From: Acinetobacter sp. C32I
Lineage (GTDB): Bacteria > Pseudomonadota > Gammaproteobacteria > Pseudomonadales > Moraxellaceae
Direction: 5' to 3'
Length of the DNA stretch: 64,000 nt
NCBI RefSeq assembly: GCF_023702715.1
Contig: NZ_CP098480.1
Span: 3,968,001-4,032,000, forward strand
Below the pieces are notes generated by a model. The model made no database searches, had not been told where the DNA came from, and worked only from the letters and a program-made list of their open reading frames with translations. A program made the translations under genes and the position numbers. Positions 1 through 64,000 of this stretch are shown here, piece by piece; position 1 is the first letter of the stretch, and each line of letters opens with the position of its first letter.

Positions 1-132
1 TAAAACCTAGCATTTTTATAGGGATAGTTATTATTTATAGGATTATGGTTAAGCTTAGAAGAGTTTAAGAATAGATGAAATTTCCATAAAAATAAAAGCA
101 TGTATCATCATGATTTATCTATAAAAGCTGGC

Positions 133-753
133 TTAATTTCGCTCAAAGAATTGAATCAGCGCATCCACATCATCCGTCTGCAACTGCTCACGCATTTTTA
201 AAATCTGCTTTTCATCTAAGTCATAAAGTTTAAGGGAAAGCAGTTTTTCAATGTCATGTTCAGGAAAGCGGTATTTGATGACTTTGGCTGGGACACCACC
301 GACAATTGCATATGCTGGCACATCTTGGGTGACCACAGCACCTGTTGCTACCACAGCACCTTCACCGAGTTTAACACCTTGCATGATCATGGCACGGCTG
401 CCAATCCAGCAACCATCGGCAATGATTGTATCACCCGCAGGTTGAAAGCTACGTGTATCAAAAGGGAAGGTTGAAATCCAGTCTGGGCGGTGCAGTTGAT
501 TACCACCCATCATAATCACGCATTCGGCACCAAAGCAGACAAAGTTGCCAATATGCAGTTGATCAATTGGCTTTTCAGGTGTAGCCGCTTTGTCGTGTAG
601 ATAACGCACCACACAGCGTTCAAAACCTTGATCCCAATAAGCAGAATAATACGAGTAATTGCCTTTAATATGGATGTTCGGATTGTTTACCGTTTTAGCA
701 ATAAACTCGAACTCACACCAATGCTTAACAGGGGAGTTGATGAGTGGATCCAT
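133..753 (-). CDS. CatB/Vat-like xenobiotic acyltransferase (left-handed beta-helix)
   Basis: Predicted acetyl-CoA-dependent O-acetyltransferase of the hexapeptide-repeat CatB/Vat family, acting in the cytosol. Seen: an N-terminal NSPVKHW segment, an NPNI..YSYYS block, the GNQLHRPDW motif whose His (about residue 88 from the chosen start) matches the catalytic His of CatB, then hexapeptide turns ([25 protein letters not shown]) and the closing [12 protein letters not shown]. Length (206 aa) fits the family. I start at ATG 753 (MDPLINSP); the longer frame from 771 would need a TTG and adds no conserved sequence. A TATAAT hexamer lies at 786-791 on this strand, but no good -35 accompanies it. 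It stands alone. The natural substrate cannot be told from sequence, and chloramphenicol resistance should not be assumed. Confidence 0.8.
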
Positions 754-998
754 ATTTAGACAAAATACCAAAAGAAAGCTGCGTTATTATAGCTTTTAAA
801 TGAGCAGAGAATGCGGGTTAGAGAAAAATTTCCAAAGCCAGCTAAACAAACATTGAATTTGATTGGGAAATACAAAGCCGAATAAGCAAAAGAGATTTTA
901 GCGATAGCCATCAATGATCAAATGATTATCACGTTATTGTATTGATTAAGGCTTTGTACTTGCTATATAGCATTTCAATACGTTTTCAAGGAAAAATA

Positions 999-1340
999 AT
1001 GAAAGTAAGGGTTTTGAAAAATACAAACTATGATATTTATGATGATGTTGTGAAACAACATGCACTTATTGTTGGTAAAGAATATGAGGTGCTCGAAATT
1101 AGCGAGAATACATTTGGTTTATTAAATGAACGTAAGGAACCAACCTTATTTGAGAAAAATTTATTTGAAATCACCGATCCAACAATTTCTAAAAATTGGA
1201 TTAAACAAGAATATGAAGATGGAGAGTACTATATCACTCCACCAGAGTTTTTAACCCATCGTTATTTTTTTGAGGAATATTTCAATGGTAATCCAGATAT
1301 CGTTCAACAGTTTAATAATTACTTAAAATCTATTCAATGA
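999..1340 (+). CDS. Small hypothetical protein
   Basis: A 113-residue acidic soluble protein with no signal peptide or membrane segment; I do not recognise a family. It begins MKVRVLKNTNYDIYDDVV and is rich in Glu, Asp, Tyr and Phe. The start at ATG 999 is favoured because AAGGA lies at 988-992, six bases upstream; the longer open frame from 942 has no ribosome-binding site. A weak promoter (TTGATT at 942-947, 16-bp gap, TATATA at 964-969) may drive it. It converges on greA across a shared terminator. Small accessory proteins of this look are common in Acinetobacter, and nothing indicates its role. Confidence 0.65.
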   Translation: MKVRVLKNTNYDIYDDVVKQHALIVGKEYEVLEISENTFGLLNERKEPTLFEKNLFEITDPTISKNWIKQEYEDGEYYITPPEFLTHRYFFEEYFNGNPDIVQQFNNYLKSIQ

Positions 1341-1344
1341 TCAT

Positions 1345-1372
1345 AAATAAGCCTCCAATAGGAGGCTTATTT
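1345..1372. terminator. Bidirectional intrinsic terminator between the small unknown gene and greA
   Basis: A perfect 12-bp stem (1345-1356 and 1361-1372) with an AATA loop has T-rich sequence on its right and A-rich sequence on its left, so it can end transcripts from both converging genes. Confidence 0.85.
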
Positions 1373-1383
1373 ATTTTTAAATA

Positions 1384-1860
1384 TTAAATATATTCCACAC
1401 TTACGATTTCGTATTCAACTTCACCTTGTGGTGTTTGAATTTTTGCTTCGTCGCCTTCATTTTTACCTAAAAGACCACGTGCAATCGGTGAGTTCACTGA
1501 GATTTTATTGATTTTAAAATCTGCTTCATCATCACCGACGATTTTATAAGTCTTACGTTCTTCGGTATCAAGATTTTCAATCGTTACAGTCACGCCAAAG
1601 ACAACACGGCCATTTTGCTCAAGTGTTTTGACATCAATTTCTTGTACTGCGCCCAGTTTACCTTCGATATCCTGAATACGACCTTCGCAGAAACCTTGCT
1701 GTTCACGCGCAGCATGATATTCAGCATTTTCCTTTAAATCACCGTGTTCACGAGCTTCAGCAATCGCTTGGATAATACGTGGGCGATCCACTGTCTTGAG
1801 CTGTTGTAATTCTTTCTCTAAGGCAACCTTGCCTTCGGGAGTCATAGGATAACGTTGCAT
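1384..1860 (-). CDS. greA: Transcription elongation factor GreA
   Basis: GreA binds the RNA polymerase secondary channel and stimulates cleavage of backtracked transcripts. The 158-aa length is canonical. Seen: an N-terminal coiled coil (about residues 1-75) with MTPEG near the start, and the acidic tip region [20 protein letters not shown] holding the Asp/Glu pair needed for cleavage. The C-terminal FKBP-like domain includes [16 protein letters not shown]. The gene lies 92 bp downstream of carB on the same strand, with the carB terminator in the gap. That gives the carA-carB-greA order known from pseudomonads. greB is also present in this window at 34.2 kb. Confidence 0.97.
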
Positions 1861-1912
1861 TCTGGTCCCCTCTAAATTGGTTGGGAAAATACAGGATTAA
1901 AAAAAGAAAAAG

Positions 1913-1935
1913 CCCGCCACCGATAAGGTGACGGG
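1913..1935 (-). terminator. Intrinsic terminator of carAB
   Basis: On the minus strand a 9-bp G+C-rich stem (arms 1927-1935 and 1913-1921, one G-U pair) with a TTATC loop is followed by a T-rich tail covering 1901-1911. It sits 18 bp past the carB stop and separates carB from greA. Confidence 0.8.
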
Positions 1936-1952
1936 ACTTTATCGGTAGAGAA

Positions 1953-4900
1953 TTAACCTACAGTTTGTAAATCTTGCAAGCGGTATACATCCATTGGCAA
2001 TTTCACAGCAAATGCTTGGCAAACTGCTTCTGCACCGTTAATCGTGGTGGTGTAATACACCTTGCCTTGGAGGGCAGCACGACGAATCATGGCAGAGTCA
2101 TATTGAGCTTGTTTGCCTTCAGTTGTGTTGACAATAAGATGAATTTCACCATTTTTCAAGCGGTCAACAATATGTGGGCGACCTTCGGTCACTTTATTGA
2201 CTGCTTCACATTCAATACCTGCTTCTTTTAGTACGCGATGTGTACCGTTGGTCGCAACAAGTTTGAAGCCATACTCGATCAACTGTTTCGCGATGTTGGC
2301 AATGTATTTTTTATCTGATTCACGAACCGATAAGAATGCATGCTTCACTTCACCTTCAGTTGGTAAGCCTGGTAAACGTTCATTTGAACCAAGCACTGCT
2401 TTATAGAATGCTTCGCCGAATGTTTTACCAACGCCCATCACTTCACCTGTAGATTTCATCTCAGGCCCAAGCATTGGGTCTACACCAGGGAATTTAGCGA
2501 ATGGGAATACTGCTTCTTTAACCGCAAAATGTGTTGGAATGATTTCTTGAGTGAAACCTTGTGATTCCAACGATTGGCCCGCCATACAACGTGCCGCAAC
2601 TTTTGCTAAAGAGTCACCAATACACTTCGATACGAAAGGAACGGTACGTGATGCACGTGGGTTCACTTCAAGTACATAAATGTCGTTGCCTTTAACAGCA
2701 AACTGAACGTTCATCAAACCGATTACGCCAAGTTCTTTTGCCATCGCAACAGTTTGACGACGCATTTCATCCTGTACTTCTTGAGAAAGCGAGTACGGAG
2801 GAATCGAACATGCTGAGTCACCTGAGTGAATACCAGCTTGTTCAATGTGCTGCATGATACCGCCGATCACAACGTCTTTACCGTCAGATACGCAGTCCAC
2901 GTCAACTTCAGTTGCATCGTCAAGGAAACGGTCAAGCAGGACTGGGGCTTCATTCGATGCTTGTACGGCTTCGCGAAGGTAACGTTTAAGTTCTTCTTCG
3001 TTGTACACGATTTCCATTGCACGACCACCCAATACATAAGATGGACGAACAACCAGTGGATAGCCCACTTTAGCCGCTTCTGAAATACCTTCTTCAGCAG
3101 ACTTTACGATGCTGTTGTTTGGTTGACGAAGCTGTAGACGTTGGATCATTTGCTGGAAACGTTCACGGTCTTCTGCACGGTCAATTGCATCAGGAGATGT
3201 ACCAATGATAGGGGTACCTGCTTCTTCCAAAGCACGTGCCAATTTCAAAGGTGTTTGACCACCGTACTGTACGATCACGCCTTTAGGCTTCTCGGTACGT
3301 ACGATTTCAAGTACATCTTCAAGTGTTACTGGCTCGAAGTATAAACGGTCAGATGTGTCATAGTCGGTTGAAACCGTTTCAGGGTTACAGTTCACCATGA
3401 TGGTTTCATAGCCGTCTTCACGCATTGCAAGCGCAGCGTGTACACAGCAGTAGTCAAACTCGATCCCTTGACCAATACGGTTTGGACCACCACCAATGAC
3501 CATGATCTTGTCACGGTTTGATGGATTTGCTTCACATTCTTCATCGTAAGTTGAATACATGTAAGCAGTACCCGATTCAAACTCGGCTGCACAGGTATCA
3601 ACACGTTTATAAACTGGATATACACCCAAGTTCCAACGATGTTTACGGAATTGTTTTTGTGAAATACCCATTAAGTTGGCAATACGCAGGTCAGATAAAC
3701 CTTTGCGCTTGAACGAACGGATATTGTCAGCATTCAAATCACCGAAGCCTAAAGTTTTCACTTGTGCTTCAGTTTTAATGATGTCTTCGATCTGGATCAA
3801 GAACCAACGGTCGATTTTGGTTGCTTCAAATACGTCATCTAAAGAGAAACCGTGGCGGAATGCATCAGCAACGTACCAAATACGCTCTGGGCCAGGAACT
3901 TTAAGCTCTTTTAAGATGATGTCTTTGGCATTGGCTGTACCAGCTTCAACTTTTTCATCAAAGCCACATACACCCACTTCAAGACCACGAAGTGCTTTTT
4001 GTACAGATTCTTGGAAGTTACGGCCAATCGCCATGACTTCACCCACAGATTTCATCTGAGTTGTTAATACAGGCTCAGCTTGTGGGAATTTTTCGAAGTT
4101 AAAGCGAGGAATCTTGGTCACAACATAGTCAATCGACGGTTCGAAAGATGCTGGAGTTACGCCGCCAGTGATGTCATTTTTCAATTCATCAAGGGTATAA
4201 CCGACCGCAAGTTTCGCTGCGATTTTCGCAATTGGGAAACCTGTTGCTTTAGATGCAAGTGCAGATGAACGTGATACACGTGGGTTCATCTCGATCACAA
4301 CCATACGACCGTCTTTCGGGTTAATACCGAATTGAACGTTCGAACCACCAGTCTCTACACCGATTTCACGAAGAACTGCAACAGAGGCATTACGCATCAA
4401 TTGATATTCTTTGTCAGTCAATGTTTGAGCAGGTGCAACCGTGATTGAGTCACCTGTATGTACGCCCATTGGGTCGAAGTTTTCGATTGCACAGACGATG
4501 ATACAGTTGTCGTTTTTGTCACGAACAACTTCCATCTCGTATTCTTTCCAACCAATCAATGATTCATCAATCAATAATTGGTGAGTCGGAGAGAGGTCGA
4601 AACCACGTTCACAGATTTCAAGGAATTCTTCGCGGTTATAAGCGATACCACCACCAGAACCACCCATCGTGAATGATGGACGGATGATGACTGGGAAACC
4701 GAAGCCCGCTTGGATCGCCAAAGCTTCTTCCATTGTTTCAGCAATAGCAGCTTTTGGACATTCCAAACCAATTTTACGCATTGCGATATCAAACAGTTTA
4801 CGGTCTTCTGCTTTTTCAATCGCTTCTTTTGATGCGCCAATCAGTTCTACATTATATTTTTCAAGAACGCCGTGCTCGTCTAAGGCAAGGGCACAGTTCA

Positions 4901-5186
4901 ATGCAGTTTGACCACCCATAGTTGGAAGGACTGCATCTGGACGCTCTTTTTCAATGATTTGTGCAACTGTCTGCCAAGTGATTGGCTCAATATAGGTTGC
5001 ATCCGCCATTGCAGGGTCGGTCATGATGGTCGCTGGGTTAGAGTTCACCAAAATAACGCGGTAACCTTCTTCACGAAGCGCTTTACATGCTTGCGCACCT
5101 GAATAGTCAAACTCACAGGCCTGACCAATGACAATAGGACCAGCACCAATAATTAAGATGCTTTTAATATCCGTACGTTTAGGCAT
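1953..5186 (-). CDS. carB: Carbamoyl-phosphate synthase large subunit
   Basis: The 1077-aa synthetase subunit uses two ATP and bicarbonate, with ammonia channelled from CarA, to make carbamoyl phosphate for pyrimidine and arginine synthesis. Seen: two homologous ATP-grasp halves. The first opens [23 protein letters not shown] and the second [22 protein letters not shown] near residue 560. Both halves carry the glycine-rich loop regions and the [18 protein letters not shown] and [15 protein letters not shown] metal-binding motifs. The C-terminal MGS-like allosteric domain begins around residue 940 ([21 protein letters not shown]). Length equals the usual 1070-1080. It follows carA by 14 bp, so the two are an operon, and expression is probably set by the carA leader. 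All frames inside this gene on other strands are shadows. Confidence 0.98.
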
Positions 5187-5200
5187 TATTCGCTCCTTAA

Positions 5201-6340
5201 TTACTTCTTAGCGGCTTCAATAAGTTCGATGAAATGATCGAACAATGGAGCACAGTCATGTGGACCCGGGCTAGCTTCAGGGTGACCTTGGAAGCTGAAT
5301 GCTGGTTTATCCGTACGATGGATACCTTGGTTTGTACCGTCAAACAGTGAACGATGTGTCACTTTTAAGTTTGCAGGTAAGGTACTTTCATCGACAGCAA
5401 AGCCGTGGTTTTGAGAAGTAATCATCACTGTACCATTCTCAAGATTTTGTACAGGATGGTTGGCGCCGTGGTGACCGTGATTCATTTTCATGGTCTTCGC
5501 ACCTGAAGCAAGCGCTAAAATTTGATGACCTAAACAAATACCAAATACTGGCAGTGTTGTGGTTTCAACAATGGTTTTCACTGCTTCAATCGCATAGTCA
5601 CATGCTGCTGGGTCACCAGGACCATTTGACAAGAACACACCATCTGGATTCAATGCGAGCACTTTTTCAGCAGGGGTTTGCGCAGGAACAACTGTTAATT
5701 TACAACCACGGTCTGCGAGCATACGTAAGATGTTGGTTTTGACACCATAATCGTATGCAACAACATGAAATTTAAATTCTGGTTGAGTGAAGCCCTGACC
5801 TAAAGTCCAAGAACCTTCAGTCCATTCGAAACCTTCTGGATCACAGCATTCTTTTGCAAGATCTAAACCGTTCAAACCGCCGAATGCACGTGCCTTGGCA
5901 ATTGCTTCTTCTTCTGTAATATTTTCGCCAGCAAGGATGCAACCATTTTGTGCACCTTTGTCACGTAAAATACGTGTCAATTTACGTGTATCAATATCAG
6001 CGATTGCAACAACATTATGTTGTTCCAAGTATTCACTGAGTGATTGTTCAGCACGGAAATTACTGTGTAATAAAGGAAGATCACGAATAATTAAACCATT
6101 CGCCCATACTTTATGGATGCGACCTGATTCAACGTCTTCACTATTACAGCCAGTATTTCCAATATGAGGATAAGTCAACGTCACAATTTGTTGTGCGTAG
6201 CTTGGGTCAGTCAAAATTTCTTGATAACCAGTCATGGCTGTATTAAAAACGACTTCACCAGTCGTACTACCCGATGCACCGATAGACGTTCCTTTAAAGA
6301 TCGTTCCATCTGCGAGGGCTAAAATGGCGGGGGTGCTCAA
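5201..6340 (-). CDS. carA: Carbamoyl-phosphate synthase small (glutaminase) subunit, TTG start
   Basis: This subunit hydrolyses glutamine and passes ammonia to CarB. The 379-aa product has the CarA N-terminal domain ([31 protein letters not shown] region) and a class I glutamine amidotransferase domain. The nucleophile is Cys269 in FGICLGHQ, and the His/Glu of the triad are in [12 protein letters not shown]. The start codon is TTG at 6340-6338, preceded by AGGAG at 6349-6353; no ATG offers a better fit with the conserved N-terminus. The 120-nt leader upstream is unusual (separate entry). One reading frame of that leader ends in a TGA that overlaps this TTG as TTGA, an arrangement typical of translational coupling. 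Confidence 0.97.
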
Positions 6341-6379
6341 ACCAAAGCTCCTGAACTAAGACCACAAAAATAGGGCTGT

Positions 6380-6452
6380 AAAAAAGCGAGTAGACATAAA
6401 AAAAGGCAGGCTGTCTTAAAAAAACATGCCCCTCCTTCCAGTCTGCTCGCTT
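6380..6452 (-). promoter_or_regulatory. carA leader: candidate terminator/attenuator with a three-codon ORF
   Basis: Read on the minus strand, arms at 6441-6452 and 6384-6395 pair over 12 bp (one G-U) and are followed by six T residues (6385-6380). Inside, a near-perfect Shine-Dalgarno AAGGAGG (6437-6431) precedes ATG TTT TTT TAA (6427-6416), encoding Met-Phe-Phe. CCTGCCTT (6410-6403) can pair with that AAGGAGG with one bulged G. The ATG is followed by a run of seven T, and a second run of seven T lies at 6404-6398. A ribosome on the mini-ORF would block both stems. The arrangement resembles translation-coupled attenuation, as known for E. coli pyrBI. The regulatory signal here is inferred, with UTP or pyrimidine level the obvious candidate. 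Confidence 0.6.
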
Positions 6453-6467
6453 GTAACTTAACAGCGC

Positions 6468-6496
6468 ATTATACGCATGAGTGCGTGAAAAGTCTA
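6468..6496 (-). promoter_or_regulatory. Sigma70-type promoter of carAB
   Basis: Minus-strand -35 TAGACT (6496-6491), exactly 17-bp spacer, consensus -10 TATAAT (6473-6468). Predicted transcription start is near 6461, giving a leader of about 120 nt before the carA TTG. Confidence 0.75.
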
Positions 6497-6699
6497 TGTG
6501 TTTTATTTATTAAAGTCAGAATTTCCCAATTTCTTTTCTAAGCAGCAGTACAGCAGTGTCTATTGCAAAATCAATCATCCTTCTATCGATATCATGAGAT
6601 ATTATGCAAATTGTTAGACAATTTTTTTTATGTTTGGGAAGTGAGCGTTTTATCTTATATCTAGCCAAAAAATCAACAATCAATAAGAGGGTAATCAAC

Positions 6700-7281
6700 A
6701 TGGCTGCGAATCAAACAACACCTGCTGCAACTGCTGAAGAAGTGAAAGAAGCTGTAGTGGAAAAAGCGACAAAAGCAAAAGACACTGTTGCTGAAAAGAC
6801 TGCTGAAGTCAAAGAAGCCGTTGCCGAGAAAACTGCAAAAGCGAAAGAAGTAGTAGCAGAAAAAACAGCAAAAGCAAAAGAAGTGATTGCTGAAACTCAA
6901 GAGCAAGCAAAAGAAGTGATTGCTGAGACTCAGGGTCAAGTTAAAGAAGCACTTGCTGAAACTCAAGAGAAAATTGAGACCGAAGCGAAAGAATTGAACC
7001 AGAACATTCAAAATCAGCTCACTCAAATCAAGCAAGATCTGTTAGAGCGTATTGAGGTGATTAAAACTCAACTTAATTCATCTCAAGGTAACCTTGTTGA
7101 ATTGAAAAATGCATTGAAAACCGAATTAAATGCATTGATTGAAGACCTAACTAAAGTCAGCAAAGAACTGAAAGATGACATTAGCCAGATTTCAGTGAAG
7201 CATAAAGATACTTTAGTGGGTAGCTTTAAGCGTACCAAAGAGCAAGCCGTTGAAGCTTGGAACAAAGTGCGTGCAAGTTAA
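6700..7281 (+). CDS. LEA-like protein with tandem 11-residue repeats
   Basis: A 193-aa, highly charged, Ala/Glu/Lys-rich protein with no signal peptide and no membrane helix. Residues 21-97 are seven consecutive 11-mers. The first is EKATKAKDTVA, followed by variants such as EKTAEVKEAVA, EKTAKAKEVVA, EKTAKAKEVIA, ETQEQAKEVIA and ETQGQVKEALA. This period and composition match group 3 LEA (LEA_4) and apolipoprotein-like amphipathic helices. Residues 98-193 form a less regular, probably coiled-coil helix. I start at ATG 6700 after AGAGGG; the longer open frame from 6604 has no support. Known LEA proteins protect against drying; a desiccation or membrane-stress role here is an inference. It lies between carA and a DOMON-like gene and ends in a strong terminator. 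Confidence 0.7.
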   Translation: MAANQTTPAATAEEVKEAVVEKATKAKDTVAEKTAEVKEAVAEKTAKAKEVVAEKTAKAKEVIAETQEQAKEVIAETQGQVKEALAETQEKIETEAKELNQNIQNQLTQIKQDLLERIEVIKTQLNSSQGNLVELKNALKTELNALIEDLTKVSKELKDDISQISVKHKDTLVGSFKRTKEQAVEAWNKVRAS

Positions 7282-7301
7282 TTTGGCATAGCGATAAAAA
7301 A

Positions 7302-7320
7302 AGCGAGAATTTTTCTCGCT
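7302..7320. terminator. Bidirectional intrinsic terminator
   Basis: AGCGAGAA/TTCTCGCT stem (7302-7309, 7313-7320) with A-rich and T-rich flanks on both sides, between the LEA-like gene (+) and the DOMON-like gene (-). Confidence 0.85.
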
Positions 7321-7338
7321 TTTTTTATGCTTAAGATA

Positions 7339-7875
7339 TTAAAACTGATGTAACCAATCGCGCTTGTTATGGAAGTCGGCTTGAGGGCTACTGTGTTGCA
7401 TTGCAAAATAATACATACCTTGAGTAGTATTTAATACGGCTGTTAAACCGATATACAGGTCAGCCCATTTGAGTTGATGCTCGCGCATAAATTGCGACAG
7501 ATCTAAACTGACATTCAAACCGTAATGGGTACGCTGTAAATGATTCAGTTCGATATCATAGGCGGCAATGGGTGGCATATCTTCTGGGAAGCGGTATTCT
7601 TCAAATTGATAGGCTTGCCAAGCTTGAGAAGGGGAAAGGTTGATTTCACGATAGAAATCTTGATCTTTCACACCCACAAAAATCTCATAGCAAGTCTGTT
7701 CCCACAAAAAGTCATGGCGTGGATTCGCTGCAACTTGATCTGGGTAAATCAAAAATTGATTTGGGTCACGAACCCAAAAACCAACATTCAGTGTTGCTGG
7801 TGTTTGTTGCTCAATCGCGCCAACCACCGTAATGGCACTAAAGCGATCAAAAGCAGACAGTTCATAACTTGCCAT
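7339..7875 (-). CDS. DOMON-like domain protein
   Basis: A 178-aa protein that fits a DOMON-like beta-sandwich protein family found in proteobacteria. Seen: beta-strand-rich sequence with LNVGFWVRDPNQFLIYP, DFLWEQTCYEIFVGVKDQDFYREINLSPSQAWQAY spread over the middle, and a C-terminal HNKRDWLHQF. There is no signal peptide, so it is probably cytosolic, unlike classical secreted DOMON cytochromes. It ends six bases after the yhbY stop in the same direction, so yhbY and this gene are probably co-transcribed. No enzyme motif is visible. DOMON folds bind haem or sugars in other proteins; the ligand here is unknown. Confidence 0.65.
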   Translation of the reverse strand: MASYELSAFDRFSAITVVGAIEQQTPATLNVGFWVRDPNQFLIYPDQVAANPRHDFLWEQTCYEIFVGVKDQDFYREINLSPSQAWQAYQFEEYRFPEDMPPIAAYDIELNHLQRTHYGLNVSLDLSQFMREHQLKWADLYIGLTAVLNTTQGMYYFAMQHSSPQADFHNKRDWLHQF

Positions 7876-7880
7876 CGTAA

Positions 7881-8207
7881 TTACTTATTATTTAAATGAG
7901 CAAAACGAACCAAGTTAGACAGGTGTTGGTTTTGCTTTGCTGCTTTTTTATAAAGCAAAACAATTTTACCAATTTTCTGTACAGATTCCGCACCTGTTGC
8001 TTCAACAATCGCGTCAATCACTGCAGCACGTGCATCACGGTCTTCACCCGCAATTTTCACTTTAATCAATTCGTGATCATTTAGCGCACGATTTGTTTCT
8101 TCAATGACGTTTTCTGTAAGACCTTGGCCACCAACCATTACTACTGGATTAAGTGCATGACCAATTTGACGTAAACGTTTACGTTCATGGATAGATAAAG
8201 CCGCCAT
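7881..8207 (-). CDS. yhbY: YhbY-family ribosome-assembly RNA-binding protein
   Basis: A small CRM-domain protein (108 aa) that associates with pre-50S ribosomal particles. Seen: LSIHERKRLRQIGHALNPVVMVGGQGLTENVIEE with the GxxG RNA-binding loop, followed by HELIKVKIAGEDRDARAAVIDAIVEATGAESVQKIGKIVLLYK. I start at ATG 8207 (MAALSIHERKRL), which matches the family N-terminus; the frame extends to 8249 without conserved sequence. It is divergent from rlmE, another rRNA-maturation gene, and this yhbY/rlmE-ftsH pairing is conserved in gamma-proteobacteria. Confidence 0.92.
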   Translation of the reverse strand: MAALSIHERKRLRQIGHALNPVVMVGGQGLTENVIEETNRALNDHELIKVKIAGEDRDARAAVIDAIVEATGAESVQKIGKIVLLYKKAAKQNQHLSNLVRFAHLNNK

Positions 8208-8434
8208 TAAAAATACCTGATTGGGAAAACGACCTAGTATAACTTGCATCCCGTTTCTAAGATAGATTCAGCAGATAGGCACTTGAAACAAATCTGTGAA
8301 AATTGCCGAAATAACCAATGATGATGATCGAAAAAAAATCTGTAAAAGTTTCTGAATGAAGTACATCCGTACTGTAATGAGAGTAATTTTCACGTACAAT
8401 GACTCATCAGAAGTTTTTTGAAATTTAGTGAGTT

Positions 8435-9085
8435 ATGGCGACACGCATTACCAATCAAAAATTGTCTAAAAGCAGTCGTGTGTGGATGCGAGAGCACTTA
8501 GATGACCATTTTGTGAAGAAAGCACAAAAGGAAGGTTATCGCGCACGCGCGGCGTATAAGTTACTTGAAATCCAAGAAAAATATAAAATGATCAAACCTG
8601 GGATGACGGTGGTCGACTTAGGTGCGGCACCAGGTAGTTGGTCACAAATTGCAGGTAAATTGGTCGGATCAAAGGGCTTAGTCATTGCTTCAGATATTCT
8701 GGCAATGGATGCTCTTCCAGATGTGACCTTCTTGCAAGGTGACTTCCGTGAAGAAGAAGTTTTCGAAAAATTGTTAAATATTTTAAATGGGCGTCAAGTA
8801 GACGTTGTAATTTCAGATATGGCCCCCAATACATCAGGTAATAGGGCTGTTGATCAACCACGTCAAATTTACTTATGTGAATTGGCTTTGGATTTTGCTC
8901 AAAAAGTACTCGGGCCAAACGGACAGTTTCTTGTTAAAGTGTTCCAAGGTTCAGGATTTGATGAGTTCAGAAAACAAGTGGTCGATGGTTTTGATGTATT
9001 AAAAACAGCCAAACCTGCGGCTTCACGTGCTCGATCGAAAGAAGTTTTTTTGATTGGTCAAGGTCGTAAAAAGGCATTGCAATAA
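8435..9085 (+). CDS. rlmE: 23S rRNA (uridine-2552-2'-O)-methyltransferase
   Basis: RlmE (FtsJ/RrmJ) uses SAM to methylate U2552 in the ribosomal A-loop late in 50S assembly. The 216-aa length is canonical. Seen: RAAYKLLE with catalytic Lys42, SAM motif [13 protein letters not shown] (residues 60-71), SDMAPNTSG with Asp128, and FLVKVFQG near residue 168 completing the K-D-K-E set. It begins ATG 8435 and runs in the same direction as ftsH, 136 bp upstream. That gap contains its own promoter-like signal, so ftsH is probably transcribed both by read-through and separately. Confidence 0.96.
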
Positions 9086-9163
9086 AAGTGTACTTGCCAA
9101 GTTGTTAAAAATTGTGCATTTTGTACCTTTTAAGTTTTTTGCAACGCAAATTCATTGCTGTTT

Positions 9164-9193
9164 TTGTGAAGGTCAGCCAAGATTAGGTATGAT
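9164..9193 (+). promoter_or_regulatory. Probable ftsH promoter
   Basis: TTGTGA (9164-9169), 18-bp spacer, TATGAT (9188-9193), ending 28 bp before the ftsH start. Five of six -10 bases match consensus and the -35 is weaker. Confidence 0.45.
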
Positions 9194-9221
9194 CAAATTA
9201 GATTGATATGGGAATAAAGCC

Positions 9222-11117
9222 TTGAGCGATTACTTCAAGAATGCCGTATTGTGGCTCATCATACTCGGTGTTCTGATTTTGATTTTTAGCAACGTCAGTG
9301 ACCGCAATAAGCCTGCAGCGATGAAATATTCTGATTTCGTTGCAGCGGTGAATGCTGGGCAAATTAAACAAGTCACAATTGACGGTTTAAATATTAATGG
9401 TGAAAAAACCAATGGTTCTTCATTTGAGACGGTTCGTCCACAAGTCGAAGACACTGAGTTGCTACCAAGCTTAAATAAACAAAATGTAGTGGTTGAGGGC
9501 ACAGCGCCACAACGTCAAGGCATTTTGATGCAACTTCTCATTGCGAGTTTCCCAGTATTGCTCATCATCTTATTATTCATGTTCTTCATGCGTAATATGG
9601 GCGGTGGTGCTGGTGGCAAAAACGGTCCTATGAGTTTTGGTAAGTCAAAAGCAAAAATGTTATCTGAAGATCAAATCAAGTTAACATTTAGTGATGTTGC
9701 AGGCTGTGACGAAGCAAAACAAGAAGTGGTTGAAATCGTTGATTTCTTAAAAGACCCTGCCAAATTCAAACGCCTTGGTGCAACCATTCCACGTGGTGTA
9801 TTGATGGTTGGCCCTCCAGGTACAGGTAAAACATTATTGGCGAAAGCAATCGCGGGTGAAGCTAAAGTTCCATTCTTTAGTATCTCGGGTTCTGATTTCG
9901 TTGAAATGTTTGTCGGTGTTGGTGCTTCACGTGTCCGTGACATGTTTGAACAAGCAAAACGTCATGCGCCATGTATCATCTTTATTGATGAGATTGATGC
10001 AGTTGGTCGTCATCGTGGTTCTGGTACAGGGGGTGGTCATGATGAGCGTGAACAAACCTTGAACCAAATGCTTGTTGAAATGGACGGTTTTGAAGGCAAT
10101 GAAGGCGTTATCGTTATTGCTGCAACCAACCGTGTAGATGTATTGGATAAAGCCTTGCTTCGTCCAGGCCGTTTTGACCGTCAAGTGATGGTCGGTTTAC
10201 CTGACATCCGTGGTCGTGAGCAAATCTTGAATGTTCACTTGAAGAAATTACCTTCAGTGACAGGTGTGGATCTTAAAGTACTTGCACGTGGTACACCAGG
10301 CTTCTCTGGTGCGCAATTGGCAAACTTGGTCAACGAAGCTGCATTGTTTGCTGCTCGCCGTAATAAAAACACGGTGGATATGCATGACTTTGAAGATGCG
10401 AAAGACAAGATTTACATGGGCCCTGAACGTAAATCGATGGTGATTCGTGAAGAAGAACGTCGTGCAACGGCTTATCATGAAGCTGGCCATGCGATTGTTG
10501 CTGAAATTTTGCCAGGTACAGATCCTGTGCATAAAGTAACGATCATGCCACGTGGTTGGGCATTGGGTGTGACTTGGCAGTTGCCTGAGCAAGACCAGAC
10601 CAGCCATTATAAAGATAAGATGTTGAATGAACTTTCAATCTTGTTTGGTGGTCGTATTGCAGAAGAAGTGTTCATTAACCAAATGTCGACAGGTGCATCT
10701 AACGACTTTGAACGTGCAACCAAAATGGCGCGTGCAATGGTCACCAAATATGGTATGTCAGATCGCCTTGGTGTCATGGTGTATGAAGATGAAAACCAAA
10801 ATGGTTTCTTCGGTAATGTTGGCAGCCGTACGATTTCTGAAGCGACTCAGCAAAAGGTAGATGAAGAAGTTCGTCGTATCTTGGATGAACAGTACAAAGT
10901 TGCACGTGATATCTTGGAAAATAACAAAGATATCGCACATGCGATGGTAAAAGCCTTGATGGATTGGGAAACAATCGATCGTGACCAAATCCGTGACATC
11001 ATGGAAGGTCGTGAACCGCAACCACCTAAAGTTTATGTTGCTGATAATCCAGTGGCTGCATTTGAACCACCGAAAGATGGTCCATCAACGCCACCACCAT
11101 TACCAGCAATGGGCTAA
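9222..11117 (+). CDS. ftsH: ATP-dependent zinc metalloprotease FtsH, TTG start
   Basis: Membrane-bound AAA+ protease that degrades misfolded membrane proteins and regulators such as LpxC. Seen: two N-terminal membrane segments (about residues 8-24 and 103-123) around a periplasmic domain. The AAA+ module has Walker A GPPGTGKT (197-204), Walker [10 protein letters not shown] and second region of homology [19 protein letters not shown]. The zinc site is HEAGH with His419, Glu420 and His423. The C-terminal tail is Pro-rich and dispensable-looking. Length 631 aa is usual. The start is TTG at 9222, giving the standard [11 protein letters not shown]; no ATG precedes the first membrane helix. A clear terminator follows. 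Confidence 0.98.
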
Positions 11118-11130
11118 TTAAAGATAAAAT

Positions 11131-11158
11131 AAAAAGAGCGACTTCGGTCGCTCTTTTT
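11131..11158 (+). terminator. Intrinsic terminator of ftsH
   Basis: 12-bp stem (11131-11142, 11147-11158) closed by a stable TTCG tetraloop, with T run to 11160. Confidence 0.9.
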
Positions 11159-11250
11159 TTGTCTTGATTTTGGCCTAAACTGAAAATAAATCAGCTACGC
11201 AGCAAGCTCTGTCTTGTTAAAATAAGCCTATTCCAATATGGAGCGCTTTG

Positions 11251-12102
11251 ATGCAGTTGATGCCTTTATCACAATGTCAGTTACCGTGTGGCCGTTTTAG
11301 CTTAGACCTCTCCCAACCCCAAGTGATGGGGATTTTAAATGTCACGCCTGATTCATTTAGTGATGGTGGGCAACATCATCAAAAAGACCAAGCTATTCAA
11401 CATGCGTTGCAGATGATGCAAGATGGCGCCAGCATTATTGATATTGGTGGTGAGTCGACTCGTCCGAATGCTTCAGCAGTTGCATTGGAGGAAGAAATTC
11501 GTCGTGTGATTCCTGTGGTTGAAGCATTATCTAAATACGATGTGATTATCTCGATTGATACCAGTCAGCCTGAGGTGATGCGTGCCGCTGTACAAGCAGG
11601 GGCACATATCTGGAATGATGTCCGTGCATTGACTCGGCCTCAGGCCTTAGAAACGGCTGCAGAATTAAATATCCCTGTGGTACTCATGCACATGCGCGGT
11701 GAACCCACCAATATGAACCAGTTGGATCAATATCAGGATGTGACTGAAGAGGTAATTCAGGAGTTACAACAACGCTTAGATCAAGCGATTGCAGTTGGGG
11801 TGAGAAAAGAAAATATTATTATTGATCCTGGTTTTGGTTTTGCTAAAAATGCACAGCAAAACTTTCAATTACTGAATGAGTTCTGGAAACTCAATCGAAT
11901 GGGCTATCCGATCTTATCGGGCCTATCACGGAAACGTTTTATTGGTGAAGCCTTAGATGGTGTGCCTGCACAGGAACGTGCTGTAGGGAGCGTAATGGGA
12001 CATCTGCTGAGTATTCAGCAGGGGGCCAGTATTGTACGGGCGCATGATGTTAAAGCCACCAGCGATGCGATTAAAGTCTGGAACAGGATGCAAAATTATT
12101 AA
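11251..12102 (+). CDS. folP: Dihydropteroate synthase
   Basis: Condenses p-aminobenzoate with dihydropterin pyrophosphate to dihydropteroate in folate synthesis; it is the sulfonamide target. Seen: TIM-barrel signatures MGILNVTPDSFSDGG near residue 25, the DIGGESTRPNA motif, ISIDTSQPEV, and GLSRKRFIG with the conserved Lys and Arg. ATG 11251 is preferred over the TTG immediately before it because GGAG lies at 11240-11243 with a seven-base gap. The 283-aa length is typical. In many gamma-proteobacteria folP is followed by glmM. Here a SIMPL-domain gene follows instead. Confidence 0.96.
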   Translation: MQLMPLSQCQLPCGRFSLDLSQPQVMGILNVTPDSFSDGGQHHQKDQAIQHALQMMQDGASIIDIGGESTRPNASAVALEEEIRRVIPVVEALSKYDVIISIDTSQPEVMRAAVQAGAHIWNDVRALTRPQALETAAELNIPVVLMHMRGEPTNMNQLDQYQDVTEEVIQELQQRLDQAIAVGVRKENIIIDPGFGFAKNAQQNFQLLNEFWKLNRMGYPILSGLSRKRFIGEALDGVPAQERAVGSVMGHLLSIQQGASIVRAHDVKATSDAIKVWNRMQNY

Positions 12103-12112
12103 GCTTGTAAGC

Positions 12113-12140
12113 GTCAGTAGGGCCCAAGGGCTCTATTGAC
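12113..12140. terminator. Stem-loop after folP
   Basis: A 13-bp stem (two G-U pairs) with almost no loop lies just past folP. There is no T run, so it is either a weak or Rho-assisted 3' end or an RNA-stability hairpin. Confidence 0.5.
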
Positions 12141-12195
12141 TTGCTGAATCAGATTAAATATAACAAATGTAGAATGAAGATGAGTAATATTAAAA

Positions 12196-12954
12196 ATGGA
12201 AAATAAAACAATCACATATAAAAGTTTATGGGTGTTTGCCCTGATTCTGAGTCTTGGTTTCATTGTTTCTGCCGGTGTGATGGGTTATGCGCTTAAACAG
12301 TTTAATAGCACAAAAAATTCAATTACAGTCAAAGGCTTAGCTGAAAAGCCGATTCAAGCCGATTCTGCACGTTGGGAAATCAACTTACAAACCAACCACA
12401 CTTCTGACACGATCCCAGAAGCCTATCAATTACTTGATCAACAAATGAAAGCATTACAGGCGTTCTTTGTTGAACATGGCTTTAAAGCCGCAGATATGCA
12501 ACTCGGAAATAAACGTTCGGATTCTTATTATGAGGAAGTCGATACAGGTGAAGGGCGTACCAAGCGGGAATTTAAAGGCTATATTGCCTTGCAGTCTTTG
12601 GTGATCAGCAGTCGAAATATCAAGAAAATAGAACAGGCGGCAAAAGATGCTTATTTACTGGATGAAAAAGGCATTTCGATTGAACAAAAACCTGAATATC
12701 TGGTGTCGAATTTAGAAGAAATCAAAATGTCCTTGATTGCCAATGCCACCAAAAATGCCTATAGCCGAGCCAATGAGTTTGCCAAAGTCGGTGGGGTAAA
12801 GGTTGGGATGATGCGTTCAGCCAGTCAAGGCGCATTTTATATCCTACCTGAAAGTGGTTCTGATGATGACAGTGATTATGGGGGGGCTTATGACAAAGCC
12901 ACCATTAATAAAATTGCCCGTGTGGTGGTCACCATCAATTATGCGATTGAATAA
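12196..12954 (+). CDS. SIMPL (DUF541) domain protein, membrane-anchored
   Basis: A 252-aa protein with an uncleaved N-terminal helix (about residues 10-32) followed by a periplasmic SIMPL/DUF541 domain. The domain opens with the family pattern NSITVKGLAEKPIQADSARWEI and continues with VISSRNIKKIEQ and a C-terminal INKIARVVVTINYAIE strand. Members include E. coli YggE and Brucella BP26, linked to oxidative stress and channel-like oligomers, but no enzymatic activity is known. A low-complexity Ser/Asp patch (SGSDDDSDYGG) sits near the C-terminus. It is a single-gene unit between folP and the VWA lipoprotein and is followed by a terminator. Confidence 0.85.
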   Translation: MENKTITYKSLWVFALILSLGFIVSAGVMGYALKQFNSTKNSITVKGLAEKPIQADSARWEINLQTNHTSDTIPEAYQLLDQQMKALQAFFVEHGFKAADMQLGNKRSDSYYEEVDTGEGRTKREFKGYIALQSLVISSRNIKKIEQAAKDAYLLDEKGISIEQKPEYLVSNLEEIKMSLIANATKNAYSRANEFAKVGGVKVGMMRSASQGAFYILPESGSDDDSDYGGAYDKATINKIARVVVTINYAIE

Positions 12955-13004
12955 CGTTTAAGGCTTGAATTAAACCAAGCTCCTCTAAATTAAATAGATC
13001 GAAG

Positions 13005-13035
13005 GAAAGATACATACAAATACCATGTATCTTTC
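13005..13035 (+). terminator. Intrinsic terminator of the SIMPL gene
   Basis: 11-bp perfect stem (13005-13015, 13025-13035), nine-base loop, then a run of seven T. Confidence 0.85.
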
Positions 13036-13104
13036 TTTTTTTGCATACAATCTTTGAATATCACCTTCATTTGAAAAGACAAAATAGAATTTAGGAATTT
13101 AAGC

Positions 13105-14745
13105 ATGCACCAATCCACAAAAATATTAACACTGAGTTTGCTCAGCTGCATGATCATGGCTTGTAGTAGTCCTATCAAACACAATGACCAAGTGATGATT
13201 GAAACAACGATGCCTGTATCACCGTCACCGATTACCCAGTCAAATCAAGGCTTGGCTCAGACGCGTAAAATGATTGCACCAGCATCTTATATTGCAGTGA
13301 TGCCAACGATGGAGAGACCACGGTTAGAGCAGAATACTGAAAAATACCAAAAAAATGAGGTCAATCCGGTTCATCGTGTTGCGGATCAAGCTGTTTCAAC
13401 TTTTAGTATAGATGTGGATACGGGTAGTTATACCAATACCCGCCGTTTTTTGAATGATGGTCGTTTGCCGCCTGTTGATGCGGTTCGTGCTGAGGAAATG
13501 ATCAATTATTTTGATTATCAATATCCACAACCCAATAGCGTTCATCCATTTTCTGTCACCACAGAAACTGTAGATTCTCCTTGGAAGGAAAATGCCAAGC
13601 TGATTAAGATTGGTATTCAGGCTAAAGATCTCAACACTAAACAATTACCTCCAGCCAATCTGGTATTTTTGGTGGATGTCTCAGGGAGTATGGATGCGCC
13701 TGATAAATTACCTTTAGTCAAACAAACCTTGCGTTTACTTACCGAGCAATTACGTCCTCAAGACAAAGTCACCATTATCACTTATGCCAGTGGTGAAAAA
13801 TTGGTTTTAGAGCCAACGTCTGGAAATGAGAAAGACAAGATTTTAGCCGTGATTAATGCTTTGCAGGCAAGCGGGGCAACTGCAGGTGAACAAGCGATTC
13901 AACTGGCCTATAAACAAGCTGAAAAAGCTTTGGTAAAAAACGGCATTAACCGAATTTTATTGGCAACAGATGGTGACTTTAATGTGGGCATCACCGACTT
14001 CAATACCTTAAAAGGCATGGTAGCGGAGAAACGAAAAAGCGGAATCTCATTAACGACTTTAGGTTTTGGTACAGGCAACTACAATGAGCAGTTGATGGAG
14101 CAACTGGCAGATGCTGGGGATGGAAACTACAGCTATATCGATAATAAAAATGAAGCGAAAAAAGTAGTACAGCGTCAGCTTTCCTCGACATTGGCAACCG
14201 TTGCTCAGGATGTCAAAATTCAGGTGGAATTTAACCCAGCCACGGTGAAAGAATATCGCTTAGTCGGTTATGAAAATCGGATGCTAAAGCAGGAAGATTT
14301 CAATAATGATAAAGTTGATGCTGGCGATATTGGTGCAGGGCATAATGTCACAGCAATTTATGAAATCATTCTAGTTGGTCAGCAAGGTTGGCTCAATGAT
14401 TCGCGCTATCAGGAATCAGCAAAAACAGATACAGCGAAAAAGTCTGAATATGCCTTTATCAACCTGCGCTATAAATTACCAAACCAAGAGAAAAGTATTT
14501 TGCTCAATCAAGCCGTCAAGGCTGAAAGTAAAACCCTTGCACACGCCAATAACGATACCCGTTTTGCGATTGCAGTGGCTTCCTATGCGCAGCAACTAAA
14601 AGGTGGGCAATATAACGGTGCAATGGGCTGGGATCAAATTATTCAGTTGGCACAACAATCTGCCAAACCTGATCCCTATCAAATGCGTGAGGAGTTTGTC
14701 GAACTTGCGAAGATTGCCAAAAGCTTGAGCGCGAAAAAAGATTAA
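13105..14745 (+). CDS. VWA-domain lipoprotein (YfbK-like)
   Basis: A 546-aa predicted lipoprotein. Residues 1-20 form a lipoprotein signal with the lipobox ending at Cys20 (MIMAC). Next comes the N-terminal vWF-associated region containing STFSIDVDTGSYTNTRRFLN and PPVDAVRAEEMINYFDY. A von Willebrand A domain follows with the MIDAS motif DVSGSMD (residues 191-197), then a C-terminal DUF3520-type domain. This architecture matches E. coli YfbK and relatives, whose function is not established. The MIDAS implies metal-dependent binding of a partner protein. Ser/Thr/Pro-rich linker sequence after the lipobox would hold the domain away from the membrane. It is transcribed alone. Confidence 0.88.
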   Translation: MHQSTKILTLSLLSCMIMACSSPIKHNDQVMIETTMPVSPSPITQSNQGLAQTRKMIAPASYIAVMPTMERPRLEQNTEKYQKNEVNPVHRVADQAVSTFSIDVDTGSYTNTRRFLNDGRLPPVDAVRAEEMINYFDYQYPQPNSVHPFSVTTETVDSPWKENAKLIKIGIQAKDLNTKQLPPANLVFLVDVSGSMDAPDKLPLVKQTLRLLTEQLRPQDKVTIITYASGEKLVLEPTSGNEKDKILAVINALQASGATAGEQAIQLAYKQAEKALVKNGINRILLATDGDFNVGITDFNTLKGMVAEKRKSGISLTTLGFGTGNYNEQLMEQLADAGDGNYSYIDNKNEAKKVVQRQLSSTLATVAQDVKIQVEFNPATVKEYRLVGYENRMLKQEDFNNDKVDAGDIGAGHNVTAIYEIILVGQQGWLNDSRYQESAKTDTAKKSEYAFINLRYKLPNQEKSILLNQAVKAESKTLAHANNDTRFAIAVASYAQQLKGGQYNGAMGWDQIIQLAQQSAKPDPYQMREEFVELAKIAKSLSAKKD

Positions 14746-14831
14746 GCTGTGTTTTTAAAAAAGCGGTCGGAAATGTTAAATGACTGGCCGTGAATAATAT
14801 TGATGATTAACAATACAGAAATGATACCAAT

Positions 14832-15740
14832 ATGAAGACCCCTCTGATTAGATCAAGCAAGTTAAGTGAGCTGAATGGTTGCAATGTGTGGTTAAAAATG
14901 GAGTCTGCTCAGCCTACGGGTTCTTTTAAGCAGCGTAGTATTGGCAATGCTTGCCTAAACTATGTTGAAAAAGGTGCAAGGAAATTTGTGAGTTCTTCTG
15001 GTGGTAATGCTGGAATTTCTGTTGCATATATGGGGAAGCGGTTAGGGGTAGCTGTGACGGTCGTTGTCCCTAAAACAACGTCACAGAAAGCAATTGATTT
15101 AATGCAGCAAGAACGTGCTGAAGTGATTGTGCATGGCGACTCTTGGATTGAAGCCAATGAACTTGCGCTTTCTTTTGTGAATGAGAATGCTGTTTATATT
15201 CATCCTTTTGATGACCAATATTTGTGGGATGGCGTTGCCTGTATTATCGATGAAGTGATTGCCGAAGGGGTACGTCCTTCAGCAGTAGTTTTATCGGTTG
15301 GTGGGGGGAGTTTACTATCTGGTATAGCTCAAGGATTAGAAATGCATCATCTGGATATTCCTATTTATGCAATCGAAACTGAAGGTACAGCTTCTTTAAA
15401 TACCTCAATACAACTCGGGCAGCATATTAGCCTAGACCATGTCACGGGCATTGCAACCACACTTGCAGCAAAACGGGTCTGTGAGCAAGCATTTAAGATC
15501 GCTCAACAGCCAAAGGTTCAGACAATAACGGTTGCTGATCAAGATACAGTAAGCGCCTGTTTAAAATTTTTAGATGATCACCGGACCTTGGTCGAACCTG
15601 CGTGTGGTGCAAGCTTGTCCATTTTATATGATCAAAAAGTTAACTTTAGTCCATCTGACGATGTACTGGTGATTGTTTGTGGTGGTGCATCGATCACTTT
15701 TGAGCAGCTTGCAAAATATGCGCAACAATTTGTCATGTAA
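14832..15740 (+). CDS. PLP-dependent L-serine/threonine dehydratase
   Basis: Fold-type II PLP enzyme predicted to deaminate L-serine and/or L-threonine to the 2-oxo acid and ammonia. Seen: Lys33 in QPTGSFKQR (Schiff base), SSGGNAG (55-61) for substrate carboxylate, and SVGGGSLLSG (155-164) binding the PLP phosphate. The 302-aa length lacks any C-terminal ACT regulatory domain, so this resembles catabolic serine dehydratases rather than biosynthetic IlvA. ATG 14832 is the first residue of the fold (MKTPLIRSS), which matches family starts. It is followed by a terminator and has no operon partner. Substrate preference cannot be decided from sequence. Confidence 0.82.
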   Translation: MKTPLIRSSKLSELNGCNVWLKMESAQPTGSFKQRSIGNACLNYVEKGARKFVSSSGGNAGISVAYMGKRLGVAVTVVVPKTTSQKAIDLMQQERAEVIVHGDSWIEANELALSFVNENAVYIHPFDDQYLWDGVACIIDEVIAEGVRPSAVVLSVGGGSLLSGIAQGLEMHHLDIPIYAIETEGTASLNTSIQLGQHISLDHVTGIATTLAAKRVCEQAFKIAQQPKVQTITVADQDTVSACLKFLDDHRTLVEPACGASLSILYDQKVNFSPSDDVLVIVCGGASITFEQLAKYAQQFVM

Positions 15741-15830
15741 ATATGGATTTGAAGGTAGTTTTTCTTTGCAAATTGTCTTTCGCTCGAGGTGAAAGGGTAC
15801 GGTTTGGCAAAGTTGATTATCTTCCACTTT

Positions 15831-15858
15831 AAAAAGTGGTTAGAAAAACCGCTTTTTT
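15831..15858 (+). terminator. Intrinsic terminator
   Basis: AAAAAGTGGTT pairs with AACCGCTTTTT (one G-U) around a five-base loop, about 90 bp downstream of the dehydratase. Confidence 0.75.
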
Positions 15859-15900
15859 TATGGCTAAATATCGTGATTTCGGTGAGATTATGTTATAAGC

Positions 15901-16242
15901 ATGGCGTTTTATTGCATATTATTTTTTATGTTTGAAAATTTACTCCTCCCGATGTTTGACGATGAATATTATCCCGATATTCTCGTTGCTGAAGTGAAGC
16001 AGCATATCCAGCAGTTTTCCAAAAAGGTCAACCGTACCGATCTATCTGAGACCGAAATCTATCGTTATGCACATCAGACCCTGATTGAAATTAACGAAAT
16101 GAAACCGCAGTTTGAAGATTTGGAATCAAGTTTAGATGATACCGCTGCAGATTATATTGCTGAAGCCATGATGATGGTGGTGCAAGATGTGGGTTATCTA
16201 GACATTGAAATGGAAGAATTGATTGCCAATCGAGAGTGGTAA
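15901..16242 (+). CDS. DUF5713-like small protein
   Basis: A 113-aa acidic protein (104 aa if started at ATG 15928). The core DDEYYPDILVAEVKQHI, an alternating helical middle, and the terminal IEMEELIANREW resemble DUF5713 proteins, which end in a similar EELIA.R.W motif. No ribosome-binding site separates the candidate starts at 15901, 15928 and 15952. MFENLLLPMFDDEYYP (15928) is closest to relatives as I remember them, so the true start is uncertain. It is cytosolic and of unknown function. A stem-loop overlaps the stop codon and serves as a terminator. Confidence 0.6.
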   Translation: MAFYCILFFMFENLLLPMFDDEYYPDILVAEVKQHIQQFSKKVNRTDLSETEIYRYAHQTLIEINEMKPQFEDLESSLDDTAADYIAEAMMMVVQDVGYLDIEMEELIANREW

Positions 16243-16254
16243 ATTTCACTCTCG
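16231..16254. terminator. Terminator overlapping the stop of the DUF5713-like gene
   Basis: CGAGAGTG/CACTCTCG stem (16231-16238, 16247-16254), followed by TTGGTTTTTTAT. It also lies 20 bp from the end of the converging hydrolase gene. Confidence 0.7.
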
Positions 16255-16274
16255 TTGGTTTTTTATAATAACAA

Positions 16275-17876
16275 CTAATTCGCAGCTGCTACCTGCCAAA
16301 GTTTTGGTAACACAATTTGCCCTGAGATCCATGCTTCAATTTTGGGCTGTTGTATTTTTTGATAATACAGACTTTCGCTATTGATCAATAAGCCTAGCGT
16401 ATCTCCCTGATTGAGTTGTCCATACACACTCGGTAATTCGATGCTTGGTGTTTTGCTATTCTGAGCCGTTAAACCTAATCGAATCTGATCATAGCTTGCT
16501 TTCTTGGCTGGATTAAATGGGGCCGTTTGATCATTTAAAACGGTATATTTTCCTGTGATCTTTGATTTAATTGCCATTGAGATAAACAAGGTCGCATCTG
16601 CATATTCATGGGTCGTTTCCATATTTAAACTCAGTAGCGCTGAACCTGTGATTGAGGTGGGTTGCAGAGCAGTATGGATCGGGATAAAAACGGCTTGGGT
16701 CGCAGTCGGTGCGATCCATGTTTTTTTCAGATCGTAGCTGGTTACAGGTTTAAGATCGGCAAAATGATTGACAGGGCTTTGATCGACGCATAACTCAGGT
16801 AATGATTCGGCAGGTGGTTGATCTTTTAGCTTCTGGTTAAACCAAGTCAAAATGGTTTTTTGTAGATTGTACTGCTGTTGATTGCCACAGCGAACCGATT
16901 TGCCAATATACCAAAAAGGGGTACTGCCTAAGGGAGAGTGCTGGGTAAAGGGTTGTAAATGGCCGCCTTGGACCCCGATCAAATGCACTTCATGTTGCGC
17001 CTGTTGGATACATTGTGCTGCTTTAATCCCTTCATTAAAAGGGAAGAGTACATCTCTGAAACCTTGAATAATCAAGGCATCTGCCTGAGGGACTTGGTTG
17101 TGACTGCAGAACCAGCTGGCTTGATGGGTCTTGAGAAAATCATAAGTCGATTGCTTTAATTGACCTTGCTGCGTATCCAGATACGCCCGTTTCAGTTCAG
17201 GGTCAAATTTATTCCAATTCCACCAGTCACCAATCAGATTGAGAAAACCAATCCAGTTACTTTTAGGTACGCCATTGGGGGCGAGGCTATGCACAATGTC
17301 ATACCACGTGGTAATGGGAACAATGGCCTGTAAACGTGGATCTAAAGCGGAAGCAAGATACTGCACACCACCGGCATAGGACTCGCCAATCATACCGGTA
17401 CGAACGCCGTTTTGATTCTTGGCCAGTTGTGGCAGGTTCCTTTCTGCCCAGTTCATAATGGTGATGACATCTTGCGCTTCTTTTTTTGGATCAGTCAGAC
17501 GAATTTTACCCTGACTGTCTCCATGCCCACGTTGGTCATAGCTAATCACCCAATAACCATTCTGCCAAGCGGTTTTTGCCACTTGTCCTGTTGGTAAAAG
17601 AAAGCCATATAAACTGAGTTCAGGCCGTTTCATTCGAGATAGACCAAAGCCATGGGTATGTAAGAGTAAAGGGGCGGTTTGATCCGATGTTAAATGCGGT
17701 TGATACACAGTAAATGCGAGTACTGTGCCATCAGCTGCAGTGGTTTTGGCTTGATAATAGCGCTGTTTGAGTTCCGCTGTTTTAAGCGTTATTGAATTGG
17801 GCTGTGTCGTCGCATGTACACAACCCTGTAATACGAATATCAGACTACAGCAAAGCCATAAAACGTAAGAACGCAT
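16275..17876 (-). CDS. CocE/NonD-family alpha/beta hydrolase, lipoprotein
   Basis: A 533-aa secreted hydrolase. The N-terminus is a lipoprotein signal with lipobox LQGC (Cys19). Next is an X-Pro dipeptidyl-peptidase-type (S15) alpha/beta hydrolase domain. It contains HTHGFG, the YDQRGHGDSQG strand-loop, and nucleophile elbow GESYAGG with Ser166. Asp and His of the triad fall in the IQGFRDVLFPFNEG and GVQGGHLQPF segments. The C-terminal 180 residues look like the jelly-roll domain of CocE/NonD enzymes. Substrate (ester, amide or dipeptide) cannot be read from sequence. It is oriented with, but 123 bp from, the EamA transporter and is probably a separate unit. Confidence 0.85.
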   Translation of the reverse strand: MRSYVLWLCCSLIFVLQGCVHATTQPNSITLKTAELKQRYYQAKTTAADGTVLAFTVYQPHLTSDQTAPLLLHTHGFGLSRMKRPELSLYGFLLPTGQVAKTAWQNGYWVISYDQRGHGDSQGKIRLTDPKKEAQDVITIMNWAERNLPQLAKNQNGVRTGMIGESYAGGVQYLASALDPRLQAIVPITTWYDIVHSLAPNGVPKSNWIGFLNLIGDWWNWNKFDPELKRAYLDTQQGQLKQSTYDFLKTHQASWFCSHNQVPQADALIIQGFRDVLFPFNEGIKAAQCIQQAQHEVHLIGVQGGHLQPFTQHSPLGSTPFWYIGKSVRCGNQQQYNLQKTILTWFNQKLKDQPPAESLPELCVDQSPVNHFADLKPVTSYDLKKTWIAPTATQAVFIPIHTALQPTSITGSALLSLNMETTHEYADATLFISMAIKSKITGKYTVLNDQTAPFNPAKKASYDQIRLGLTAQNSKTPSIELPSVYGQLNQGDTLGLLINSESLYYQKIQQPKIEAWISGQIVLPKLWQVAAAN

Positions 17877-17962
17877 CGATTATTTCATCCTTGAACAAAT
17901 CTTTGAGATATCACGCAGAGCGTTAGTACAGTGTACTTGAGCAGATCAATAGATACTATCAT

Positions 17963-17989
17963 GGATCGGAGGTGTTACCTGACCGATCC
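17963..17989. terminator. Nested stem-loop between the EamA and CocE/NonD genes
   Basis: GGATCGG/CCGATCC outer stem encloses AGGT-GTT-ACCT. It lies 11 bp past the EamA stop on the minus strand. It is compact and stable but lacks a T run, so termination strength is uncertain. Confidence 0.5.
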
Positions 17990-17999
17990 GTTTGCATAT

Positions 18000-18950
18000 T
18001 TATTGTGGGCGTGGTCGATTGCGATAGGCATAAAGAAAGAGACCGAAACACAGCAACATTAGACCCATGATCAGATGTGAACTGAGAGGCTCATGGTTGA
18101 ACAAAAAGCCCCAACAAGTCGCAAACACAGGCGTCAGAATGGTAATTAGCATCACTGTAGTCGGGTTGAGTTTCTGAATTAAATGAAAGTAAAAAATCAT
18201 GGCCAGCACAGAAGAAAATAAGGCGCTATACAGCAGGGCCAAACTGGTTTGTAGACTAGGGAACTGCGTTGGTGCCTCAGCGAGAAAAAAAGGCAGTAAA
18301 CACAGATAGCCAAACCATGAAACCAAAGTTGAACCTGTAGTTTGGACAATAGGGTGAATCTCGGCGCCAACTTTGGCAACACTAAACATTGAAAGTACAT
18401 AGAGTAGAACTGCAATGATTTCATATAACACCCCGACCAAATCCAGCTGAATATGGTCAGCACCAATACCGAGTGTCAGAGACAAGCCAAAAATTGCCAG
18501 TGAGAGTCCGTACCATTGACGTTTTAAAAAATGTTCGCGTTTTAGAATAAACACGGCAATCAAACCTGACCAGAGCGGTGCCGTACCATAAATAATCGAA
18601 ATCATACCCGATGAAACACGGGTTGCGCCCATATAGCAGAAGGTCATAGAGCCAAATAAGCCAACCGCACCTGCGCTATAACTGATCAAAGCCTGAGGCG
18701 TCAAAATAAGTTTTTGTCGAAAATAAAACAGGCAAATCCATGCCAAAGGAATGGCGATACTAAAGCGGAAAAACAGTCCCCAAGCCCAATGAATTTCGTG
18801 CACAGTCAAAACTGCGGCCAAAGGTGTGAATGACCAAATCAGCACGACTGCAATAAATTGACCGACTGTGGCAAGGCGAGGGGAAACGAGGGCCACAGCC
18901 GGTTGCATCTGTGTGCTGGATATAAAATTCTTTTCGGGTAACTGGCTCAT
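18000..18950 (-). CDS. EamA/DMT-family transporter
   Basis: A 316-aa inner-membrane protein with about ten hydrophobic helices arranged as two EamA repeats (first about residues 28-160, second about 170-305). Family features include FRFSIAIPLAWICL in helix 3, and the repeat-end segments with GTAPLWSGLIAV and TPVFATCWGFLFNHEP. DMT members export amino acids, metabolites or drugs; substrate is not predictable here. The 5' side is unusual. A hairpin with a T tail (19006-19028, minus strand) and a 43-codon ORF precede it, 56 bp before the start, which is the layout of an attenuated leader. Confidence 0.85.
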   Translation of the reverse strand: MSQLPEKNFISSTQMQPAVALVSPRLATVGQFIAVVLIWSFTPLAAVLTVHEIHWAWGLFFRFSIAIPLAWICLFYFRQKLILTPQALISYSAGAVGLFGSMTFCYMGATRVSSGMISIIYGTAPLWSGLIAVFILKREHFLKRQWYGLSLAIFGLSLTLGIGADHIQLDLVGVLYEIIAVLLYVLSMFSVAKVGAEIHPIVQTTGSTLVSWFGYLCLLPFFLAEAPTQFPSLQTSLALLYSALFSSVLAMIFYFHLIQKLNPTTVMLITILTPVFATCWGFLFNHEPLSSHLIMGLMLLCFGLFLYAYRNRPRPQ

Positions 18951-19005
18951 GTTGAGACTCCTGTTATAAAAACGCTAGATGGGGTTAAAAATTTAGGCAA
19001 CAAAA

Positions 19006-19028
19006 AAGGTCGCTATTGAGGCGACCTT
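19006..19028 (-). terminator. Intrinsic terminator just ahead of the EamA gene
   Basis: Minus-strand AAGGTCGC, seven-base loop, GCGACCTT, then six T. It lies downstream of a short ORF (19050-19181) and upstream of the transporter start, so it either ends a separate small transcript or acts as a leader terminator. Confidence 0.75.
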
Positions 19029-19049
19029 GGGATTCAAATGATGCTTTTT

Positions 19050-19181
19050 TTAAATGGTCATCGGATGAAGCTGTACAAAGTCTCCTCGCATAAAAATGCA
19101 GACACGTCGCCATGCCGCATGGACAGAAGTAGCATGCGAAATCACGATGACGGGTGCGAAAGACACTTTGTTGCTGAACAT
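19050..19181 (-). CDS. Possible 43-codon small ORF or structured leader RNA
   Basis: A short open frame, ATG 19181 to TAA 19052-19050, begins MFSNKVSFAPVIVIS and contains HATSVHAAWRRVC. Base composition here is visibly richer in G+C than the neighbouring intergenic DNA, and it contains a perfect CCATG-CGG-CATGG hairpin. A terminator begins 22 bp after the stop codon. No convincing Shine-Dalgarno precedes the ATG. It could be a real small protein, a leader peptide for the EamA transporter, or an RNA whose open frame is accidental. I do not recognise either the peptide or an RNA family. Confidence 0.35.
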   Translation of the reverse strand: MFSNKVSFAPVIVISHATSVHAAWRRVCIFMRGDFVQLHPMTI

Positions 19182-19319
19182 ATCAATATTCTGAAATAAG
19201 CTTTGGATTTTTATAACATAGGCTTTGGGTGAAAAATAGTCGTTTTCTCAAATAAAGATAAAAATATAAGCAAAGCAAATAAACAATTGGGCATTGCTAA
19301 AATTGCAGATTTTTCCATA

Positions 19320-19925
19320 ATGTTGCCATCAAATTCTGAAAGAAGTTTGCTCTTGTCTGCCTTTGAAATTTTTGCGGTGATGATTAGTCTGATTGGTGTG
19401 ACCTTGACCATTCGACGCAATATGTGGTGCTGGTGGTTTAACTTTTTGGCGTGTGGTTTGTATGCCTATTTTTTCTTTACTATCAAGTTATATGGTGAAA
19501 CGATCCTGCAATTTTTCTTTATTGCGATGAATGTTTATGGATTCTATTACTGGCTCAAAGGTAAACGTCAAGACCATGATATTCGGATTGAACCGATTGC
19601 CAAGACTACTGTATTGGTGCAAATGTGTGTGGCACTGATCTTTGGTCTGCTGTTTGGCTTGATTCTTAAACACTTTACCGATGCTGCTGTACCGATGTTG
19701 GATTCACAATTGGTGGCATTTAGTTTACTTGCAACCTACTGGACCAGCCGTAAGCATATTGCCACTTGGATTCTCTGGATTTTTGTCAACATCATCTATG
19801 TCGGTATGTTTATTTACAAAGAGGTTTTCCTGACCGCGGGACTCTATGCGGCTTTTGTTGGGTTGGCGGCCTATGGATGGTGGCAATGGCAACAGGTCAA
19901 ACAAAAGCAACAGTTTCAACTATAA
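19320..19925 (+). CDS. pnuC: Nicotinamide riboside/mononucleotide transporter PnuC
   Basis: Inner-membrane PnuC protein, 201 aa from ATG 19320, that admits NAD precursors by facilitated diffusion. Seen: about seven hydrophobic helices with the family pattern NMWCWWFNFLACGLYAYFFF, FFFIAMNVYGFYYWLKG and LATYWTSRKHIATWILWIFVN, in which Trp, Asn and Tyr residues line the pore. The open frame extends to a TTG at 19287, but MLPSNSERSLLLSAFEIFAV looks like the true N-terminus; no clear ribosome-binding site is visible for either. No NadR or NMN kinase neighbour is present. A G+C-rich hairpin follows and is shared with the converging phosphodiesterase gene. Confidence 0.9.
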   Translation: MLPSNSERSLLLSAFEIFAVMISLIGVTLTIRRNMWCWWFNFLACGLYAYFFFTIKLYGETILQFFFIAMNVYGFYYWLKGKRQDHDIRIEPIAKTTVLVQMCVALIFGLLFGLILKHFTDAAVPMLDSQLVAFSLLATYWTSRKHIATWILWIFVNIIYVGMFIYKEVFLTAGLYAAFVGLAAYGWWQWQQVKQKQQFQL

Positions 19926-19929
19926 ATAG

Positions 19930-19950
19930 AAGGGCAGCTGAGCTGCCCTT
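19930..19950. terminator. Hairpin between pnuC and the GlpQ-type gene
   Basis: AAGGGCAG/CTGCCCTT stem with an almost closed loop and a modest T-rich tail, placed between two converging genes. Confidence 0.65.
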
Positions 19951-19969
19951 GTTATTGTGTATTTAAGTC

Positions 19970-21124
19970 TTATTTCGTCGTTGCCTGATAGGTCTGTACA
20001 GCTTGACGGCCTAAAGCTGGATCATCGGTAAATACACCATCGACCCCCGCTTTAAAATAAAGCTGCATTTCTTTGATGGACCCTGTGCTGCAACGCTCAG
20101 CTGCTTTAGCGACATCAGCACTGCATTTCAGCGTATCGGGCAGGAAGTTGTTTTCTGGACGGAAGGTATAAGGGTGTACTTTTAAATTGACTTTATGTGC
20201 ATCTGCAATAAAAGAGGTGGTCTGTGTCATTGCGGCATCTTTAAAGACATAGACTTTCCATGGACCGACGCCATTGGCATAGCTTGAAACGTCTTTGAGG
20301 CCCTGTGCCGTTGCCAGATCCGCATAGGTTTTAGGATTATTTTGCACAACATAATCTGCTGGTCTTGCTTCTGGCGCATCATAGAGCTGAATCAATTGTG
20401 CATGCTTAACACTCTTGTGTAAGTCGAGTTGGCTTTTTAAATATTTTAAATTTCCAACTTCAAAAGACTGTAAATAAATAGGTGCAATATCTCGGCTGTA
20501 TTGATACTTGGATAAGGTTTTCAGTAAAGCATCTTCCATCGCCAAATTCTGTTGCTGAAAGTAGGTTGGATGTTTGGTTTCAATATACAGACCGATGATT
20601 TTTCCAGTTTTTTTATAATGTGCTTCTGCCAGTTCAATGATTTGTTCTAAGGTTGGAATAGCATAGAGATCATTATATTTCTGATTGTCTGGTCGGAATT
20701 GCGGAATACGTTCACGGGCTTTGAGTTGCTGTAACTCTTTTAAAGTGAAGTCTTCGGTAAACCAACCTTCTAAAGTGACCCCATCAATGACTTTCGTTTT
20801 TTTACGGTCTGCAAATTGAGGTAGGGTGGACACATTGGTGGTCCCACCAATTTCATTTTCATGGCGAGCGACCAAGACACCATCTTTGGTTGAAACCAAG
20901 TCAGGTTCAATAAAATCAGCGCCGTCATCTATAGCTTTTTGATAAGAGGCGAGAGTATGTTCTGGTCGAAGTGCACTGGCACCACGATGTCCGATCACTA
21001 AAATTTTTGGCAGTTGATATTCAGGTTGAGTGGTCTTACTTTGATTATTATCGTCATCATTACAGCCTGCAAGACTGATCAGGCAGAGACAAAGCGCAGC
21101 TTTTTTAAACATGAATAAACTCAT
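19970..21124 (-). CDS. Glycerophosphodiester phosphodiesterase (GlpQ-type), lipoprotein
   Basis: A 384-aa enzyme predicted to hydrolyse glycerophosphodiesters to glycerol-3-phosphate and an alcohol outside the cytosol. The N-terminus is a lipoprotein signal with lipobox SLAGC (Cys21), followed by an Asn/Asp-rich linker. The GDPD TIM barrel shows IGHRGASALRPEHTLASY with the catalytic His pair partner downstream in LVARHENEIGGTTNV, and FIEPDLVSTKDGVL with metal-binding Glu/Asp. The periplasmic GlpQ form is about this long, whereas the cytosolic UgpQ form is shorter. A second possible start is ATG 21112. A single CTGTCAT half-site lies at 21172-21178 (minus strand), but there is no full Pho box. 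Glycerol-3-phosphate made here could feed GlpD in this window. Confidence 0.88.
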   Translation of the reverse strand: MSLFMFKKAALCLCLISLAGCNDDDNNQSKTTQPEYQLPKILVIGHRGASALRPEHTLASYQKAIDDGADFIEPDLVSTKDGVLVARHENEIGGTTNVSTLPQFADRKKTKVIDGVTLEGWFTEDFTLKELQQLKARERIPQFRPDNQKYNDLYAIPTLEQIIELAEAHYKKTGKIIGLYIETKHPTYFQQQNLAMEDALLKTLSKYQYSRDIAPIYLQSFEVGNLKYLKSQLDLHKSVKHAQLIQLYDAPEARPADYVVQNNPKTYADLATAQGLKDVSSYANGVGPWKVYVFKDAAMTQTTSFIADAHKVNLKVHPYTFRPENNFLPDTLKCSADVAKAAERCSTGSIKEMQLYFKAGVDGVFTDDPALGRQAVQTYQATTK

Positions 21125-21284
21125 CAGTTTTTATTTAAGCGGCTAGTTTGCAAGCGAAAGTTATCAAATCAATGACAGTTGCATGATGCTTTTATGAAAT
21201 TATCAAGAATTTTAAAATGTCTGTGTAATGTATAGCAAACATCCAGTTGTACGATTGCTCATAACTGGATGTCTAATCATGATG

Positions 21285-22898
21285 TTAGGATTTATGCTTC
21301 CAATACGGCCAATTGATCTCGGGGCTAAACTGATAGTTTTTATCTTGCCAATAAGACTGTCCAGGCGATGATTTATCTTTCAGTCCCATAATATGCATTA
21401 GGTTATTATCAAGTTCGGCGGTATTGAGGATTCTATCTTTGTTGACCCCAGTGGCGAGCATTTTATCCGACCACATGATCACAGGAACCTGATAGCCTGC
21501 TTTGGTATTGGGGCTATGCCCAGCATAGTCAATTTCATGTCCCACTTCATTGCCGTGATCTGACACAACCGTGAATGATCTAAAGTCTGGGATGGCATCG
21601 GCTCTCAGCGTATCTAAAAATTGCGCCAGCAGCGAGTCTTCGTATAGCACGGCATTATCATAATCATTACGCAAGGAACGAATCCAAGGGTCAATATCAC
21701 GATTCTTCAGTTCAGTTTCTACGGTATCATTACTTTCACTACTGAATTTATTAAAGGTGGCAGGATAGCGCTCTTTATAATTCGGATGTGCACCGATTAG
21801 ATGAAGAATAATTAACTTTTTCGGATCAGGATCTGCCAGTGCTTGTTGATAATCGGGTAACAAGCTTTCATCTAAAGAGGTACTACTACGTCCAGAGCGA
21901 TTGTTTTTATACACAGCCTTATCGGCATAGGAACCAAATAAAGAGGACAAATAAGTATCATCTTGATTGCTGAGCCAATAGATCTTATAGCCAGCAGCAC
22001 GTGCATAAGCTAAAACACTCTCAGGCGAATATTTATCATGTTCAGATGCCGGGCTTTCGGTCAACAAGACCCGTAATGCATTAATGGTCGATGGAGAGGG
22101 TGAGAAAGCATTACAGAAGACTTTGATGTCAGTCAGTCGTTTGGTTAATTCTGGTGTGGTATCGCGTGTATAACCACAAACCCCTAAGTTTAAGCTAGTT
22201 AGGCTTTCGGAAAGGACTAACACATGGGTCTGTTTACCAGCTGCTTGTTGGGTCAATCTTAGATTGTGTTGAGCACTAACATCCCATTGCTGATGGACAT
22301 TTTTGTGCTGCTTAATTCTATTTCTAAAGTCTTCAATTTTAGTTTCAAACTCAGTCCAAAAAATAATGGGGTGGACTTTTCGAGATGGCTTCATCACATA
22401 GCTGGTAATGGTTAATAACACCAATAAGATAATACAACTACGATAAAGTCGACTCTGCCAGAGTTGACTAAAATGGGCAGGCTTAACCAGTTTAAACACT
22501 GAAAAGCTATATAATGTTAGGACACTCAGTAAAGCAAAAACTACTGCGGCAATCGTGATCAGATGCAGCTGTAAAAATCCCCAAATCTCTTGATGATTGG
22601 TATTCGCAATCGCTTCAATAATAAAATAGGCTTCGTTATCACTATTGAATAAAAACCAAGTGCTGGAGCGCAGCAATGCATCTAGCCAAGCGATAAACCA
22701 CCAGGCAATACTAAGCACATACCAATATATTTTCTGCCGTGTAATGGCCAAATAGATAAACAAAATACCAGGGAGAGACAAAAAGCCGAGCCTTAAACCA
22801 TCTGATAAATTACCTGCGGCAATAAGCAAACCGCCTGTAATCAGTGCAGGCAGCAAAATTAGCAGCAGAATATTTAAGTTTTTTAAGCTGGCCTTCAT
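21285..22898 (-). CDS. Phosphoethanolamine transferase (EptA/CptA-like sulfatase-fold)
   Basis: A 537-aa inner-membrane enzyme likely to move phosphoethanolamine from phosphatidylethanolamine to an envelope acceptor such as LPS/LOS. Seen: about five N-terminal membrane helices (first 165 residues) and a periplasmic alkaline-phosphatase/sulfatase domain. Metal and catalytic residues can be matched to the family: Glu231 in LSESLTS, candidate nucleophile Thr271 in SPSPSTINALR, His371 in IGAHPNY, Asp447-His448 in SDHGNEVG, and His461. The region around the nucleophile resembles CptA more than MCR/EptA, which carry a Cys-flanked motif. No PmrAB-type regulators are nearby, so it is not the classical pmrC locus. 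Colistin relevance should not be assumed. Confidence 0.83.
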   Translation of the reverse strand: MKASLKNLNILLLILLPALITGGLLIAAGNLSDGLRLGFLSLPGILFIYLAITRQKIYWYVLSIAWWFIAWLDALLRSSTWFLFNSDNEAYFIIEAIANTNHQEIWGFLQLHLITIAAVVFALLSVLTLYSFSVFKLVKPAHFSQLWQSRLYRSCIILLVLLTITSYVMKPSRKVHPIIFWTEFETKIEDFRNRIKQHKNVHQQWDVSAQHNLRLTQQAAGKQTHVLVLSESLTSLNLGVCGYTRDTTPELTKRLTDIKVFCNAFSPSPSTINALRVLLTESPASEHDKYSPESVLAYARAAGYKIYWLSNQDDTYLSSLFGSYADKAVYKNNRSGRSSTSLDESLLPDYQQALADPDPKKLIILHLIGAHPNYKERYPATFNKFSSESNDTVETELKNRDIDPWIRSLRNDYDNAVLYEDSLLAQFLDTLRADAIPDFRSFTVVSDHGNEVGHEIDYAGHSPNTKAGYQVPVIMWSDKMLATGVNKDRILNTAELDNNLMHIMGLKDKSSPGQSYWQDKNYQFSPEINWPYWKHKS

Positions 22899-23230
22899 AT
22901 ATGCCTAGTACGGTAAGGGAGAGAAGTTAAGCGTGCTAATATCGGTTTAACGAAGGGATGTGTCAATTCTAAATTAAGAAGTATTTGATTGCACAGTAAA
23001 TTAAATTGATTAGCACAGCTAAACTGTTAAATTGGTGCAAATACAGCGCATTAATTTATGCTGAACTTGATCAAAATCCATTATTCCTCCTCAATTTCTG
23101 CTTTTTGAAATGATATGTTAATAGGGATGGTGTTTGCCTGAAAGCTCAGTAATGATCGTAGACCGAAAGTATTCGTTTTTTAGCTATCTTTTTGAAAAAT
23201 TGACTGTTTCTAGAATGGAATAAAACAGCC
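22899..23230. other. Intergenic region between the divergent transferase and RND genes
   Basis: About 330 bp, A+T-rich, serving both divergent promoters. I see a small TTAGC-ACA-GCTAA hairpin (23010-23022) inside a wider TTGCAC/GTGCAA inverted repeat. TTGACT lies at 23201-23206, too close to the ATG to be a normal -35. No gene or RNA is evident. Confidence 0.4.
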
Positions 23231-26200
23231 ATGTTATCTAAGTTTTTTATTCATCGCCCGATCTTTGCTGGTGTACTGGCAATCATAGTCATGGCTGTCG
23301 GTCTGTTTTCAATTCTAAAATTACCAGTGGAGCGTTATCCCGATATTGCACCGCCACGAATAACTGTTGCGGCAAATTATAGTGGTGCAGATGCACAAGC
23401 AGTTGAAGACAGTGTTACTCAAGTTTTAGAACAACAAATTAAAGGCATTGATCATCTGTTGTATTTCAATTCCAGCAGTGATGCCAGTGGGAATAGCCGA
23501 ATCAGTCTGTTCTTTGATCAAGGTACGGATCCAGATCAAGCACAGGTTCAGGTGCAAAATGCGATTAATGGCGCGATCAACCGTTTACCAGAAGATGTGC
23601 AACGACAAGGCGTCAATGTCCGCAAGTCGCTGAGCGATTCATTTATGGTGATTGGTCTGGGAGATAAATCAGGGCGTTCAACCAATTTAGATATTTCAGA
23701 TTATTTAACCAATAATTTTGAGCTGAATCTCAGTCGAATCGAAGGCATTGGCGAGGTCAGTGTGTTTGGGTCGCAATATGCCATGCGTATTTGGCTCGAT
23801 CCACAACGCCTAGAACGTTATCAATTACAAGTGAGTGATGTGCGCTCTGCCTTGGAAAACCAGAATGCACAGGTAGCAGCAGGTGCGATTGGGGATTTAC
23901 CTGCCGCTCAAGATCAATATTTAAATGCCAAAGTCACATCGGGTTCTTTATTACGAACACCAGAACAGTTTGAAAATATCATTGTTAAAGCCAATACAGA
24001 TGGCAGCTTTGTTTACTTAAAAGATATCGCTCGTGTCGAAGTCGGTGCTGAAAATTATCAGGTGTTTAACCGTCTAAATGGTTATCCTGCATCGGGGCTT
24101 TCACTGTCCTTGACGGTTGGGGCCAATGTGATGCAAGTTGCTGATGCAGTGTATAAGGAAGTGGCACGCTTAGAAAAAGCGCTACCTGAAGGCTATTTTG
24201 TGGTCTATCCACGAGATGATACGCCTTTCGTAAAAGAGTCGATGTCGCAAGTGGTATCAACCTTGATTGAAGCGATTGGTCTGGTGGTCTTGGTAATGTT
24301 TATCTTCCTGCAAAACTGGCGGGCTACTTTAATTCCCGCGGTTACCGTGCCGGTGGTGATTCTTGGAACTTTTGCTGTCTTAGCGGTTTTGGGGATGAGC
24401 ATCAATACCCTGACTTTGTTTGCGATGGTGTTGGCGATTGGTTTGTTGGTCGATGACGCGATCGTGGTGGTGGAGAATGTTGAACGGCTGATGCATGAAC
24501 AGCAACTCAGTGCCAAGCAAGCCTCAATTCAGTCCATGCATGAGATCAGTGGGGCCTTGGTCGGGATTACTCTGGTACTGACCGCGGTGTTTATTCCGAT
24601 GTCGTTCTTTAGTGGTGCAACAGGGATTATTTATCGCCAGTTCTCGATTACGCTTGTGGTCGCAATGGGACTTTCATTGCTGGTAGCTTTGATTCTAACT
24701 CCTGCGCTCTGTGCGATTTTATTGAAGCCTCAGCAGAAACAGGCACGTTGGGCGATCAAGTTCAATCAGAGTTTGGACTATATTAAAACGCGTTATCTCA
24801 ATGTTTCACAAAAGGTCATCAATTTAAAAACCATTTCGCTATTGGGTATTGTGCTGCTGATTGCTAGTTTTATTTGGGTTTATCGTGATCTGCCAACCAG
24901 CTTTTTACCACAAGAAGATCAAGGCTTATTAGGCGTTCAATTCCGTTTACCGGAAGGGACACCAATGAGCAAGACCGAAGAAGTCGGAAAACAAATTTCA
25001 GATTATTTTCTTGAACATGAAAAGGCCAACCTGAACGGAGTGATGGTGATTCATGGGCGTAACTTTTCAGGAACAGGGCAGAATCTAGGGCAGGCTTTTG
25101 TTTCATTAAAACATTGGAATGATCGTAAAGGTTCAGAAAATAGCGCACAGCAAATTCGTGCGCGGGCAATGAAGTATTTTTCCCAAAATAATCAAGCGCG
25201 CATTATGGTGCTGATGCCTTCGGTGATTCGTGGGCTCGGGAACTCTGACAAAATGGAGTTTTGGCTACAGGATACCAAAGGCTTGGGTCGAGAAAGTTTA
25301 TTGAACTCTTTCCGAAGTTTGCAGCAACAAGGGAATGCATTACCTTCGGTCGAAAACCTTGATAAAAAAGGCAATGATGATCAGGCCGTATTGAATATCA
25401 AGATTGATCATAAAGCTGCGATGATTCATGGTCTTAATGTCAGTGAAATTAACCGCACCCTCTCGACAGCGTGGAGTGGCAGCTATATCAATGACTTTAT
25501 TGATCGTGGGCGTATTAAACGGGTCTATTTACAGGGTGATGCACCGTATCGTTCTAAGCCAGAGGACCTGAATTACTGGTATGTTAAAAATGCCAATGGG
25601 CAGATGGTACCCTTCTCGCAGTTTAGTCAGATTGCTTGGCAAGGTGCACCGCCGATGTTGGAGCGCTTTATGGGCTATCCTGCGATCAGTTTGGAAGCAG
25701 ATGCAGCCAATGGCTTTAGTAGTGGGCAGGGGATGCAGGCTATTCGCGGTCTGGTGGATCAAATGCCTGATGTTGGTTTGGAATGGAGTGGATTGTCTTA
25801 TCAAGAACAGGAATCCAGTAATCAGGCAATCTGGTTATATCTGGTGTCTGTAGCCTTTATTTTCCTCTGTCTTGCTGCGCTGTATGAAAGTTGGTCAATT
25901 CCTTCGGTGGTCATGGCCGCGATTCCACTTGGGATTGGAGGAACCATTCTATTTAGTTATTGGTTTGGTTTCGCCAATGATATCTACTTCCAGATTGCGC
26001 TGCTCACCACCATTGGCCTGTCTTGTAAGAATGCGATTTTGATGGTTGAGTTCGCAGCAAGTTTACAGCAGCAAGGCCGGACAGCACTGGAGGCTGCCTT
26101 ACAGGCTGCGGGTCTCCGTCTCAGACCGATTTTGATGACCTCGATTGCATTTGGTGCAGGCGTGATTCCATTGATGTTCTCCAGTGGTGCGGGTGCATTG

Positions 26201-26335
26201 AGCCGACAAGCGATTGGCTATAGTGTGTTTGGTGGTGTGGTGTTTGGTACGATTCTGGTGCTGATCTTTATTCCATTTATGTATGTACTGGTCAGAACCT
26301 TGTTTAAGCCAAAAGTAAAAATTGAAACTGCTTAA
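23231..26335 (+). CDS. RND efflux transporter permease (HAE-1 family), orphan
   Basis: A 1034-aa inner-membrane RND pump subunit driven by proton influx, the AcrB/AdeB/AdeJ type. Seen: N-terminal helix FFIHRPIFAGVLAIIVM, two large periplasmic loops with the Pore and docking subdomains, and the proton-relay Asp408-Asp409 in GLLVDDAIVVVENVER. Twelve membrane helices are predicted, ending FIPFMYVLVRTLF. Normal pumps need a membrane fusion protein and an outer membrane channel. Neither is encoded on either side, so this permease must borrow partners or works with genes elsewhere. Sequence divergence in the drug-binding loops prevents naming it AdeB or AdeJ. It is transcribed alone from the divergent region. 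Confidence 0.93.
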   Translation: MLSKFFIHRPIFAGVLAIIVMAVGLFSILKLPVERYPDIAPPRITVAANYSGADAQAVEDSVTQVLEQQIKGIDHLLYFNSSSDASGNSRISLFFDQGTDPDQAQVQVQNAINGAINRLPEDVQRQGVNVRKSLSDSFMVIGLGDKSGRSTNLDISDYLTNNFELNLSRIEGIGEVSVFGSQYAMRIWLDPQRLERYQLQVSDVRSALENQNAQVAAGAIGDLPAAQDQYLNAKVTSGSLLRTPEQFENIIVKANTDGSFVYLKDIARVEVGAENYQVFNRLNGYPASGLSLSLTVGANVMQVADAVYKEVARLEKALPEGYFVVYPRDDTPFVKESMSQVVSTLIEAIGLVVLVMFIFLQNWRATLIPAVTVPVVILGTFAVLAVLGMSINTLTLFAMVLAIGLLVDDAIVVVENVERLMHEQQLSAKQASIQSMHEISGALVGITLVLTAVFIPMSFFSGATGIIYRQFSITLVVAMGLSLLVALILTPALCAILLKPQQKQARWAIKFNQSLDYIKTRYLNVSQKVINLKTISLLGIVLLIASFIWVYRDLPTSFLPQEDQGLLGVQFRLPEGTPMSKTEEVGKQISDYFLEHEKANLNGVMVIHGRNFSGTGQNLGQAFVSLKHWNDRKGSENSAQQIRARAMKYFSQNNQARIMVLMPSVIRGLGNSDKMEFWLQDTKGLGRESLLNSFRSLQQQGNALPSVENLDKKGNDDQAVLNIKIDHKAAMIHGLNVSEINRTLSTAWSGSYINDFIDRGRIKRVYLQGDAPYRSKPEDLNYWYVKNANGQMVPFSQFSQIAWQGAPPMLERFMGYPAISLEADAANGFSSGQGMQAIRGLVDQMPDVGLEWSGLSYQEQESSNQAIWLYLVSVAFIFLCLAALYESWSIPSVVMAAIPLGIGGTILFSYWFGFANDIYFQIALLTTIGLSCKNAILMVEFAASLQQQGRTALEAALQAAGLRLRPILMTSIAFGAGVIPLMFSSGAGALSRQAIGYSVFGGVVFGTILVLIFIPFMYVLVRTLFKPKVKIETA

Positions 26336-26361
26336 GCGCAGTCAAAATCAATAGCAGATAT

Positions 26362-26398
26362 GAATAATTCGTTCTTCTAATAAAGGTTCGAATTGTTC
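26362..26398 (+). terminator. Possible terminator after the RND gene
   Basis: GAATAATTCG pairs with CGAATTGTTC (one G-U) across a 17-base loop, followed by ATTTTTGTTG. The long loop makes it only moderately convincing. Confidence 0.4.
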
Positions 26399-26626
26399 AT
26401 TTTTGTTGTCTAAGTTGAGAATATAAAAAAATATTTGTAGTATTGCCCTGCCGTATAAGCGGCCTAATGAGGTTTGATTCCCTAAATGGACACGCAGAGT
26501 TGTAGTTTATTTCAAATTACACATTTTTATATTAATCAAAATCTGAATGAAGTTTTCTATTCGATCGTAAAATAATACGCTGCGTTTAGTCCTTCATTGC
26601 AGATACTTTGTAGTGAAGAGGCAGAC

Positions 26627-27964
26627 ATGAGCTACAATAATTTTTTGTATTTATTAAACGACGCACTTAAAAATAATCATATTGAACTTGCACTTGCATC
26701 GGTTGAAACCTTTCAGGCGGTGGATATTGCAGATGTATTGACGCAACTCTCGGCTGAACAAAGTCAATTGCTGCTGACGCATTTACCTGATCGTGCCTAT
26801 GTCTTTTCCTATCTTCCCCCCAGCGAACAGGTCAAACTGGCCCAAGCCATGCCCAGAAATGTCTTGGCTGAAATAATTGGTGAAATGTCATCGGACAAAC
26901 GTGCTGACGTATTCAAATGTTTGGATGAAGAACAACAAAATGCACTATTACCAGCCCTAGCACAGGCGGAGAGAGAAGATATCCGCCAACTGTCATCTTA
27001 TTTAGAGGGCACGGCAGGGGCGATCATGAGTTCCGAATATGCGACTTTAAAACCGAATATGATGGTTAATGATGCAATTAAAATGTTGCGTCTTGAAGCG
27101 CCTGATACTGAAATGATCTATTTTGCTTATGTGCTGGATGAAGCACGTAAAATTCTCGGGGTTGTATCTTTAAAGCAATTGATACTTGCGCCTGAAGAGC
27201 AAAATATTAATGAGTTGATGGAGACCAATGTCCTCACTGCTTATGTGGATACCGACCAAGATGAAGTCGCAAAAACCATTGCCCGTTATGACTTGCTTGC
27301 ATTGCCGATTATTGATCATCAACAGATGATGGTCGGGATTGTGACCTATGACGATGCAATGGATGTGGCCAGCGAAGAGGCAACAGAAGACTTCTTAAAA
27401 GTCGGTGCGGTCAATGCATCCTCTAAGCTGAGTATTAAATCAGCACCGATTCTACAACTCTATCAGAAACGGGTATTTTGGTTGGTCTTTCTCGTGTTTG
27501 GTAGTTTGCTGTCGGGGATCGGTATTGCTCACTATGAAGATGTGATTGCGAAAAATCTGGTATTGGTGTTCTTTTTACCGTTATTGGTGGGTAGTGGCGG
27601 GAATGCTGGATCTCAATCTTCGACCTTGATGGTGCGTGCTTTAGCAACTGGCGATGTGCAATTCAAAGACTGGTTTCATTTGTTAGGGCGGGAAAGCTTA
27701 GTGGCATTATGTTTAGGTGGCACCATGGCGGTTGCCGTGTCATTACTGGGTTATTTCCGTGGCGATGAAATGGTGGCCTTGGTACTGGCGCTGAGTATGA
27801 TGGGCATTGTACTGATGGGCTGTCTGATTGGTATGAGCTTGCCGTTTATCTTAAATAAGGCTGGGCTTGACCCTGCCAGTGCTTCTGCGCCGTTGGTCAC
27901 CTCAATTTGTGATGCGACAGGGGTATTGGTGTATTTATTTATCGCCTCAATGATTTTATTCTGA
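26627..27964 (+). CDS. mgtE: Magnesium transporter MgtE
   Basis: Mg2+-gated Mg2+ channel/transporter of the inner membrane. The 445-aa product has the cytosolic N domain (about 1-125, helical repeats with LLTHLPDRAYVFSYLPPSEQ), two CBS domains (about 130-255, including MSSEYATLKPNMMVNDAI), the connecting plug helix, and five membrane helices. In the membrane domain, GGNAGSQSSTLMVRALATGD and DPASASAPLVTSICDATGV form the conserved pore signatures. ATG 26627 is chosen because GAAGAGG lies five bases upstream; the frame is open back to a TTG at 26597. I see no M-box-like leader in the 290 bp upstream, so control may be mainly through protein gating. Confidence 0.94.
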   Translation: MSYNNFLYLLNDALKNNHIELALASVETFQAVDIADVLTQLSAEQSQLLLTHLPDRAYVFSYLPPSEQVKLAQAMPRNVLAEIIGEMSSDKRADVFKCLDEEQQNALLPALAQAEREDIRQLSSYLEGTAGAIMSSEYATLKPNMMVNDAIKMLRLEAPDTEMIYFAYVLDEARKILGVVSLKQLILAPEEQNINELMETNVLTAYVDTDQDEVAKTIARYDLLALPIIDHQQMMVGIVTYDDAMDVASEEATEDFLKVGAVNASSKLSIKSAPILQLYQKRVFWLVFLVFGSLLSGIGIAHYEDVIAKNLVLVFFLPLLVGSGGNAGSQSSTLMVRALATGDVQFKDWFHLLGRESLVALCLGGTMAVAVSLLGYFRGDEMVALVLALSMMGIVLMGCLIGMSLPFILNKAGLDPASASAPLVTSICDATGVLVYLFIASMILF

Positions 27965-28041
27965 GTCGTAATAATAATTGTACCGACAAAAGTTAAAAAC
28001 TACTTTATTCTCAAGCATAAACATCGTTTTAGGTTGTGTGA

Positions 28042-28635
28042 ATGACAGGTTCAAAAGAACAAAAAAAATTAACTCAGCAGCAAGCGATCGCTGTAGAGCG
28101 TGATTTAGCCAAGTTTGCCAACACCATGGATAGTTTGGTTCGGATTCCGTTTACCAAACAGGGGGTCGGGGCCGATGCTGCATTGAGTACCATTCCTTTT
28201 GCGGGCGATATCGCGGGTTTTGTATTGACGCTATACGCCTTTAAAAAAGCCAGAGAGGTGGGCGTACCACAACATAAACTCAAGGGGGTGGTCAAGCTGG
28301 CAATTATGGATATGCTGGTCGGATTTGTCCCCATTGTCGGCACGGTATTCGATGTCTTTATTCGTCCAAGTCGAAGAACTTTGGAAATCGTACATGCGCA
28401 TATTCGTGAGGAGTATCAGGTGCACAGTGATATTCATGTGGTGCACCCATTCTTACATGAATCACTGGAACAAAAGCAGAAGACTTCAGCTTTCTGGCGT
28501 AATCCAGTTGTCAGCTGGATTTGGTTAAGAATCCCCGATTTATTGGGAATTGCAGTCCTTATGTTATTGGTTATCGCGGTTTGGGCAGGCTTCAGTTATC
28601 TGTGGCAGTTTTATCAATCTTTTCAAGCCCACTAG
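28042..28635 (+). CDS. DUF4112 membrane protein
   Basis: A 197-aa protein matching DUF4112. It has the paired Gly/Pro-rich hydrophobic motifs ADAALSTIPFAGDIAGFVLTLY and DMLVGFVPIVGTVFDVFIRPSRRTLEIV, with a KKAREVGVPQHKL connector between them. A separate C-terminal helix (IAVLMLLVIAVWAGFSYLW) adds a second membrane anchor. Function of the family is unknown. It follows mgtE in the same direction by 77 bp, so co-transcription with the Mg2+ transporter is possible but unproven. It converges on htpX with a shared terminator. Confidence 0.85.
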   Translation: MTGSKEQKKLTQQQAIAVERDLAKFANTMDSLVRIPFTKQGVGADAALSTIPFAGDIAGFVLTLYAFKKAREVGVPQHKLKGVVKLAIMDMLVGFVPIVGTVFDVFIRPSRRTLEIVHAHIREEYQVHSDIHVVHPFLHESLEQKQKTSAFWRNPVVSWIWLRIPDLLGIAVLMLLVIAVWAGFSYLWQFYQSFQAH

Positions 28636-28650
28636 ATTTTAAGCAAAAAT

Positions 28651-28673
28651 AAAGCCTCCGTGATGGAGGCTTT
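28651..28673. terminator. Bidirectional terminator between DUF4112 gene and htpX
   Basis: AAAGCCTCC/GGAGGCTTT stem with a five-base loop. T-rich sequence follows it more strongly on the minus strand, where it ends htpX. Confidence 0.8.
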
Positions 28674-28692
28674 ACTGTTTATCTGATACTGA

Positions 28693-29598
28693 TTATTGAA
28701 CATTTAATTGCTGTAATGCAGCAACACGTTGTTCGATGGTTGGGTGAGTTTGGAATAAAGCAGCTAAGCTAAAGCCTTGTTCCTTACCTTCCGCAATCGC
28801 AAATGCTTTCATTTCTTTCGGCATTTGATCTGGCATTTCTGATTCTGCTTGTAAACGAAGTAAAGCTGAGATCATCGCTTGTTTACCTGCTAAACGTGCG
28901 CCGGCTTCGTCTGCGCGATATTCACGTTGACGAGAGAACCACATCACAATGGCAGAGGCCATAATACCGAATACGATGTCGAGTACGATGGTAATGGCAA
29001 AATAAGCAAGACCAGGTGCTTCACCTTCTTCACGACCAAACACATTGCGGTCAATAAAGTCACCTGCAATACGAGCAAAGAACATTACAAAGGCGTTCAC
29101 TACACCTTGAATCAATGCAAGGGTCACCATGTCGCCGTTGGCAACGTGACCAATTTCGTGTGCGAGTACTGCACGAAGTTCATCTTTGTTCATGCGCTCA
29201 AGTAGACCTGTTGAAACAGCTACCAGTGCGTCATTTTTATTCCAACCTGTCGCAAATGCATTGGATTGGTAAGAAGGGAAAATACCGACTTCAGGCATTT
29301 TAATACCTGCACGTTGCGATAATTGCGCGACTTCTTGTAATAACCAAGCTTCTGCTTGACTACGAGGTGCATTTGGGTCGATTAATTCAGTTCCAGTGGT
29401 TTTTTTTGCCATCCACTTCGACATGAATAAGGAAATTAAAGAACCCACCATACCAAAGACGAAACAGATGACTAGTAGGTTGCCTAGATTCAAGCCACCC
29501 GCGCCATGGTAACTACCGACACCGAAGAGTGACAAGATAATGCCAGCTACAACCAGTACCGCGAGGTTGGTTAGCAAGAACAAACCAATCCGCATCAT
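28693..29598 (-). CDS. htpX: Membrane zinc metalloprotease HtpX
   Basis: Heat-shock-type M48 protease of the inner membrane that degrades misfolded membrane proteins, overlapping with FtsH. Seen: two N-terminal membrane helices (about 5-27 and 40-60), the zinc motif HEIGH (His147, Glu148, His151), two more hydrophobic helices (about 160-215), and the third zinc ligand Glu in [17 protein letters not shown]. Length 301 aa is close to E. coli HtpX (293). The start [15 protein letters not shown] agrees with the family. It is transcribed alone, and no CpxR-like site was identified. Confidence 0.95.
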
Positions 29599-29815
29599 TG
29601 AGAAAACCCTCTTATAAAGAAAAAGTGATCTGATTTATAAATTATAAATCATAACGCTAATATGCAGGGCGAATTGTAAAAATTCAAGCAAAAAGTGGGC
29701 GCAGATACATTTAGCCTATAAAACGATGAATTGGCTATGAAACAGTGACTTAAATGAAATTTTGTCTAAAAAATATCAGGCAAAATCATTCTGTGAGAAT
29801 CGCTGGCCTGAATTG

Positions 29816-30709
29816 TCAATCACTGAGGCGTATTCTGGCAGAAGCAGTGGCATTGGTGGTGGTATATGTCCCTGATGGTGCATCGGTAAAGGTACCATCG
29901 GCAAGGGTAATAATTTGGCGATTATATTGTCTTGGGGCAGGAGTGGTTTCAACAGCTTCGTTGGCTGGGGCTGTGTAATTTGCAGATTGGGTCAATACTT
30001 GGGCATTCGTCGCTGAGCTGTTGGAATTATTGAGGGAGTTGCCTAAGCCAGAGGCGTAAAGATTCTGATAACGGCTGGTCACACGACGCACATAATCTTG
30101 GGTTTCACGAAATGGCGGAATACCACCATATTTATCGACATTGCCTTCACCTGCATTATAGGCAGCAATCGCAAGTCGGGTATCGCCATTAAAGCGCTTG
30201 ATTAGCCAACTCAGATAACGTGCACCTGCAAAGATATTTTGTTGTGGGTCATAGGCATTATTTACATTAAAGCGGCGTGCTGTGGCAGGCATCAATTGCA
30301 TCAGGCCCTGAGCACCTACAGGTGAGCGTGCATTGATATTAAACCCAGATTCAGTATGCATCACGGCTTTAATCAATCCTTCGGAAACACCATGTTGTTG
30401 TGCAGCTTGGCGAATTAGATGATCAAAAGCATTTTTATTGCGACTATAGCTTGGGAGTACAGAGGCTTCACTGGCGCCCCAGTTGCTATAACTATGGATA
30501 TTACTGTCGGGATAATAAGTGGCTTTAATCACTTTTAAATGACTGTATTCGGCTTTTTTCTTATTGGTGAGCAGGGTAGTGCCATTATTGTCTTTAAATT
30601 GGTAAATGGTCTGCCCCGCATAACTTGAGGTTATGCCATTAAAAAAACCGATTGTCCCCAAGCAAAGGGTAAAAAAATACGTTGTTTTGTTCATCGTTAT
30701 AATATTCAC
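29816..30709 (-). CDS. Lytic transglycosylase, SLT (family 1) domain
   Basis: Secreted peptidoglycan lytic transglycosylase of 297 aa. Seen: signal peptide (about residues 1-31, ending SSYAG) and a short DUF4124-like beta segment TIYQFKDNNGTTLLTNKKK. The SLT domain follows (about 93-210) with catalytic Glu120 in AVMHTESGFN, then GAQGLMQLMPATARRF and AIAAYNAGEGNVDKYGGIPPF. The C-terminal 80 residues are Ser/Thr/Ala-rich and probably disordered. Start may be ATG 30709 or the internal ATG 30694 (MNKTTYFF), which gives a more standard signal peptide. It is one of two SLT proteins in the window. Confidence 0.88.
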   Translation of the reverse strand: MNIITMNKTTYFFTLCLGTIGFFNGITSSYAGQTIYQFKDNNGTTLLTNKKKAEYSHLKVIKATYYPDSNIHSYSNWGASEASVLPSYSRNKNAFDHLIRQAAQQHGVSEGLIKAVMHTESGFNINARSPVGAQGLMQLMPATARRFNVNNAYDPQQNIFAGARYLSWLIKRFNGDTRLAIAAYNAGEGNVDKYGGIPPFRETQDYVRRVTSRYQNLYASGLGNSLNNSNSSATNAQVLTQSANYTAPANEAVETTPAPRQYNRQIITLADGTFTDAPSGTYTTTNATASARIRLSD

Positions 30710-30978
30710 AAAAGGATGAGCATAAGTTCTTCACAGCAGTTTAACAAAAAAAAGTAAAAAAAGAACTTTGGCTACAATTTTTTTATTTTTGGCTGTCGGA
30801 CAAAAATCAAGTCTTTTTGCTCGAATGTTCAGCAAAAAAAATTAAAATATTTTTTTTAAAAACCAAGTCTTGACTTATGTAACTAGTTGATTTTATTTTA
30901 ATAAAATGATTGGTTAAAAAATGATCAATCTAATGGGAAGCCTTATTTTAAGATAAAAACAGTTTGTCAATAGCGAAG

Positions 30979-31023
30979 AAATCCACAAATTTATCCACAG
31001 CTTTTGTGGACAACTGTGGAAAA
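30979..31023. promoter_or_regulatory. Cluster of four DnaA-box-like sites
   Basis: Within 45 bp lie AAATCCACA (30979-30987), TTATCCACA (30991-30999, the perfect consensus) and, on the opposite strand, TTGTCCACA (31013-31005) and TTTTCCACA (31023-31015). Two pairs face each other. About 200 bp of very A+T-rich DNA precede the cluster. No dnaA, dnaN or gidA is near, so this is not the usual chromosomal oriC setting. It may titrate or reactivate DnaA (datA- or DARS-like), or regulate ttcA about 170 bp downstream. Confidence 0.5.
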
Positions 31024-31191
31024 GTTTGAAATATAAGCAATCTAGGCCAATTTGATATTTTTTGATCAGAATTTTACCAGTATGAAACTGAAATATGACG
31101 ATTGAAAGAAATTGAAAAATTCTTTAGATGCGCATTTTTTCGGAATGAGATAAAATCTTGCGGTATTTTTGTTTATGAGTAAATCACGTCT

Positions 31192-32097
31192 ATGTACGCG
31201 CCAGTGGAGTCCAATCAAGGATTTAATTTCAAGCCAGAACTTCCGACAAGTTCAGCGTATTATCGTCTATTGAAAAAGCTTCGTCGTCAGGTTGGGCATG
31301 CAATTCGTGATTACAACATGATCGAAGAGGGCGATAAAGTCATGGTCTGCGTGTCTGGTGGTAAAGACAGCTATACCTTGCTCGATATCTTGTTGCAGTT
31401 TAAACGTATTGCACCGATCAATTTTGATATCGTTGCGGTGAATCTTGACCAGAAACAACCAGGATTCCCAGAAGATGTATTGCCACGCTATATGGAAGAA
31501 AACAATATTCCGTATTACATTCTGGAAAAAGACACCTATACCATTACCAAACGTTTAACCCCAGAAGGTAAAACCTATTGTGCAGTGTGCTCACGCCTAC
31601 GCCGTGGTTCGCTATATGGCTTTGCACAAGAGATTGGCGCAACCAAGGTTGCATTAGGTCATCACCGTGATGACATTATGGCAACCTTCTTTTTGAATTT
31701 ATTCCATGGTGGTAGCTTAAAGGCAATGCCGCCAAAATTACTTTCTTCAGATAAAAAGAATATTTTGATTCGTCCTTTGGCTTATGTCGAAGAAAAAGAC
31801 ATTATCAAATATGCTGAATTACGTCAGTTCCCGATTATTCCGTGTAACTTATGTGGTTCACAAGAAAATCTACAGCGTGCCATTATTAATGATATGTTGC
31901 GTGAATGGGATAAACAGCATCCTAAGCGTTTACACAGTATTTTTGGTGCCTTACAGAATGTTTCTCCATCGCAATTGGCGGATCGTGAGCTATTCGATTT
32001 TGAAGCATTGGATGGTCAACGTGAATTTGACATGAAAGATCCAGAAGAGCTGAAAAATCGTTTGGATGTGGTGAATCTGAGTTTTGCTGCTGAGTAA
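31192..32097 (+). CDS. ttcA: tRNA 2-thiocytidine(32) synthetase TtcA
   Basis: Iron-sulfur ATP-pyrophosphatase that thiolates cytidine 32 of certain tRNAs. The 301-aa protein shows the PP-loop SGGKDS (residues 55-60), the CxxC pair in [14 protein letters not shown], and a third cysteine in [12 protein letters not shown]. Together these bind the Fe-S cluster. GHHRDD is the TtcA/TilS-type motif. ATG 31192 is used; the N-terminus before the PP-loop matches the family. It is a single-gene unit ended by a strong terminator and preceded by the unusual DnaA-box cluster. Confidence 0.95.
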
Positions 32098-32114
32098 AGT
32101 GTAAAATTTTTTTT

Positions 32115-32139
32115 AAAAGGTACTGCTTAAGTACCTTTT
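32115..32139 (+). terminator. Intrinsic terminator of ttcA
   Basis: AAAAGGTACT/AGTACCTTTT stem with a five-base loop and continuing T run. Confidence 0.9.
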
Positions 32140-32294
32140 TTTTATAAAAAATTTAAAAATTGAATCACGCGTACAAAAAATCATAGCCTAAATTAAAAAT
32201 TACATGCTATAACAGGGCACAAGCAAATTGCTTCATGAGATGTCGTCTGGATAGATGGCACAAGAAATTGAACAAATACATTTGAGGAATAATC

Positions 32295-32678
32295 ATGGCT
32301 GCATTTTTAACTGATGATTGGTTTGCAACTGTTGAAAAACTGACTGCTGAAGCTGGTGATTTAAACTTACCACCAGCACTTGCGAATTTAGCGATTAACT
32401 TGGTTGTAACAGATGCAGCAGGTAATACTGAATTGGCTTTAGATGCAGGTAAAATCCAAAAAGGTTTATCTTCAAATGCTAAAACAACTTTGAACATGGA
32501 TGCTGAGACTTTACGTAAAGTATTCTTAGAGTTTGACATGGCTGCTGCAATGCAAGCATTCATGACAGGTAAAATCAAAGTACAAGGCGATATGTCACAA
32601 CTTATGGCTTTACAAACAGCCAAGCCAAGCCAAGAACAAAAAGATTTATTTAAGAAAGTACTTGAGCAAACAGCTTAA
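32295..32678 (+). CDS. SCP2 sterol-binding domain protein
   Basis: A 127-aa cytosolic protein consisting only of an SCP2-like lipid-binding fold. Seen: strand-helix pattern with LAINLVVTDAAGNTELALDAGKI, TTLNMDAETLRKVFLEFDM and the characteristic FMTGKIKVQGDMSQLMAL near the C-terminus. SCP2 domains bind fatty acyl-CoA or other lipids; the bacterial ligand is not known. Start ATG 32295 has GAGGAA nearby, a good ribosome-binding site. Short neighbouring genes give no pathway hint. Acinetobacter's lipid-storing lifestyle makes a lipid-carrier role plausible, but that is inference. Confidence 0.88.
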   Translation: MAAFLTDDWFATVEKLTAEAGDLNLPPALANLAINLVVTDAAGNTELALDAGKIQKGLSSNAKTTLNMDAETLRKVFLEFDMAAAMQAFMTGKIKVQGDMSQLMALQTAKPSQEQKDLFKKVLEQTA

Positions 32679-32693
32679 TTACTGTTGCCATAA

Positions 32694-32721
32694 AAAAAGC
32701 TTACCCAGTGGTAAGCTTTTT
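32694..32721. terminator. Bidirectional terminator
   Basis: AAAAAGCTTAC/GTAAGCTTTTT perfect stem with a six-base loop, between converging SCP2 and MltF-like genes. Confidence 0.88.
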
Positions 32722-32731
32722 TTATCTCTAT

Positions 32732-33841
32732 TTAGACATCAATACGGCTATTGGTTTTGAGGTGTTCTAAATAAGTACGGATACGCGTTACATATTGTAC
32801 CGCTTGCTTATAGCGACCATTTCGCGCTTGGTTGCGCTGTAAATAGTCATATAAGTTGACCCATTGATTCGGGTCTTTGCCTTGTGCACGAATACGTTTT
32901 TGAATCTGGCTGACTGCGCCAGGTCCCATATTATAAGCCACTAAGGCATACCAGTTACGATCTGGATAAGGCACATTGCCAAATTGATCTAGCATCAGAT
33001 CAAAATATTTCGCACCACCTTGAATACTTTGCAGAGGATCTGAGCGGTTGCTCACGCCCATTGCTTTGGCTGTACTATTGGTCAACATCATTAAACCGCG
33101 AACACCAGTGGGAGAAACTGAGCTTGGTTTAAGATAAGACTCTTGATAGCCAATTGCTGCGAGTAAGTGCCAATCTAAATTGTATTTAGACGCGCTTTGT
33201 TTAAAGCTGGCCTTATAAATCGGTAAGCGTTGTTTCAAATCTCTTTGAATGGTTGACCACGACTCTGGTTTAACCACATTGCGGTTATAGAACGAGGCCA
33301 ATTGCTGGGTCATACCCGATTGCTTACTTTGACAGATAAAACCACTTGCGGTGAGAGTAAGTGGATCATCTGCTTGTTTAAACACCCAGTTTAACTGAGG
33401 ATTTAAACCATTTTTGCTCAAACTTGCTTGGTCACCACAACTTGCTGAAAATGAAACCAGTTGTTTACTTTCAATTGCAGCCAGGTTGGCCGTGGTCATC
33501 GCGATATTCGCTTTACCTTGTGCAACCCATTTCAATGCCGTGGCATTGTCGGGAACCGTTTTAAAATCGAGCTTTACATTTAAACTTTGTGCGTATTTAC
33601 GCGCTAAATCGTAACCAAAACCATGTAGGAATTCACCTTCTTTAAACACTGTTGTTGGGGTTTCAACCGCAACCACTGTTAAAATATTGGTGTTCACAAT
33701 CGTGTTGTATTGATGTGATTTTTCAGCATTCAAGCTATTGAAAGGAAGGATGGCTACTCCTAAGGCTAAAGCTTGAAAAGGTCGTTTGGAAGATAAAGAG
33801 TTAAGGCTAGGCCTCGACCCAGAACTTGAATTACTGTGCAT
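32732..33841 (-). CDS. MltF-like lytic transglycosylase (SBP_bac_3 + SLT)
   Basis: A 369-aa periplasmic protein with an N-terminal signal region (hydrophobic about 22-39), a solute-binding-like domain (about 50-200), and a C-terminal SLT transglycosylase domain (about 205-360). Within the SLT domain, catalytic Glu234 sits in AAIGYQESYL, followed by SPTGVRGLMMLT and VAYNMGPGAV. This is the MltF layout, in which the binding domain senses muropeptides and controls the enzyme. The N-terminal 20 residues are Ser-rich and hydrophilic, and no lipobox is seen. Start ATG 33841 has GGAG six bases upstream. The binding domain is shorter than in E. coli MltF, so regulation may differ. Confidence 0.85.
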   Translation of the reverse strand: MHSNSSSGSRPSLNSLSSKRPFQALALGVAILPFNSLNAEKSHQYNTIVNTNILTVVAVETPTTVFKEGEFLHGFGYDLARKYAQSLNVKLDFKTVPDNATALKWVAQGKANIAMTTANLAAIESKQLVSFSASCGDQASLSKNGLNPQLNWVFKQADDPLTLTASGFICQSKQSGMTQQLASFYNRNVVKPESWSTIQRDLKQRLPIYKASFKQSASKYNLDWHLLAAIGYQESYLKPSSVSPTGVRGLMMLTNSTAKAMGVSNRSDPLQSIQGGAKYFDLMLDQFGNVPYPDRNWYALVAYNMGPGAVSQIQKRIRAQGKDPNQWVNLYDYLQRNQARNGRYKQAVQYVTRIRTYLEHLKTNSRIDV

Positions 33842-34214
33842 GTTGTCTCCGCTACAGATAATTTATGCCCAAAAAGTTCAGCAAAACACTGCCTTAACTT
33901 TTAAAAGTTGATAAATTCAATAAGGGGTGGGCAAATCATGAACGTCATTCAAAATGACATTGATTAAAGGGAAAAATGATGCAAATGTTTCACAACATTT
34001 ACAAAGTGTATAAAAAATAAACAAAAACAAACTTAGGGGCGCATATTAAGCGGCAAATCCAAGAATGTCAAATTTTGCACAATAAAAAACTGAGAGTTGC
34101 ATCACAAACCTATGATTTGGAAAAGAATAAAATTTATACACTTTAGTGGTGGCGAAATAAGGAATACAATGCAAAAACTTGTAAATGGACTGTTGTATTA
34201 ACGTATTTGGGCTT
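33842..34214. other. Intergenic region between the divergent MltF-like gene and greB
   Basis: About 370 bp of A+T-rich DNA. A small GTCATT-CAA-AATGAC hairpin lies at 33944-33958. I see no gene and no convincing promoter pair, although both genes must start transcription here. Confidence 0.4.
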
Positions 34215-34703
34215 ATGAAATCGAATTTAATTACGCGTACTGGACATGACTTATTGGTCGCTGAGCTCAAAAAGCTTTGGCATGATGAGCGTCCTGAGAT
34301 CACCAAGAAAGTGAATTGGGCGGCAAGCCTCGGTGATCGATCAGAAAATGCAGATTACCAATATAATAAACAAATACTTAGAAAGATTGATCGACGTGTT
34401 CGTTATTTAGGAAAGCGTTTAGAAGAATTAAAGATTGTTGATTATGTACCAGAGCAAGAGGGTAAGGTCTACTTTGGCGCTTGGGTTGAAATTGAAAATG
34501 ATGCGGGTGAGCAAAAAAAATTGCGTTTGGTGGGGGTTGATGAAATCTATGATCATCATCCGCAACATATTTCGATTGAGTCGCCTATGGCACGAGCTTT
34601 ACTGGGTAAACAAGTCGATGATGAGGTTGAAGTGCATACGCCGTTGGGGAAAAAACTTTGGTATATCAACTCAATTCGCTATGAAAAACCTGAAAATGCT
34701 TAA
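34215..34703 (+). CDS. greB: Transcription elongation factor GreB
   Basis: Paralogue of GreA that stimulates cleavage of longer backtracked RNAs. From ATG 34215 the 162-aa protein begins MKSNLITRTG, matching the family start; the open frame to 34185 adds ten unconserved residues. Seen: N-terminal coiled coil, acidic tip in WAASLGDRSENADYQYNKQILRKIDRRVRYLGKRL, and C-terminal domain with SPMARALLGKQVDDEVEV. It lies directly upstream of tRNA-Ser with about 95 bp between, possibly as separate units. Confidence 0.95.
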   Translation: MKSNLITRTGHDLLVAELKKLWHDERPEITKKVNWAASLGDRSENADYQYNKQILRKIDRRVRYLGKRLEELKIVDYVPEQEGKVYFGAWVEIENDAGEQKKLRLVGVDEIYDHHPQHISIESPMARALLGKQVDDEVEVHTPLGKKLWYINSIRYEKPENA

Positions 34704-34799
34704 AATTACAGAGTGTTGATTTTATTTTGAGCGGTTGATGCATTATTTTGAATAAAAGATTTGCCAAGTTGAACTTTTATTTATATGATAGCCGCCATT

Positions 34800-34889
34800 G
34801 GAAGCGTGGCAGAGCGGTTTAATGCACCGGTCTTGAAAACCGACGAGGGTGTGAGTCCTCCGTGAGTTCGAATCTCACCGCTTCCGCCA
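34800..34889 (+). tRNA. tRNA-Ser (UGA)
   Basis: Full cloverleaf with acceptor GGAAGCG/CGCTTCC, class II variable arm (GACGAGGGTGTGAGTCCTCC region), TTCGAAT T-loop and encoded CCA (34887-34889). The anticodon TGA is at 34834-34836 in the loop CTTGAAA. Confidence 0.95.
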
Positions 34890-34895
34890 AATACG

Positions 34896-34925
34896 AAAAA
34901 GCCCTTATGAAAATAAGGGCTTTTT
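34896..34925. terminator. Bidirectional terminator after tRNA-Ser
   Basis: AAAAAGCCCTTAT/ATAAGGGCTTTTT with a GAAA loop, ending tRNA-Ser (+) and the exporter gene (-). Confidence 0.92.
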
Positions 34926-34939
34926 TATTTCTCTGTATT

Positions 34940-35536
34940 TTAGATTAACAACTTGGTTGCAATCGCCCACATCATCAGTCCAACAACAACATCTAGAATT
35001 CTCCACGAACTGGCTTTTTTAAACCAAGGCAATAAAACTCTTGCGCCATAACCTAGAGCGAAAAAGAAGATCCATGAGGAAAGGATGGTTCCAGCAGCAA
35101 ACCAGTACAGATGGTCAGCAAACTGAACTGAAATTGAGCCGACCAGAATTACGGTGTCTAGATAGACATGTGGATTCAGCCATGTAAAGGCCAGACATAG
35201 TCCAATAATTTTAAACAGCGAGTCTTTTTCGATTTCACTGGGATTGAGTGATGAACTATTATTGATGGCTGAGTAAAAGTTTCTGAGCCCATACAAAAAT
35301 AAAAAAGCAGCGCCAAAGTACTTGGCAATGGTGACGATCAAAGGGAAGTCAATCACGATTTTGGAAAAGCCCATGACCCCTAAATAAATCAAGATAGAAT
35401 CCGAAAGTGCACAGATCAAACACACCCAAAAAACATGTTGTTGCTTTAAGCCTTGTTTTAGAACAAATGCATTCTGTGCGCCAATGGCTAAAATTAAAGA
35501 AAAGCCAATACCAAGCCCATAGAAAAATGCAGTCAT
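34940..35536 (-). CDS. LysE/ArgO-family amino acid exporter
   Basis: A 198-aa inner-membrane exporter for basic amino acids (lysine and/or arginine). Seen: about six hydrophobic helices with family motifs FSLILAIGAQNAFVLKQGL near the N-terminus, CALSDSILIYLGVMGF, and FTWLNPHVYLDTVILVGSIS. ATG 35536 is chosen because AGGAA lies just upstream; the frame reaches a TTG at 35551. An ArgP-type regulator occurs at 37342 on the other strand. In related bacteria ArgP/LysG sits divergently next to the exporter and activates it. Here an MFS gene separates the two, and a 25-bp dyad (35621-35645) in the exporter's leader region is a candidate operator. Confidence 0.9.
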   Translation of the reverse strand: MTAFFYGLGIGFSLILAIGAQNAFVLKQGLKQQHVFWVCLICALSDSILIYLGVMGFSKIVIDFPLIVTIAKYFGAAFLFLYGLRNFYSAINNSSSLNPSEIEKDSLFKIIGLCLAFTWLNPHVYLDTVILVGSISVQFADHLYWFAAGTILSSWIFFFALGYGARVLLPWFKKASSWRILDVVVGLMMWAIATKLLI

Positions 35537-35620
35537 ATTTTGGTTCCTCAATCATATAGGATGGTCTGTGTTGGTCTTGGATGGAAAATAACGTGCAAAT
35601 GCTTAGGCAAAGGCAGTCCG

Positions 35621-35645
35621 TCTAACGCTTAGATCAAGTGTTAGA
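35621..35645. promoter_or_regulatory. Dyad upstream of the exporter: LysR-type operator or terminator
   Basis: TCTAACGCTT-AGATC-AAGTGTTAGA pairs over ten bases (one G-T mismatch). On the plus strand a T7 run begins three bases later, so it also looks like a terminator, though no plus-strand gene ends here. A LysR-type regulator such as ArgP could bind it. Confidence 0.45.
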
Positions 35646-35681
35646 TGCTTTTTTTCCATTAAAAATTTACTGTTTGCTATT

Positions 35682-35749
35682 ATCTTTTTTTATTTATAAA
35701 AGTCAGTAAAATTAAGATTGTTTTGGTTTGGCTAAATTTTTTTAAGGTT
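35682..35749 (+). repeat. Direct repeat copy 1 (of the argP upstream sequence)
   Basis: 68 bp that recur with about 90% identity at 37270-37338. The longest identical part contains AAAGTCAGTAAAATTAAGAT. This copy lies upstream of the MFS gene and about 145 bp upstream of the exporter start. Confidence 0.8.
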
Positions 35750-35928
35750 TAAAGGTAGGTGGGTGCAACAAAAAAGCTTAGGTATTGTTGTCCGAATTAC
35801 CCCCCTTATTCTTCAATTATTGCCCTTATTTTAAGCATCGTTTTAGATCAAAATTAAAAACAATCGACACAGGAAGTGCTCGAGGAAATATCCAGATAAA
35901 TATTTAAAAATAATGCAGTGAGTCAGGC

Positions 35929-37092
35929 ATGGACCTCAATCATAATATTCATAATGAAAACAATCTGATGCTCAGCAAAACTCGAAAAGTGATTGCACTT
36001 GGTTTTGCCACACAAGGCCTTGGCTACGCGACCGTAATGACGGCACTCCCCACAATAAAAGGCCGATTCAGACTTTCAGATGATCAGTTATCGATAATTA
36101 TTCTAGGGGTATGCATTGCTGCAGCACTCGGCTCAATTTTAGCTGATCGTATCGCGGTCAAACTTGGTTCACGACTTGCTGTTGTGATTGGTTTTATTTT
36201 TGAAGCCATAGGAATAGCAATTGCTGCATTGAGTCCCAATGTGATGGTCATGATTGCGAGTTTTTTGCTTTATGGACTTGGACTCGGTTGCTTAGATGCA
36301 GCACTGAATATGCAAGCCGTTATTATGGAACAACGGCTTAGTAAAAGTGTATTTGGTGGTTTTTTTTCATGTTATACCGCGGCTGCATTTTTAGGGGCAT
36401 TGATTATGTCGGCCACTGTTTCAACGGCACTTGGAGCAACGACAGCATTATGCATTGCAATGGCGATTGCTTTTATCACCTCGCAACTCTCTAGACACTG
36501 CTTATTTCAGCAAAAACAATCCTCAGACATACATCAGCAAGAGAAAGCAGCGATTCCATATCAACAACTTCTTATTTTTGGGCTGATTATTCTGATTGTG
36601 TTTACAGTTGATTCTGCAATCAGTACATGGAGTTCAATTTACCTCAAAGATGTTTTGGCAAGCTCGGCAACGGTTGCTCCTTTAGGTTATGCAGCCTATC
36701 AAATTGGAATCTTACTCACACGTTTAAGTCTTGATTATTTGCTGCAATTTAAAACAGCGGCGTGGGTTGCTTTACTCACGCTCCTGATTGGAGCATTCGG
36801 GTGTGTATTGTCTGGAATCAGTCATTCATTAATGACTGTTATTTTGGGTTTTGCATTGGCTGGTGTGGCTGTAGGCGCTTTGGTTCCACTGACCTATTCT
36901 GCTGTGGGGCGTTTGGATGAAAGTCGACGCGATGAAATTATTGCTCGTGTTAATATTTTTAATTATGGCGGTGCAGTAGCGGGTGCGGTCATCGTGGGGT
37001 TGTTAGCAACACCTTTTGGTTATGCACCGTCCTTTATCGGTTTAGGATTTGCCTTACTCAGTATTATTTATTTGAGAAAAAGGCTGGTTTGA
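35929..37092 (+). CDS. MFS transporter
   Basis: A 387-aa inner-membrane protein with about twelve hydrophobic helices. MFS signatures include LADRIAVKLGSRLAVVIG after helix 2 (motif A-like) and the middle loop rich in Gln between helices 6 and 7. It resembles small MFS permeases such as YbjJ, whose substrates are unknown. Start ATG 35929 lacks a clear ribosome-binding site, and an internal ATG at 35968 (MLSKTRKV) is possible. It splits the exporter/argP pair, lies between two near-identical 68-bp sequences, and could therefore be an inserted gene under ArgP influence. A terminator-like stem-loop follows. Confidence 0.85.
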   Translation: MDLNHNIHNENNLMLSKTRKVIALGFATQGLGYATVMTALPTIKGRFRLSDDQLSIIILGVCIAAALGSILADRIAVKLGSRLAVVIGFIFEAIGIAIAALSPNVMVMIASFLLYGLGLGCLDAALNMQAVIMEQRLSKSVFGGFFSCYTAAAFLGALIMSATVSTALGATTALCIAMAIAFITSQLSRHCLFQQKQSSDIHQQEKAAIPYQQLLIFGLIILIVFTVDSAISTWSSIYLKDVLASSATVAPLGYAAYQIGILLTRLSLDYLLQFKTAAWVALLTLLIGAFGCVLSGISHSLMTVILGFALAGVAVGALVPLTYSAVGRLDESRRDEIIARVNIFNYGGAVAGAVIVGLLATPFGYAPSFIGLGFALLSIIYLRKRLV

Positions 37093-37182
37093 TCTAGATC
37101 AAATGACCAAGGTATTTTGCGCTGGTCATGATTGGAAAGGAAAATTAACCATGATTTTGGAAAAATCTGTGGCACCAAGCTC

Positions 37183-37214
37183 AATCAGAAGCACCTGAAG
37201 GTATGCTTCTGATT
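37183..37214 (+). terminator. Stem-loop after the MFS gene
   Basis: Perfect 11-bp stem AATCAGAAGCA/TGCTTCTGATT with a ten-base loop. The downstream T content is low. Confidence 0.6.
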
Positions 37215-37269
37215 TATTCCCTAAAAGAATAGACGGTTTTTTTAATAGAAAACTGATTGGTTTATGATC

Positions 37270-37338
37270 ATCTTTTTTTATTTTGAAAAGTCAGTAAAAT
37301 TAAGATTATTTAGATTTTGCTAAATTTTTTTTAAGGTT
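37270..37338 (+). repeat. Direct repeat copy 2, directly upstream of argP
   Basis: 69 bp matching 35682-35749 with six substitutions and one T-run length difference. It ends in AAGGTT, which supplies the argP ribosome-binding site three bases before the ATG. Confidence 0.8.
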
Positions 37339-37341
37339 GCT

Positions 37342-38229
37342 ATGCTGGACAATAAACAATGCGAGGCCTTTTTTGCAGTTGCCGAAAATGGAAGCTTTGA
37401 ACAGGCAGGGCTGAAGCTGTGTATTACGGCATCAGCGGTGACTTTAAGAGTACAGGCGCTGGAAAAAGAACTGGGGCAATTACTGTTGATTCGTGGTCGC
37501 CCTTGTGTCCTGACGCAAGCGGGTCAGCAAATGTTTGAGCATTTACAACACATCCGACGTTTAGAACAAAATCTGTTGCATGGTTTAACCGGTGCAGGGG
37601 AGTCACACTTTTTTAAAACCGTGATTGGTTCTAATGAGGATTCCTTAGCAACATGGTTATTGCCTAGCTTAAAAGAGGTTCTGCTTAAAGAGAAAATTGT
37701 GATTGAGCTGAGAACCGATGATCAGTCGCATACCTATTCATTATTGGAAAAGGGTACAGTCAGTGCCTGTATTTCGATTGAAGATCAGCCGATGCGAGGC
37801 TGTCATGCGCAATATTTGGGACTGATGCGTTATCGCTTGATGGCAACTGAGCAATTTAGACGAAAATGGTTTACAGAAGGTGTTCATCGAGAAACATTAC
37901 GTGCTGCACCCGCGATTATTTTTAATGAAAAAGACCGTATGCATTTCGATCTTCTTGAAAAAAACTATGGACTGATGAAAGGGACTTATCCTTGCCACTT
38001 AATTCCATCTTCTGAGTCTTTTGTGACGGCAATTAAATTGGGGTTAGGTTATGGTATGGTGCCTGAACTGCAATTAAATGCTGACAATAAAGAAGATACT
38101 TTGGTTGAATTGTTGGCGGATGCCAAAATAGAGATTGCATTGTATTGGCATCACTGGAATCAGCAATCGAAACCTTTACAACTTTTGACTGAACATATTG
38201 TGAAACATGCACGGTTAATTTTGGCGTGA
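37342..38229 (+). CDS. argP: LysR-family regulator ArgP
   Basis: A 295-aa LysR-type transcription factor. The N-terminal winged helix-turn-helix (about 1-60) is FEQAGLKLCITASAVTLRVQALEKELGQLLLIR, matching ArgP's [22 protein letters not shown]. The ligand domain carries ArgP-specific stretches: EDSLATWLLPSL, TVSACISIEDQPMRGC, and SSESFVTAIKLGLGYGMVPELQL. ArgP activates the argO/lysE exporter in response to arginine and is inhibited by lysine. It starts ATG 37342 behind AAGGT. The exporter lies 1.8 kb away because of the MFS gene. Whether the shared 68-bp sequence is its binding site is untested. Confidence 0.85.
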   Translation: MLDNKQCEAFFAVAENGSFEQAGLKLCITASAVTLRVQALEKELGQLLLIRGRPCVLTQAGQQMFEHLQHIRRLEQNLLHGLTGAGESHFFKTVIGSNEDSLATWLLPSLKEVLLKEKIVIELRTDDQSHTYSLLEKGTVSACISIEDQPMRGCHAQYLGLMRYRLMATEQFRRKWFTEGVHRETLRAAPAIIFNEKDRMHFDLLEKNYGLMKGTYPCHLIPSSESFVTAIKLGLGYGMVPELQLNADNKEDTLVELLADAKIEIALYWHHWNQQSKPLQLLTEHIVKHARLILA

Positions 38230-38259
38230 GTAAGCCAGTGTATAAATAAAACTCGTAAC

Positions 38260-38320
38260 CAAGCTTCTAAATTGTTCGCTTATAATAATCATGTTGTATA
38301 AGCATTGATTTAGAAGCTTG
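38260..38320. other. Long two-tier inverted repeat after argP
   Basis: A perfect 13-bp outer stem CAAGCTTCTAAAT/ATTTAGAAGCTTG (38260-38272, 38308-38320) encloses a perfect 7-bp inner stem GCTTATA/TATAAGC (38278-38284, 38297-38303). There is no T run on either side. It lies between converging argP and a small unknown gene. It may be a processed RNA 3' end, a Rho-related hairpin, or a miniature mobile-element remnant. Confidence 0.6.
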
Positions 38321-38365
38321 ATTTAAATGTCATCCTAAATTAGATATTTTATCTGATTTAAAGTA

Positions 38366-38701
38366 TTAAAATATTCTAGAGCTCTGGATATATTGGGTAG
38401 AGACGTGATTAAGCGCCGTTAATATATGCGTTGCATCTTGTGTTATTAATGCTTGATTGAGCTCATGCATATAAGCTAAAAGCTGTGCTTTTACTTTATT
38501 GGAAAAGTCTGGCGTAACAGGTTGATCTTCATAGAGTAGGACATAGTTTTTTGCAAAACCATAAATAAGCAATAAAGCACTGTGTTGTAGCGGCTGCTCG
38601 GCGGCAACAATCGCTTGTTCACATTGATTTTTTAATTGTTTGTAGGCATCCGTTCCATTCGGAAGAGTCTGGAAAGTTTCAAATATAGATTGGAAAGTCA
38701 T
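38366..38701 (-). CDS. Small hypothetical protein
   Basis: A 111-aa soluble, helix-rich protein starting MTFQSIFETFQTLPNG at ATG 38701 (the frame is open to 38710). Not recognised. It has no signal peptide, and the sequence is rich in Gln, Leu and Ala, as in helical bundle proteins. It stands alone between argP and a region of A+T-rich DNA. Its regular codon use suggests a real gene, but no role can be offered. Confidence 0.6.
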   Translation of the reverse strand: MTFQSIFETFQTLPNGTDAYKQLKNQCEQAIVAAEQPLQHSALLLIYGFAKNYVLLYEDQPVTPDFSNKVKAQLLAYMHELNQALITQDATHILTALNHVSTQYIQSSRIF

Positions 38702-38710
38702 TTGAATCAC

Positions 38711-39057
38711 TCGCTCAAAAAGAAAATCTACAGATGATTAAGCTAAAAATCAAGCAATAATTTTTTATTTATTTTAATTGTATAAATACACATATTTATA
38801 CAAAGATTCATAATCACTTGCTTTGAAAAAAATATTTACTATTTATTGGCTTATGCTAAAAAAAATAGAATTTTTTATCTCAATCATATTTTCATCTTAC
38901 TTAAATGAAGGGTTCAAACTAAATGAGGAATTGAGATCTATTCAAACTATCTTTACATTTCCAATACTTGTCATATACATGGAGTACAAATTAAAAAAAG
39001 CCCTGATATGTGAAAATATTAAGAATTATTTGATTTTTATCGTTTTAGGTGATGGTT
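38711..39057. other. A+T-rich intergenic region
   Basis: About 350 bp with long A and T tracts between a minus-strand unknown gene and a plus-strand lipoprotein. An open frame exists on the plus strand, but it starts at TTG, has no ribosome-binding site and overlaps the lipoprotein gene, so I do not call it. No other structure seen. Confidence 0.4.
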
Positions 39058-39462
39058 GTGAAAAACATTTTATTACCCGTTATTTTTGCATTTACTTTAG
39101 TGGGCTGTACCTCGATTACAACAATGTCTCCTGCACAATTTAACCAGCTCACCACAACCCAGATCCCATTTTCAGGAAGTTGGACCGGTGAAACGGGTGC
39201 TGCATCAGTTGCGTTAAGTCTGAACCGTCAAGGCAGTGGGATGCTGTGTATGGATGACCGTAAGGAAGTCATGTCTTATCGGGTAAAGTTGGTTGATAAC
39301 ACCCTCTACAGTGATCAAGGGGTCAAGTTTAAAGTCAAAGCGTTGAATAACAGCAAGGCCAACATTCACATGAGTTTATTAGGACTAGGGGTTAATCTTG
39401 ATCTGAATAAAGATGATTCGTTAAAGAATGCCACTGTAGGTTGTAAGCAAGCCCTAAATTAA
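39058..39462 (+). CDS. Small lipoprotein of unknown function, likely GTG start
   Basis: A 134-aa predicted lipoprotein. From GTG 39058 the product begins MKNILLPVIFAFTLVGC, a compact lipoprotein signal with lipobox LVGC (Cys17). AGG at 39047-39049 fits this start better than ATG 39052. The mature part has a beta-rich GSWTGETGAASVALSLNRQGSG segment and two later cysteines (CMDDRK and VGCKQ) that could form a disulphide. No family recognised. It is followed closely by marC in the same direction, but 74 bp apart. Confidence 0.68.
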   Translation: MKNILLPVIFAFTLVGCTSITTMSPAQFNQLTTTQIPFSGSWTGETGAASVALSLNRQGSGMLCMDDRKEVMSYRVKLVDNTLYSDQGVKFKVKALNNSKANIHMSLLGLGVNLDLNKDDSLKNATVGCKQALN

Positions 39463-39536
39463 TTTTGTATTGCAATTCTAAACCTTGCCTGTGATTGCAG
39501 GCATTTAAAATTTTCCGCAGATGAAAAGAGAGTATT

Positions 39537-40160
39537 ATGTTTTCTCCTTATATTCATGCGTTTGCATTGTTTTTCTCATTACTTAATCCCTTCCTGATGA
39601 GTGTTTATATGGTCGGGATGATTCGGAATACCGATGCCAAAATTTTTAGCAAAGCGCTGATCCAAGGCAGTTTAATTGCCTTTGGGGTGTTCGTCCTATT
39701 TGCATGGGGTGGTGAGAATATTTTTAGCCGCTATTTGAATGTGCGCTTTGAATCCTTTCAAATTTTTGGTGGTCTAATTTTCTTGGTGATTGGTTATCGC
39801 TATGTGTTCCAAGGGGCGGAAACCATTGGCGAGATGCGTGGTGCGCCTGAACACCTTGCTGGTACCATTGCCATGCCATTTATGATTGGCCCGGGTACAA
39901 TCAGTGCTGCGGTGGTGACAGGGGTCAGTGTTCCTTTCACAGGAGCAATGGCCGTGATTGCGCTGACTTTGATTTTAACCTGCAGTATTTTGATCTTGAT
40001 GAAGTTTGGTCATGATCACTTACGTTATAAGCATGCAAAATATATCGATCGCTATTTTGATATTGTTGGGCGTTTATCTGCTTTGCTGATCGGTACCATT
40101 GCAATTGATATGATTGTAAACGGTATCGTTGGTCTGATTCGTTCAGCTAATTTGAGTTAA
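39537..40160 (+). CDS. MarC-family integral membrane protein
   Basis: A 207-aa protein with six hydrophobic helices and MarC signatures: FFSLLNPFLMSVYMVGM at the N-terminus, FQIFGGLIFLVIGYRYV, and PFMIGPGTISAAVVTG in the middle. MarC was once thought tied to the mar multidrug locus, but its function remains unclear. No drug-resistance role should be inferred. Its neighbours (lipoprotein, thioesterase) offer no pathway. It starts ATG 39537 after GAAAAGAGAG. Confidence 0.88.
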   Translation: MFSPYIHAFALFFSLLNPFLMSVYMVGMIRNTDAKIFSKALIQGSLIAFGVFVLFAWGGENIFSRYLNVRFESFQIFGGLIFLVIGYRYVFQGAETIGEMRGAPEHLAGTIAMPFMIGPGTISAAVVTGVSVPFTGAMAVIALTLILTCSILILMKFGHDHLRYKHAKYIDRYFDIVGRLSALLIGTIAIDMIVNGIVGLIRSANLS

Positions 40161-40198
40161 TGAGGTTCTAGCTTGATTTGATCTGGCTGATATTGAAG

Positions 40199-40253
40199 CT
40201 GTTTTTTATGCGATTCATCTTCTAGTTTGAAGAGCGTATCTGCATAAAAACAG
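40199..40253. other. Imperfect long hairpin after marC
   Basis: CTGTTTTTTATGC (40199-40211) pairs with GCATAAAAACAG (40242-40253) with one bulged T and encloses a TCTTC/GAAGA inner stem. It may be the marC transcript end, though no T tail follows. Confidence 0.45.
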
Positions 40254-40385
40254 TTTCATTGTCATTATTTTGAATTAAATAATAGAAAGATTATAAAAAT
40301 AATTGATGATGTTTTATGATTTTGCGCATATTTTTACGCGCATGAATGAACGATAATAACAATGTTGCATTCTCAATGAGCTCTC

Positions 40386-40901
40386 ATGTATCAATTAGAT
40401 CAAGCAAACCAAGCACCTGATGACCAGTCAGAGTTAACGATGACGGTTTTAATGACACCTGATATGGCAAACTTTTCAGGTAATGTTCATGGTGGAACTA
40501 TTCTCAAATTGCTCGATCAAGTCGCCTATGCATGCGCCAGCCGATATTCAGGTAGCTATGTGGTGACCATGTCGGTCGATCGCGTCAATTTTAAAGAGCC
40601 CATCTATGTAGGTGAGTTGGTGACTTTTCTTGCCAGTGTCAATCATGTCGGCCGTACTTCGATGGAAATCGGCATTCGTGTTGAGGCACAAAATATTCAA
40701 AAGCGCACGATTCGACATACCAATACTTGTTATTTCACCATGGTTGCCGTGGATGAGCAGCGTAAGCCAAAAGAAGTACCACAGCTAAATTTGGATACCG
40801 AATGGAAGCGTTGTCGTTTTGAAGCTGCGGAGCAGCGCAAGGCAATCCGTTTGCAAGAAGTTCACCAACCTTCATGCAGCGTTTTTAAGAAAACGACATA
40901 G
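40386..40901 (+). CDS. Acyl-CoA thioesterase, hotdog fold (YciA-type)
   Basis: A 171-aa cytosolic thioesterase that hydrolyses acyl-CoA to free fatty acid and CoA. The hotdog signature MANFSGNVHGGTILKLLDQVAYACASRYSG includes the catalytic Asp and the NxHGG motif. VNFKEPIYVGELVTFLASVNHVGRTSMEIGIRVEAQ continues the fold. The C-terminal Arg/Glu-rich tail is longer than in minimal YciA. It is a single gene with a strong terminator. Chain-length preference is not deducible. Confidence 0.9.
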   Translation: MYQLDQANQAPDDQSELTMTVLMTPDMANFSGNVHGGTILKLLDQVAYACASRYSGSYVVTMSVDRVNFKEPIYVGELVTFLASVNHVGRTSMEIGIRVEAQNIQKRTIRHTNTCYFTMVAVDEQRKPKEVPQLNLDTEWKRCRFEAAEQRKAIRLQEVHQPSCSVFKKTT

Positions 40902-40930
40902 TGCTTGGCTTTTAATCGAGTGCTGATATA

Positions 40931-40965
40931 AAAAAGATCGAACCGCAGCATGGTTCGATCTTTTT
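40931..40965. terminator. Bidirectional terminator
   Basis: 14-bp stem AAAAAGATCGAACC/GGTTCGATCTTTTT with a seven-base loop, serving the thioesterase (+) and the small secreted protein (-). Confidence 0.92.
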
Positions 40966-40967
40966 TT

Positions 40968-41006
40968 ACATTGGTAATGAAGTAAGGGTTAAGCCATTAC
41001 CAATGT
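40968..41006. other. Second hairpin in the 3' UTR of the small secreted protein gene
   Basis: ACATTGGTAATG pairs perfectly with CATTACCAATGT across 15 bases. On the minus strand it comes just before the terminator above, so the mRNA would end in two stacked hairpins. Confidence 0.7.
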
Positions 41007-41040
41007 GGGTCTAAGGAACTGGAGGAACCTTGAGATCTAA

Positions 41041-41235
41041 TTAGTTTGTTGGTGCTGGTGTTGATGCTGGTGCTTCAGCTGCTGCTACATCAGTTGCAGC
41101 TTGACCTTGAGTTTCAGGTTGTTCTTGAGTTGAAACAACAACTTTTTCTTCAGTTTGAGCTTCTACTGGTGCTGCAAATGTAGACGCTGCTGCAAGAGTA
41201 AGTGTAGTTGCAAGAACAGTTTTGATAAATTTCAT
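41041..41235 (-). CDS. Small secreted Ala/Glu/Thr/Pro-rich protein
   Basis: A 64-aa precursor starting MKFIKTVLATTLTLAAAS at ATG 41235, where AAGGA lies eight bases upstream; the frame extends to 41274 without support. The signal peptide probably ends near STFAA. The mature peptide of roughly 42 residues is low complexity (Gln, Glu, Ala, Thr, Pro), ends APASTPAPTN, and would be disordered in the periplasm. Codon use is regular and the mRNA 3' end is elaborate, which suggests good expression. No family recognised. Confidence 0.65.
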   Translation of the reverse strand: MKFIKTVLATTLTLAAASTFAAPVEAQTEEKVVVSTQEQPETQGQAATDVAAAEAPASTPAPTN

Positions 41236-41713
41236 GTTTGGCATCCTTATTTCATTTAAAATAACAACCTTCATAAGATGATTCAGTTAATCCAAATCTC
41301 TCAATTTCGGCATGAGGTCCATGCTATGTGCCAATGCAATTTGCGGCAATATCCTTAACAATCTATTACGTCCATCTTAACAATATGAAATATTGCGTCC
41401 TTTTTTGTAGGTTCTATGTAAAACAGCATGGAGAAATTAAGGATGAAAATGTATGTAAATATGTTTTTGTGGTTAAAAAATAATCGATAATTTTACGTGT
41501 TTTAAACATTCAGTTTGGTTTTCTAAAAAATGCTTAATTGAATAAACCATTTATATTGAATATTTAAATAATCTTTTTAGATTTTGATTGTGATATGTAT
41601 CACTTTATTTTTGATTGAGGAGGTGTGGGTCTAATTGTCGGCGAAGCCATTCTTTATTTTATTTCATCAATTTTTCGCTTTAGAATGAAATAAATTTTTA
41701 ATGCGAGTCGATC
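41236..41713. other. Intergenic region with repeated and palindromic motifs
   Basis: About 480 bp between the divergent small secreted protein and COG0523 genes. TTAACAAT occurs twice, at 41355-41362 and 41378-41385, and CAATAT/ATATTG forms a small palindrome just after. GTGATA-TG-TATCAC (41590-41603) is an inverted repeat about 110 bp before the COG0523 start. No gene seen. Confidence 0.45.
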
Positions 41714-42748
41714 GTGAAGCTTGTTGCTCCGAAAACAGTGCCTACCCATATTATTTCTGGTTTTTTAGGAGCGGGTAAGACCACATTATTGCAGCATTTA
41801 CTGGCTCAGAAACCAGAAAATGAGGTCTGGGCAGTTCTGATGAATGAGTTTGGGCAGATTGGTGTTGATCAGCAACTGATTACTCAGCAACAAGGCTATG
41901 CGGTAAAAGAGTTACTCGGGGGCTGCTTGTGTTGTAGCAGTCAATTACCGATGCAAATCGCATTGTCCCGCTTGCTGAGTGAAAGTAAACCGGATCGTTT
42001 GTTTATTGAACCAACAGGTTTAGGCCATCCTGCACAATTATTAGAACAACTGACTGAACCGCATTGGCAAAGTAGCTTAGACATGCGCGCTTTGGTGATT
42101 GTGGTGGATGGCAGTCGCCTACATGACCAAGACTGGGTAAAACAGAATTTATATCACGATCAATTAAAAGCAGCACAAATTGTGGTGTTGTCGCATACCG
42201 ATTGTATGACAGTCGCAGACCATCTGGCTTATGCGGATTTAAAACAAGAATATGGTACTTATGTCCAACATTGGATTGAGGCTGAAAATGGGCAGGTGGA
42301 TATTCAACAACTGGATGTGCGGCAGCAACCTGTACAACGTAAGATCCAACCTTTATTAAGATTGCAGCAAACGCAAGCTGTTGAACCGATGCCGGAAATA
42401 AAACAGCTCCCATATCATTATGTTGAAACGACGCAAGGCTATACGGTCGCAGGTTGGAAATTGCCGAAACGCTGGCAGTTTAATTTCTATGATCTGTTGG
42501 ATCTATTATGTGTGCAACAGGATTGGGTGCGTATTAAAGGCATATTTAATACTGATCAAGGTTGGAAAAGCTTTAACTTTAACCCGCAGCAGTTTAACTA
42601 TAAGTCGGCCGAGGAGAGTATCGACAATCGAATTGAAGTGATTTGTCAGTCAACACGTGACTGGTTGGCTTTTGAAACGCAATTATTGCAGTGTCGTATC
42701 GATCCGATTGATGATCAACATGATCAAATCGCACATGCTTCTCGGTAA
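41714..42748 (+). CDS. COG0523/CobW-family G3E GTPase, GTG start
   Basis: A 344-aa putative metal chaperone. Seen: Walker A GFLGAGKT (residues 16-23), the metal-binding CxCC motif GGCLCC (Cys71, Cys73, Cys74), a MNEFGQIGVD switch region, and IEPTGLGHP. A NKxD-like guanine site is degenerate (LSHTDCM), which is unusual because most G3E GTPases have TKxD or NKxD. The C-terminal CobW_C-type domain includes WVRIKGIFN. Relatives deliver zinc or other metals under limitation, and an A. baumannii member (ZigA) is zinc-regulated. This one shows no clear Zur site. Start is GTG 41714. It is followed by yaeQ after 54 bp. Confidence 0.85.
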   Translation: MKLVAPKTVPTHIISGFLGAGKTTLLQHLLAQKPENEVWAVLMNEFGQIGVDQQLITQQQGYAVKELLGGCLCCSSQLPMQIALSRLLSESKPDRLFIEPTGLGHPAQLLEQLTEPHWQSSLDMRALVIVVDGSRLHDQDWVKQNLYHDQLKAAQIVVLSHTDCMTVADHLAYADLKQEYGTYVQHWIEAENGQVDIQQLDVRQQPVQRKIQPLLRLQQTQAVEPMPEIKQLPYHYVETTQGYTVAGWKLPKRWQFNFYDLLDLLCVQQDWVRIKGIFNTDQGWKSFNFNPQQFNYKSAEESIDNRIEVICQSTRDWLAFETQLLQCRIDPIDDQHDQIAHASR

Positions 42749-42802
42749 AATAGAGTATGCTTAGCGCCAAATTTGAGTACACCGTATTGAAGAGTATCGT
42801 TT

Positions 42803-43333
42803 ATGGCGCTAAAAGCAACAATATATAAGGCAGATCTGAATATCGCCAATATGGATGAGCATATCTATGCAGATTATCAGCTCACACTTGCTCAGCATCC
42901 TTCTGAAACCATTGAGCGTTTAATGGTACGTATTTTGGCTTATGCGCGTTTTGCCGATGAGCGTTTAGAATTTACCAAAGATTTATTTGAAACCGATGAA
43001 CCTGCATTATGGCAAAAAGACCTGACAGGATTATTGGAAAAGTGGATTGAAGTCGGTTGCCCATCTGAAGATAAAGTGAAAAAAGCCAGTGCGCGTTGTA
43101 AACAGGTTGCAGTGGTGACTTATGCTTCTCAAGCAGATGATTGGTGGCAAAAGAATAGCAAGATTAAAACCTTGAGCAATGTGCAAGTGTGGCAATTGGC
43201 TCCACAAACTACGCAGGCACTTGAGGGTCTATGCGAACGTACCATGCAATTGCAGCTGAATATTATGGATGGCGAATGGACTTTGTTAAGTGACAAAGGT
43301 CAAGTCGACATTCAGTGGCAACAATTGCAATAA
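42803..43333 (+). CDS. yaeQ: YaeQ family protein
   Basis: A 176-aa YaeQ protein. The family start MALKATIYKADLNIANMDEHIYADYQLTLAQHPSET is clear, with later RLMVRILAYARFADERLEFTKDLFETDEPALW and EVGCPSEDKVKKASARC. YaeQ has a PD-(D/E)XK nuclease-like fold, but the biochemical role is unsettled, and older links to haemolysin transcription are doubtful. It lies between the COG0523 GTPase and an FKBP isomerase on the same strand with short gaps (54 and 30 bp), so the three may form an operon. Confidence 0.93.
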   Translation: MALKATIYKADLNIANMDEHIYADYQLTLAQHPSETIERLMVRILAYARFADERLEFTKDLFETDEPALWQKDLTGLLEKWIEVGCPSEDKVKKASARCKQVAVVTYASQADDWWQKNSKIKTLSNVQVWQLAPQTTQALEGLCERTMQLQLNIMDGEWTLLSDKGQVDIQWQQLQ

Positions 43334-43363
43334 TTTTAGTTTGAGTGATGTGGAGAGATAGCA

Positions 43364-43705
43364 ATGAGCACAGAATTAGAAATTATTGATTTAAAAGTTG
43401 GCGAAGGTAAAGAAGCAGTTCGTGGTGCTTTGATCACGACTCATTATACCGGTTGGTTGGAAGATGGAACCAAGTTTGACTCGTCTTTAGATCGTGGTAA
43501 CTACTTTGAAACCGTGATTGGTACAGGTCGTGTGATTAAAGGTTGGGATCAAGGTATTATGGGCATGCGTGTGGGGGGAAAGCGTAAACTGATTGTGCCT
43601 GCACATTTGGCCTATGGCTCACGTAAAATGGGCAAGATCATTCCAGCCAATGCCAATCTGACTTTTGAAATTGAACTATTTGACGTAAAAACACGCGACG
43701 AATAA
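43364..43705 (+). CDS. FKBP-type peptidyl-prolyl isomerase
   Basis: A single-domain, 113-aa cytosolic FKBP that catalyses cis-trans isomerisation at proline. Seen: ITTHYTGWLEDGTKFDSSLDRG, VIKGWDQGIMGMRVGGKRKLIVPAHLAYG and NANLTFEIELFDV, all hallmark strands with the active-site Tyr, Phe, Asp and Trp. There is no signal peptide and no dimerisation domain, so it is the minimal type. The start follows GGAGAG. It is the last gene of the possible COG0523-yaeQ-fkbp operon. Confidence 0.94.
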   Translation: MSTELEIIDLKVGEGKEAVRGALITTHYTGWLEDGTKFDSSLDRGNYFETVIGTGRVIKGWDQGIMGMRVGGKRKLIVPAHLAYGSRKMGKIIPANANLTFEIELFDVKTRDE

Positions 43706-44073
43706 CCAGTTTGGGTTGAGTAAATTGAAGCGGTTTGGTTTATTTTTAGACTAAATCGCTTTAAAATCATAAAGATAAAATAATATTAATAATTATATAA
43801 TAAGATTTTGATTTTAAAAACATTTCTTTCATCTGAATTTTATTACAGCCCAAGAAAAATATATTGATTCTGTATACAGTCCTGTATATCTTTGAGTTCA
43901 AAGAGCAATTTTTCGATGGCCCTTATTGTTAAAGCATCAGTCTGTATTCTCAGGGTGTGAAATGTTGTGCTTCTGGTGGCTCTAAGTTGATGTGGGTAAG
44001 TCAGCTATTGTTCATCGATGATAAAAAATGTCGCAAAAAGTAATGATAAGAATTTGAGTGAGTAGAGGTCGAT
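43706..44073. other. Intergenic region with a stem-loop and a palindrome
   Basis: A stem-loop at 43728-43761 (11 bp, two G-U pairs) probably marks the end of the fkbp transcript. CTGTATACAG at 43870-43879 is a perfect ten-base palindrome followed at once by a partial copy. The rest shows no gene. Confidence 0.45.
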
Positions 44074-44475
44074 ATGAATGATTATTTGGATATCACTGCA
44101 TCAGAACTATTAAGAGAGTTAGATCATTTTTTTCTGATTGATACCCATGATGGTGCCCAGACTGGGTTTTGGGTCAATGAAAAAGCGCTGACGGACAAAC
44201 ACTATTGGATGGATGGTGATTATAAAGTTGAAATCCTCAGATCTTTACAGCCTTCGCATCAGTATGCGCCACATGATTATAAAATCACGCGTTTGGCTGT
44301 AGGGGAAAATGACAGTAATGTGGTGTTATTGGATTATGATGGGGTGCATAAAAAAATTCAGACCTTCCGCCGAGGGGAGTGGGTGAACCGTTTGAATAAA
44401 TACTTTTATCAAAAAGAGCGCCACTATTTACAGCAGCTTGCAGATCATCCCAACTTTCAATTAATTCAGTATTAA
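44074..44475 (+). CDS. Small hypothetical protein
   Basis: A 133-aa acidic, aromatic-rich soluble protein starting MNDYLDITASELLREL, with AGAGGT seven bases upstream of ATG 44074. No signal peptide, membrane segment or known motif. It occupies the place where pgaA would normally precede pgaB, but it is far too short and has no beta-barrel character. A perfect hairpin follows it. Function unknown. Confidence 0.65.
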   Translation: MNDYLDITASELLRELDHFFLIDTHDGAQTGFWVNEKALTDKHYWMDGDYKVEILRSLQPSHQYAPHDYKITRLAVGENDSNVVLLDYDGVHKKIQTFRRGEWVNRLNKYFYQKERHYLQQLADHPNFQLIQY

Positions 44476-44498
44476 TCTCGTACAACAATGCTTAAATG

Positions 44499-44525
44499 CC
44501 CCTAATTCAAGTCTTGAAATAGGGG
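44499..44525. terminator. Stem-loop between the unknown gene and pgaB
   Basis: CCCCTA-A-TTCAAG-T-CTTGAA-A-TAGGGG: two perfect 6-bp stems stacked with an A-A mismatch between them. It lies 23 bp past the stop codon, and no T tail follows. Confidence 0.6.
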
Positions 44526-44730
44526 TTGGGGTACTTACCAAAAAATATTCAATTAAAATGTGATTGATTTCATAAAAAATACATTTAAGTTTATTTTCAG
44601 CTTTTAAAATTATAAATACAATCCGTATTTCCAGCTGACCATCAAAAACATCTTATTTGTCCATAAAATTGTAAGATGATGCAGGCATGATCTGCGATCA
44701 GCGAATTTCTAATCTTGAGACGATATCTCT

Positions 44731-46728
44731 ATGACAACACGTTTAGTGTCCCCGACGTTAAAAACTTTTTTAGGTCTTGTGTTTGGGGTGGTTGCCAGTA
44801 CCACAACTTTTGCGGCAAATCCAAAAATCGATGCAACCACATTGACTGTCATTGGGTATCACGAAATTACAGATCGAAAAGATGCACTGATTCCAAGTTA
44901 TGCGGTCACCGCGAAGCAGTTTGGTGAGCACATCGACTGGCTGAAAAAGAATGGCTATCACTTTATTAATGTTGATCAACTGATCAAAGCACACCAAGGT
45001 AAGTATAAATTACCAGCTAAACCTATTTTGCTGACGGTTGATGATGGTTATCAGTCATTTTATCAAAATGCCTATCCGATTATTCGCGCGAAAAAAATTC
45101 CAGTGGTTTTGGCTGTCGTTGGATCTTGGTTGGAGCCAAAAGAGAATCAAAAAGTCGATTTCGGTGGTGAGCTGATTGAGCGTAATAAAATCCTGAGTTG
45201 GGATGAACTCAAGGAAATGCAGGACAGTGGTTTGGTTGAAATTGCCAGCCACAGTTACCATTTACATCAAGGCATTAATGGTAATCCGCAAGGGAATTCA
45301 GAACCTGCCGCGATTACACGTATTTATGACCCTAAAACCAAGAGTTATGAAAGCGATGCTGCTTATCAAGCCCGCGTTTATCAAGATTTAAAAAAGAACA
45401 ATGATTTACTCAAGGCACATGGTTTGCGTTCACCGCGTGTGATGGTCTGGCCATATGGTCGCTATAATATGCAATTGGTACAAACCTCCAAACAGTTGGG
45501 GATGCCGATTACCATCACCTTGGATGATGGGGCAGATCATGCCAAGCAATCGTTACAGAATATGAGTCGTATTTTGATTCAGGGCAATATGTCAACCAGT
45601 GCTTTAGCGCAAGAGATTAAGAACCGTGAACTGAATCTAAATGACAATAATCGGCCACAAAAAATTATGCATGTCGATTTGGACTATATTTATGATCCGG
45701 ATGAGAAGCAGCAAGAACGTAATCTTGGTCATTTGATTGACCGTATTAATGGGATGGGCGTGAACACAGTCTATTTACAGGCCTTTTCTGATCCAGATGC
45801 CAATGGTTCTGCGGATATGGTGTATTTCCCAAATCGTCATATTCCAATGCGTGCGGATTTGTTTAATCGTGTTGCTTGGCAAATTCAAACCCGTACACCT
45901 GTACAGCGTCTATATGCCTGGATGCCACTCTTGGCGTGGGAACTGCCTAAGACTGATCCAGTGTCGAAAGATCTAGTGGAAACCCAACAAGCCAAAGCAG
46001 GCGAGCATTTGAATATGGGCTATATCCGTCTCAGTCCATTTTCACCACAAGCGCGTCAGACCATTAAAGAAATTTATCAGGATTTGGCTAAATCAACCCC
46101 GTTTGATGGCTTGTTGTTCCATGATGATGTGACCTTGTCCGACTATGAAGATGCCAGCCCTGATGCGTTGGCGGCATATGCCAAACAAGGCTTACCAACA
46201 GATCTTGCAAAAATCCGTGACAACGATGCAGATTTGCAAAAATGGACAGCATATAAAACCAATTATTTAGATAATTTTGCAATGGAATTGGCAGGAGAGG
46301 TGCGTCAGTATCAGCCGTTTTTGGTGACTGCCCGTAATTTATATGCACAGGTGGCTTTAAATGCCTATGCGGAAAACTGGTATGCACAATCTCTAGAGCA
46401 ATCACTCAATCGTTATGATTTTACTGCGATTATGGCGATGCCTTATATGGAGCAATCGGACAATCCTGCAAAATTCTATTCAGACATTATGAATCGTGTG
46501 AAGCAGTATCCAAACGGCATTAAAAAGACCGTGATGGAATTGCAGGCAGTGAATTGGCGCAATGACCAAAAAGTACCGTCTGAAGAAATGGCGGCAACGA
46601 TTAAGTCTTTATATGAGCAGGGTGCAATGCATATAGCCTATTATCCAGATGATCCGATTAAAGGGCATCCAGATGTAGAAACCATGCGTAAAGCTTTTGG
46701 GCTAAAATCACCCCAATTAGTGCCATAG
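44731..46728 (+). CDS. pgaB: Poly-beta-1,6-GlcNAc N-deacetylase PgaB
   Basis: Periplasmic enzyme that partly de-N-acetylates the PNAG biofilm polysaccharide before export. The 665-aa protein has both modules: an N-terminal polysaccharide deacetylase (NodB-like) domain with TVDDGY (Asp104, Asp105) and the metal His pair in IASHSYHLH (His174, His179), and a C-terminal glycoside-hydrolase-like domain (about 300-650) with LLFHDDVTLSDYED. The signal peptide ends near TTTFAA. No lipobox Cys is present, unlike E. coli PgaB, so the mature protein should be soluble in the periplasm. pgaC and pgaD follow. pgaA, the outer-membrane exporter, is not upstream. Confidence 0.95.
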   Translation: MTTRLVSPTLKTFLGLVFGVVASTTTFAANPKIDATTLTVIGYHEITDRKDALIPSYAVTAKQFGEHIDWLKKNGYHFINVDQLIKAHQGKYKLPAKPILLTVDDGYQSFYQNAYPIIRAKKIPVVLAVVGSWLEPKENQKVDFGGELIERNKILSWDELKEMQDSGLVEIASHSYHLHQGINGNPQGNSEPAAITRIYDPKTKSYESDAAYQARVYQDLKKNNDLLKAHGLRSPRVMVWPYGRYNMQLVQTSKQLGMPITITLDDGADHAKQSLQNMSRILIQGNMSTSALAQEIKNRELNLNDNNRPQKIMHVDLDYIYDPDEKQQERNLGHLIDRINGMGVNTVYLQAFSDPDANGSADMVYFPNRHIPMRADLFNRVAWQIQTRTPVQRLYAWMPLLAWELPKTDPVSKDLVETQQAKAGEHLNMGYIRLSPFSPQARQTIKEIYQDLAKSTPFDGLLFHDDVTLSDYEDASPDALAAYAKQGLPTDLAKIRDNDADLQKWTAYKTNYLDNFAMELAGEVRQYQPFLVTARNLYAQVALNAYAENWYAQSLEQSLNRYDFTAIMAMPYMEQSDNPAKFYSDIMNRVKQYPNGIKKTVMELQAVNWRNDQKVPSEEMAATIKSLYEQGAMHIAYYPDDPIKGHPDVETMRKAFGLKSPQLVP

Positions 46729-46741
46729 TCGAGTAATGTAG

Positions 46742-47998
46742 ATGAGTTGGATTGCTTTATTGTGGTCATATGCCATTAAGTTTGTTTTTTACTATCCATT
46801 ATTTATGTCGTATTTGTGGATGGTGGGGGCACTCATTTTCTATTGGAGAGAGCGTCAAGATCCTCCTTATCAGCAACCTGCGGCTTTAGCTGAATATCCT
46901 AAAGTTGCGGTCTTAGTGCCGTGCTTTAATGAAGGGGAGAATGCTGAAGAAACCATTAGCCATGCGCTTAAGCTGGATTATCCTAATTTTGAAGTGATCG
47001 CGATTAATGATGGTAGTTCTGACAATACCGGTGAAGTACTCGATCGATTGGCAACACAGTATGAAAAATTACGTGTGGTCCATCTGGCACAAAACCAAGG
47101 CAAGGCAATGGGGCTGCAAGCGGGGAGCTTGATGACCGATGCCGAATTCCTGATCGGGATCGATGGTGATGCTCTGCTAGATCCTCATGCGGCGAAATGG
47201 ATGATGCGTCATTTCTTGGATGATCCAACAGTGGCAGCAGTAACCGGTAATCCGCGTATCCGCACGCGTTCGACCTTGCTTGGGCGGATCCAGGTCGGGG
47301 AGTTTTCCTCCATTGTTGGTATGATCAAACGCGCACAACGAACCTTTGGTCGTTTATTTACGGTATCGGGTGTGATTACTGCCTTTCGTAAAAGCGCCGT
47401 GCACCAAGTCGACTATTGGTCACCAAATATGTTGACTGAAGATATTGATATCACTTGGAAGTTGCAGCGCGCAGGTTGGGATGTCCGTTTTGAACCCAAT
47501 GCTTTGGTGTGGATATTGATGCCGGAAACCCTTAATGGTCTATGGAAGCAACGTCTACGTTGGGCTATGGGGGGTGCACAGGTCTTAGTTAAAAATATTG
47601 ATGTGTTTTTAAAGCCTAAACTTAATTTTTTATGGCCGTTGATGTTTGAACTATGTTTGACACTCATTTGGTCATATTTGATGCTTATTATGGCGATCAT
47701 CTGGTTATTGCATTTTATCTTTGCAATTCCAGCACTAGCGGTGGTGAGCTCGCCATTTTTACCCTACGGTAGTGGAATTTTATTGGGTGCGACCTGTTTA
47801 ATTCAGTTTGCTTTAAGCAAATGGATGGATAGTCGTTATGAACCAAACCTTGGGAAAAATTATTATTGGATGATTTGGTACCCGTTTGTGTTTTGGTTGA
47901 TCACAATTACTGCTACAATCGTCGCCTTTCCAAAGGTGCTGTTGCGTAATGATGAGAAGCGTGCCCGTTGGATTAGCCCAGATCGTGGAATTCGTTGA
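46742..47998 (+). CDS. pgaC: Poly-beta-1,6-N-acetylglucosamine synthase PgaC
   Basis: Inner-membrane family 2 glycosyltransferase that polymerises UDP-GlcNAc into PNAG. Seen: two N-terminal membrane helices, then the GT2 domain with VPCFNEGENAEETI, INDGSSDNTGEVL, IGIDGDALLDPHA (DxD-type), TGNPRIRTRSTLLG, TEDIDITWKLQRAGW and KQRLRWAMGG (QxxRW). C-terminal membrane helices follow from about residue 300. The 418-aa length is usual. It starts 13 bp after pgaB and is clearly in the same operon. c-di-GMP control through PgaC/PgaD is known in E. coli and is likely here. Confidence 0.96.
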   Translation: MSWIALLWSYAIKFVFYYPLFMSYLWMVGALIFYWRERQDPPYQQPAALAEYPKVAVLVPCFNEGENAEETISHALKLDYPNFEVIAINDGSSDNTGEVLDRLATQYEKLRVVHLAQNQGKAMGLQAGSLMTDAEFLIGIDGDALLDPHAAKWMMRHFLDDPTVAAVTGNPRIRTRSTLLGRIQVGEFSSIVGMIKRAQRTFGRLFTVSGVITAFRKSAVHQVDYWSPNMLTEDIDITWKLQRAGWDVRFEPNALVWILMPETLNGLWKQRLRWAMGGAQVLVKNIDVFLKPKLNFLWPLMFELCLTLIWSYLMLIMAIIWLLHFIFAIPALAVVSSPFLPYGSGILLGATCLIQFALSKWMDSRYEPNLGKNYYWMIWYPFVFWLITITATIVAFPKVLLRNDEKRARWISPDRGIR

Positions 47999-48031
47999 AT
48001 CGGAAAGATTCATTTTGCTGAGTAAAAAGCA

Positions 48032-48448
48032 ATGAAAGCAGACAGTTTGATTATTGATGTACGTCGCCAACTCCCATGGCATAAACGTTACTTCTCGACC
48101 ACCACCACCGCAATGATGTGGGCGGGCTGGTTGTTGTTATGGCGCCCATTTATTTTGGTATGGGTGTTGGTTGAATTACAGAAGACCCATATCGCACAGC
48201 GTTTAATGTCTGCATTTAGTGATGGCATTGAGCATGGTGTAACTGCATTATTTATGTGTGCGATTGCATTATTATTATGGGGGTTATTGCCTGCAAAACG
48301 TGTGCATAAAAAGCATGCTGTTGAAAAGACCTTACCTGACTATGCACGTTATTTCGAATTACCTGAGCAAGAAATTCAGGTTGGACGTCAGCAGAAGATC
48401 AGCATCGTACATCACGATGAGAATGGTAAAATTATTCGCGTAGAATAA
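48032..48448 (+). CDS. pgaD: PNAG synthesis auxiliary protein PgaD
   Basis: A 138-aa membrane partner of PgaC. Two hydrophobic helices (about residues 28-48 and 70-88) and a hydrophilic C-terminal tail match PgaD. The preserved N-terminal IIDVRRQLPWHKRYFSTT segment is typical. Sequence conservation in this family is low, so position after pgaC strengthens the call. It is 33 bp downstream of pgaC and ends the operon at a clear terminator. Confidence 0.88.
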   Translation: MKADSLIIDVRRQLPWHKRYFSTTTTAMMWAGWLLLWRPFILVWVLVELQKTHIAQRLMSAFSDGIEHGVTALFMCAIALLLWGLLPAKRVHKKHAVEKTLPDYARYFELPEQEIQVGRQQKISIVHHDENGKIIRVE

Positions 48449-48480
48449 TAATAGCTATTGTTCTGAATCGAAAAATATCG

Positions 48481-48509
48481 AATGCCTTAATTAAAAAAAT
48501 TAAGGCATT
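48481..48509 (+). terminator. Intrinsic terminator of pgaBCD
   Basis: 12-bp stem AATGCCTTAATT/AATTAAGGCATT with an A-only loop, then T4. Confidence 0.88.
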
Positions 48510-48546
48510 TTTTATGATTTGTTCTTAAATTTTAGACATAAAAAAA

Positions 48547-48560
48547 CCAGCTTAGGCTGG
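48547..48560 (-). terminator. Terminator of tRNA-Leu copy 1
   Basis: CCAGC-CTAA-GCTGG followed by seven T on the minus strand. Confidence 0.75.
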
Positions 48561-48595
48561 ATTTTTATTTGCACCATCTTTCATTTGTAGGAAGA

Positions 48596-48681
48596 TGGTG
48601 CCCGAGGCCAGACTCGAACTGGCACGCTTTGTGGGCGGGGGATTTTAAATCCCCTGTGTCTACCGATTTCACCACTCGGGC
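48596..48681 (-). tRNA. tRNA-Leu (UAA), copy 1
   Basis: 86-nt class II tRNA with acceptor GCCCGAG/CTCGGGC, discriminator A, encoded CCA, a long variable arm and T-loop TTCGAGT. The anticodon loop TTTAAAA gives anticodon TAA. Identical to copy 2. Confidence 0.95.
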
Positions 48682-48784
48682 ATGTGCGCAATAATAGAGG
48701 ACACTTTAAAACTTGGCAAGAGCAAAACTTGCTATTTGCTTTCTTTTCAATCAATTCATGTGCTTATCTGATGAAAATTAAGCA

Positions 48785-48824
48785 CTGTCATATAACTTTC
48801 ATGATTCTTTCATCAAACTGAGAT
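48785..48824 (+). promoter_or_regulatory. Tandem Pho boxes (PhoB sites)
   Basis: Four 7-bp repeats at exact 11-bp spacing: CTGTCAT, CTTTCAT, CTTTCAT, CTGAGAT, with 4-bp A+T-rich spacers. This fits the PhoB consensus CTGTCAT(N4)CTGTCAT and forms two adjacent boxes about 70 bp before the phosphatase start. Confidence 0.75.
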
Positions 48825-48894
48825 CAAAGTTTCATCTAAGCCCATTAATTTCAATCATTTACTTATAGTGATAAAAGTTAAGGTAGCTATCCAA

Positions 48895-50655
48895 ATGACA
48901 GCAAAAATTTCACGACGGGAACTCATTCAAAAAAGTCTATTCGGTTTCGGGGCGTTGTCTTTATCTGCGGGTTTTACGGGGTGTAACGACAGTTCAGATC
49001 AAGAGACAGCAACATTACAAGTGAGTTTTGAACACGGGGTTGCCAGTGGCGATCCTTTACAAGATCGCGTGATCTTATGGACAAGACTGACGCCAAGCGA
49101 GAGTAGTGCACGTCTGCAAGTGACATGGGAGATCGCTTTAGATCAGCAATTCAAACAAATCATTAAAACCGATAAAGTCACGACAACGGCTTCACAAGAT
49201 TTTACCGTGAAAGTGGATGCGACTGGCTTAAAACCAGATCAGTCTTATTTCTATCGCTTTATCTTTGGTGATAAGACCTCACCTGTGGGGCAAACCAAGA
49301 CTTTGCCAAGCAGTGCGACAAAAGTCAGTTTTGCGGTGTGTTCATGTTCGAATTATCCAGCAGGTTATTTCTATATATATCGCGAAATGGCCAAGCAGAA
49401 TGTCGATGTGGTGATCCATTTAGGTGACTATATTTATGAATATGGTGCAGATGGCTATGCAGCAGAAGATGCGGCTAAGCTTGGGCGAAGTCTCGCGGCA
49501 GACAATAATAAAGAAATTATTAAGTTGGATGATTATCGCAAGCGTTATGCGTTGTATCGTAAAGATAAAGACTTGCAAGCCTTGCACCATCGTCATCCAT
49601 TTATTGTGATTTGGGATGACCATGAATTAGCTAATGATGCATGGCGAGAAGGGGCTGAAAATCACCAGCCGAATGAAGGATCTTTCCTTGATCGTAAATT
49701 GGCAGCTTTACAAGCCTATTTTGAGTGGATGCCAATTCGTCCTGTCGACGATCAACACACCAAGATTTATCGCCAGTTCGATTTTGGTAATCTGGTTCAA
49801 TTAACGATGTTAGATACACGAATTATTGCGCGTGATGAACAGTTGGACTATGCCAACTATATGACAGCGAATGGTTTAGATATTGCAAAATTCCAAGCAG
49901 ATCTTACTAATCCAGCACGTACGCTAATGGGCTATACCCAACGTGATTGGCTGATTGGAAAGCTGCAACAGTCTACAGCAAACTGGAATGTACTGGGTCA
50001 GCAAATTCTAATGACCAAGATGTTGGTTCCTGCCGAGTTGCTACTTGCTTTGGCGGAAATTACTGCGGGTAATCCGAGTACAGATACTTTAAATAAGATG
50101 AATGCCCAAATCACTGAATTAGTGAAATTGAAAATTCGATTATTACAAGGGGATCCTAGCTTAACAGCACAAGAAAAAGCACGTGTTCTGACGGTTGCAC
50201 CTTATAACTTAGATGCCTGGGATGGTTATTTTGCTGAGCGTGAGATTGTGTATGCTGCTTTGGCGCAACTGAAGAAAAAAGTAGTGGTACTAGCTGGGGA
50301 TACCCATAATGCGTGGTCATCGAATTTATATAGTAAAGATGGTGCATTTGTTGGGGTGGAGTTAGCAACCAGTTCGGTGTCTTCGCCAGGTTTGGAAAAA
50401 TACTTAAATATTCCATTAGCGCAGTTGCAACAGTTTGAATTTGCATTCACAACTTTGATTGATGAATTAAATTACTGCAATTTAAATCAAAGAGGCTATT
50501 TGATTGTTCAATTTGATGCTGCACAAGTTCAGTCACAATGGATTTATGTCGATTCAATCAAAAAGCCTGAATATGTGATTGATCAATCACGAGGCTATCA
50601 ATTGAGTTTGGATAAAAACTTATTGCCTGTGAAAACAGGGCAGCAAGTAGCCTAG
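48895..50655 (+). CDS. PhoD-like alkaline phosphatase/phosphodiesterase
   Basis: A 586-aa secreted metallophosphatase. From ATG 48895 the N-terminus reads MTAKISRRELIQKSLFGFGA, a twin-arginine-type signal, followed by a possible lipobox FTGC (Cys30). The PhoD N-terminal beta domain (FEHGVASGDPLQDRVILWTRLTP) precedes the catalytic domain. Metal-site motifs include CSNYPAGYFYIYRE, IHLGDYIYEYG, IWDDHELANDAWREGAENH and LAGDTHNAWSSN. GTG 48868 is an alternative start, but it adds residues ahead of the Tat motif. Tandem Pho boxes upstream indicate induction by phosphate limitation. It would release phosphate from phosphodiesters or monoesters in the periplasm, complementing the GlpQ-type enzyme in this window. 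Confidence 0.9.
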   Translation: MTAKISRRELIQKSLFGFGALSLSAGFTGCNDSSDQETATLQVSFEHGVASGDPLQDRVILWTRLTPSESSARLQVTWEIALDQQFKQIIKTDKVTTTASQDFTVKVDATGLKPDQSYFYRFIFGDKTSPVGQTKTLPSSATKVSFAVCSCSNYPAGYFYIYREMAKQNVDVVIHLGDYIYEYGADGYAAEDAAKLGRSLAADNNKEIIKLDDYRKRYALYRKDKDLQALHHRHPFIVIWDDHELANDAWREGAENHQPNEGSFLDRKLAALQAYFEWMPIRPVDDQHTKIYRQFDFGNLVQLTMLDTRIIARDEQLDYANYMTANGLDIAKFQADLTNPARTLMGYTQRDWLIGKLQQSTANWNVLGQQILMTKMLVPAELLLALAEITAGNPSTDTLNKMNAQITELVKLKIRLLQGDPSLTAQEKARVLTVAPYNLDAWDGYFAEREIVYAALAQLKKKVVVLAGDTHNAWSSNLYSKDGAFVGVELATSSVSSPGLEKYLNIPLAQLQQFEFAFTTLIDELNYCNLNQRGYLIVQFDAAQVQSQWIYVDSIKKPEYVIDQSRGYQLSLDKNLLPVKTGQQVA

Positions 50656-50674
50656 GTTTAAAAACTAGGCAAAG

Positions 50675-50694
50675 GCCAAGTTAATGTACTTGGC
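50675..50694 (+). terminator. Intrinsic terminator of the phoD-like gene
   Basis: GCCAAGT/ACTTGGC stem, six-base loop, then TTTTTA. A weaker GCCTAG/CTAGGC hairpin overlaps the stop codon. Confidence 0.8.
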
Positions 50695-50709
50695 TTTTTA
50701 TTATTTTTC

Positions 50710-50867
50710 CTTAAATTCAGACATAAAAAAACCAGCTTGCGCTGGATTTTTTATTTGCACCATGTTTCATTAACTGAAAGATGGTGCCCGAGGCCAGACT
50801 CGAACTGGCACGCTTTGTGGGCGGGGGATTTTAAATCCCCTGTGTCTACCGATTTCACCACTCGGGC
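50710..50867. repeat. 158-bp direct repeat, copy 2 (tRNA-Leu module)
   Basis: Second copy of 48524-48681, including a terminator hairpin (CCAGC-TTGC-GCTGG, 50732-50745) and an identical tRNA-Leu. Differences are confined to the flanks. Confidence 0.85.
50782..50867 (-). tRNA. tRNA-Leu (UAA), copy 2
   Basis: Base-for-base the same 86-nt tRNA as copy 1, with CCA at 50784-50782. It follows tRNA-Cys by eight bases on the minus strand, so the two are co-transcribed. Confidence 0.95.
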
Positions 50868-50875
50868 TTTACCAA

Positions 50876-50949
50876 TGGAGGCGGAGGTCGGAATCGAACC
50901 GGCGTACACGGAGTTGCAGTCCGCTGCATGACCACTCTGCCACCCCGCC
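50876..50949 (-). tRNA. tRNA-Cys (GCA)
   Basis: 74-nt cloverleaf with acceptor GGCGGGG/CTCCGCC (one G-U pair at G7-C/T region), anticodon loop CTGCAAC giving GCA, T-loop TTCGATT and encoded CCA. It lies directly upstream of tRNA-Leu copy 2. Confidence 0.94.
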
Positions 50950-51101
50950 ATCTCTTGGTGATGCACATATTAGCAACCTTTAAAAAAAAAACAATAGTGT
51001 TTATTGCGAATATGCACATAAAAACAACATCTAAAAGAATATTGCTCAAATTATCATGTATTATTTACGCAATTGATTCATACCCACTTTGGAGATGCGC
51101 T

Positions 51102-51950
51102 GTGGCATTGGTTTTAGACGGTCGTGCATTAGCAAAACAAATTGAAACGGATTTGTTGGTACGTGTAGAAGCATTAAAAGCAAAATCGGGGCGTACCCCA
51201 ATCTTGGCAACTATTTTGGTTGGTGATGATGGTGCATCTGCCACTTATGTGCGTATGAAAGGGAATGCTTGCCGTCGTGTTGGTATGGACTCATTAAAAG
51301 TTGAGCTTCCAAAAGAAACCACAACTGAACAATTATTGGCTGAAATTGAAAAATTAAATGCCAATCCAGATGTACATGGCATCTTGTTGCAACATCCAGT
51401 GCCAGAACAAATTGATGAAAGAGCATGTTTCGATGCGATTTCGTTGGCGAAAGATGTCGATGGCGTGACGTGTTTAGGTTTTGGACGTATGGCAATGGGC
51501 GAAGCGGCCTATGGTTCTGCAACACCTGCAGGCATCATGACCATTTTGCAAGAAAACAAAATTGAAATCGCAGGTAAACATGCGGTTGTTGTAGGCCGTT
51601 CTGCTATTTTGGGGAAACCAATGGCGATGATGCTATTACAAGCCAATGCAACGGTCACCATTTGCCATTCACGTACTCAAAACCTGCCAGAATTGGTCAA
51701 ACAAGCGGATATTATTGTCGGTGCAGTCGGTAAAGCTGAACTGATTCAAAAAGACTGGATCAAACAAGGTGCTGTTGTGGTTGATGCAGGTTTCCATCCA
51801 CGTGATGGTGGTGGTGTTGGTGATATCCAACTGGTCGGTATCGAAGAAATCGCTTCTGCTTATACTCCAGTGCCAGGTGGTGTGGGTCCAATGACGATCA
51901 CGACTTTGATTCGTCAAACTGTAGAAGCTGCTGAAAAAGCATTGGCCTAA
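51102..51950 (+). CDS. folD: Methylenetetrahydrofolate dehydrogenase/cyclohydrolase FolD, GTG start
   Basis: Bifunctional cytosolic enzyme interconverting 5,10-methylene-, methenyl- and 10-formyl-THF, with NADP. From GTG 51102 the 282-aa product is [23 protein letters not shown] at 51091-51094 supports this start, and the open frame further upstream runs back through the tRNA-Cys gene and is not coding. Seen: [16 protein letters not shown] with the catalytic Lys, [35 protein letters not shown], the Rossmann [18 protein letters not shown], and [14 protein letters not shown] at the C-terminus. A terminator follows. Confidence 0.96.
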
Positions 51951-51958
51951 AGATTAAT

Positions 51959-51979
51959 AACCCCTCGCGAAGAGGGGTT
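51959..51979 (+). terminator. Intrinsic terminator of folD
   Basis: AACCCCTC/GAGGGGTT stem with a five-base loop and seven-T tail. Confidence 0.9.
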
Positions 51980-51998
51980 TTTTTAGAATTAAATAAAT

Positions 51999-52667
51999 AT
52001 GAGTTGTACATTTCAATTTCCCAAAGCACCTGAACATTTGTTGCAGGCCTTGCATCAGGTGATTCCCAATACTGATTTATTGGCACAACAATTACCTGAA
52101 ACGCCGATTTCCCTCTGGTTAATTCCTCCGGTATTTCCAACGGACCGTTTAGATGATGAGGTGATTCGCCGGATTTGGAATGAAACGCCGTACTGGATTT
52201 TTTGTTGGGCCTCTGGTCTGGCGATGGCGCAATGGTTATTGGCAGAGCCGCATCAAGTTAAAGATAAGGTGGTTCTGGATTTTGGTGCAGGCTCGGGTGT
52301 GGTTGCGATTGCGGCAAAAATGGCAGGCGCTAAACGTGTGATTTGTTGTGATATTGATCCTGTGAGTCTGGCATCGTGTCGTGAAAATGCGCTATTGAAT
52401 GATGTTGAACTCGAGTATCTGGATGATTTATATCAGTCCGAACAGGTTGACGTCTTGCTCGCCGCTGATGTGTTGTATGACCAATCTAATCGTTTCTTTC
52501 TGGATGAGTTCTTAAAGTTTGCACCTGAAGTCTGGGTCGCCGATAGTCGAGTTAAAAACTTTAGTCATCCTCAATATCTAAAAATTGATGAACGTAGCGC
52601 AAGCACTTGGCCAGATTTGGATGAAGCCAAAGAGTTTAGAAACGTCAGCTTTTATCGCACCAAATAA
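51999..52667 (+). CDS. Class I SAM methyltransferase, ETF-beta lysine methyltransferase-like
   Basis: A 222-aa SAM-dependent methyltransferase. Motif I is VLDFGAGSGVVAIAAKMAGAKRV, with acidic loop CCDIDPVSLASCRENALLND and post-motif LLAADVLYDQ. The preceding TPYWIFCWASGLAMAQWLL closely resembles the segment before motif I in METTL20/ETFBKMT, which trimethylates lysines of the electron-transfer flavoprotein beta subunit. Bacterial METTL20 homologues are known, for example in Agrobacterium. It lacks the N-terminal domain of ribosomal PrmA. The substrate is inferred. It follows folD after its terminator, and a perfect 14-bp hairpin ends it. Confidence 0.75.
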   Translation: MSCTFQFPKAPEHLLQALHQVIPNTDLLAQQLPETPISLWLIPPVFPTDRLDDEVIRRIWNETPYWIFCWASGLAMAQWLLAEPHQVKDKVVLDFGAGSGVVAIAAKMAGAKRVICCDIDPVSLASCRENALLNDVELEYLDDLYQSEQVDVLLAADVLYDQSNRFFLDEFLKFAPEVWVADSRVKNFSHPQYLKIDERSASTWPDLDEAKEFRNVSFYRTK

Positions 52668-52690
52668 ATATTCGCGATCACAAAAGCTTA

Positions 52691-52722
52691 GTTGTGTTGA
52701 GATTATCAAATCTCAACACAAC
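52691..52722. terminator. Perfect 14-bp hairpin after the methyltransferase
   Basis: GTTGTGTTGAGATT/AATCTCAACACAAC with an ATCA loop. Very stable, but no T tail on either strand, so it may act as a 3' stabiliser or Rho-assisted end. Confidence 0.6.
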
Positions 52723-52821
52723 ATTGTTACTGCTCATGCTAAAACATTGAAATGAAATAAAGCGATCGCCTTTAATCGATATTTATTCTATTAGCTAAAA
52801 GAATGTTTAAAAGGAAAGTAT

Positions 52822-53106
52822 ATGAGTATCCAACAGATTGATGATGGCAAACATGGGGCATTTAAGTTGTTCGAGGGCGAGGTCCTTGCGGGTGAAATGG
52901 CTTATACATGGGCAGGGGACAGTATGCTCATTATTGACCATACTGATGTAAGTGATCAATTTCGTGGACAAGGTGTCGGGCATAAACTATTAAAGGAACT
53001 GATCGCCTTTGTGCGTGAACGTCAGGTGAAAGTCATTCCTTTATGCCCGTTTGCAAAATCGGTGTTTGATAAAGATCTTTCGATTCATGACGTATTGAAA
53101 GGATAA
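52822..53106 (+). CDS. Small GNAT-family N-acetyltransferase (YjdJ/NATD1-like)
   Basis: A 94-aa minimal GNAT domain of the DUF/N-acetyltransferase_14 type related to human NATD1. Seen: GAFKLFEGEVLAGEMAYTW, MLIIDHTDVSDQFRGQGVGHKLLKELIAFVRERQVKVIPLCPFAKSVFDKD spread over the core. The RGQGVG acetyl-CoA pyrophosphate loop is present, together with the typical CPFA motif. Substrate unknown. Start ATG 52822 follows AAAGGAAAG. It is transcribed alone. Confidence 0.88.
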   Translation: MSIQQIDDGKHGAFKLFEGEVLAGEMAYTWAGDSMLIIDHTDVSDQFRGQGVGHKLLKELIAFVRERQVKVIPLCPFAKSVFDKDLSIHDVLKG

Positions 53107-53170
53107 GTTGAGTTGGATGTATTCTAAATGTTGCTGCAATACATCCATTTTCATTAATCAAATCATAAAA

Positions 53171-53593
53171 TTAAGAACAGGTATAACGAACCACTTTGAG
53201 TGTGCTTGGACGCGTTTCAAGTGCCTGACGGGTTGCATAGCCTTCACTATTATTCAAATCTGGCGAATTAGATAAGCCAAATGTTGCACGGCTATTCCCT
53301 AGTTTTACCCCGTATTGTTCTGCTTGAGCTGGATTGACGATCTCATTGATACTCAACACTGCAAGTTTATAGGTCTTGTCTGCACCTAAAATTTGCTTGC
53401 AGGCATGTTGTAATTTTTTTTCATCTAAATCTCTGTTACTGCGCGCGGCTAAAGTATAGGCAACGGTTGCAGACGTGGCCGTTTTATTTTCGATTTGATA
53501 ACCCGTTGTGCCATTGTATTGATGTGGACTGCTTTGACAGGCTGCAAGAACAAGAGTACCGCTCATAATTAACAATAAATTAGTTTTTTTCAT
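53171..53593 (-). CDS. Small lipoprotein of unknown function
   Basis: A 140-aa predicted lipoprotein: MKKTNLLLIMSGTLVLAAC is a textbook signal with lipobox LAAC (Cys19). The mature part is hydrophilic with AVAYT-like strands, two further cysteines (HACKQ and the C-terminal YTCS), and NRDLDEKKL. I do not recognise the family. Oriented away from glpK; the two share a divergent 261-bp intergenic region. Confidence 0.72.
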   Translation of the reverse strand: MKKTNLLLIMSGTLVLAACQSSPHQYNGTTGYQIENKTATSATVAYTLAARSNRDLDEKKLQHACKQILGADKTYKLAVLSINEIVNPAQAEQYGVKLGNSRATFGLSNSPDLNNSEGYATRQALETRPSTLKVVRYTCS

Positions 53594-53707
53594 ATCAATG
53601 ATCCTGTTATTTCTGGTTTTAGTATCGCATAAAATAAGTTTTTTATTGTGAGGAATCTTTAAAACACAGGCTATTCATCGTTTTTTAGCTTCAAATATCA
53701 AGAAAGA

Positions 53708-53727
53708 ATTTTCGTTTTCGAACAATT
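53708..53727 (+). promoter_or_regulatory. GlpR operator before glpK
   Basis: AATTTTCGTTTTCGAACAAT matches 18 of 20 positions of the E. coli GlpR consensus WATGTTCGWTWWCGAACATW. It overlaps the -35 region of a promoter whose -10 is TATAAT at 53734-53739. Confidence 0.65.
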
Positions 53728-53733
53728 TTGCAT

Positions 53734-53739
53734 ATAATC
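53734..53739 (+). promoter_or_regulatory. glpK promoter -10 element
   Basis: Perfect TATAAT about 115 bp before the glpK start; the -35 is poor and lies within the GlpR operator. The resulting leader contains a hairpin (53791-53808). Confidence 0.55.
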
Positions 53740-53790
53740 TGCCAAGTTTTTTATTTAATACAGAAGTCATTGCTTTTTTGTAGTATTTGA

Positions 53791-53808
53791 GCCCGTTTTT
53801 TAACGGGC
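53791..53808 (+). other. Hairpin in the glpK leader
   Basis: GCCCGTT/AACGGGC with a four-base T-rich loop, 47 bp before the glpK ATG. It has no T run after it, so it is not an obvious terminator; it may stabilise the mRNA 5' end. Confidence 0.5.
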
Positions 53809-53833
53809 ATTTAATTTATTGCACTATACATAA

Positions 53834-55369
<1,536 letters not shown>

Positions 55370-55414
55370 GCTAAAATAATCTCAATTTAAGATGACTAAA
55401 ACAACATAGGATGG

Positions 55415-56179
55415 ATGAGCATGAGCTTGATACTACGCCAACAGAAAACCCTCGAATTGGTGAGAGAGCGTGGCTATATCAGTATTGAAGAACTTGCTCA
55501 GCATTTTGATGTCACGCCGCAAACCATTCGTCGTGATATTAATCAATTGGCCGATGAGGGTTTGCTTCGCCGTTATCATGGCGGTGCAGCGCATGATTCA
55601 AGTGTGGAAAACACTGAATATACCATGCGTGTTGGTCATATGTTGGAAGAAAAAAGAAGGATTGCAGCGGCGGTGGCTGCTGCAGTTCCTGATTATGCTT
55701 CTTTATTTATCAATATTGGGACCACCACTGAAGCCATTGCCCACGCATTGCTGAACCATACGGGTTTGCGTATTATTACCAATAATCTCAACGTTGCCAA
55801 AATTCTGAGTACTAAAGAAGACTTTGAGGTCTTGATTGCCAGTGGGCGTGTGCGTCCTGATGGTGGCGTGATTGGTCAGGCGACTGCGGATTTCTTTAAG
55901 CAGTTTAAAGCGGATTATGCTTTAGTCGGCATTAGTGGTATTGAAGAAGATGGTACCTTGCTGGATTTTGATTTCCAAGAAGTATGTGTCTCTCAGGAAA
56001 TTGTATCCAGTGCCCGTCAAGTGTTGCTTGCTGCGGATAGCAGTAAGTTTGGTCGTAATGCGATGATCCGTTTGGGCTCGCTCAAGCAAGTTGATTGTAT
56101 TTTTACCGATCAACAACCGAATGATGAGTTTATGAAAACTATCCGCGATTTGGATGTTGGCTTGATTGTTGCTCAGTAA
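55415..56179 (+). CDS. glpR: Glycerol-3-phosphate regulon repressor GlpR
   Basis: DeoR-family repressor, 254 aa. The N-terminal winged helix (about 5-60) [35 protein letters not shown] closely follows E. coli GlpR. The C-terminal DeoRC sugar-phosphate sensor (about 75-250) includes [13 protein letters not shown], the [12 protein letters not shown] strand and [16 protein letters not shown]. Glycerol-3-phosphate is the inducer in known cases. Two ATG codons (55415 and 55421) are possible; AGGATGG lies just before the first. It sits between two of its likely targets, whose operators are visible at 53708 and 56399. Confidence 0.93.
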
Positions 56180-56398
56180 ATCTTCATTTTCGAAAAATTG
56201 TTACTTTTCTTGAGTTGAGTATTTTGGCTCAAGAATATTTAAATAAGAATAATGCTGTAACCATGAGCAGGCTTTGTATTGCCAGAAGATCCTCTTTTTA
56301 ATCGATTCATTTTCAATTTTGACCATTTATCTAAAAATGTCTATAAATTGGCATTTTTTTGACGTTTTTTTATTGTTTGTTTTCATTTTACATGTTTA

Positions 56399-56418
56399 AA
56401 TGTTCGTTATTGAACAAT
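56399..56418 (+). promoter_or_regulatory. GlpR operator before glpD
   Basis: AATGTTCGTTATTGAACAAT matches 18 of 20 positions of the E. coli GlpR consensus. It ends 22 bp before the glpD start codon, close enough to block the promoter or early elongation. Confidence 0.7.
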
Positions 56419-56439
56419 AATGAAAATTTGCGGTGATTT

Positions 56440-57960
56440 ATGCAAACTTCTCCTCAGTCAAACGACAAAGTTTATGATCTTGCTGTAATCGGTGGTGGTA
56501 TCAACGGTGTTGGTATTGCAGCGGATGCTTCAGGTCGTGGTTTATCTGTATTCCTCTGTGAAAAAGATGATTTGGCTAGCCATACTTCTTCTGCAAGCAG
56601 TAAGTTGATTCATGGTGGTTTACGTTATCTTGAACACAAAGAGTTTCGCTTAGTCCGTGAAGCGCTGGCTGAACGTGAAGTATTGTTGGCAAAAGCACCA
56701 CACATTATCCGTCCAATGCGTTTTATCATGCCGCATCGCCCACATCTGCGCCCAGCATGGTTGATTCGTACAGGTTTATTCTTTTACGATCACTTGGGTA
56801 AACGTGAAAAGTTATTGGGTTCGAATAACGTTTATTTTAAAGAAGACAGCCCATTAAATGCTGCAATTACTCGCGGTTTTGAATATTCAGACTGTGCCGT
56901 TGATGACTCTCGTTTGGTGGTGCTGAATGCCATGCATGCGCGTGAGAAGGGTGCGGATATTGTGACACGTACCCGTTGTCTATCAGCACAACGTGAAGGG
57001 CAATATTGGGTTGTGGATTTGGAAAATGAAAAAGGTCAATTCCAGATTAAAGCCAAGGCTTTAGTGAATGCTGCTGGCCCTTGGGTGGCACAATTCATTA
57101 AGCAAGATCTACAACTTAAATCGCCGTATGGTATTCGTTTGATTCAAGGCAGTCATATCATTGTGCCGAAGCTTTATGAAGGCGATAAAGCCTTTATCAT
57201 GCAGAATGATGACCGTCGTATTGTGTTCGCGATTCCATACTTAGACCAATACACCATGATTGGAACCACGGATCGTGAGTATCAAGGTGATCCTGCGCAA
57301 GTAAAAATCACCCAAGAAGAAATTGATTACTTGATTGAAGTGAGTAATGCACACTTCAAAAATCAGTTAACACAAGCGGATATTATTTCGACTTTTGCTG
57401 GTGTACGTCCATTGTGTGATGATGAATCAGACAATCCATCTGCAATTACCCGTGATTATACTTTGGCTTTATCGCAAGAATCGGAAGATCAAGCCCCATT
57501 ACTGTCTGTGTTTGGCGGTAAGTTAACGACTTATCGTAAGTTAGCAGAATCTGCAATGCAGCAGCTCAAAGCGTTTTTCCCAGAAATGAAAGGCAGTTGG
57601 ACAGCGACAGAAGCTTTGCCTGGCGGTGAAAATATGGCATCAGCTGAACAGTTGGCGAAAGAGATTCGTGCACAAGTCACTGATGCATCTGAGGCGTTGG
57701 CAAAACGTTGGGCATCTGCTTATGGTTCACGTATTTGGAATATCTTAGGTGAAGCTACTTCGGTTGAGCAGTTAGGTCAGCATTTTGGTCAAGGTTTGTA
57801 TGCGAAAGAAGTGGACTATTTATGCCGCTTTGAGTGGGTAACGATCAGCCAAGATATTTTGTGGAGACGTTCAAAGCTTGGTCTCAATTTTACGCCAACT
57901 GAAATCGAAAGCTTAGATGTGTATCTGGCAAATAAACCAAATACCACGGTTGCTGCTTAA
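56440..57960 (+). CDS. glpD: Aerobic glycerol-3-phosphate dehydrogenase
   Basis: Membrane-associated FAD enzyme oxidising glycerol-3-phosphate to dihydroxyacetone phosphate and feeding electrons to ubiquinone. The 506-aa protein begins with the FAD-binding DLAVIGGGINGVGIAADASGRGLSVFL-type Rossmann motif (split here only for length), followed by SSKLIHGGLRYLE, GVRPLCDDES and FGGKLTTYRKLAE. It has the C-terminal DAO_C-type domain. GGTGA precedes the ATG. A GlpR operator is immediately upstream. Substrate may come from GlpK or from glycerophosphodiesters cleaved by the GlpQ-type lipoprotein. Confidence 0.97.
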   Translation: MQTSPQSNDKVYDLAVIGGGINGVGIAADASGRGLSVFLCEKDDLASHTSSASSKLIHGGLRYLEHKEFRLVREALAEREVLLAKAPHIIRPMRFIMPHRPHLRPAWLIRTGLFFYDHLGKREKLLGSNNVYFKEDSPLNAAITRGFEYSDCAVDDSRLVVLNAMHAREKGADIVTRTRCLSAQREGQYWVVDLENEKGQFQIKAKALVNAAGPWVAQFIKQDLQLKSPYGIRLIQGSHIIVPKLYEGDKAFIMQNDDRRIVFAIPYLDQYTMIGTTDREYQGDPAQVKITQEEIDYLIEVSNAHFKNQLTQADIISTFAGVRPLCDDESDNPSAITRDYTLALSQESEDQAPLLSVFGGKLTTYRKLAESAMQQLKAFFPEMKGSWTATEALPGGENMASAEQLAKEIRAQVTDASEALAKRWASAYGSRIWNILGEATSVEQLGQHFGQGLYAKEVDYLCRFEWVTISQDILWRRSKLGLNFTPTEIESLDVYLANKPNTTVAA

Positions 57961-57975
57961 CAGTTTTCAATAAAA

Positions 57976-57998
57976 AAGCCCCTTTAAATAAGGGGCTT
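57976..57998. terminator. Bidirectional terminator of glpD and the TonB receptor
   Basis: AAGCCCCTT/AAGGGGCTT stem with a TAAAT loop and A-rich/T-rich flanks. Confidence 0.9.
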
Positions 57999-58013
57999 TT
58001 TTATTGGTCTTAA

Positions 58014-60170
58014 TTAGTACTTGAAACGGAATGCAACGGTGTAATTTGCAGGTGCTCCGTAGAAGGCTTGGCCATCGGTAAAGCTGTTTAAATATTTTTT
58101 ATCCGTTACGTTATTGGCATTGGCCTGAATACTGAGATTTGGACTAATGTCATAACTTGCCATCAAATTCAGCAAGGCATAATCACTTTGTTTGAGATAA
58201 GTGCTATAGCTTGGGTCAAAACGGGTGATTTTACTTTGCCATTTTAGACCTGCACCAACTTTAAGTTTTGGTAGCTGAGTTGGTGAATAGGTCGTTAACA
58301 GGTTAAAGCTTTGTGTTGGATTGTAGGTTCTGGCAGCACCGCCATTCTTCAGATCTTGCAGGCTAAATTGGGTGTAGCCGAGAGAAACATTGACCTGATC
58401 TGTTAATTGTCCAGCTAAGCCGACCTCTACACCTTGTGAACGTAGATCACTGATTGCTGAAGTGCGATTCAAAGGGTGGCTATCTGTTGGGCGAAGTGGG
58501 TAATTATTTTCTTCAGTTCTAAAGACCGCCAGTGTCCCGGTAAGCTTGTTATCTAACCAAGAACTCTTAAATCCGACTTCATAGCTTTTTCCTTTAATCG
58601 GATCTGCAACTTTTCCTGTTTTCTCATCGACTGCAGTTTGTGGGCGGAAAATTGAGGTATAGCTCATATAGCCCGTATATTCAGGTGTGAAGTTATAGGT
58701 GATACCTGCATAAGGGGAAACTTTACTTTCATCGTAAACCATTGGTGCATTGTAACTTGTACCTTCACTTTTGGCTTTGACGTAGTTTGCGCCTAAAGTG
58801 AGTTTTAGGTCTTCATTTAAATGAAGGCGTGTCGCTGCATAAATGGATTGATTGCGCTGTGTATAGTCGGCTGTTTCAGAAAAATCAGACCAAGTAACAT
58901 TGTTCGGGGTCCAACTTGACCAATCTGTTGTATAAGGGACATTATCCACATAGTTAATGTTACTGTCGTGCAAAGTGCCATTTTTTGCATGGTCATTTTG
59001 GTGGCTATTTGAGAAGGTATAGCCGATGATTGCTTCATGCTCACGATTAAACAGGTCAAATTTGCCTTGTAGATTTAAATCGGCTGTATGTAGTTTATTA
59101 TTTTCTAAAAAGCCGCTTGGTGTTAGGGAAATACCTGAGCCATCAGCATTTGGATAGCCATAGTAGTAGAGCAGTTGGCTTTTACGATCCTTCTCATTGT
59201 AGTTGTAGCTTAGGTTGGCAGACCAAGTTTCTGATAATTTTTGTTTTAACTCAAAAAACGCATTACGTGAAGTATTGTCCCAATAGGTCCAATCTGGATT
59301 AGGGTTATAGGAGCGATCATAGCTGATTTGTTTACCCGTAGAATCCATCAACGGTAACGCACCCCAGTTATTGGCATTGGGTTTATTTTTTTCTTGGCTG
59401 GCACCAATGGTTAGTAAGGTATTGTCTCCAAGATCAGCTTCTAAAATTCCTGCAATTCCATTTTTCTCAGAGGTGTAGCGATCTAGATGAGAATCACCTG
59501 TTTGTTGGAAACCAGAAATACGGCCGCGAACAGCACCATCTGATGACAAGCGGCCTGAGGCATCTGCTTCATAGCGCTGTGTATCCCATGAACCGTAGCT
59601 TAGACCTGCATTGGCTTGGAACTCTTTAGTTGGGCGTTTGCGGATGTAGTTAATGGTTGCGCTTGGATCACCAAAGGCATTGGTCAGTGCATCTGCACCT
59701 TTAATGACTTCAATGCGATCATAGAAATAGCTATCTGGATTGGTGTCATTATAATTCCATTCACCAGAAGGGAAGCCCACGCCATCAACAAGAATGTTTG
59801 AGATTTCAAAACCGCGTGCCATATACACCGAGCGTTCAGTTTCAAGTGAATTGACGGTCACACCAGGGGTATTGTTGAGTACATCTCGAGAACTGGTCAG
59901 GCCAAAATCTTCGATTTGTTGTCGTGTCACTACATTGAGAGTCTGAGGGATTTCTTTGGCTTCAATATCGAGTTTGGTGGCGCTTGAACTATTTTTAATG
60001 GTATATGTTTTGGTTTTTTCACTGGCATTGCTATCTTGCGAGGCTTGAACTTTGATGGTTGGGAGTTGTTGTGATCCTTCCTCAAGTGCATGGCTATATG
60101 AGCTGATACTGACTAATGTGGAGATTGCTAAAAAAAGGGGAGTGCGTTTAAACAGCGTGGAAGAACTCAT
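58014..60170 (-). CDS. TonB-dependent siderophore receptor
   Basis: A 718-aa outer-membrane beta-barrel importing a ferric siderophore with TonB energy. Seen: signal peptide (about 1-31, ending YSHA), plug domain with TLNVVTRQQIEDFGLTSSRDVLNNTPGV and ARGFEISNILVDGV, and GDPSATINYIRKRP marking the siderophore-receptor subfamily. The barrel ends in a terminal aromatic residue (YTVAFRFKY). There is no N-terminal signalling domain, so it is not a FecA/FpvA-type transducer. It resembles FhuE-type receptors, but the ligand is not predictable. ATG 60170 (MSSSTLFKR) is preferred to 60182 because it gives a cleaner signal peptide. A Fur-like sequence lies just upstream. Confidence 0.92.
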   Translation of the reverse strand: MSSSTLFKRTPLFLAISTLVSISSYSHALEEGSQQLPTIKVQASQDSNASEKTKTYTIKNSSSATKLDIEAKEIPQTLNVVTRQQIEDFGLTSSRDVLNNTPGVTVNSLETERSVYMARGFEISNILVDGVGFPSGEWNYNDTNPDSYFYDRIEVIKGADALTNAFGDPSATINYIRKRPTKEFQANAGLSYGSWDTQRYEADASGRLSSDGAVRGRISGFQQTGDSHLDRYTSEKNGIAGILEADLGDNTLLTIGASQEKNKPNANNWGALPLMDSTGKQISYDRSYNPNPDWTYWDNTSRNAFFELKQKLSETWSANLSYNYNEKDRKSQLLYYYGYPNADGSGISLTPSGFLENNKLHTADLNLQGKFDLFNREHEAIIGYTFSNSHQNDHAKNGTLHDSNINYVDNVPYTTDWSSWTPNNVTWSDFSETADYTQRNQSIYAATRLHLNEDLKLTLGANYVKAKSEGTSYNAPMVYDESKVSPYAGITYNFTPEYTGYMSYTSIFRPQTAVDEKTGKVADPIKGKSYEVGFKSSWLDNKLTGTLAVFRTEENNYPLRPTDSHPLNRTSAISDLRSQGVEVGLAGQLTDQVNVSLGYTQFSLQDLKNGGAARTYNPTQSFNLLTTYSPTQLPKLKVGAGLKWQSKITRFDPSYSTYLKQSDYALLNLMASYDISPNLSIQANANNVTDKKYLNSFTDGQAFYGAPANYTVAFRFKY

Positions 60171-60194
60171 GTCTACAACCATGTAAATGAGAGA

Positions 60195-60213
60195 TATTAT
60201 TATTACAATTATT
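60195..60213 (-). promoter_or_regulatory. Possible Fur box before the TonB receptor gene
   Basis: AATAATTGTAATAATAATA matches 13 of 19 positions of the Fur consensus. The region is very A+T-rich, so the match may be by chance, but iron control is expected for this family. Confidence 0.35.
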
Positions 60214-60318
60214 GTTAATATTCGTTAACTTTGCAATTTATTTCGTCCAAAGCTTAATGGGAATACCTAGCGTGGGGTGGAGGGTTGATAGGAATTTTCG
60301 AAAATAGGGCATTAAAAA

Positions 60319-60336
60319 AGGCCGCCGAAGCGACCT
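60319..60336 (-). terminator. Terminator of the unknown gene upstream
   Basis: Minus-strand AGGTCGC-TTCG-GCGGCCT (one G-U pair) followed by TTTTTT. Confidence 0.8.
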
Positions 60337-60344
60337 GTGATCAG

Positions 60345-61052
60345 TTATGTCCAGTCAAATGTAAATAGGACACGTCGAGTTTCGGGTTGGTAAAACATCA
60401 AGATATTGTCGGCACCATGATTGCAATACTCCCAACCGGATGCTGAGGCAATGAAATAATAACGTCGTTGCTGTTGATCAAAGATGTGTACAAAACAGTT
60501 GTCATCTTGTTCAATATTTTCCAATTTAAGTTGTTCTTCAATCGGATAGCACCAGTTGCCATACTCAGCATCACCACCCAGTTGATTGAGTAAAATGGTA
60601 GGTTCCTTATTTTGATAATTGATATCAGATGTACTAATCACTCTTTTTTGTTCTAAGAAGCGTTGTTTGACCTGTCTAAAATCTTCATGCATTTCTTGGC
60701 TATGCGTCAAAACTTCAGCGTATAAAGGATGATTTTGATTTTCTAAAATAAAATAGTGTTGATCAGCCAGCCAATGGTATTGAGACTGCTCATCCAACTG
60801 TAAAATAAACCAATTTTCATGCGCAAATTCATTATAAAACTCAGCAGTTTCTGAGCCGATGTAGCACTCATAAGGCTCAATTGGATTGACTAAATGAATC
60901 CAACCGTGCCATTCAGGATTGATCTGGGCAAGGTCAATCGAAATGAGGGGGAGTAAATGCTTTGCGAGAAAGGCGTCTTTGCTTGTAAAGATGGTGTCTG
61001 AGTCTGGGAGTAATTTTAAAAAATCTTGTGCAATTGTAATGTCTTGTTGCAT
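60345..61052 (-). CDS. Hypothetical protein, possibly DUF1963-like
   Basis: A 235-aa acidic, aromatic-rich cytosolic protein with no signal peptide. LLNQLGGDAEYGNWCYPIEE and NILMFYQPETRRVLFTFDWT at the end recall bacterial YwqG/DUF1963 beta proteins, but the resemblance is weak. Internal WHGWIHLVNPIEPYECYIG is unusual, with many Trp and Tyr. Start ATG 61052 looks sound, and a terminator lies right after the stop. It is not in an evident operon. Confidence 0.6.
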   Translation of the reverse strand: MQQDITIAQDFLKLLPDSDTIFTSKDAFLAKHLLPLISIDLAQINPEWHGWIHLVNPIEPYECYIGSETAEFYNEFAHENWFILQLDEQSQYHWLADQHYFILENQNHPLYAEVLTHSQEMHEDFRQVKQRFLEQKRVISTSDINYQNKEPTILLNQLGGDAEYGNWCYPIEEQLKLENIEQDDNCFVHIFDQQQRRYYFIASASGWEYCNHGADNILMFYQPETRRVLFTFDWT

Positions 61053-61209
61053 AACTTTTCCTGTTTAAATCGATAAAATACGGATCTCTTTATATTTTTT
61101 AACTGACTTTTGCTGGCACATTAAAGTCTTAATTTATTCATCTTCGATGGATGAAAATTACTTTTGAGGCTGTTAGTTTATTATAGTTTTACAATGTAAG
61201 ATGACAAAA

Positions 61210-61232
61210 AAGGCCGCCGTAGCGACCTTTTT
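61210..61232 (-). terminator. Terminator of pckG
   Basis: Minus-strand AAGGTCGC-TACG-GCGGCCTT (one G-U pair) with T6 after it. Nearly the same as the terminator at 60319-60336. Confidence 0.85.
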
Positions 61233-61245
61233 ATGTCAATGATGA

Positions 61246-63075
61246 TTAAGCAGATTTAACCGCTGCTAATAATTCATTTTGACGATCTTTAAGTGCTTGA
61301 GGTAGGCGAGCACCAAGTTTAGTGAATAACTCAGTGTGGCTTTCAAGTTCTTTGATCCATTGATCTTTATCTTGAGCTGTAACAGTGTTGAATTGCTCTT
61401 TAGAGAAATCAATACCATTCCAGTTCAATTGTTCGTAAGTTGGAACATAACCGATAGGTGTTTCAGTCGCTTCAGCACGGCCTTCACAACGATCAATAAT
61501 CCACTCAAGAACACGCATGTTTTGACCGAAACCAGGCCATACGAAGTTGCCTTCAGCATCACGACGGAACCAGTTTACGTTGAAGATTTTTGGTAGTTTA
61601 TTACCAGCAGCTTCAGCTTTTGCACCAACTTCTTGACCAAGTTGTAACCAGTGACCGAAGTAATCAGCCATGTTGTAACCCGCAAATGGAAGCATTGCGA
61701 ATGGGTCACGACGAACGATACCTTGTTGACCAACCGCTGCCGCAGTTGTTTCAGAGCCCATCGTTGCTGCTTTATAAACGCCATCAACCCAGTCAAATGC
61801 TTCAGAAACTAAAGGCACTGTATCAGCACGACGACCACCGAAGATGAATGCAGAGATTGGTACGCCTGCTGGATTTTCCCAGTCAGCGTCAATCGAAGGG
61901 CATTGACCAGCAGAAACGGTAAAACGCGAGTTTGGATGCGCTGCTTTTTCGCCTTCAACGTATGGTTGACCTTTCCAAGTGATTAAGTCTGCTGGAACTT
62001 CTTTAGTTAGACCTTCCCACCATACTTCGCCATCTTTGGTTACTGCAACGTTGGTGTAAATCACATCTTTATGCATGGTTGCGATACAGTTCGGGTTGGT
62101 TTTGGTATTTGTACCAGGCGCAACACCGAAGAAACCAGCTTCTGGATTGATTGCATATAAGCGACCATCTTCACCTGGTTTGATCCAAGCAATATCGTCA
62201 CCTACAGTTTCAATTTTCCAGCCTTCATAACCTGCTGGTGGAATTAACATCGCAAAGTTTGTTTTACCACATGCAGACGGGAATGCTGCTGCGATGTAGT
62301 GTTTTTCACCTTGTGGGTTAGTCACACCTAGAATTAGCATGTGTTCAGCTAACCAACCTTGTTCGCGACCCATTGCAGAAGCAATACGTAACGCTAGGCA
62401 TTTTTTACCAAGCAATGCATTACCGCCGTAACCAGAACCGTAAGACCAGATTTCACGAGTTTCTGGATAGTGAACGATATATTTTTCGTTGTTACATGGC
62501 CAAGCAACATCTTTTTGACCATCTTTTAATGGTGCAGCAACAGTGTGTACGCATGGGATAAACTCACCATCTGTACCTAACACGTCATAAACTGCTTTAC
62601 CCATACGTGCCATTTTAGTCATGCTGACTGCAACGTAAGGTGAATCTGTTAACTCGATACCAATGTGAGCAATGTGGCTTCCTAAAGGACCCATCGAGAA
62701 GGGAACCACATACATGGTACGGCCTTCCATTGCACCGTCAAATAATCCATTTAATTTTTCGCGCATTTCTGCAGGAGCAACCCAGTTGTTTGTTGCGCCA
62801 GCATCTTCTTCATTTTGCGAGCAGATATAAGTACGGTCTTCAACACGAGCAACGTCAGAAGGATCAGAATTTGCAAGATAAGAACCAGGATGTTTTTCTT
62901 GGTTAAGTTTTTGCATGGTGCCGTTAGCGATCATCAAGTCCATGAGACGTTGATATTCTTCTTCGCTACCGTCACACCATTCGATTTTTGCTGGTTTGGT
63001 CAATTTTGCAATTTCTTCCACCCATGCAATCAGCTTAGGGTGACGAACGAATTCTGGTGCGTTCACTTGGGTCAT
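61246..63075 (-). CDS. pckG: Phosphoenolpyruvate carboxykinase (GTP)
   Basis: Catalyses GTP-dependent conversion of oxaloacetate to PEP, the entry step of gluconeogenesis. The 609-aa length and motifs are those of the GTP enzyme: [14 protein letters not shown] (P-loop, kinase 1a), [31 protein letters not shown] (kinase 2), and [17 protein letters not shown]-type PckG is unusual in most gamma-proteobacteria, which use the ATP-type PckA, but it is normal in Acinetobacter. AAAGG precedes the ATG. The gene is alone and is expected to be important for growth on organic acids and amino acids. Confidence 0.97.
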
Positions 63076-63466
63076 GGTGATGCCTTTTTAAAGTGTGTAC
63101 GACGTACAAATTCTATCCACTGGATGGCAGTGAGACAGATGAAGTAAAAAAAGTGGCTGTATTAAAGCATAAAATCATAAAAAATATAAGACTAAAGAAT
63201 AGGTAGGTGTGGAAGGAGGGAAATGTTGATTTGTGATTATAATATTGTTTTTTAATAATTTTATTATTCTATGTTTTATTATTTTGTTTTTTTATATGTA
63301 ATATTTTTTTTATAAATTTCTTTGTTAATCAATATTTTAATTTATTTTTAATTTTTTGAGAATTGTTATTGATTATATGAATAATGTTCATTCAAAATTT
63401 ACATAAACTTGCTTTTATTTGTTGATTTTGTAAACAAAAATAGGCTTATCAAAAGTCTTAAGATTG
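63076..63466. other. Very A+T-rich intergenic region
   Basis: About 390 bp between divergent pckG and the lipid kinase gene. From about 63235 to 63440 the DNA is nearly all A and T with phased T tracts, as in curved promoter DNA. No ORF, RNA or clear operator is seen. Confidence 0.5.
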
Positions 63467-64000
63467 ATGCGAATGAGTCGAAATTTACAGCCTTTATCTA
63501 TTATTTATAATCAAAAATCAGGTTTCCATGCTACGCAGCAAGATGATGAATATGAGCGCCTTATGACATATTGGACACAATATGGGTTTGAAATTCAGGT
63601 TTTTGAATTAAATCAGCAGGTTAATTTTGATGACATGATGAGAACTGTTTTGGCTAGGCATCAACAGACTGAATTACGTGGCGTTGTGGTTGCGGCTGGG
63701 GGAGATGGAACTTTAAATGCGGTTGCAAAACAGTTAATCCATACGGATATTCCGATGGGGATCATACCGCTGGGTACGTTTAATTATGTTGCACGGGCGT
63801 TGAATATCCCGATTGATGTGGCTCAAGCGGCAGAAGTGATTGCAACGGGCAGGGTACAAGCAGTGCACGTTGCTGCAATCAATGATCAAATTTATCTCAA
63901 TAATGCGAGTTTAGGGCTGTACCCTTTATTTATAAAAAAGCGTGAATTATACAATCAACGACTTGGACGTTTTCCGCTAAATGCCTATACATCGGGTTTA
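63467..64000 (+). CDS. Diacylglycerol kinase family lipid kinase (partial, runs off the edge)
   Basis: The first 178 residues of a DAGK_cat-domain protein, open to the right end of the window. Start ATG 63467 (MRMSRNLQPLSIIYNQKSG) or ATG 63473. Seen: IIYNQKSG (Mg-ATP N-terminal strand), VVAAGGDGTLNAVAKQL with the GGDGTLN nucleotide-binding loop, and MGIIPLGTFNYVARALNIP. These are hallmarks of YegS/DgkB-like lipid kinases. The substrate could be diacylglycerol or another lipid, and the missing C-terminal part holds the other determinants. Divergent from pckG. Confidence 0.85.
   Translation, partial: MRMSRNLQPLSIIYNQKSGFHATQQDDEYERLMTYWTQYGFEIQVFELNQQVNFDDMMRTVLARHQQTELRGVVVAAGGDGTLNAVAKQLIHTDIPMGIIPLGTFNYVARALNIPIDVAQAAEVIATGRVQAVHVAAINDQIYLNNASLGLYPLFIKKRELYNQRLGRFPLNAYTSGL

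Follow-up and report, generated by a model that had tools for sequence, protein, structure and literature searches.

The leader of carAB in Acinetobacter is predicted to fold into one long hairpin followed by a T6 tail, which is very probably a transcription attenuator of the operon. The 5′ arm of the hairpin holds a Shine–Dalgarno (SD) sequence and the 3′ arm an opposing tract of U residues. The hairpin, its tail, its position and its conservation, together with the constraint on the GGAGG core and on the U-tract, are read directly from the sequences compared. That a ribosome at the SD acts as the antiterminator, with its timing set by UTP, is about an even chance, while the more specific proposal that the 30S subunit docks on the SD alone, without an ORF, and that the U-tract opposite the SD serves as a UTP clock, is put forward as a tentative one.

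Results

The window analysed here is a 64,000-nt stretch of Acinetobacter sp. C32I (NZ_CP098480.1, positions 3,968,001-4,032,000; assembly GCF_023702715.1; GTDB Moraxellaceae, Pseudomonadales, Gammaproteobacteria), and coordinates are positions within this stretch. The genes carA, carB and greA follow one another in that order on the minus strand; the product of CarAB, carbamoyl phosphate, is required for arginine and pyrimidines alike. The features of the locus are as follows.

6694-7278, plus strand: divergent gene for an alanine/lysine-rich, coiled-coil-like product (weak sub-cut-off matches to apolipoprotein-like and DUF3584 models)
6491..6496, minus strand: -35 hexamer TAGACT (promoter scan)
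6468..6473, minus strand: -10 hexamer TATAAT (promoter scan), with the predicted transcript start near 6461
6453..6461, minus strand: first 9 nt of the predicted leader RNA, TTAAGTTAC, conserved and unpaired (folding and relatives)
6441..6452, minus strand: 5′ arm of the outer terminator stem, AAGCGAGCAGAC (folding, relatives)
6431..6437, minus strand: Shine–Dalgarno AAGGAGG, core GGAGG, within the 5′ arm of the hairpin (relatives)
6416..6427, minus strand: mini-ORF ATG TTT TTT TAA (MFF), not conserved (relatives)
6418..6424, minus strand: T7 run after the ATG, 4-8 long in relatives
6398..6404, minus strand: conserved U-tract in the 3′ arm, opposite the SD; U7 here, U6-8 in relatives
6384..6395, minus strand: 3′ arm of the outer terminator stem, GTCTACTCGCTT (folding, relatives)
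6380..6385, minus strand: terminator tail T6, the first two T's also able to pair in the stem (relatives, coordinates)
6374..6379, minus strand: conserved ACAGCC directly 3′ of the tail (column changes 0, 1, 0, 0, 0, 4)
6341..6355, minus strand: carA ribosome-binding region TTCAGGAGCTTTGGT, almost invariant (column changes on the carA tree)
5201..6340, minus strand: carA, carbamoyl-phosphate synthase small subunit, TTG start (TIGR01368)
1953..5186, minus strand: carB, large subunit (NF003671)
1384..1860, minus strand: greA, elongation factor, downstream of carAB (NF001264)

The carA promoter, described as good in the initial annotation, consists of TAGACT, a 17-nt spacer and TATAAT and matches the consensus at 10 of 12 positions, but since a scan of 1.2 kb gave one such site and shuffled sequences average 2.7, its score by itself is not above chance. 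Most columns of the -10 region are nearly unchanged among relatives and many columns upstream of TTAAGTT show 0-4 changes; the count for TTAAGTT is biased because this motif also served as an alignment anchor. Across the genus the carA ribosome-binding region with its spacer is less variable than a plain SD needs. As to the downstream neighbour, GreA rescues backtracked polymerase, and if greA were co-transcribed with carAB on the strand they share, an attenuator that works by pausing would act back, through GreA, on the pausing it depends on.

The predicted leader RNA starts with nine unpaired nucleotides and continues as a single hairpin of about 70 nt with the T6 tail (-32.2 kcal/mol, z -4.31; none of 200 shuffles folds as low). 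The outer stem AAGCGAGCAGAC/GTCTACTCGCTT, previously counted as 12 bp, has 11 pairs and one C.A mismatch, and it does end in T6. Because the neighbouring gene points away, the hairpin sits in the carA leader and not at the end of an upstream gene, and because it lies behind the carA promoter, between divergently oriented genes, it is taken for an attenuator rather than a gene-end terminator: a stem-loop with a T tail lies between the carA promoter and carA. A consensus terminator scan with a loop limit of 8 nt did not list this hairpin, and Rfam gave no match in the carA leader of the window. In the predicted folds AAGGAGG is masked by leader sequence, as had been suggested, but the U-tract (CCTTTTTTT, 6406-6398) is the main partner of its first bases, which do not pair with CCTGCCTT only.

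A 221-nt leader query, searched against 149 sampled genomes of the genus Acinetobacter, matches 146 of them, six of these only or mainly near the carA start. From 145 usable loci and Alkanindiges, 102 distinct hairpins were taken, which represent 145 loci; L220 was dropped (contig end, carA start missing), and L224, which has no tail anchor, was placed in the tree and outside the hairpin counts. Most of 101 distinct leaders fold as one long hairpin with a T tail, and stem and tail are, judged by sequence, conserved throughout the genus, in agreement with the original proposal of a carAB attenuator whose stem masks an SD. The alignment of leaders across Acinetobacter bears out the conserved stem but gives neither conservation of the MFF codons nor covariation above shuffles, the latter because the outer stem hardly varies. 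A small-genome group (L221-L226, L294 = G193) has lost the SD and the U-tract, with a degraded terminator in L224-L226 and L294, and five distinct hairpins from about six loci (L218/L219, L221, L222, L223) keep the hairpin and T6 without GGAGG. Joint loss of SD and U-tract, compared over four independent pairs, went the same way in one and showed no difference in three, which is not significant and gives no independent evidence. A profile model of the leader element (R1), run on 13 Acinetobacter genomes and six genomes of other families in the order, finds one strong site per genome in 13/13 Acinetobacter, always the carA leader, and no second copy before other pyr genes in these 13; beyond this it matches there the reverse strand of the site itself (E 5e-4 and up), along with weak matches from E 0.0475. 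The six genomes of other families give no strong match (best E 0.18).

GGAGG is exact in 91 of the 102 distinct hairpins and at 132 of the 145 loci, and in the 91 hairpins the distance from SD to U-tract is 19-29 nt (median 23); the U6-8 length range of the U-tract was judged by eye from the leader folds. Column changes were counted on a carA tree of 80 Acinetobacter and six outgroup sequences, omitting L218, L222, L223, L225 and L226 with fewer than four of five SD matches. Four or more matches are present in 74 of 79 rows, and in these the columns of GGAGG change 1, 1, 2, 0 and 1 times, against 13-26 changes in the six columns preceding it and 12-20 in the four that follow; the six U-tract columns (73 rows) change 0, 0, 1, 0, 0 and 1 times. 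As a yardstick, 78 four-fold carA sites average 15.3 changes, with 4/78 changing 0-1 times. For the 40 rows without a start codon the corresponding figures are 0, 0, 2, 0 and 1 for GGAGG and 5-20 for its flanks, the four-fold carA sites changing 8.6 times with 5/86 never changing.

The pairing partner of GGAGG bears on how this constancy is to be read. Where a row has a start codon, the partner CCnnCC-T changes 2, 2, 4, 9, 3, 2 and 2 times and GGAGG 1, 1, 0, 0 and 0 times; in rows without one the partner CCUUCC is nearly unchanged as well (1, 1, 2, 1, 2, 1 and 0 changes), so that an alternative register GGAGGG:CCUUCC could keep both arms. In the predicted ensemble this register is minor, with 15-24% C pairing at G1, G2 and G4, and the first two G's of GGAGG pair mainly with U (59-87%). 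A change from G to A at these two positions is predicted to be about neutral for folding (-0.30/-0.20 without a start codon, -0.30/+0.02 with one), and replacing U by C at the first four U's is predicted to make the hairpin more stable, by an average of 1.4-2.3 kcal/mol. These substitutions, which folding would tolerate, are hardly seen among relatives. The last G of GGAGG is accounted for by pairing (ddG +2.5 to +2.7); by the same predictions, folding alone fails to explain the constancy of the first two G's and of the U's.

What the initial annotation described inside the leader is present in the window: a near-perfect AAGGAGG (6437-6431) ahead of ATG TTT TTT TAA (6427-6416), with T7 after the start codon (6424-6418); a 29-codon frame, opened by removing one T, whose TGA overlaps the carA TTG; a 44-codon frame, opened by adding one T, that runs past the carA start to end at 6293 within carA; and a 13-codon frame, MSTRFFTALFLWS, at 6397-6356. 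The role given to the Met-Phe-Phe mini-ORF as the translation-coupling element is not supported by comparison with relatives. Among the 91 distinct hairpins with exact GGAGG, an ATG or GTG follows the SD in 38 and is absent from 53, and in 34 of these 53 the stretch from SD to tail contains none of ATG, GTG and TTG. A count over 154 loci, eight of which may be duplicates, finds as the first start codon 2-12 nt past the best SD-like hexamer an ATG in 45, a GTG in 17 and a TTG in 5, with none in 87.

In the 38 start-bearing hairpins the ORF is 3 to 44 codons long or open, ending inside the hairpin in 13, past the terminator and before carA in 10, over the carA TTG in 8 and inside carA in 6, with a single one left open. 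Past the tail, the start frame stays open in 25 of them and the two shifted frames in 24 and 32; GGAGG and the start codon are 2 nt apart in 18 and 3 nt apart in 20, the window among the latter, a 3-nt spacing being short for good initiation; and the T-run after the start codon is 4-8 long. Frame, length, stop and T-run all vary, and no selection is visible on MFF, on T7 or on any peptide. The MFF peptide was consequently rejected as a conserved feature, as was slippage on T7, there being no conserved T-run at the slippage site and no post-start run at all where the start codon is absent. The 13-codon frame was likewise rejected, since its ATG is missing in most relatives (A at -3 in 33/73, T at -2 in 28/73). 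The start codon itself, present in 34 of 79 tree rows, has changed at least six times over the carA tree. It begins with a purine, A or G, in 32 of 32 rows of the tree, with five changes at this base, and the purine, together with the loop ORFs of related genera, suggests some use of the start codon.

In an exposure model that assumes 14 nt of RNA hidden in the polymerase, GGAGG is predicted to stay free while about 22 nt (15-28) are transcribed, of which half are U; it becomes buried once more when the polymerase is a few nucleotides beyond the U-tract. For the leader of the window itself, modelled SD accessibility during this exposure is partial (0.6-0.9). The modelled exposure looks like that expected if ribosome docking and hairpin closure competed in a race timed by UTP.

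Discussion

The proposed mechanism places such a race at the SD. A polymerase starting near 6461 would soon make the long hairpin and T6, so ending transcription in vivo before carA. GGAGG would emerge from the polymerase while the partner U-tract is still unavailable, and a ribosome (30S subunit) docked at GGAGG would block pairing of the 5′ arm and give read-through into carA. Synthesis of the U-tract would fall inside this short docking window: with scarce UTP the polymerase would dwell at the U-tract, docking would win and carAB would be made, and with plentiful UTP the hairpin would win and transcription would terminate. The earlier suggestion of UTP-sensitive pausing or slippage is thus retained in its first part, the conserved U-runs being able in principle to sense UTP, and abandoned for slippage on the variable T-run. 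Docking and not a specific peptide would decide the outcome, and where an ATG or GTG is present the ribosome may also start a short, irrelevant ORF. Binding of the SD by a 30S subunit without a start codon, and so close to the polymerase, is putative here. Repression of a terminator by ribosomes near it has been measured (PMC4824070), and pyrBI read-through is reported to need tight coupling over pyrL (PMC5021804).

Were docking on the SD alone to hold, the coupling of attenuation to translation would, in about half of the genus, do without translation itself. If start-codon-free docking prevents termination, the input to the sensor would be the assembly of an initiation complex and not a peptide, and a leader ORF would be dispensable. 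Natural variants with ATG, with GTG or with no start codon exist in the genus on nearly the same hairpin, which makes what the ribosome must do to block the terminator directly testable. In the open-licence literature we found no report of pyrimidine sensing at carAB in Acinetobacter or of its carA leader.

In a pyrBI-type arrangement the terminator would be prevented by a ribosome translating a leader ORF (MFF, or what slippage makes of it), coupled to polymerase pausing at the U's. The U-rich tract before the terminator end that belongs to this type is conserved here as U6-8. The SD followed by ATG or GTG plus TTTT in 38 of the 91 SD-bearing hairpins, the uniform purine at the start codon, the eight ORFs that end over the carA TTG and the leader ORFs in the terminator loop of Moraxella/Psychrobacter-like loci all argue for it. 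It is nevertheless unlikely given the 53 hairpins without a start codon, 34 of them lacking even a TTG up to the tail, a start frame no more open than its neighbours, a spacing of 2-3 nt, and the variation in frame, length, stop and T-run; in the window the ORF stops after three codons, before the 3′ arm, instead of reaching into the terminator. The GGA in the conserved core, being the core motif of CsrA, would fit a protein reader such as CsrA, and the possible GGAGGG:CCUUCC helix, with both arms conserved in the no-start group, would fit inner sequences that serve the hairpin alone, the U's being filler and antitermination, if any, being left to an RNA-binding protein. Such a reading is quite unlikely when the ensemble pairs the first two G's mostly with U, when the partner varies and GGAGG does not in rows with a start codon, and when the conserved core is exactly the anti-SD complement. 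Attenuation by PyrR also appears unlikely (best match in the genome of the window 32 bits against a cut-off of 138 bits), and Rfam gave no match to a PyrR-binding RNA in the window leader or in the A. ursingii locus (L001).

The main product of the leader might instead be a short trans-acting 5′-UTR RNA whose 3′ end is the terminator, on the pattern proposed for P32 in Pseudomonas syringae, a carA 5′-UTR RNA with a mapped 3′ end according to a section of PMC4997734. The unpaired 5′ end TTAAGTT, which hardly changes by a count biased through anchoring, would agree with this; such an RNA, compatible with attenuation, accounts for neither GGAGG nor the U-tract and is very unlikely to be the main product. 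A constitutive partial terminator or an mRNA-stabilising hairpin without regulation is most improbable in view of the near-invariance of GGAGG and U-tract and of the role in pyrimidine control ascribed to the P. aeruginosa stem-loop in the same section.

Within the Moraxellaceae, the carA leaders of Moraxella/Psychrobacter-like loci share the position and the outer stem AAGCGAG...CTCGCTTTTTT, and the terminator is found in 24 of 29 rows of the family set (L307, mis-anchored, left out). In other members of the family the loop of this terminator contains start codons or short ORFs: those of Moraxella/Psychrobacter-like loci have 13-20 codons and stop 7-24 nt before the tail, whereas Acinetobacter has the SD, mostly without such an ORF. 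In Alkanindiges-like loci (L011, L295-L298) the frame that begins at a GTG of the hairpin continues in phase into carA, so that an N-terminally extended CarA is possible.

Beyond the family, a CGGG/CGAG-type terminator precedes carA in 36 of 72 other loci (script and reading of its output), among them 8/8 Pseudomonas, 6/6 Halomonadaceae and 4/4 Psychrobacter. Rfam family P31 (RF01676) matches Pseudomonas carA leaders on the opposite strand, at 1420-1501 of L065 and 1429-1501 of L070 (107 and 56.5 bits, against 27.5 and 28.5 bits on the carA strand), and may represent, on the wrong strand, the leader RNA of carA called P32 in PMC4997734. The kind of element described here is already known, since the P. 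aeruginosa carAB leader stem-loop is reported, in the portion of that article concerned with it, to be needed for the pyrimidine and not the arginine response and to be associated with a leader peptide; for P. syringae the same portion records no leader start codon and a short RNA, P32, from the carA 5′ UTR. By sequence the Acinetobacter leader is a variant of this Pseudomonas-type carAB attenuator, with a single promoter, a stem-loop before carA, a TTG-start carA in most loci, a start codon in some species only (in Pseudomonas, absent from P. syringae by that account) and, at the same position, a GCGRG...CYCGCTTTTTT stem and T tail similar to that of 8/8 Pseudomonas loci, a likeness too short to prove homology. 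The Pseudomonas hairpins differ: they are short and perfectly paired, and they lack both an AGGAGG in the arm and an opposing U-tract.

Two systems of E. coli offer the remaining parallels. The predicted carA leader resembles that of pyrBI (pyrL) in its leader terminator and, as proposed, in a U-rich stretch as a UTP-sensitive pause and a ribosome close behind the polymerase that prevents termination; pyrL is a 135-bp leader gene that contains the terminator, whereas Acinetobacter has no conserved ORF and its SD lies inside the terminator stem. Reiterative transcription at carAB P1 of E. coli concerns the same genes and the same signal, UTP, and acts, according to the relevant part of PMC6245113, on GUUU at the transcript start, whereas in Acinetobacter the predicted start is TTAAG, and the T7 run lies within the transcript and is not conserved.
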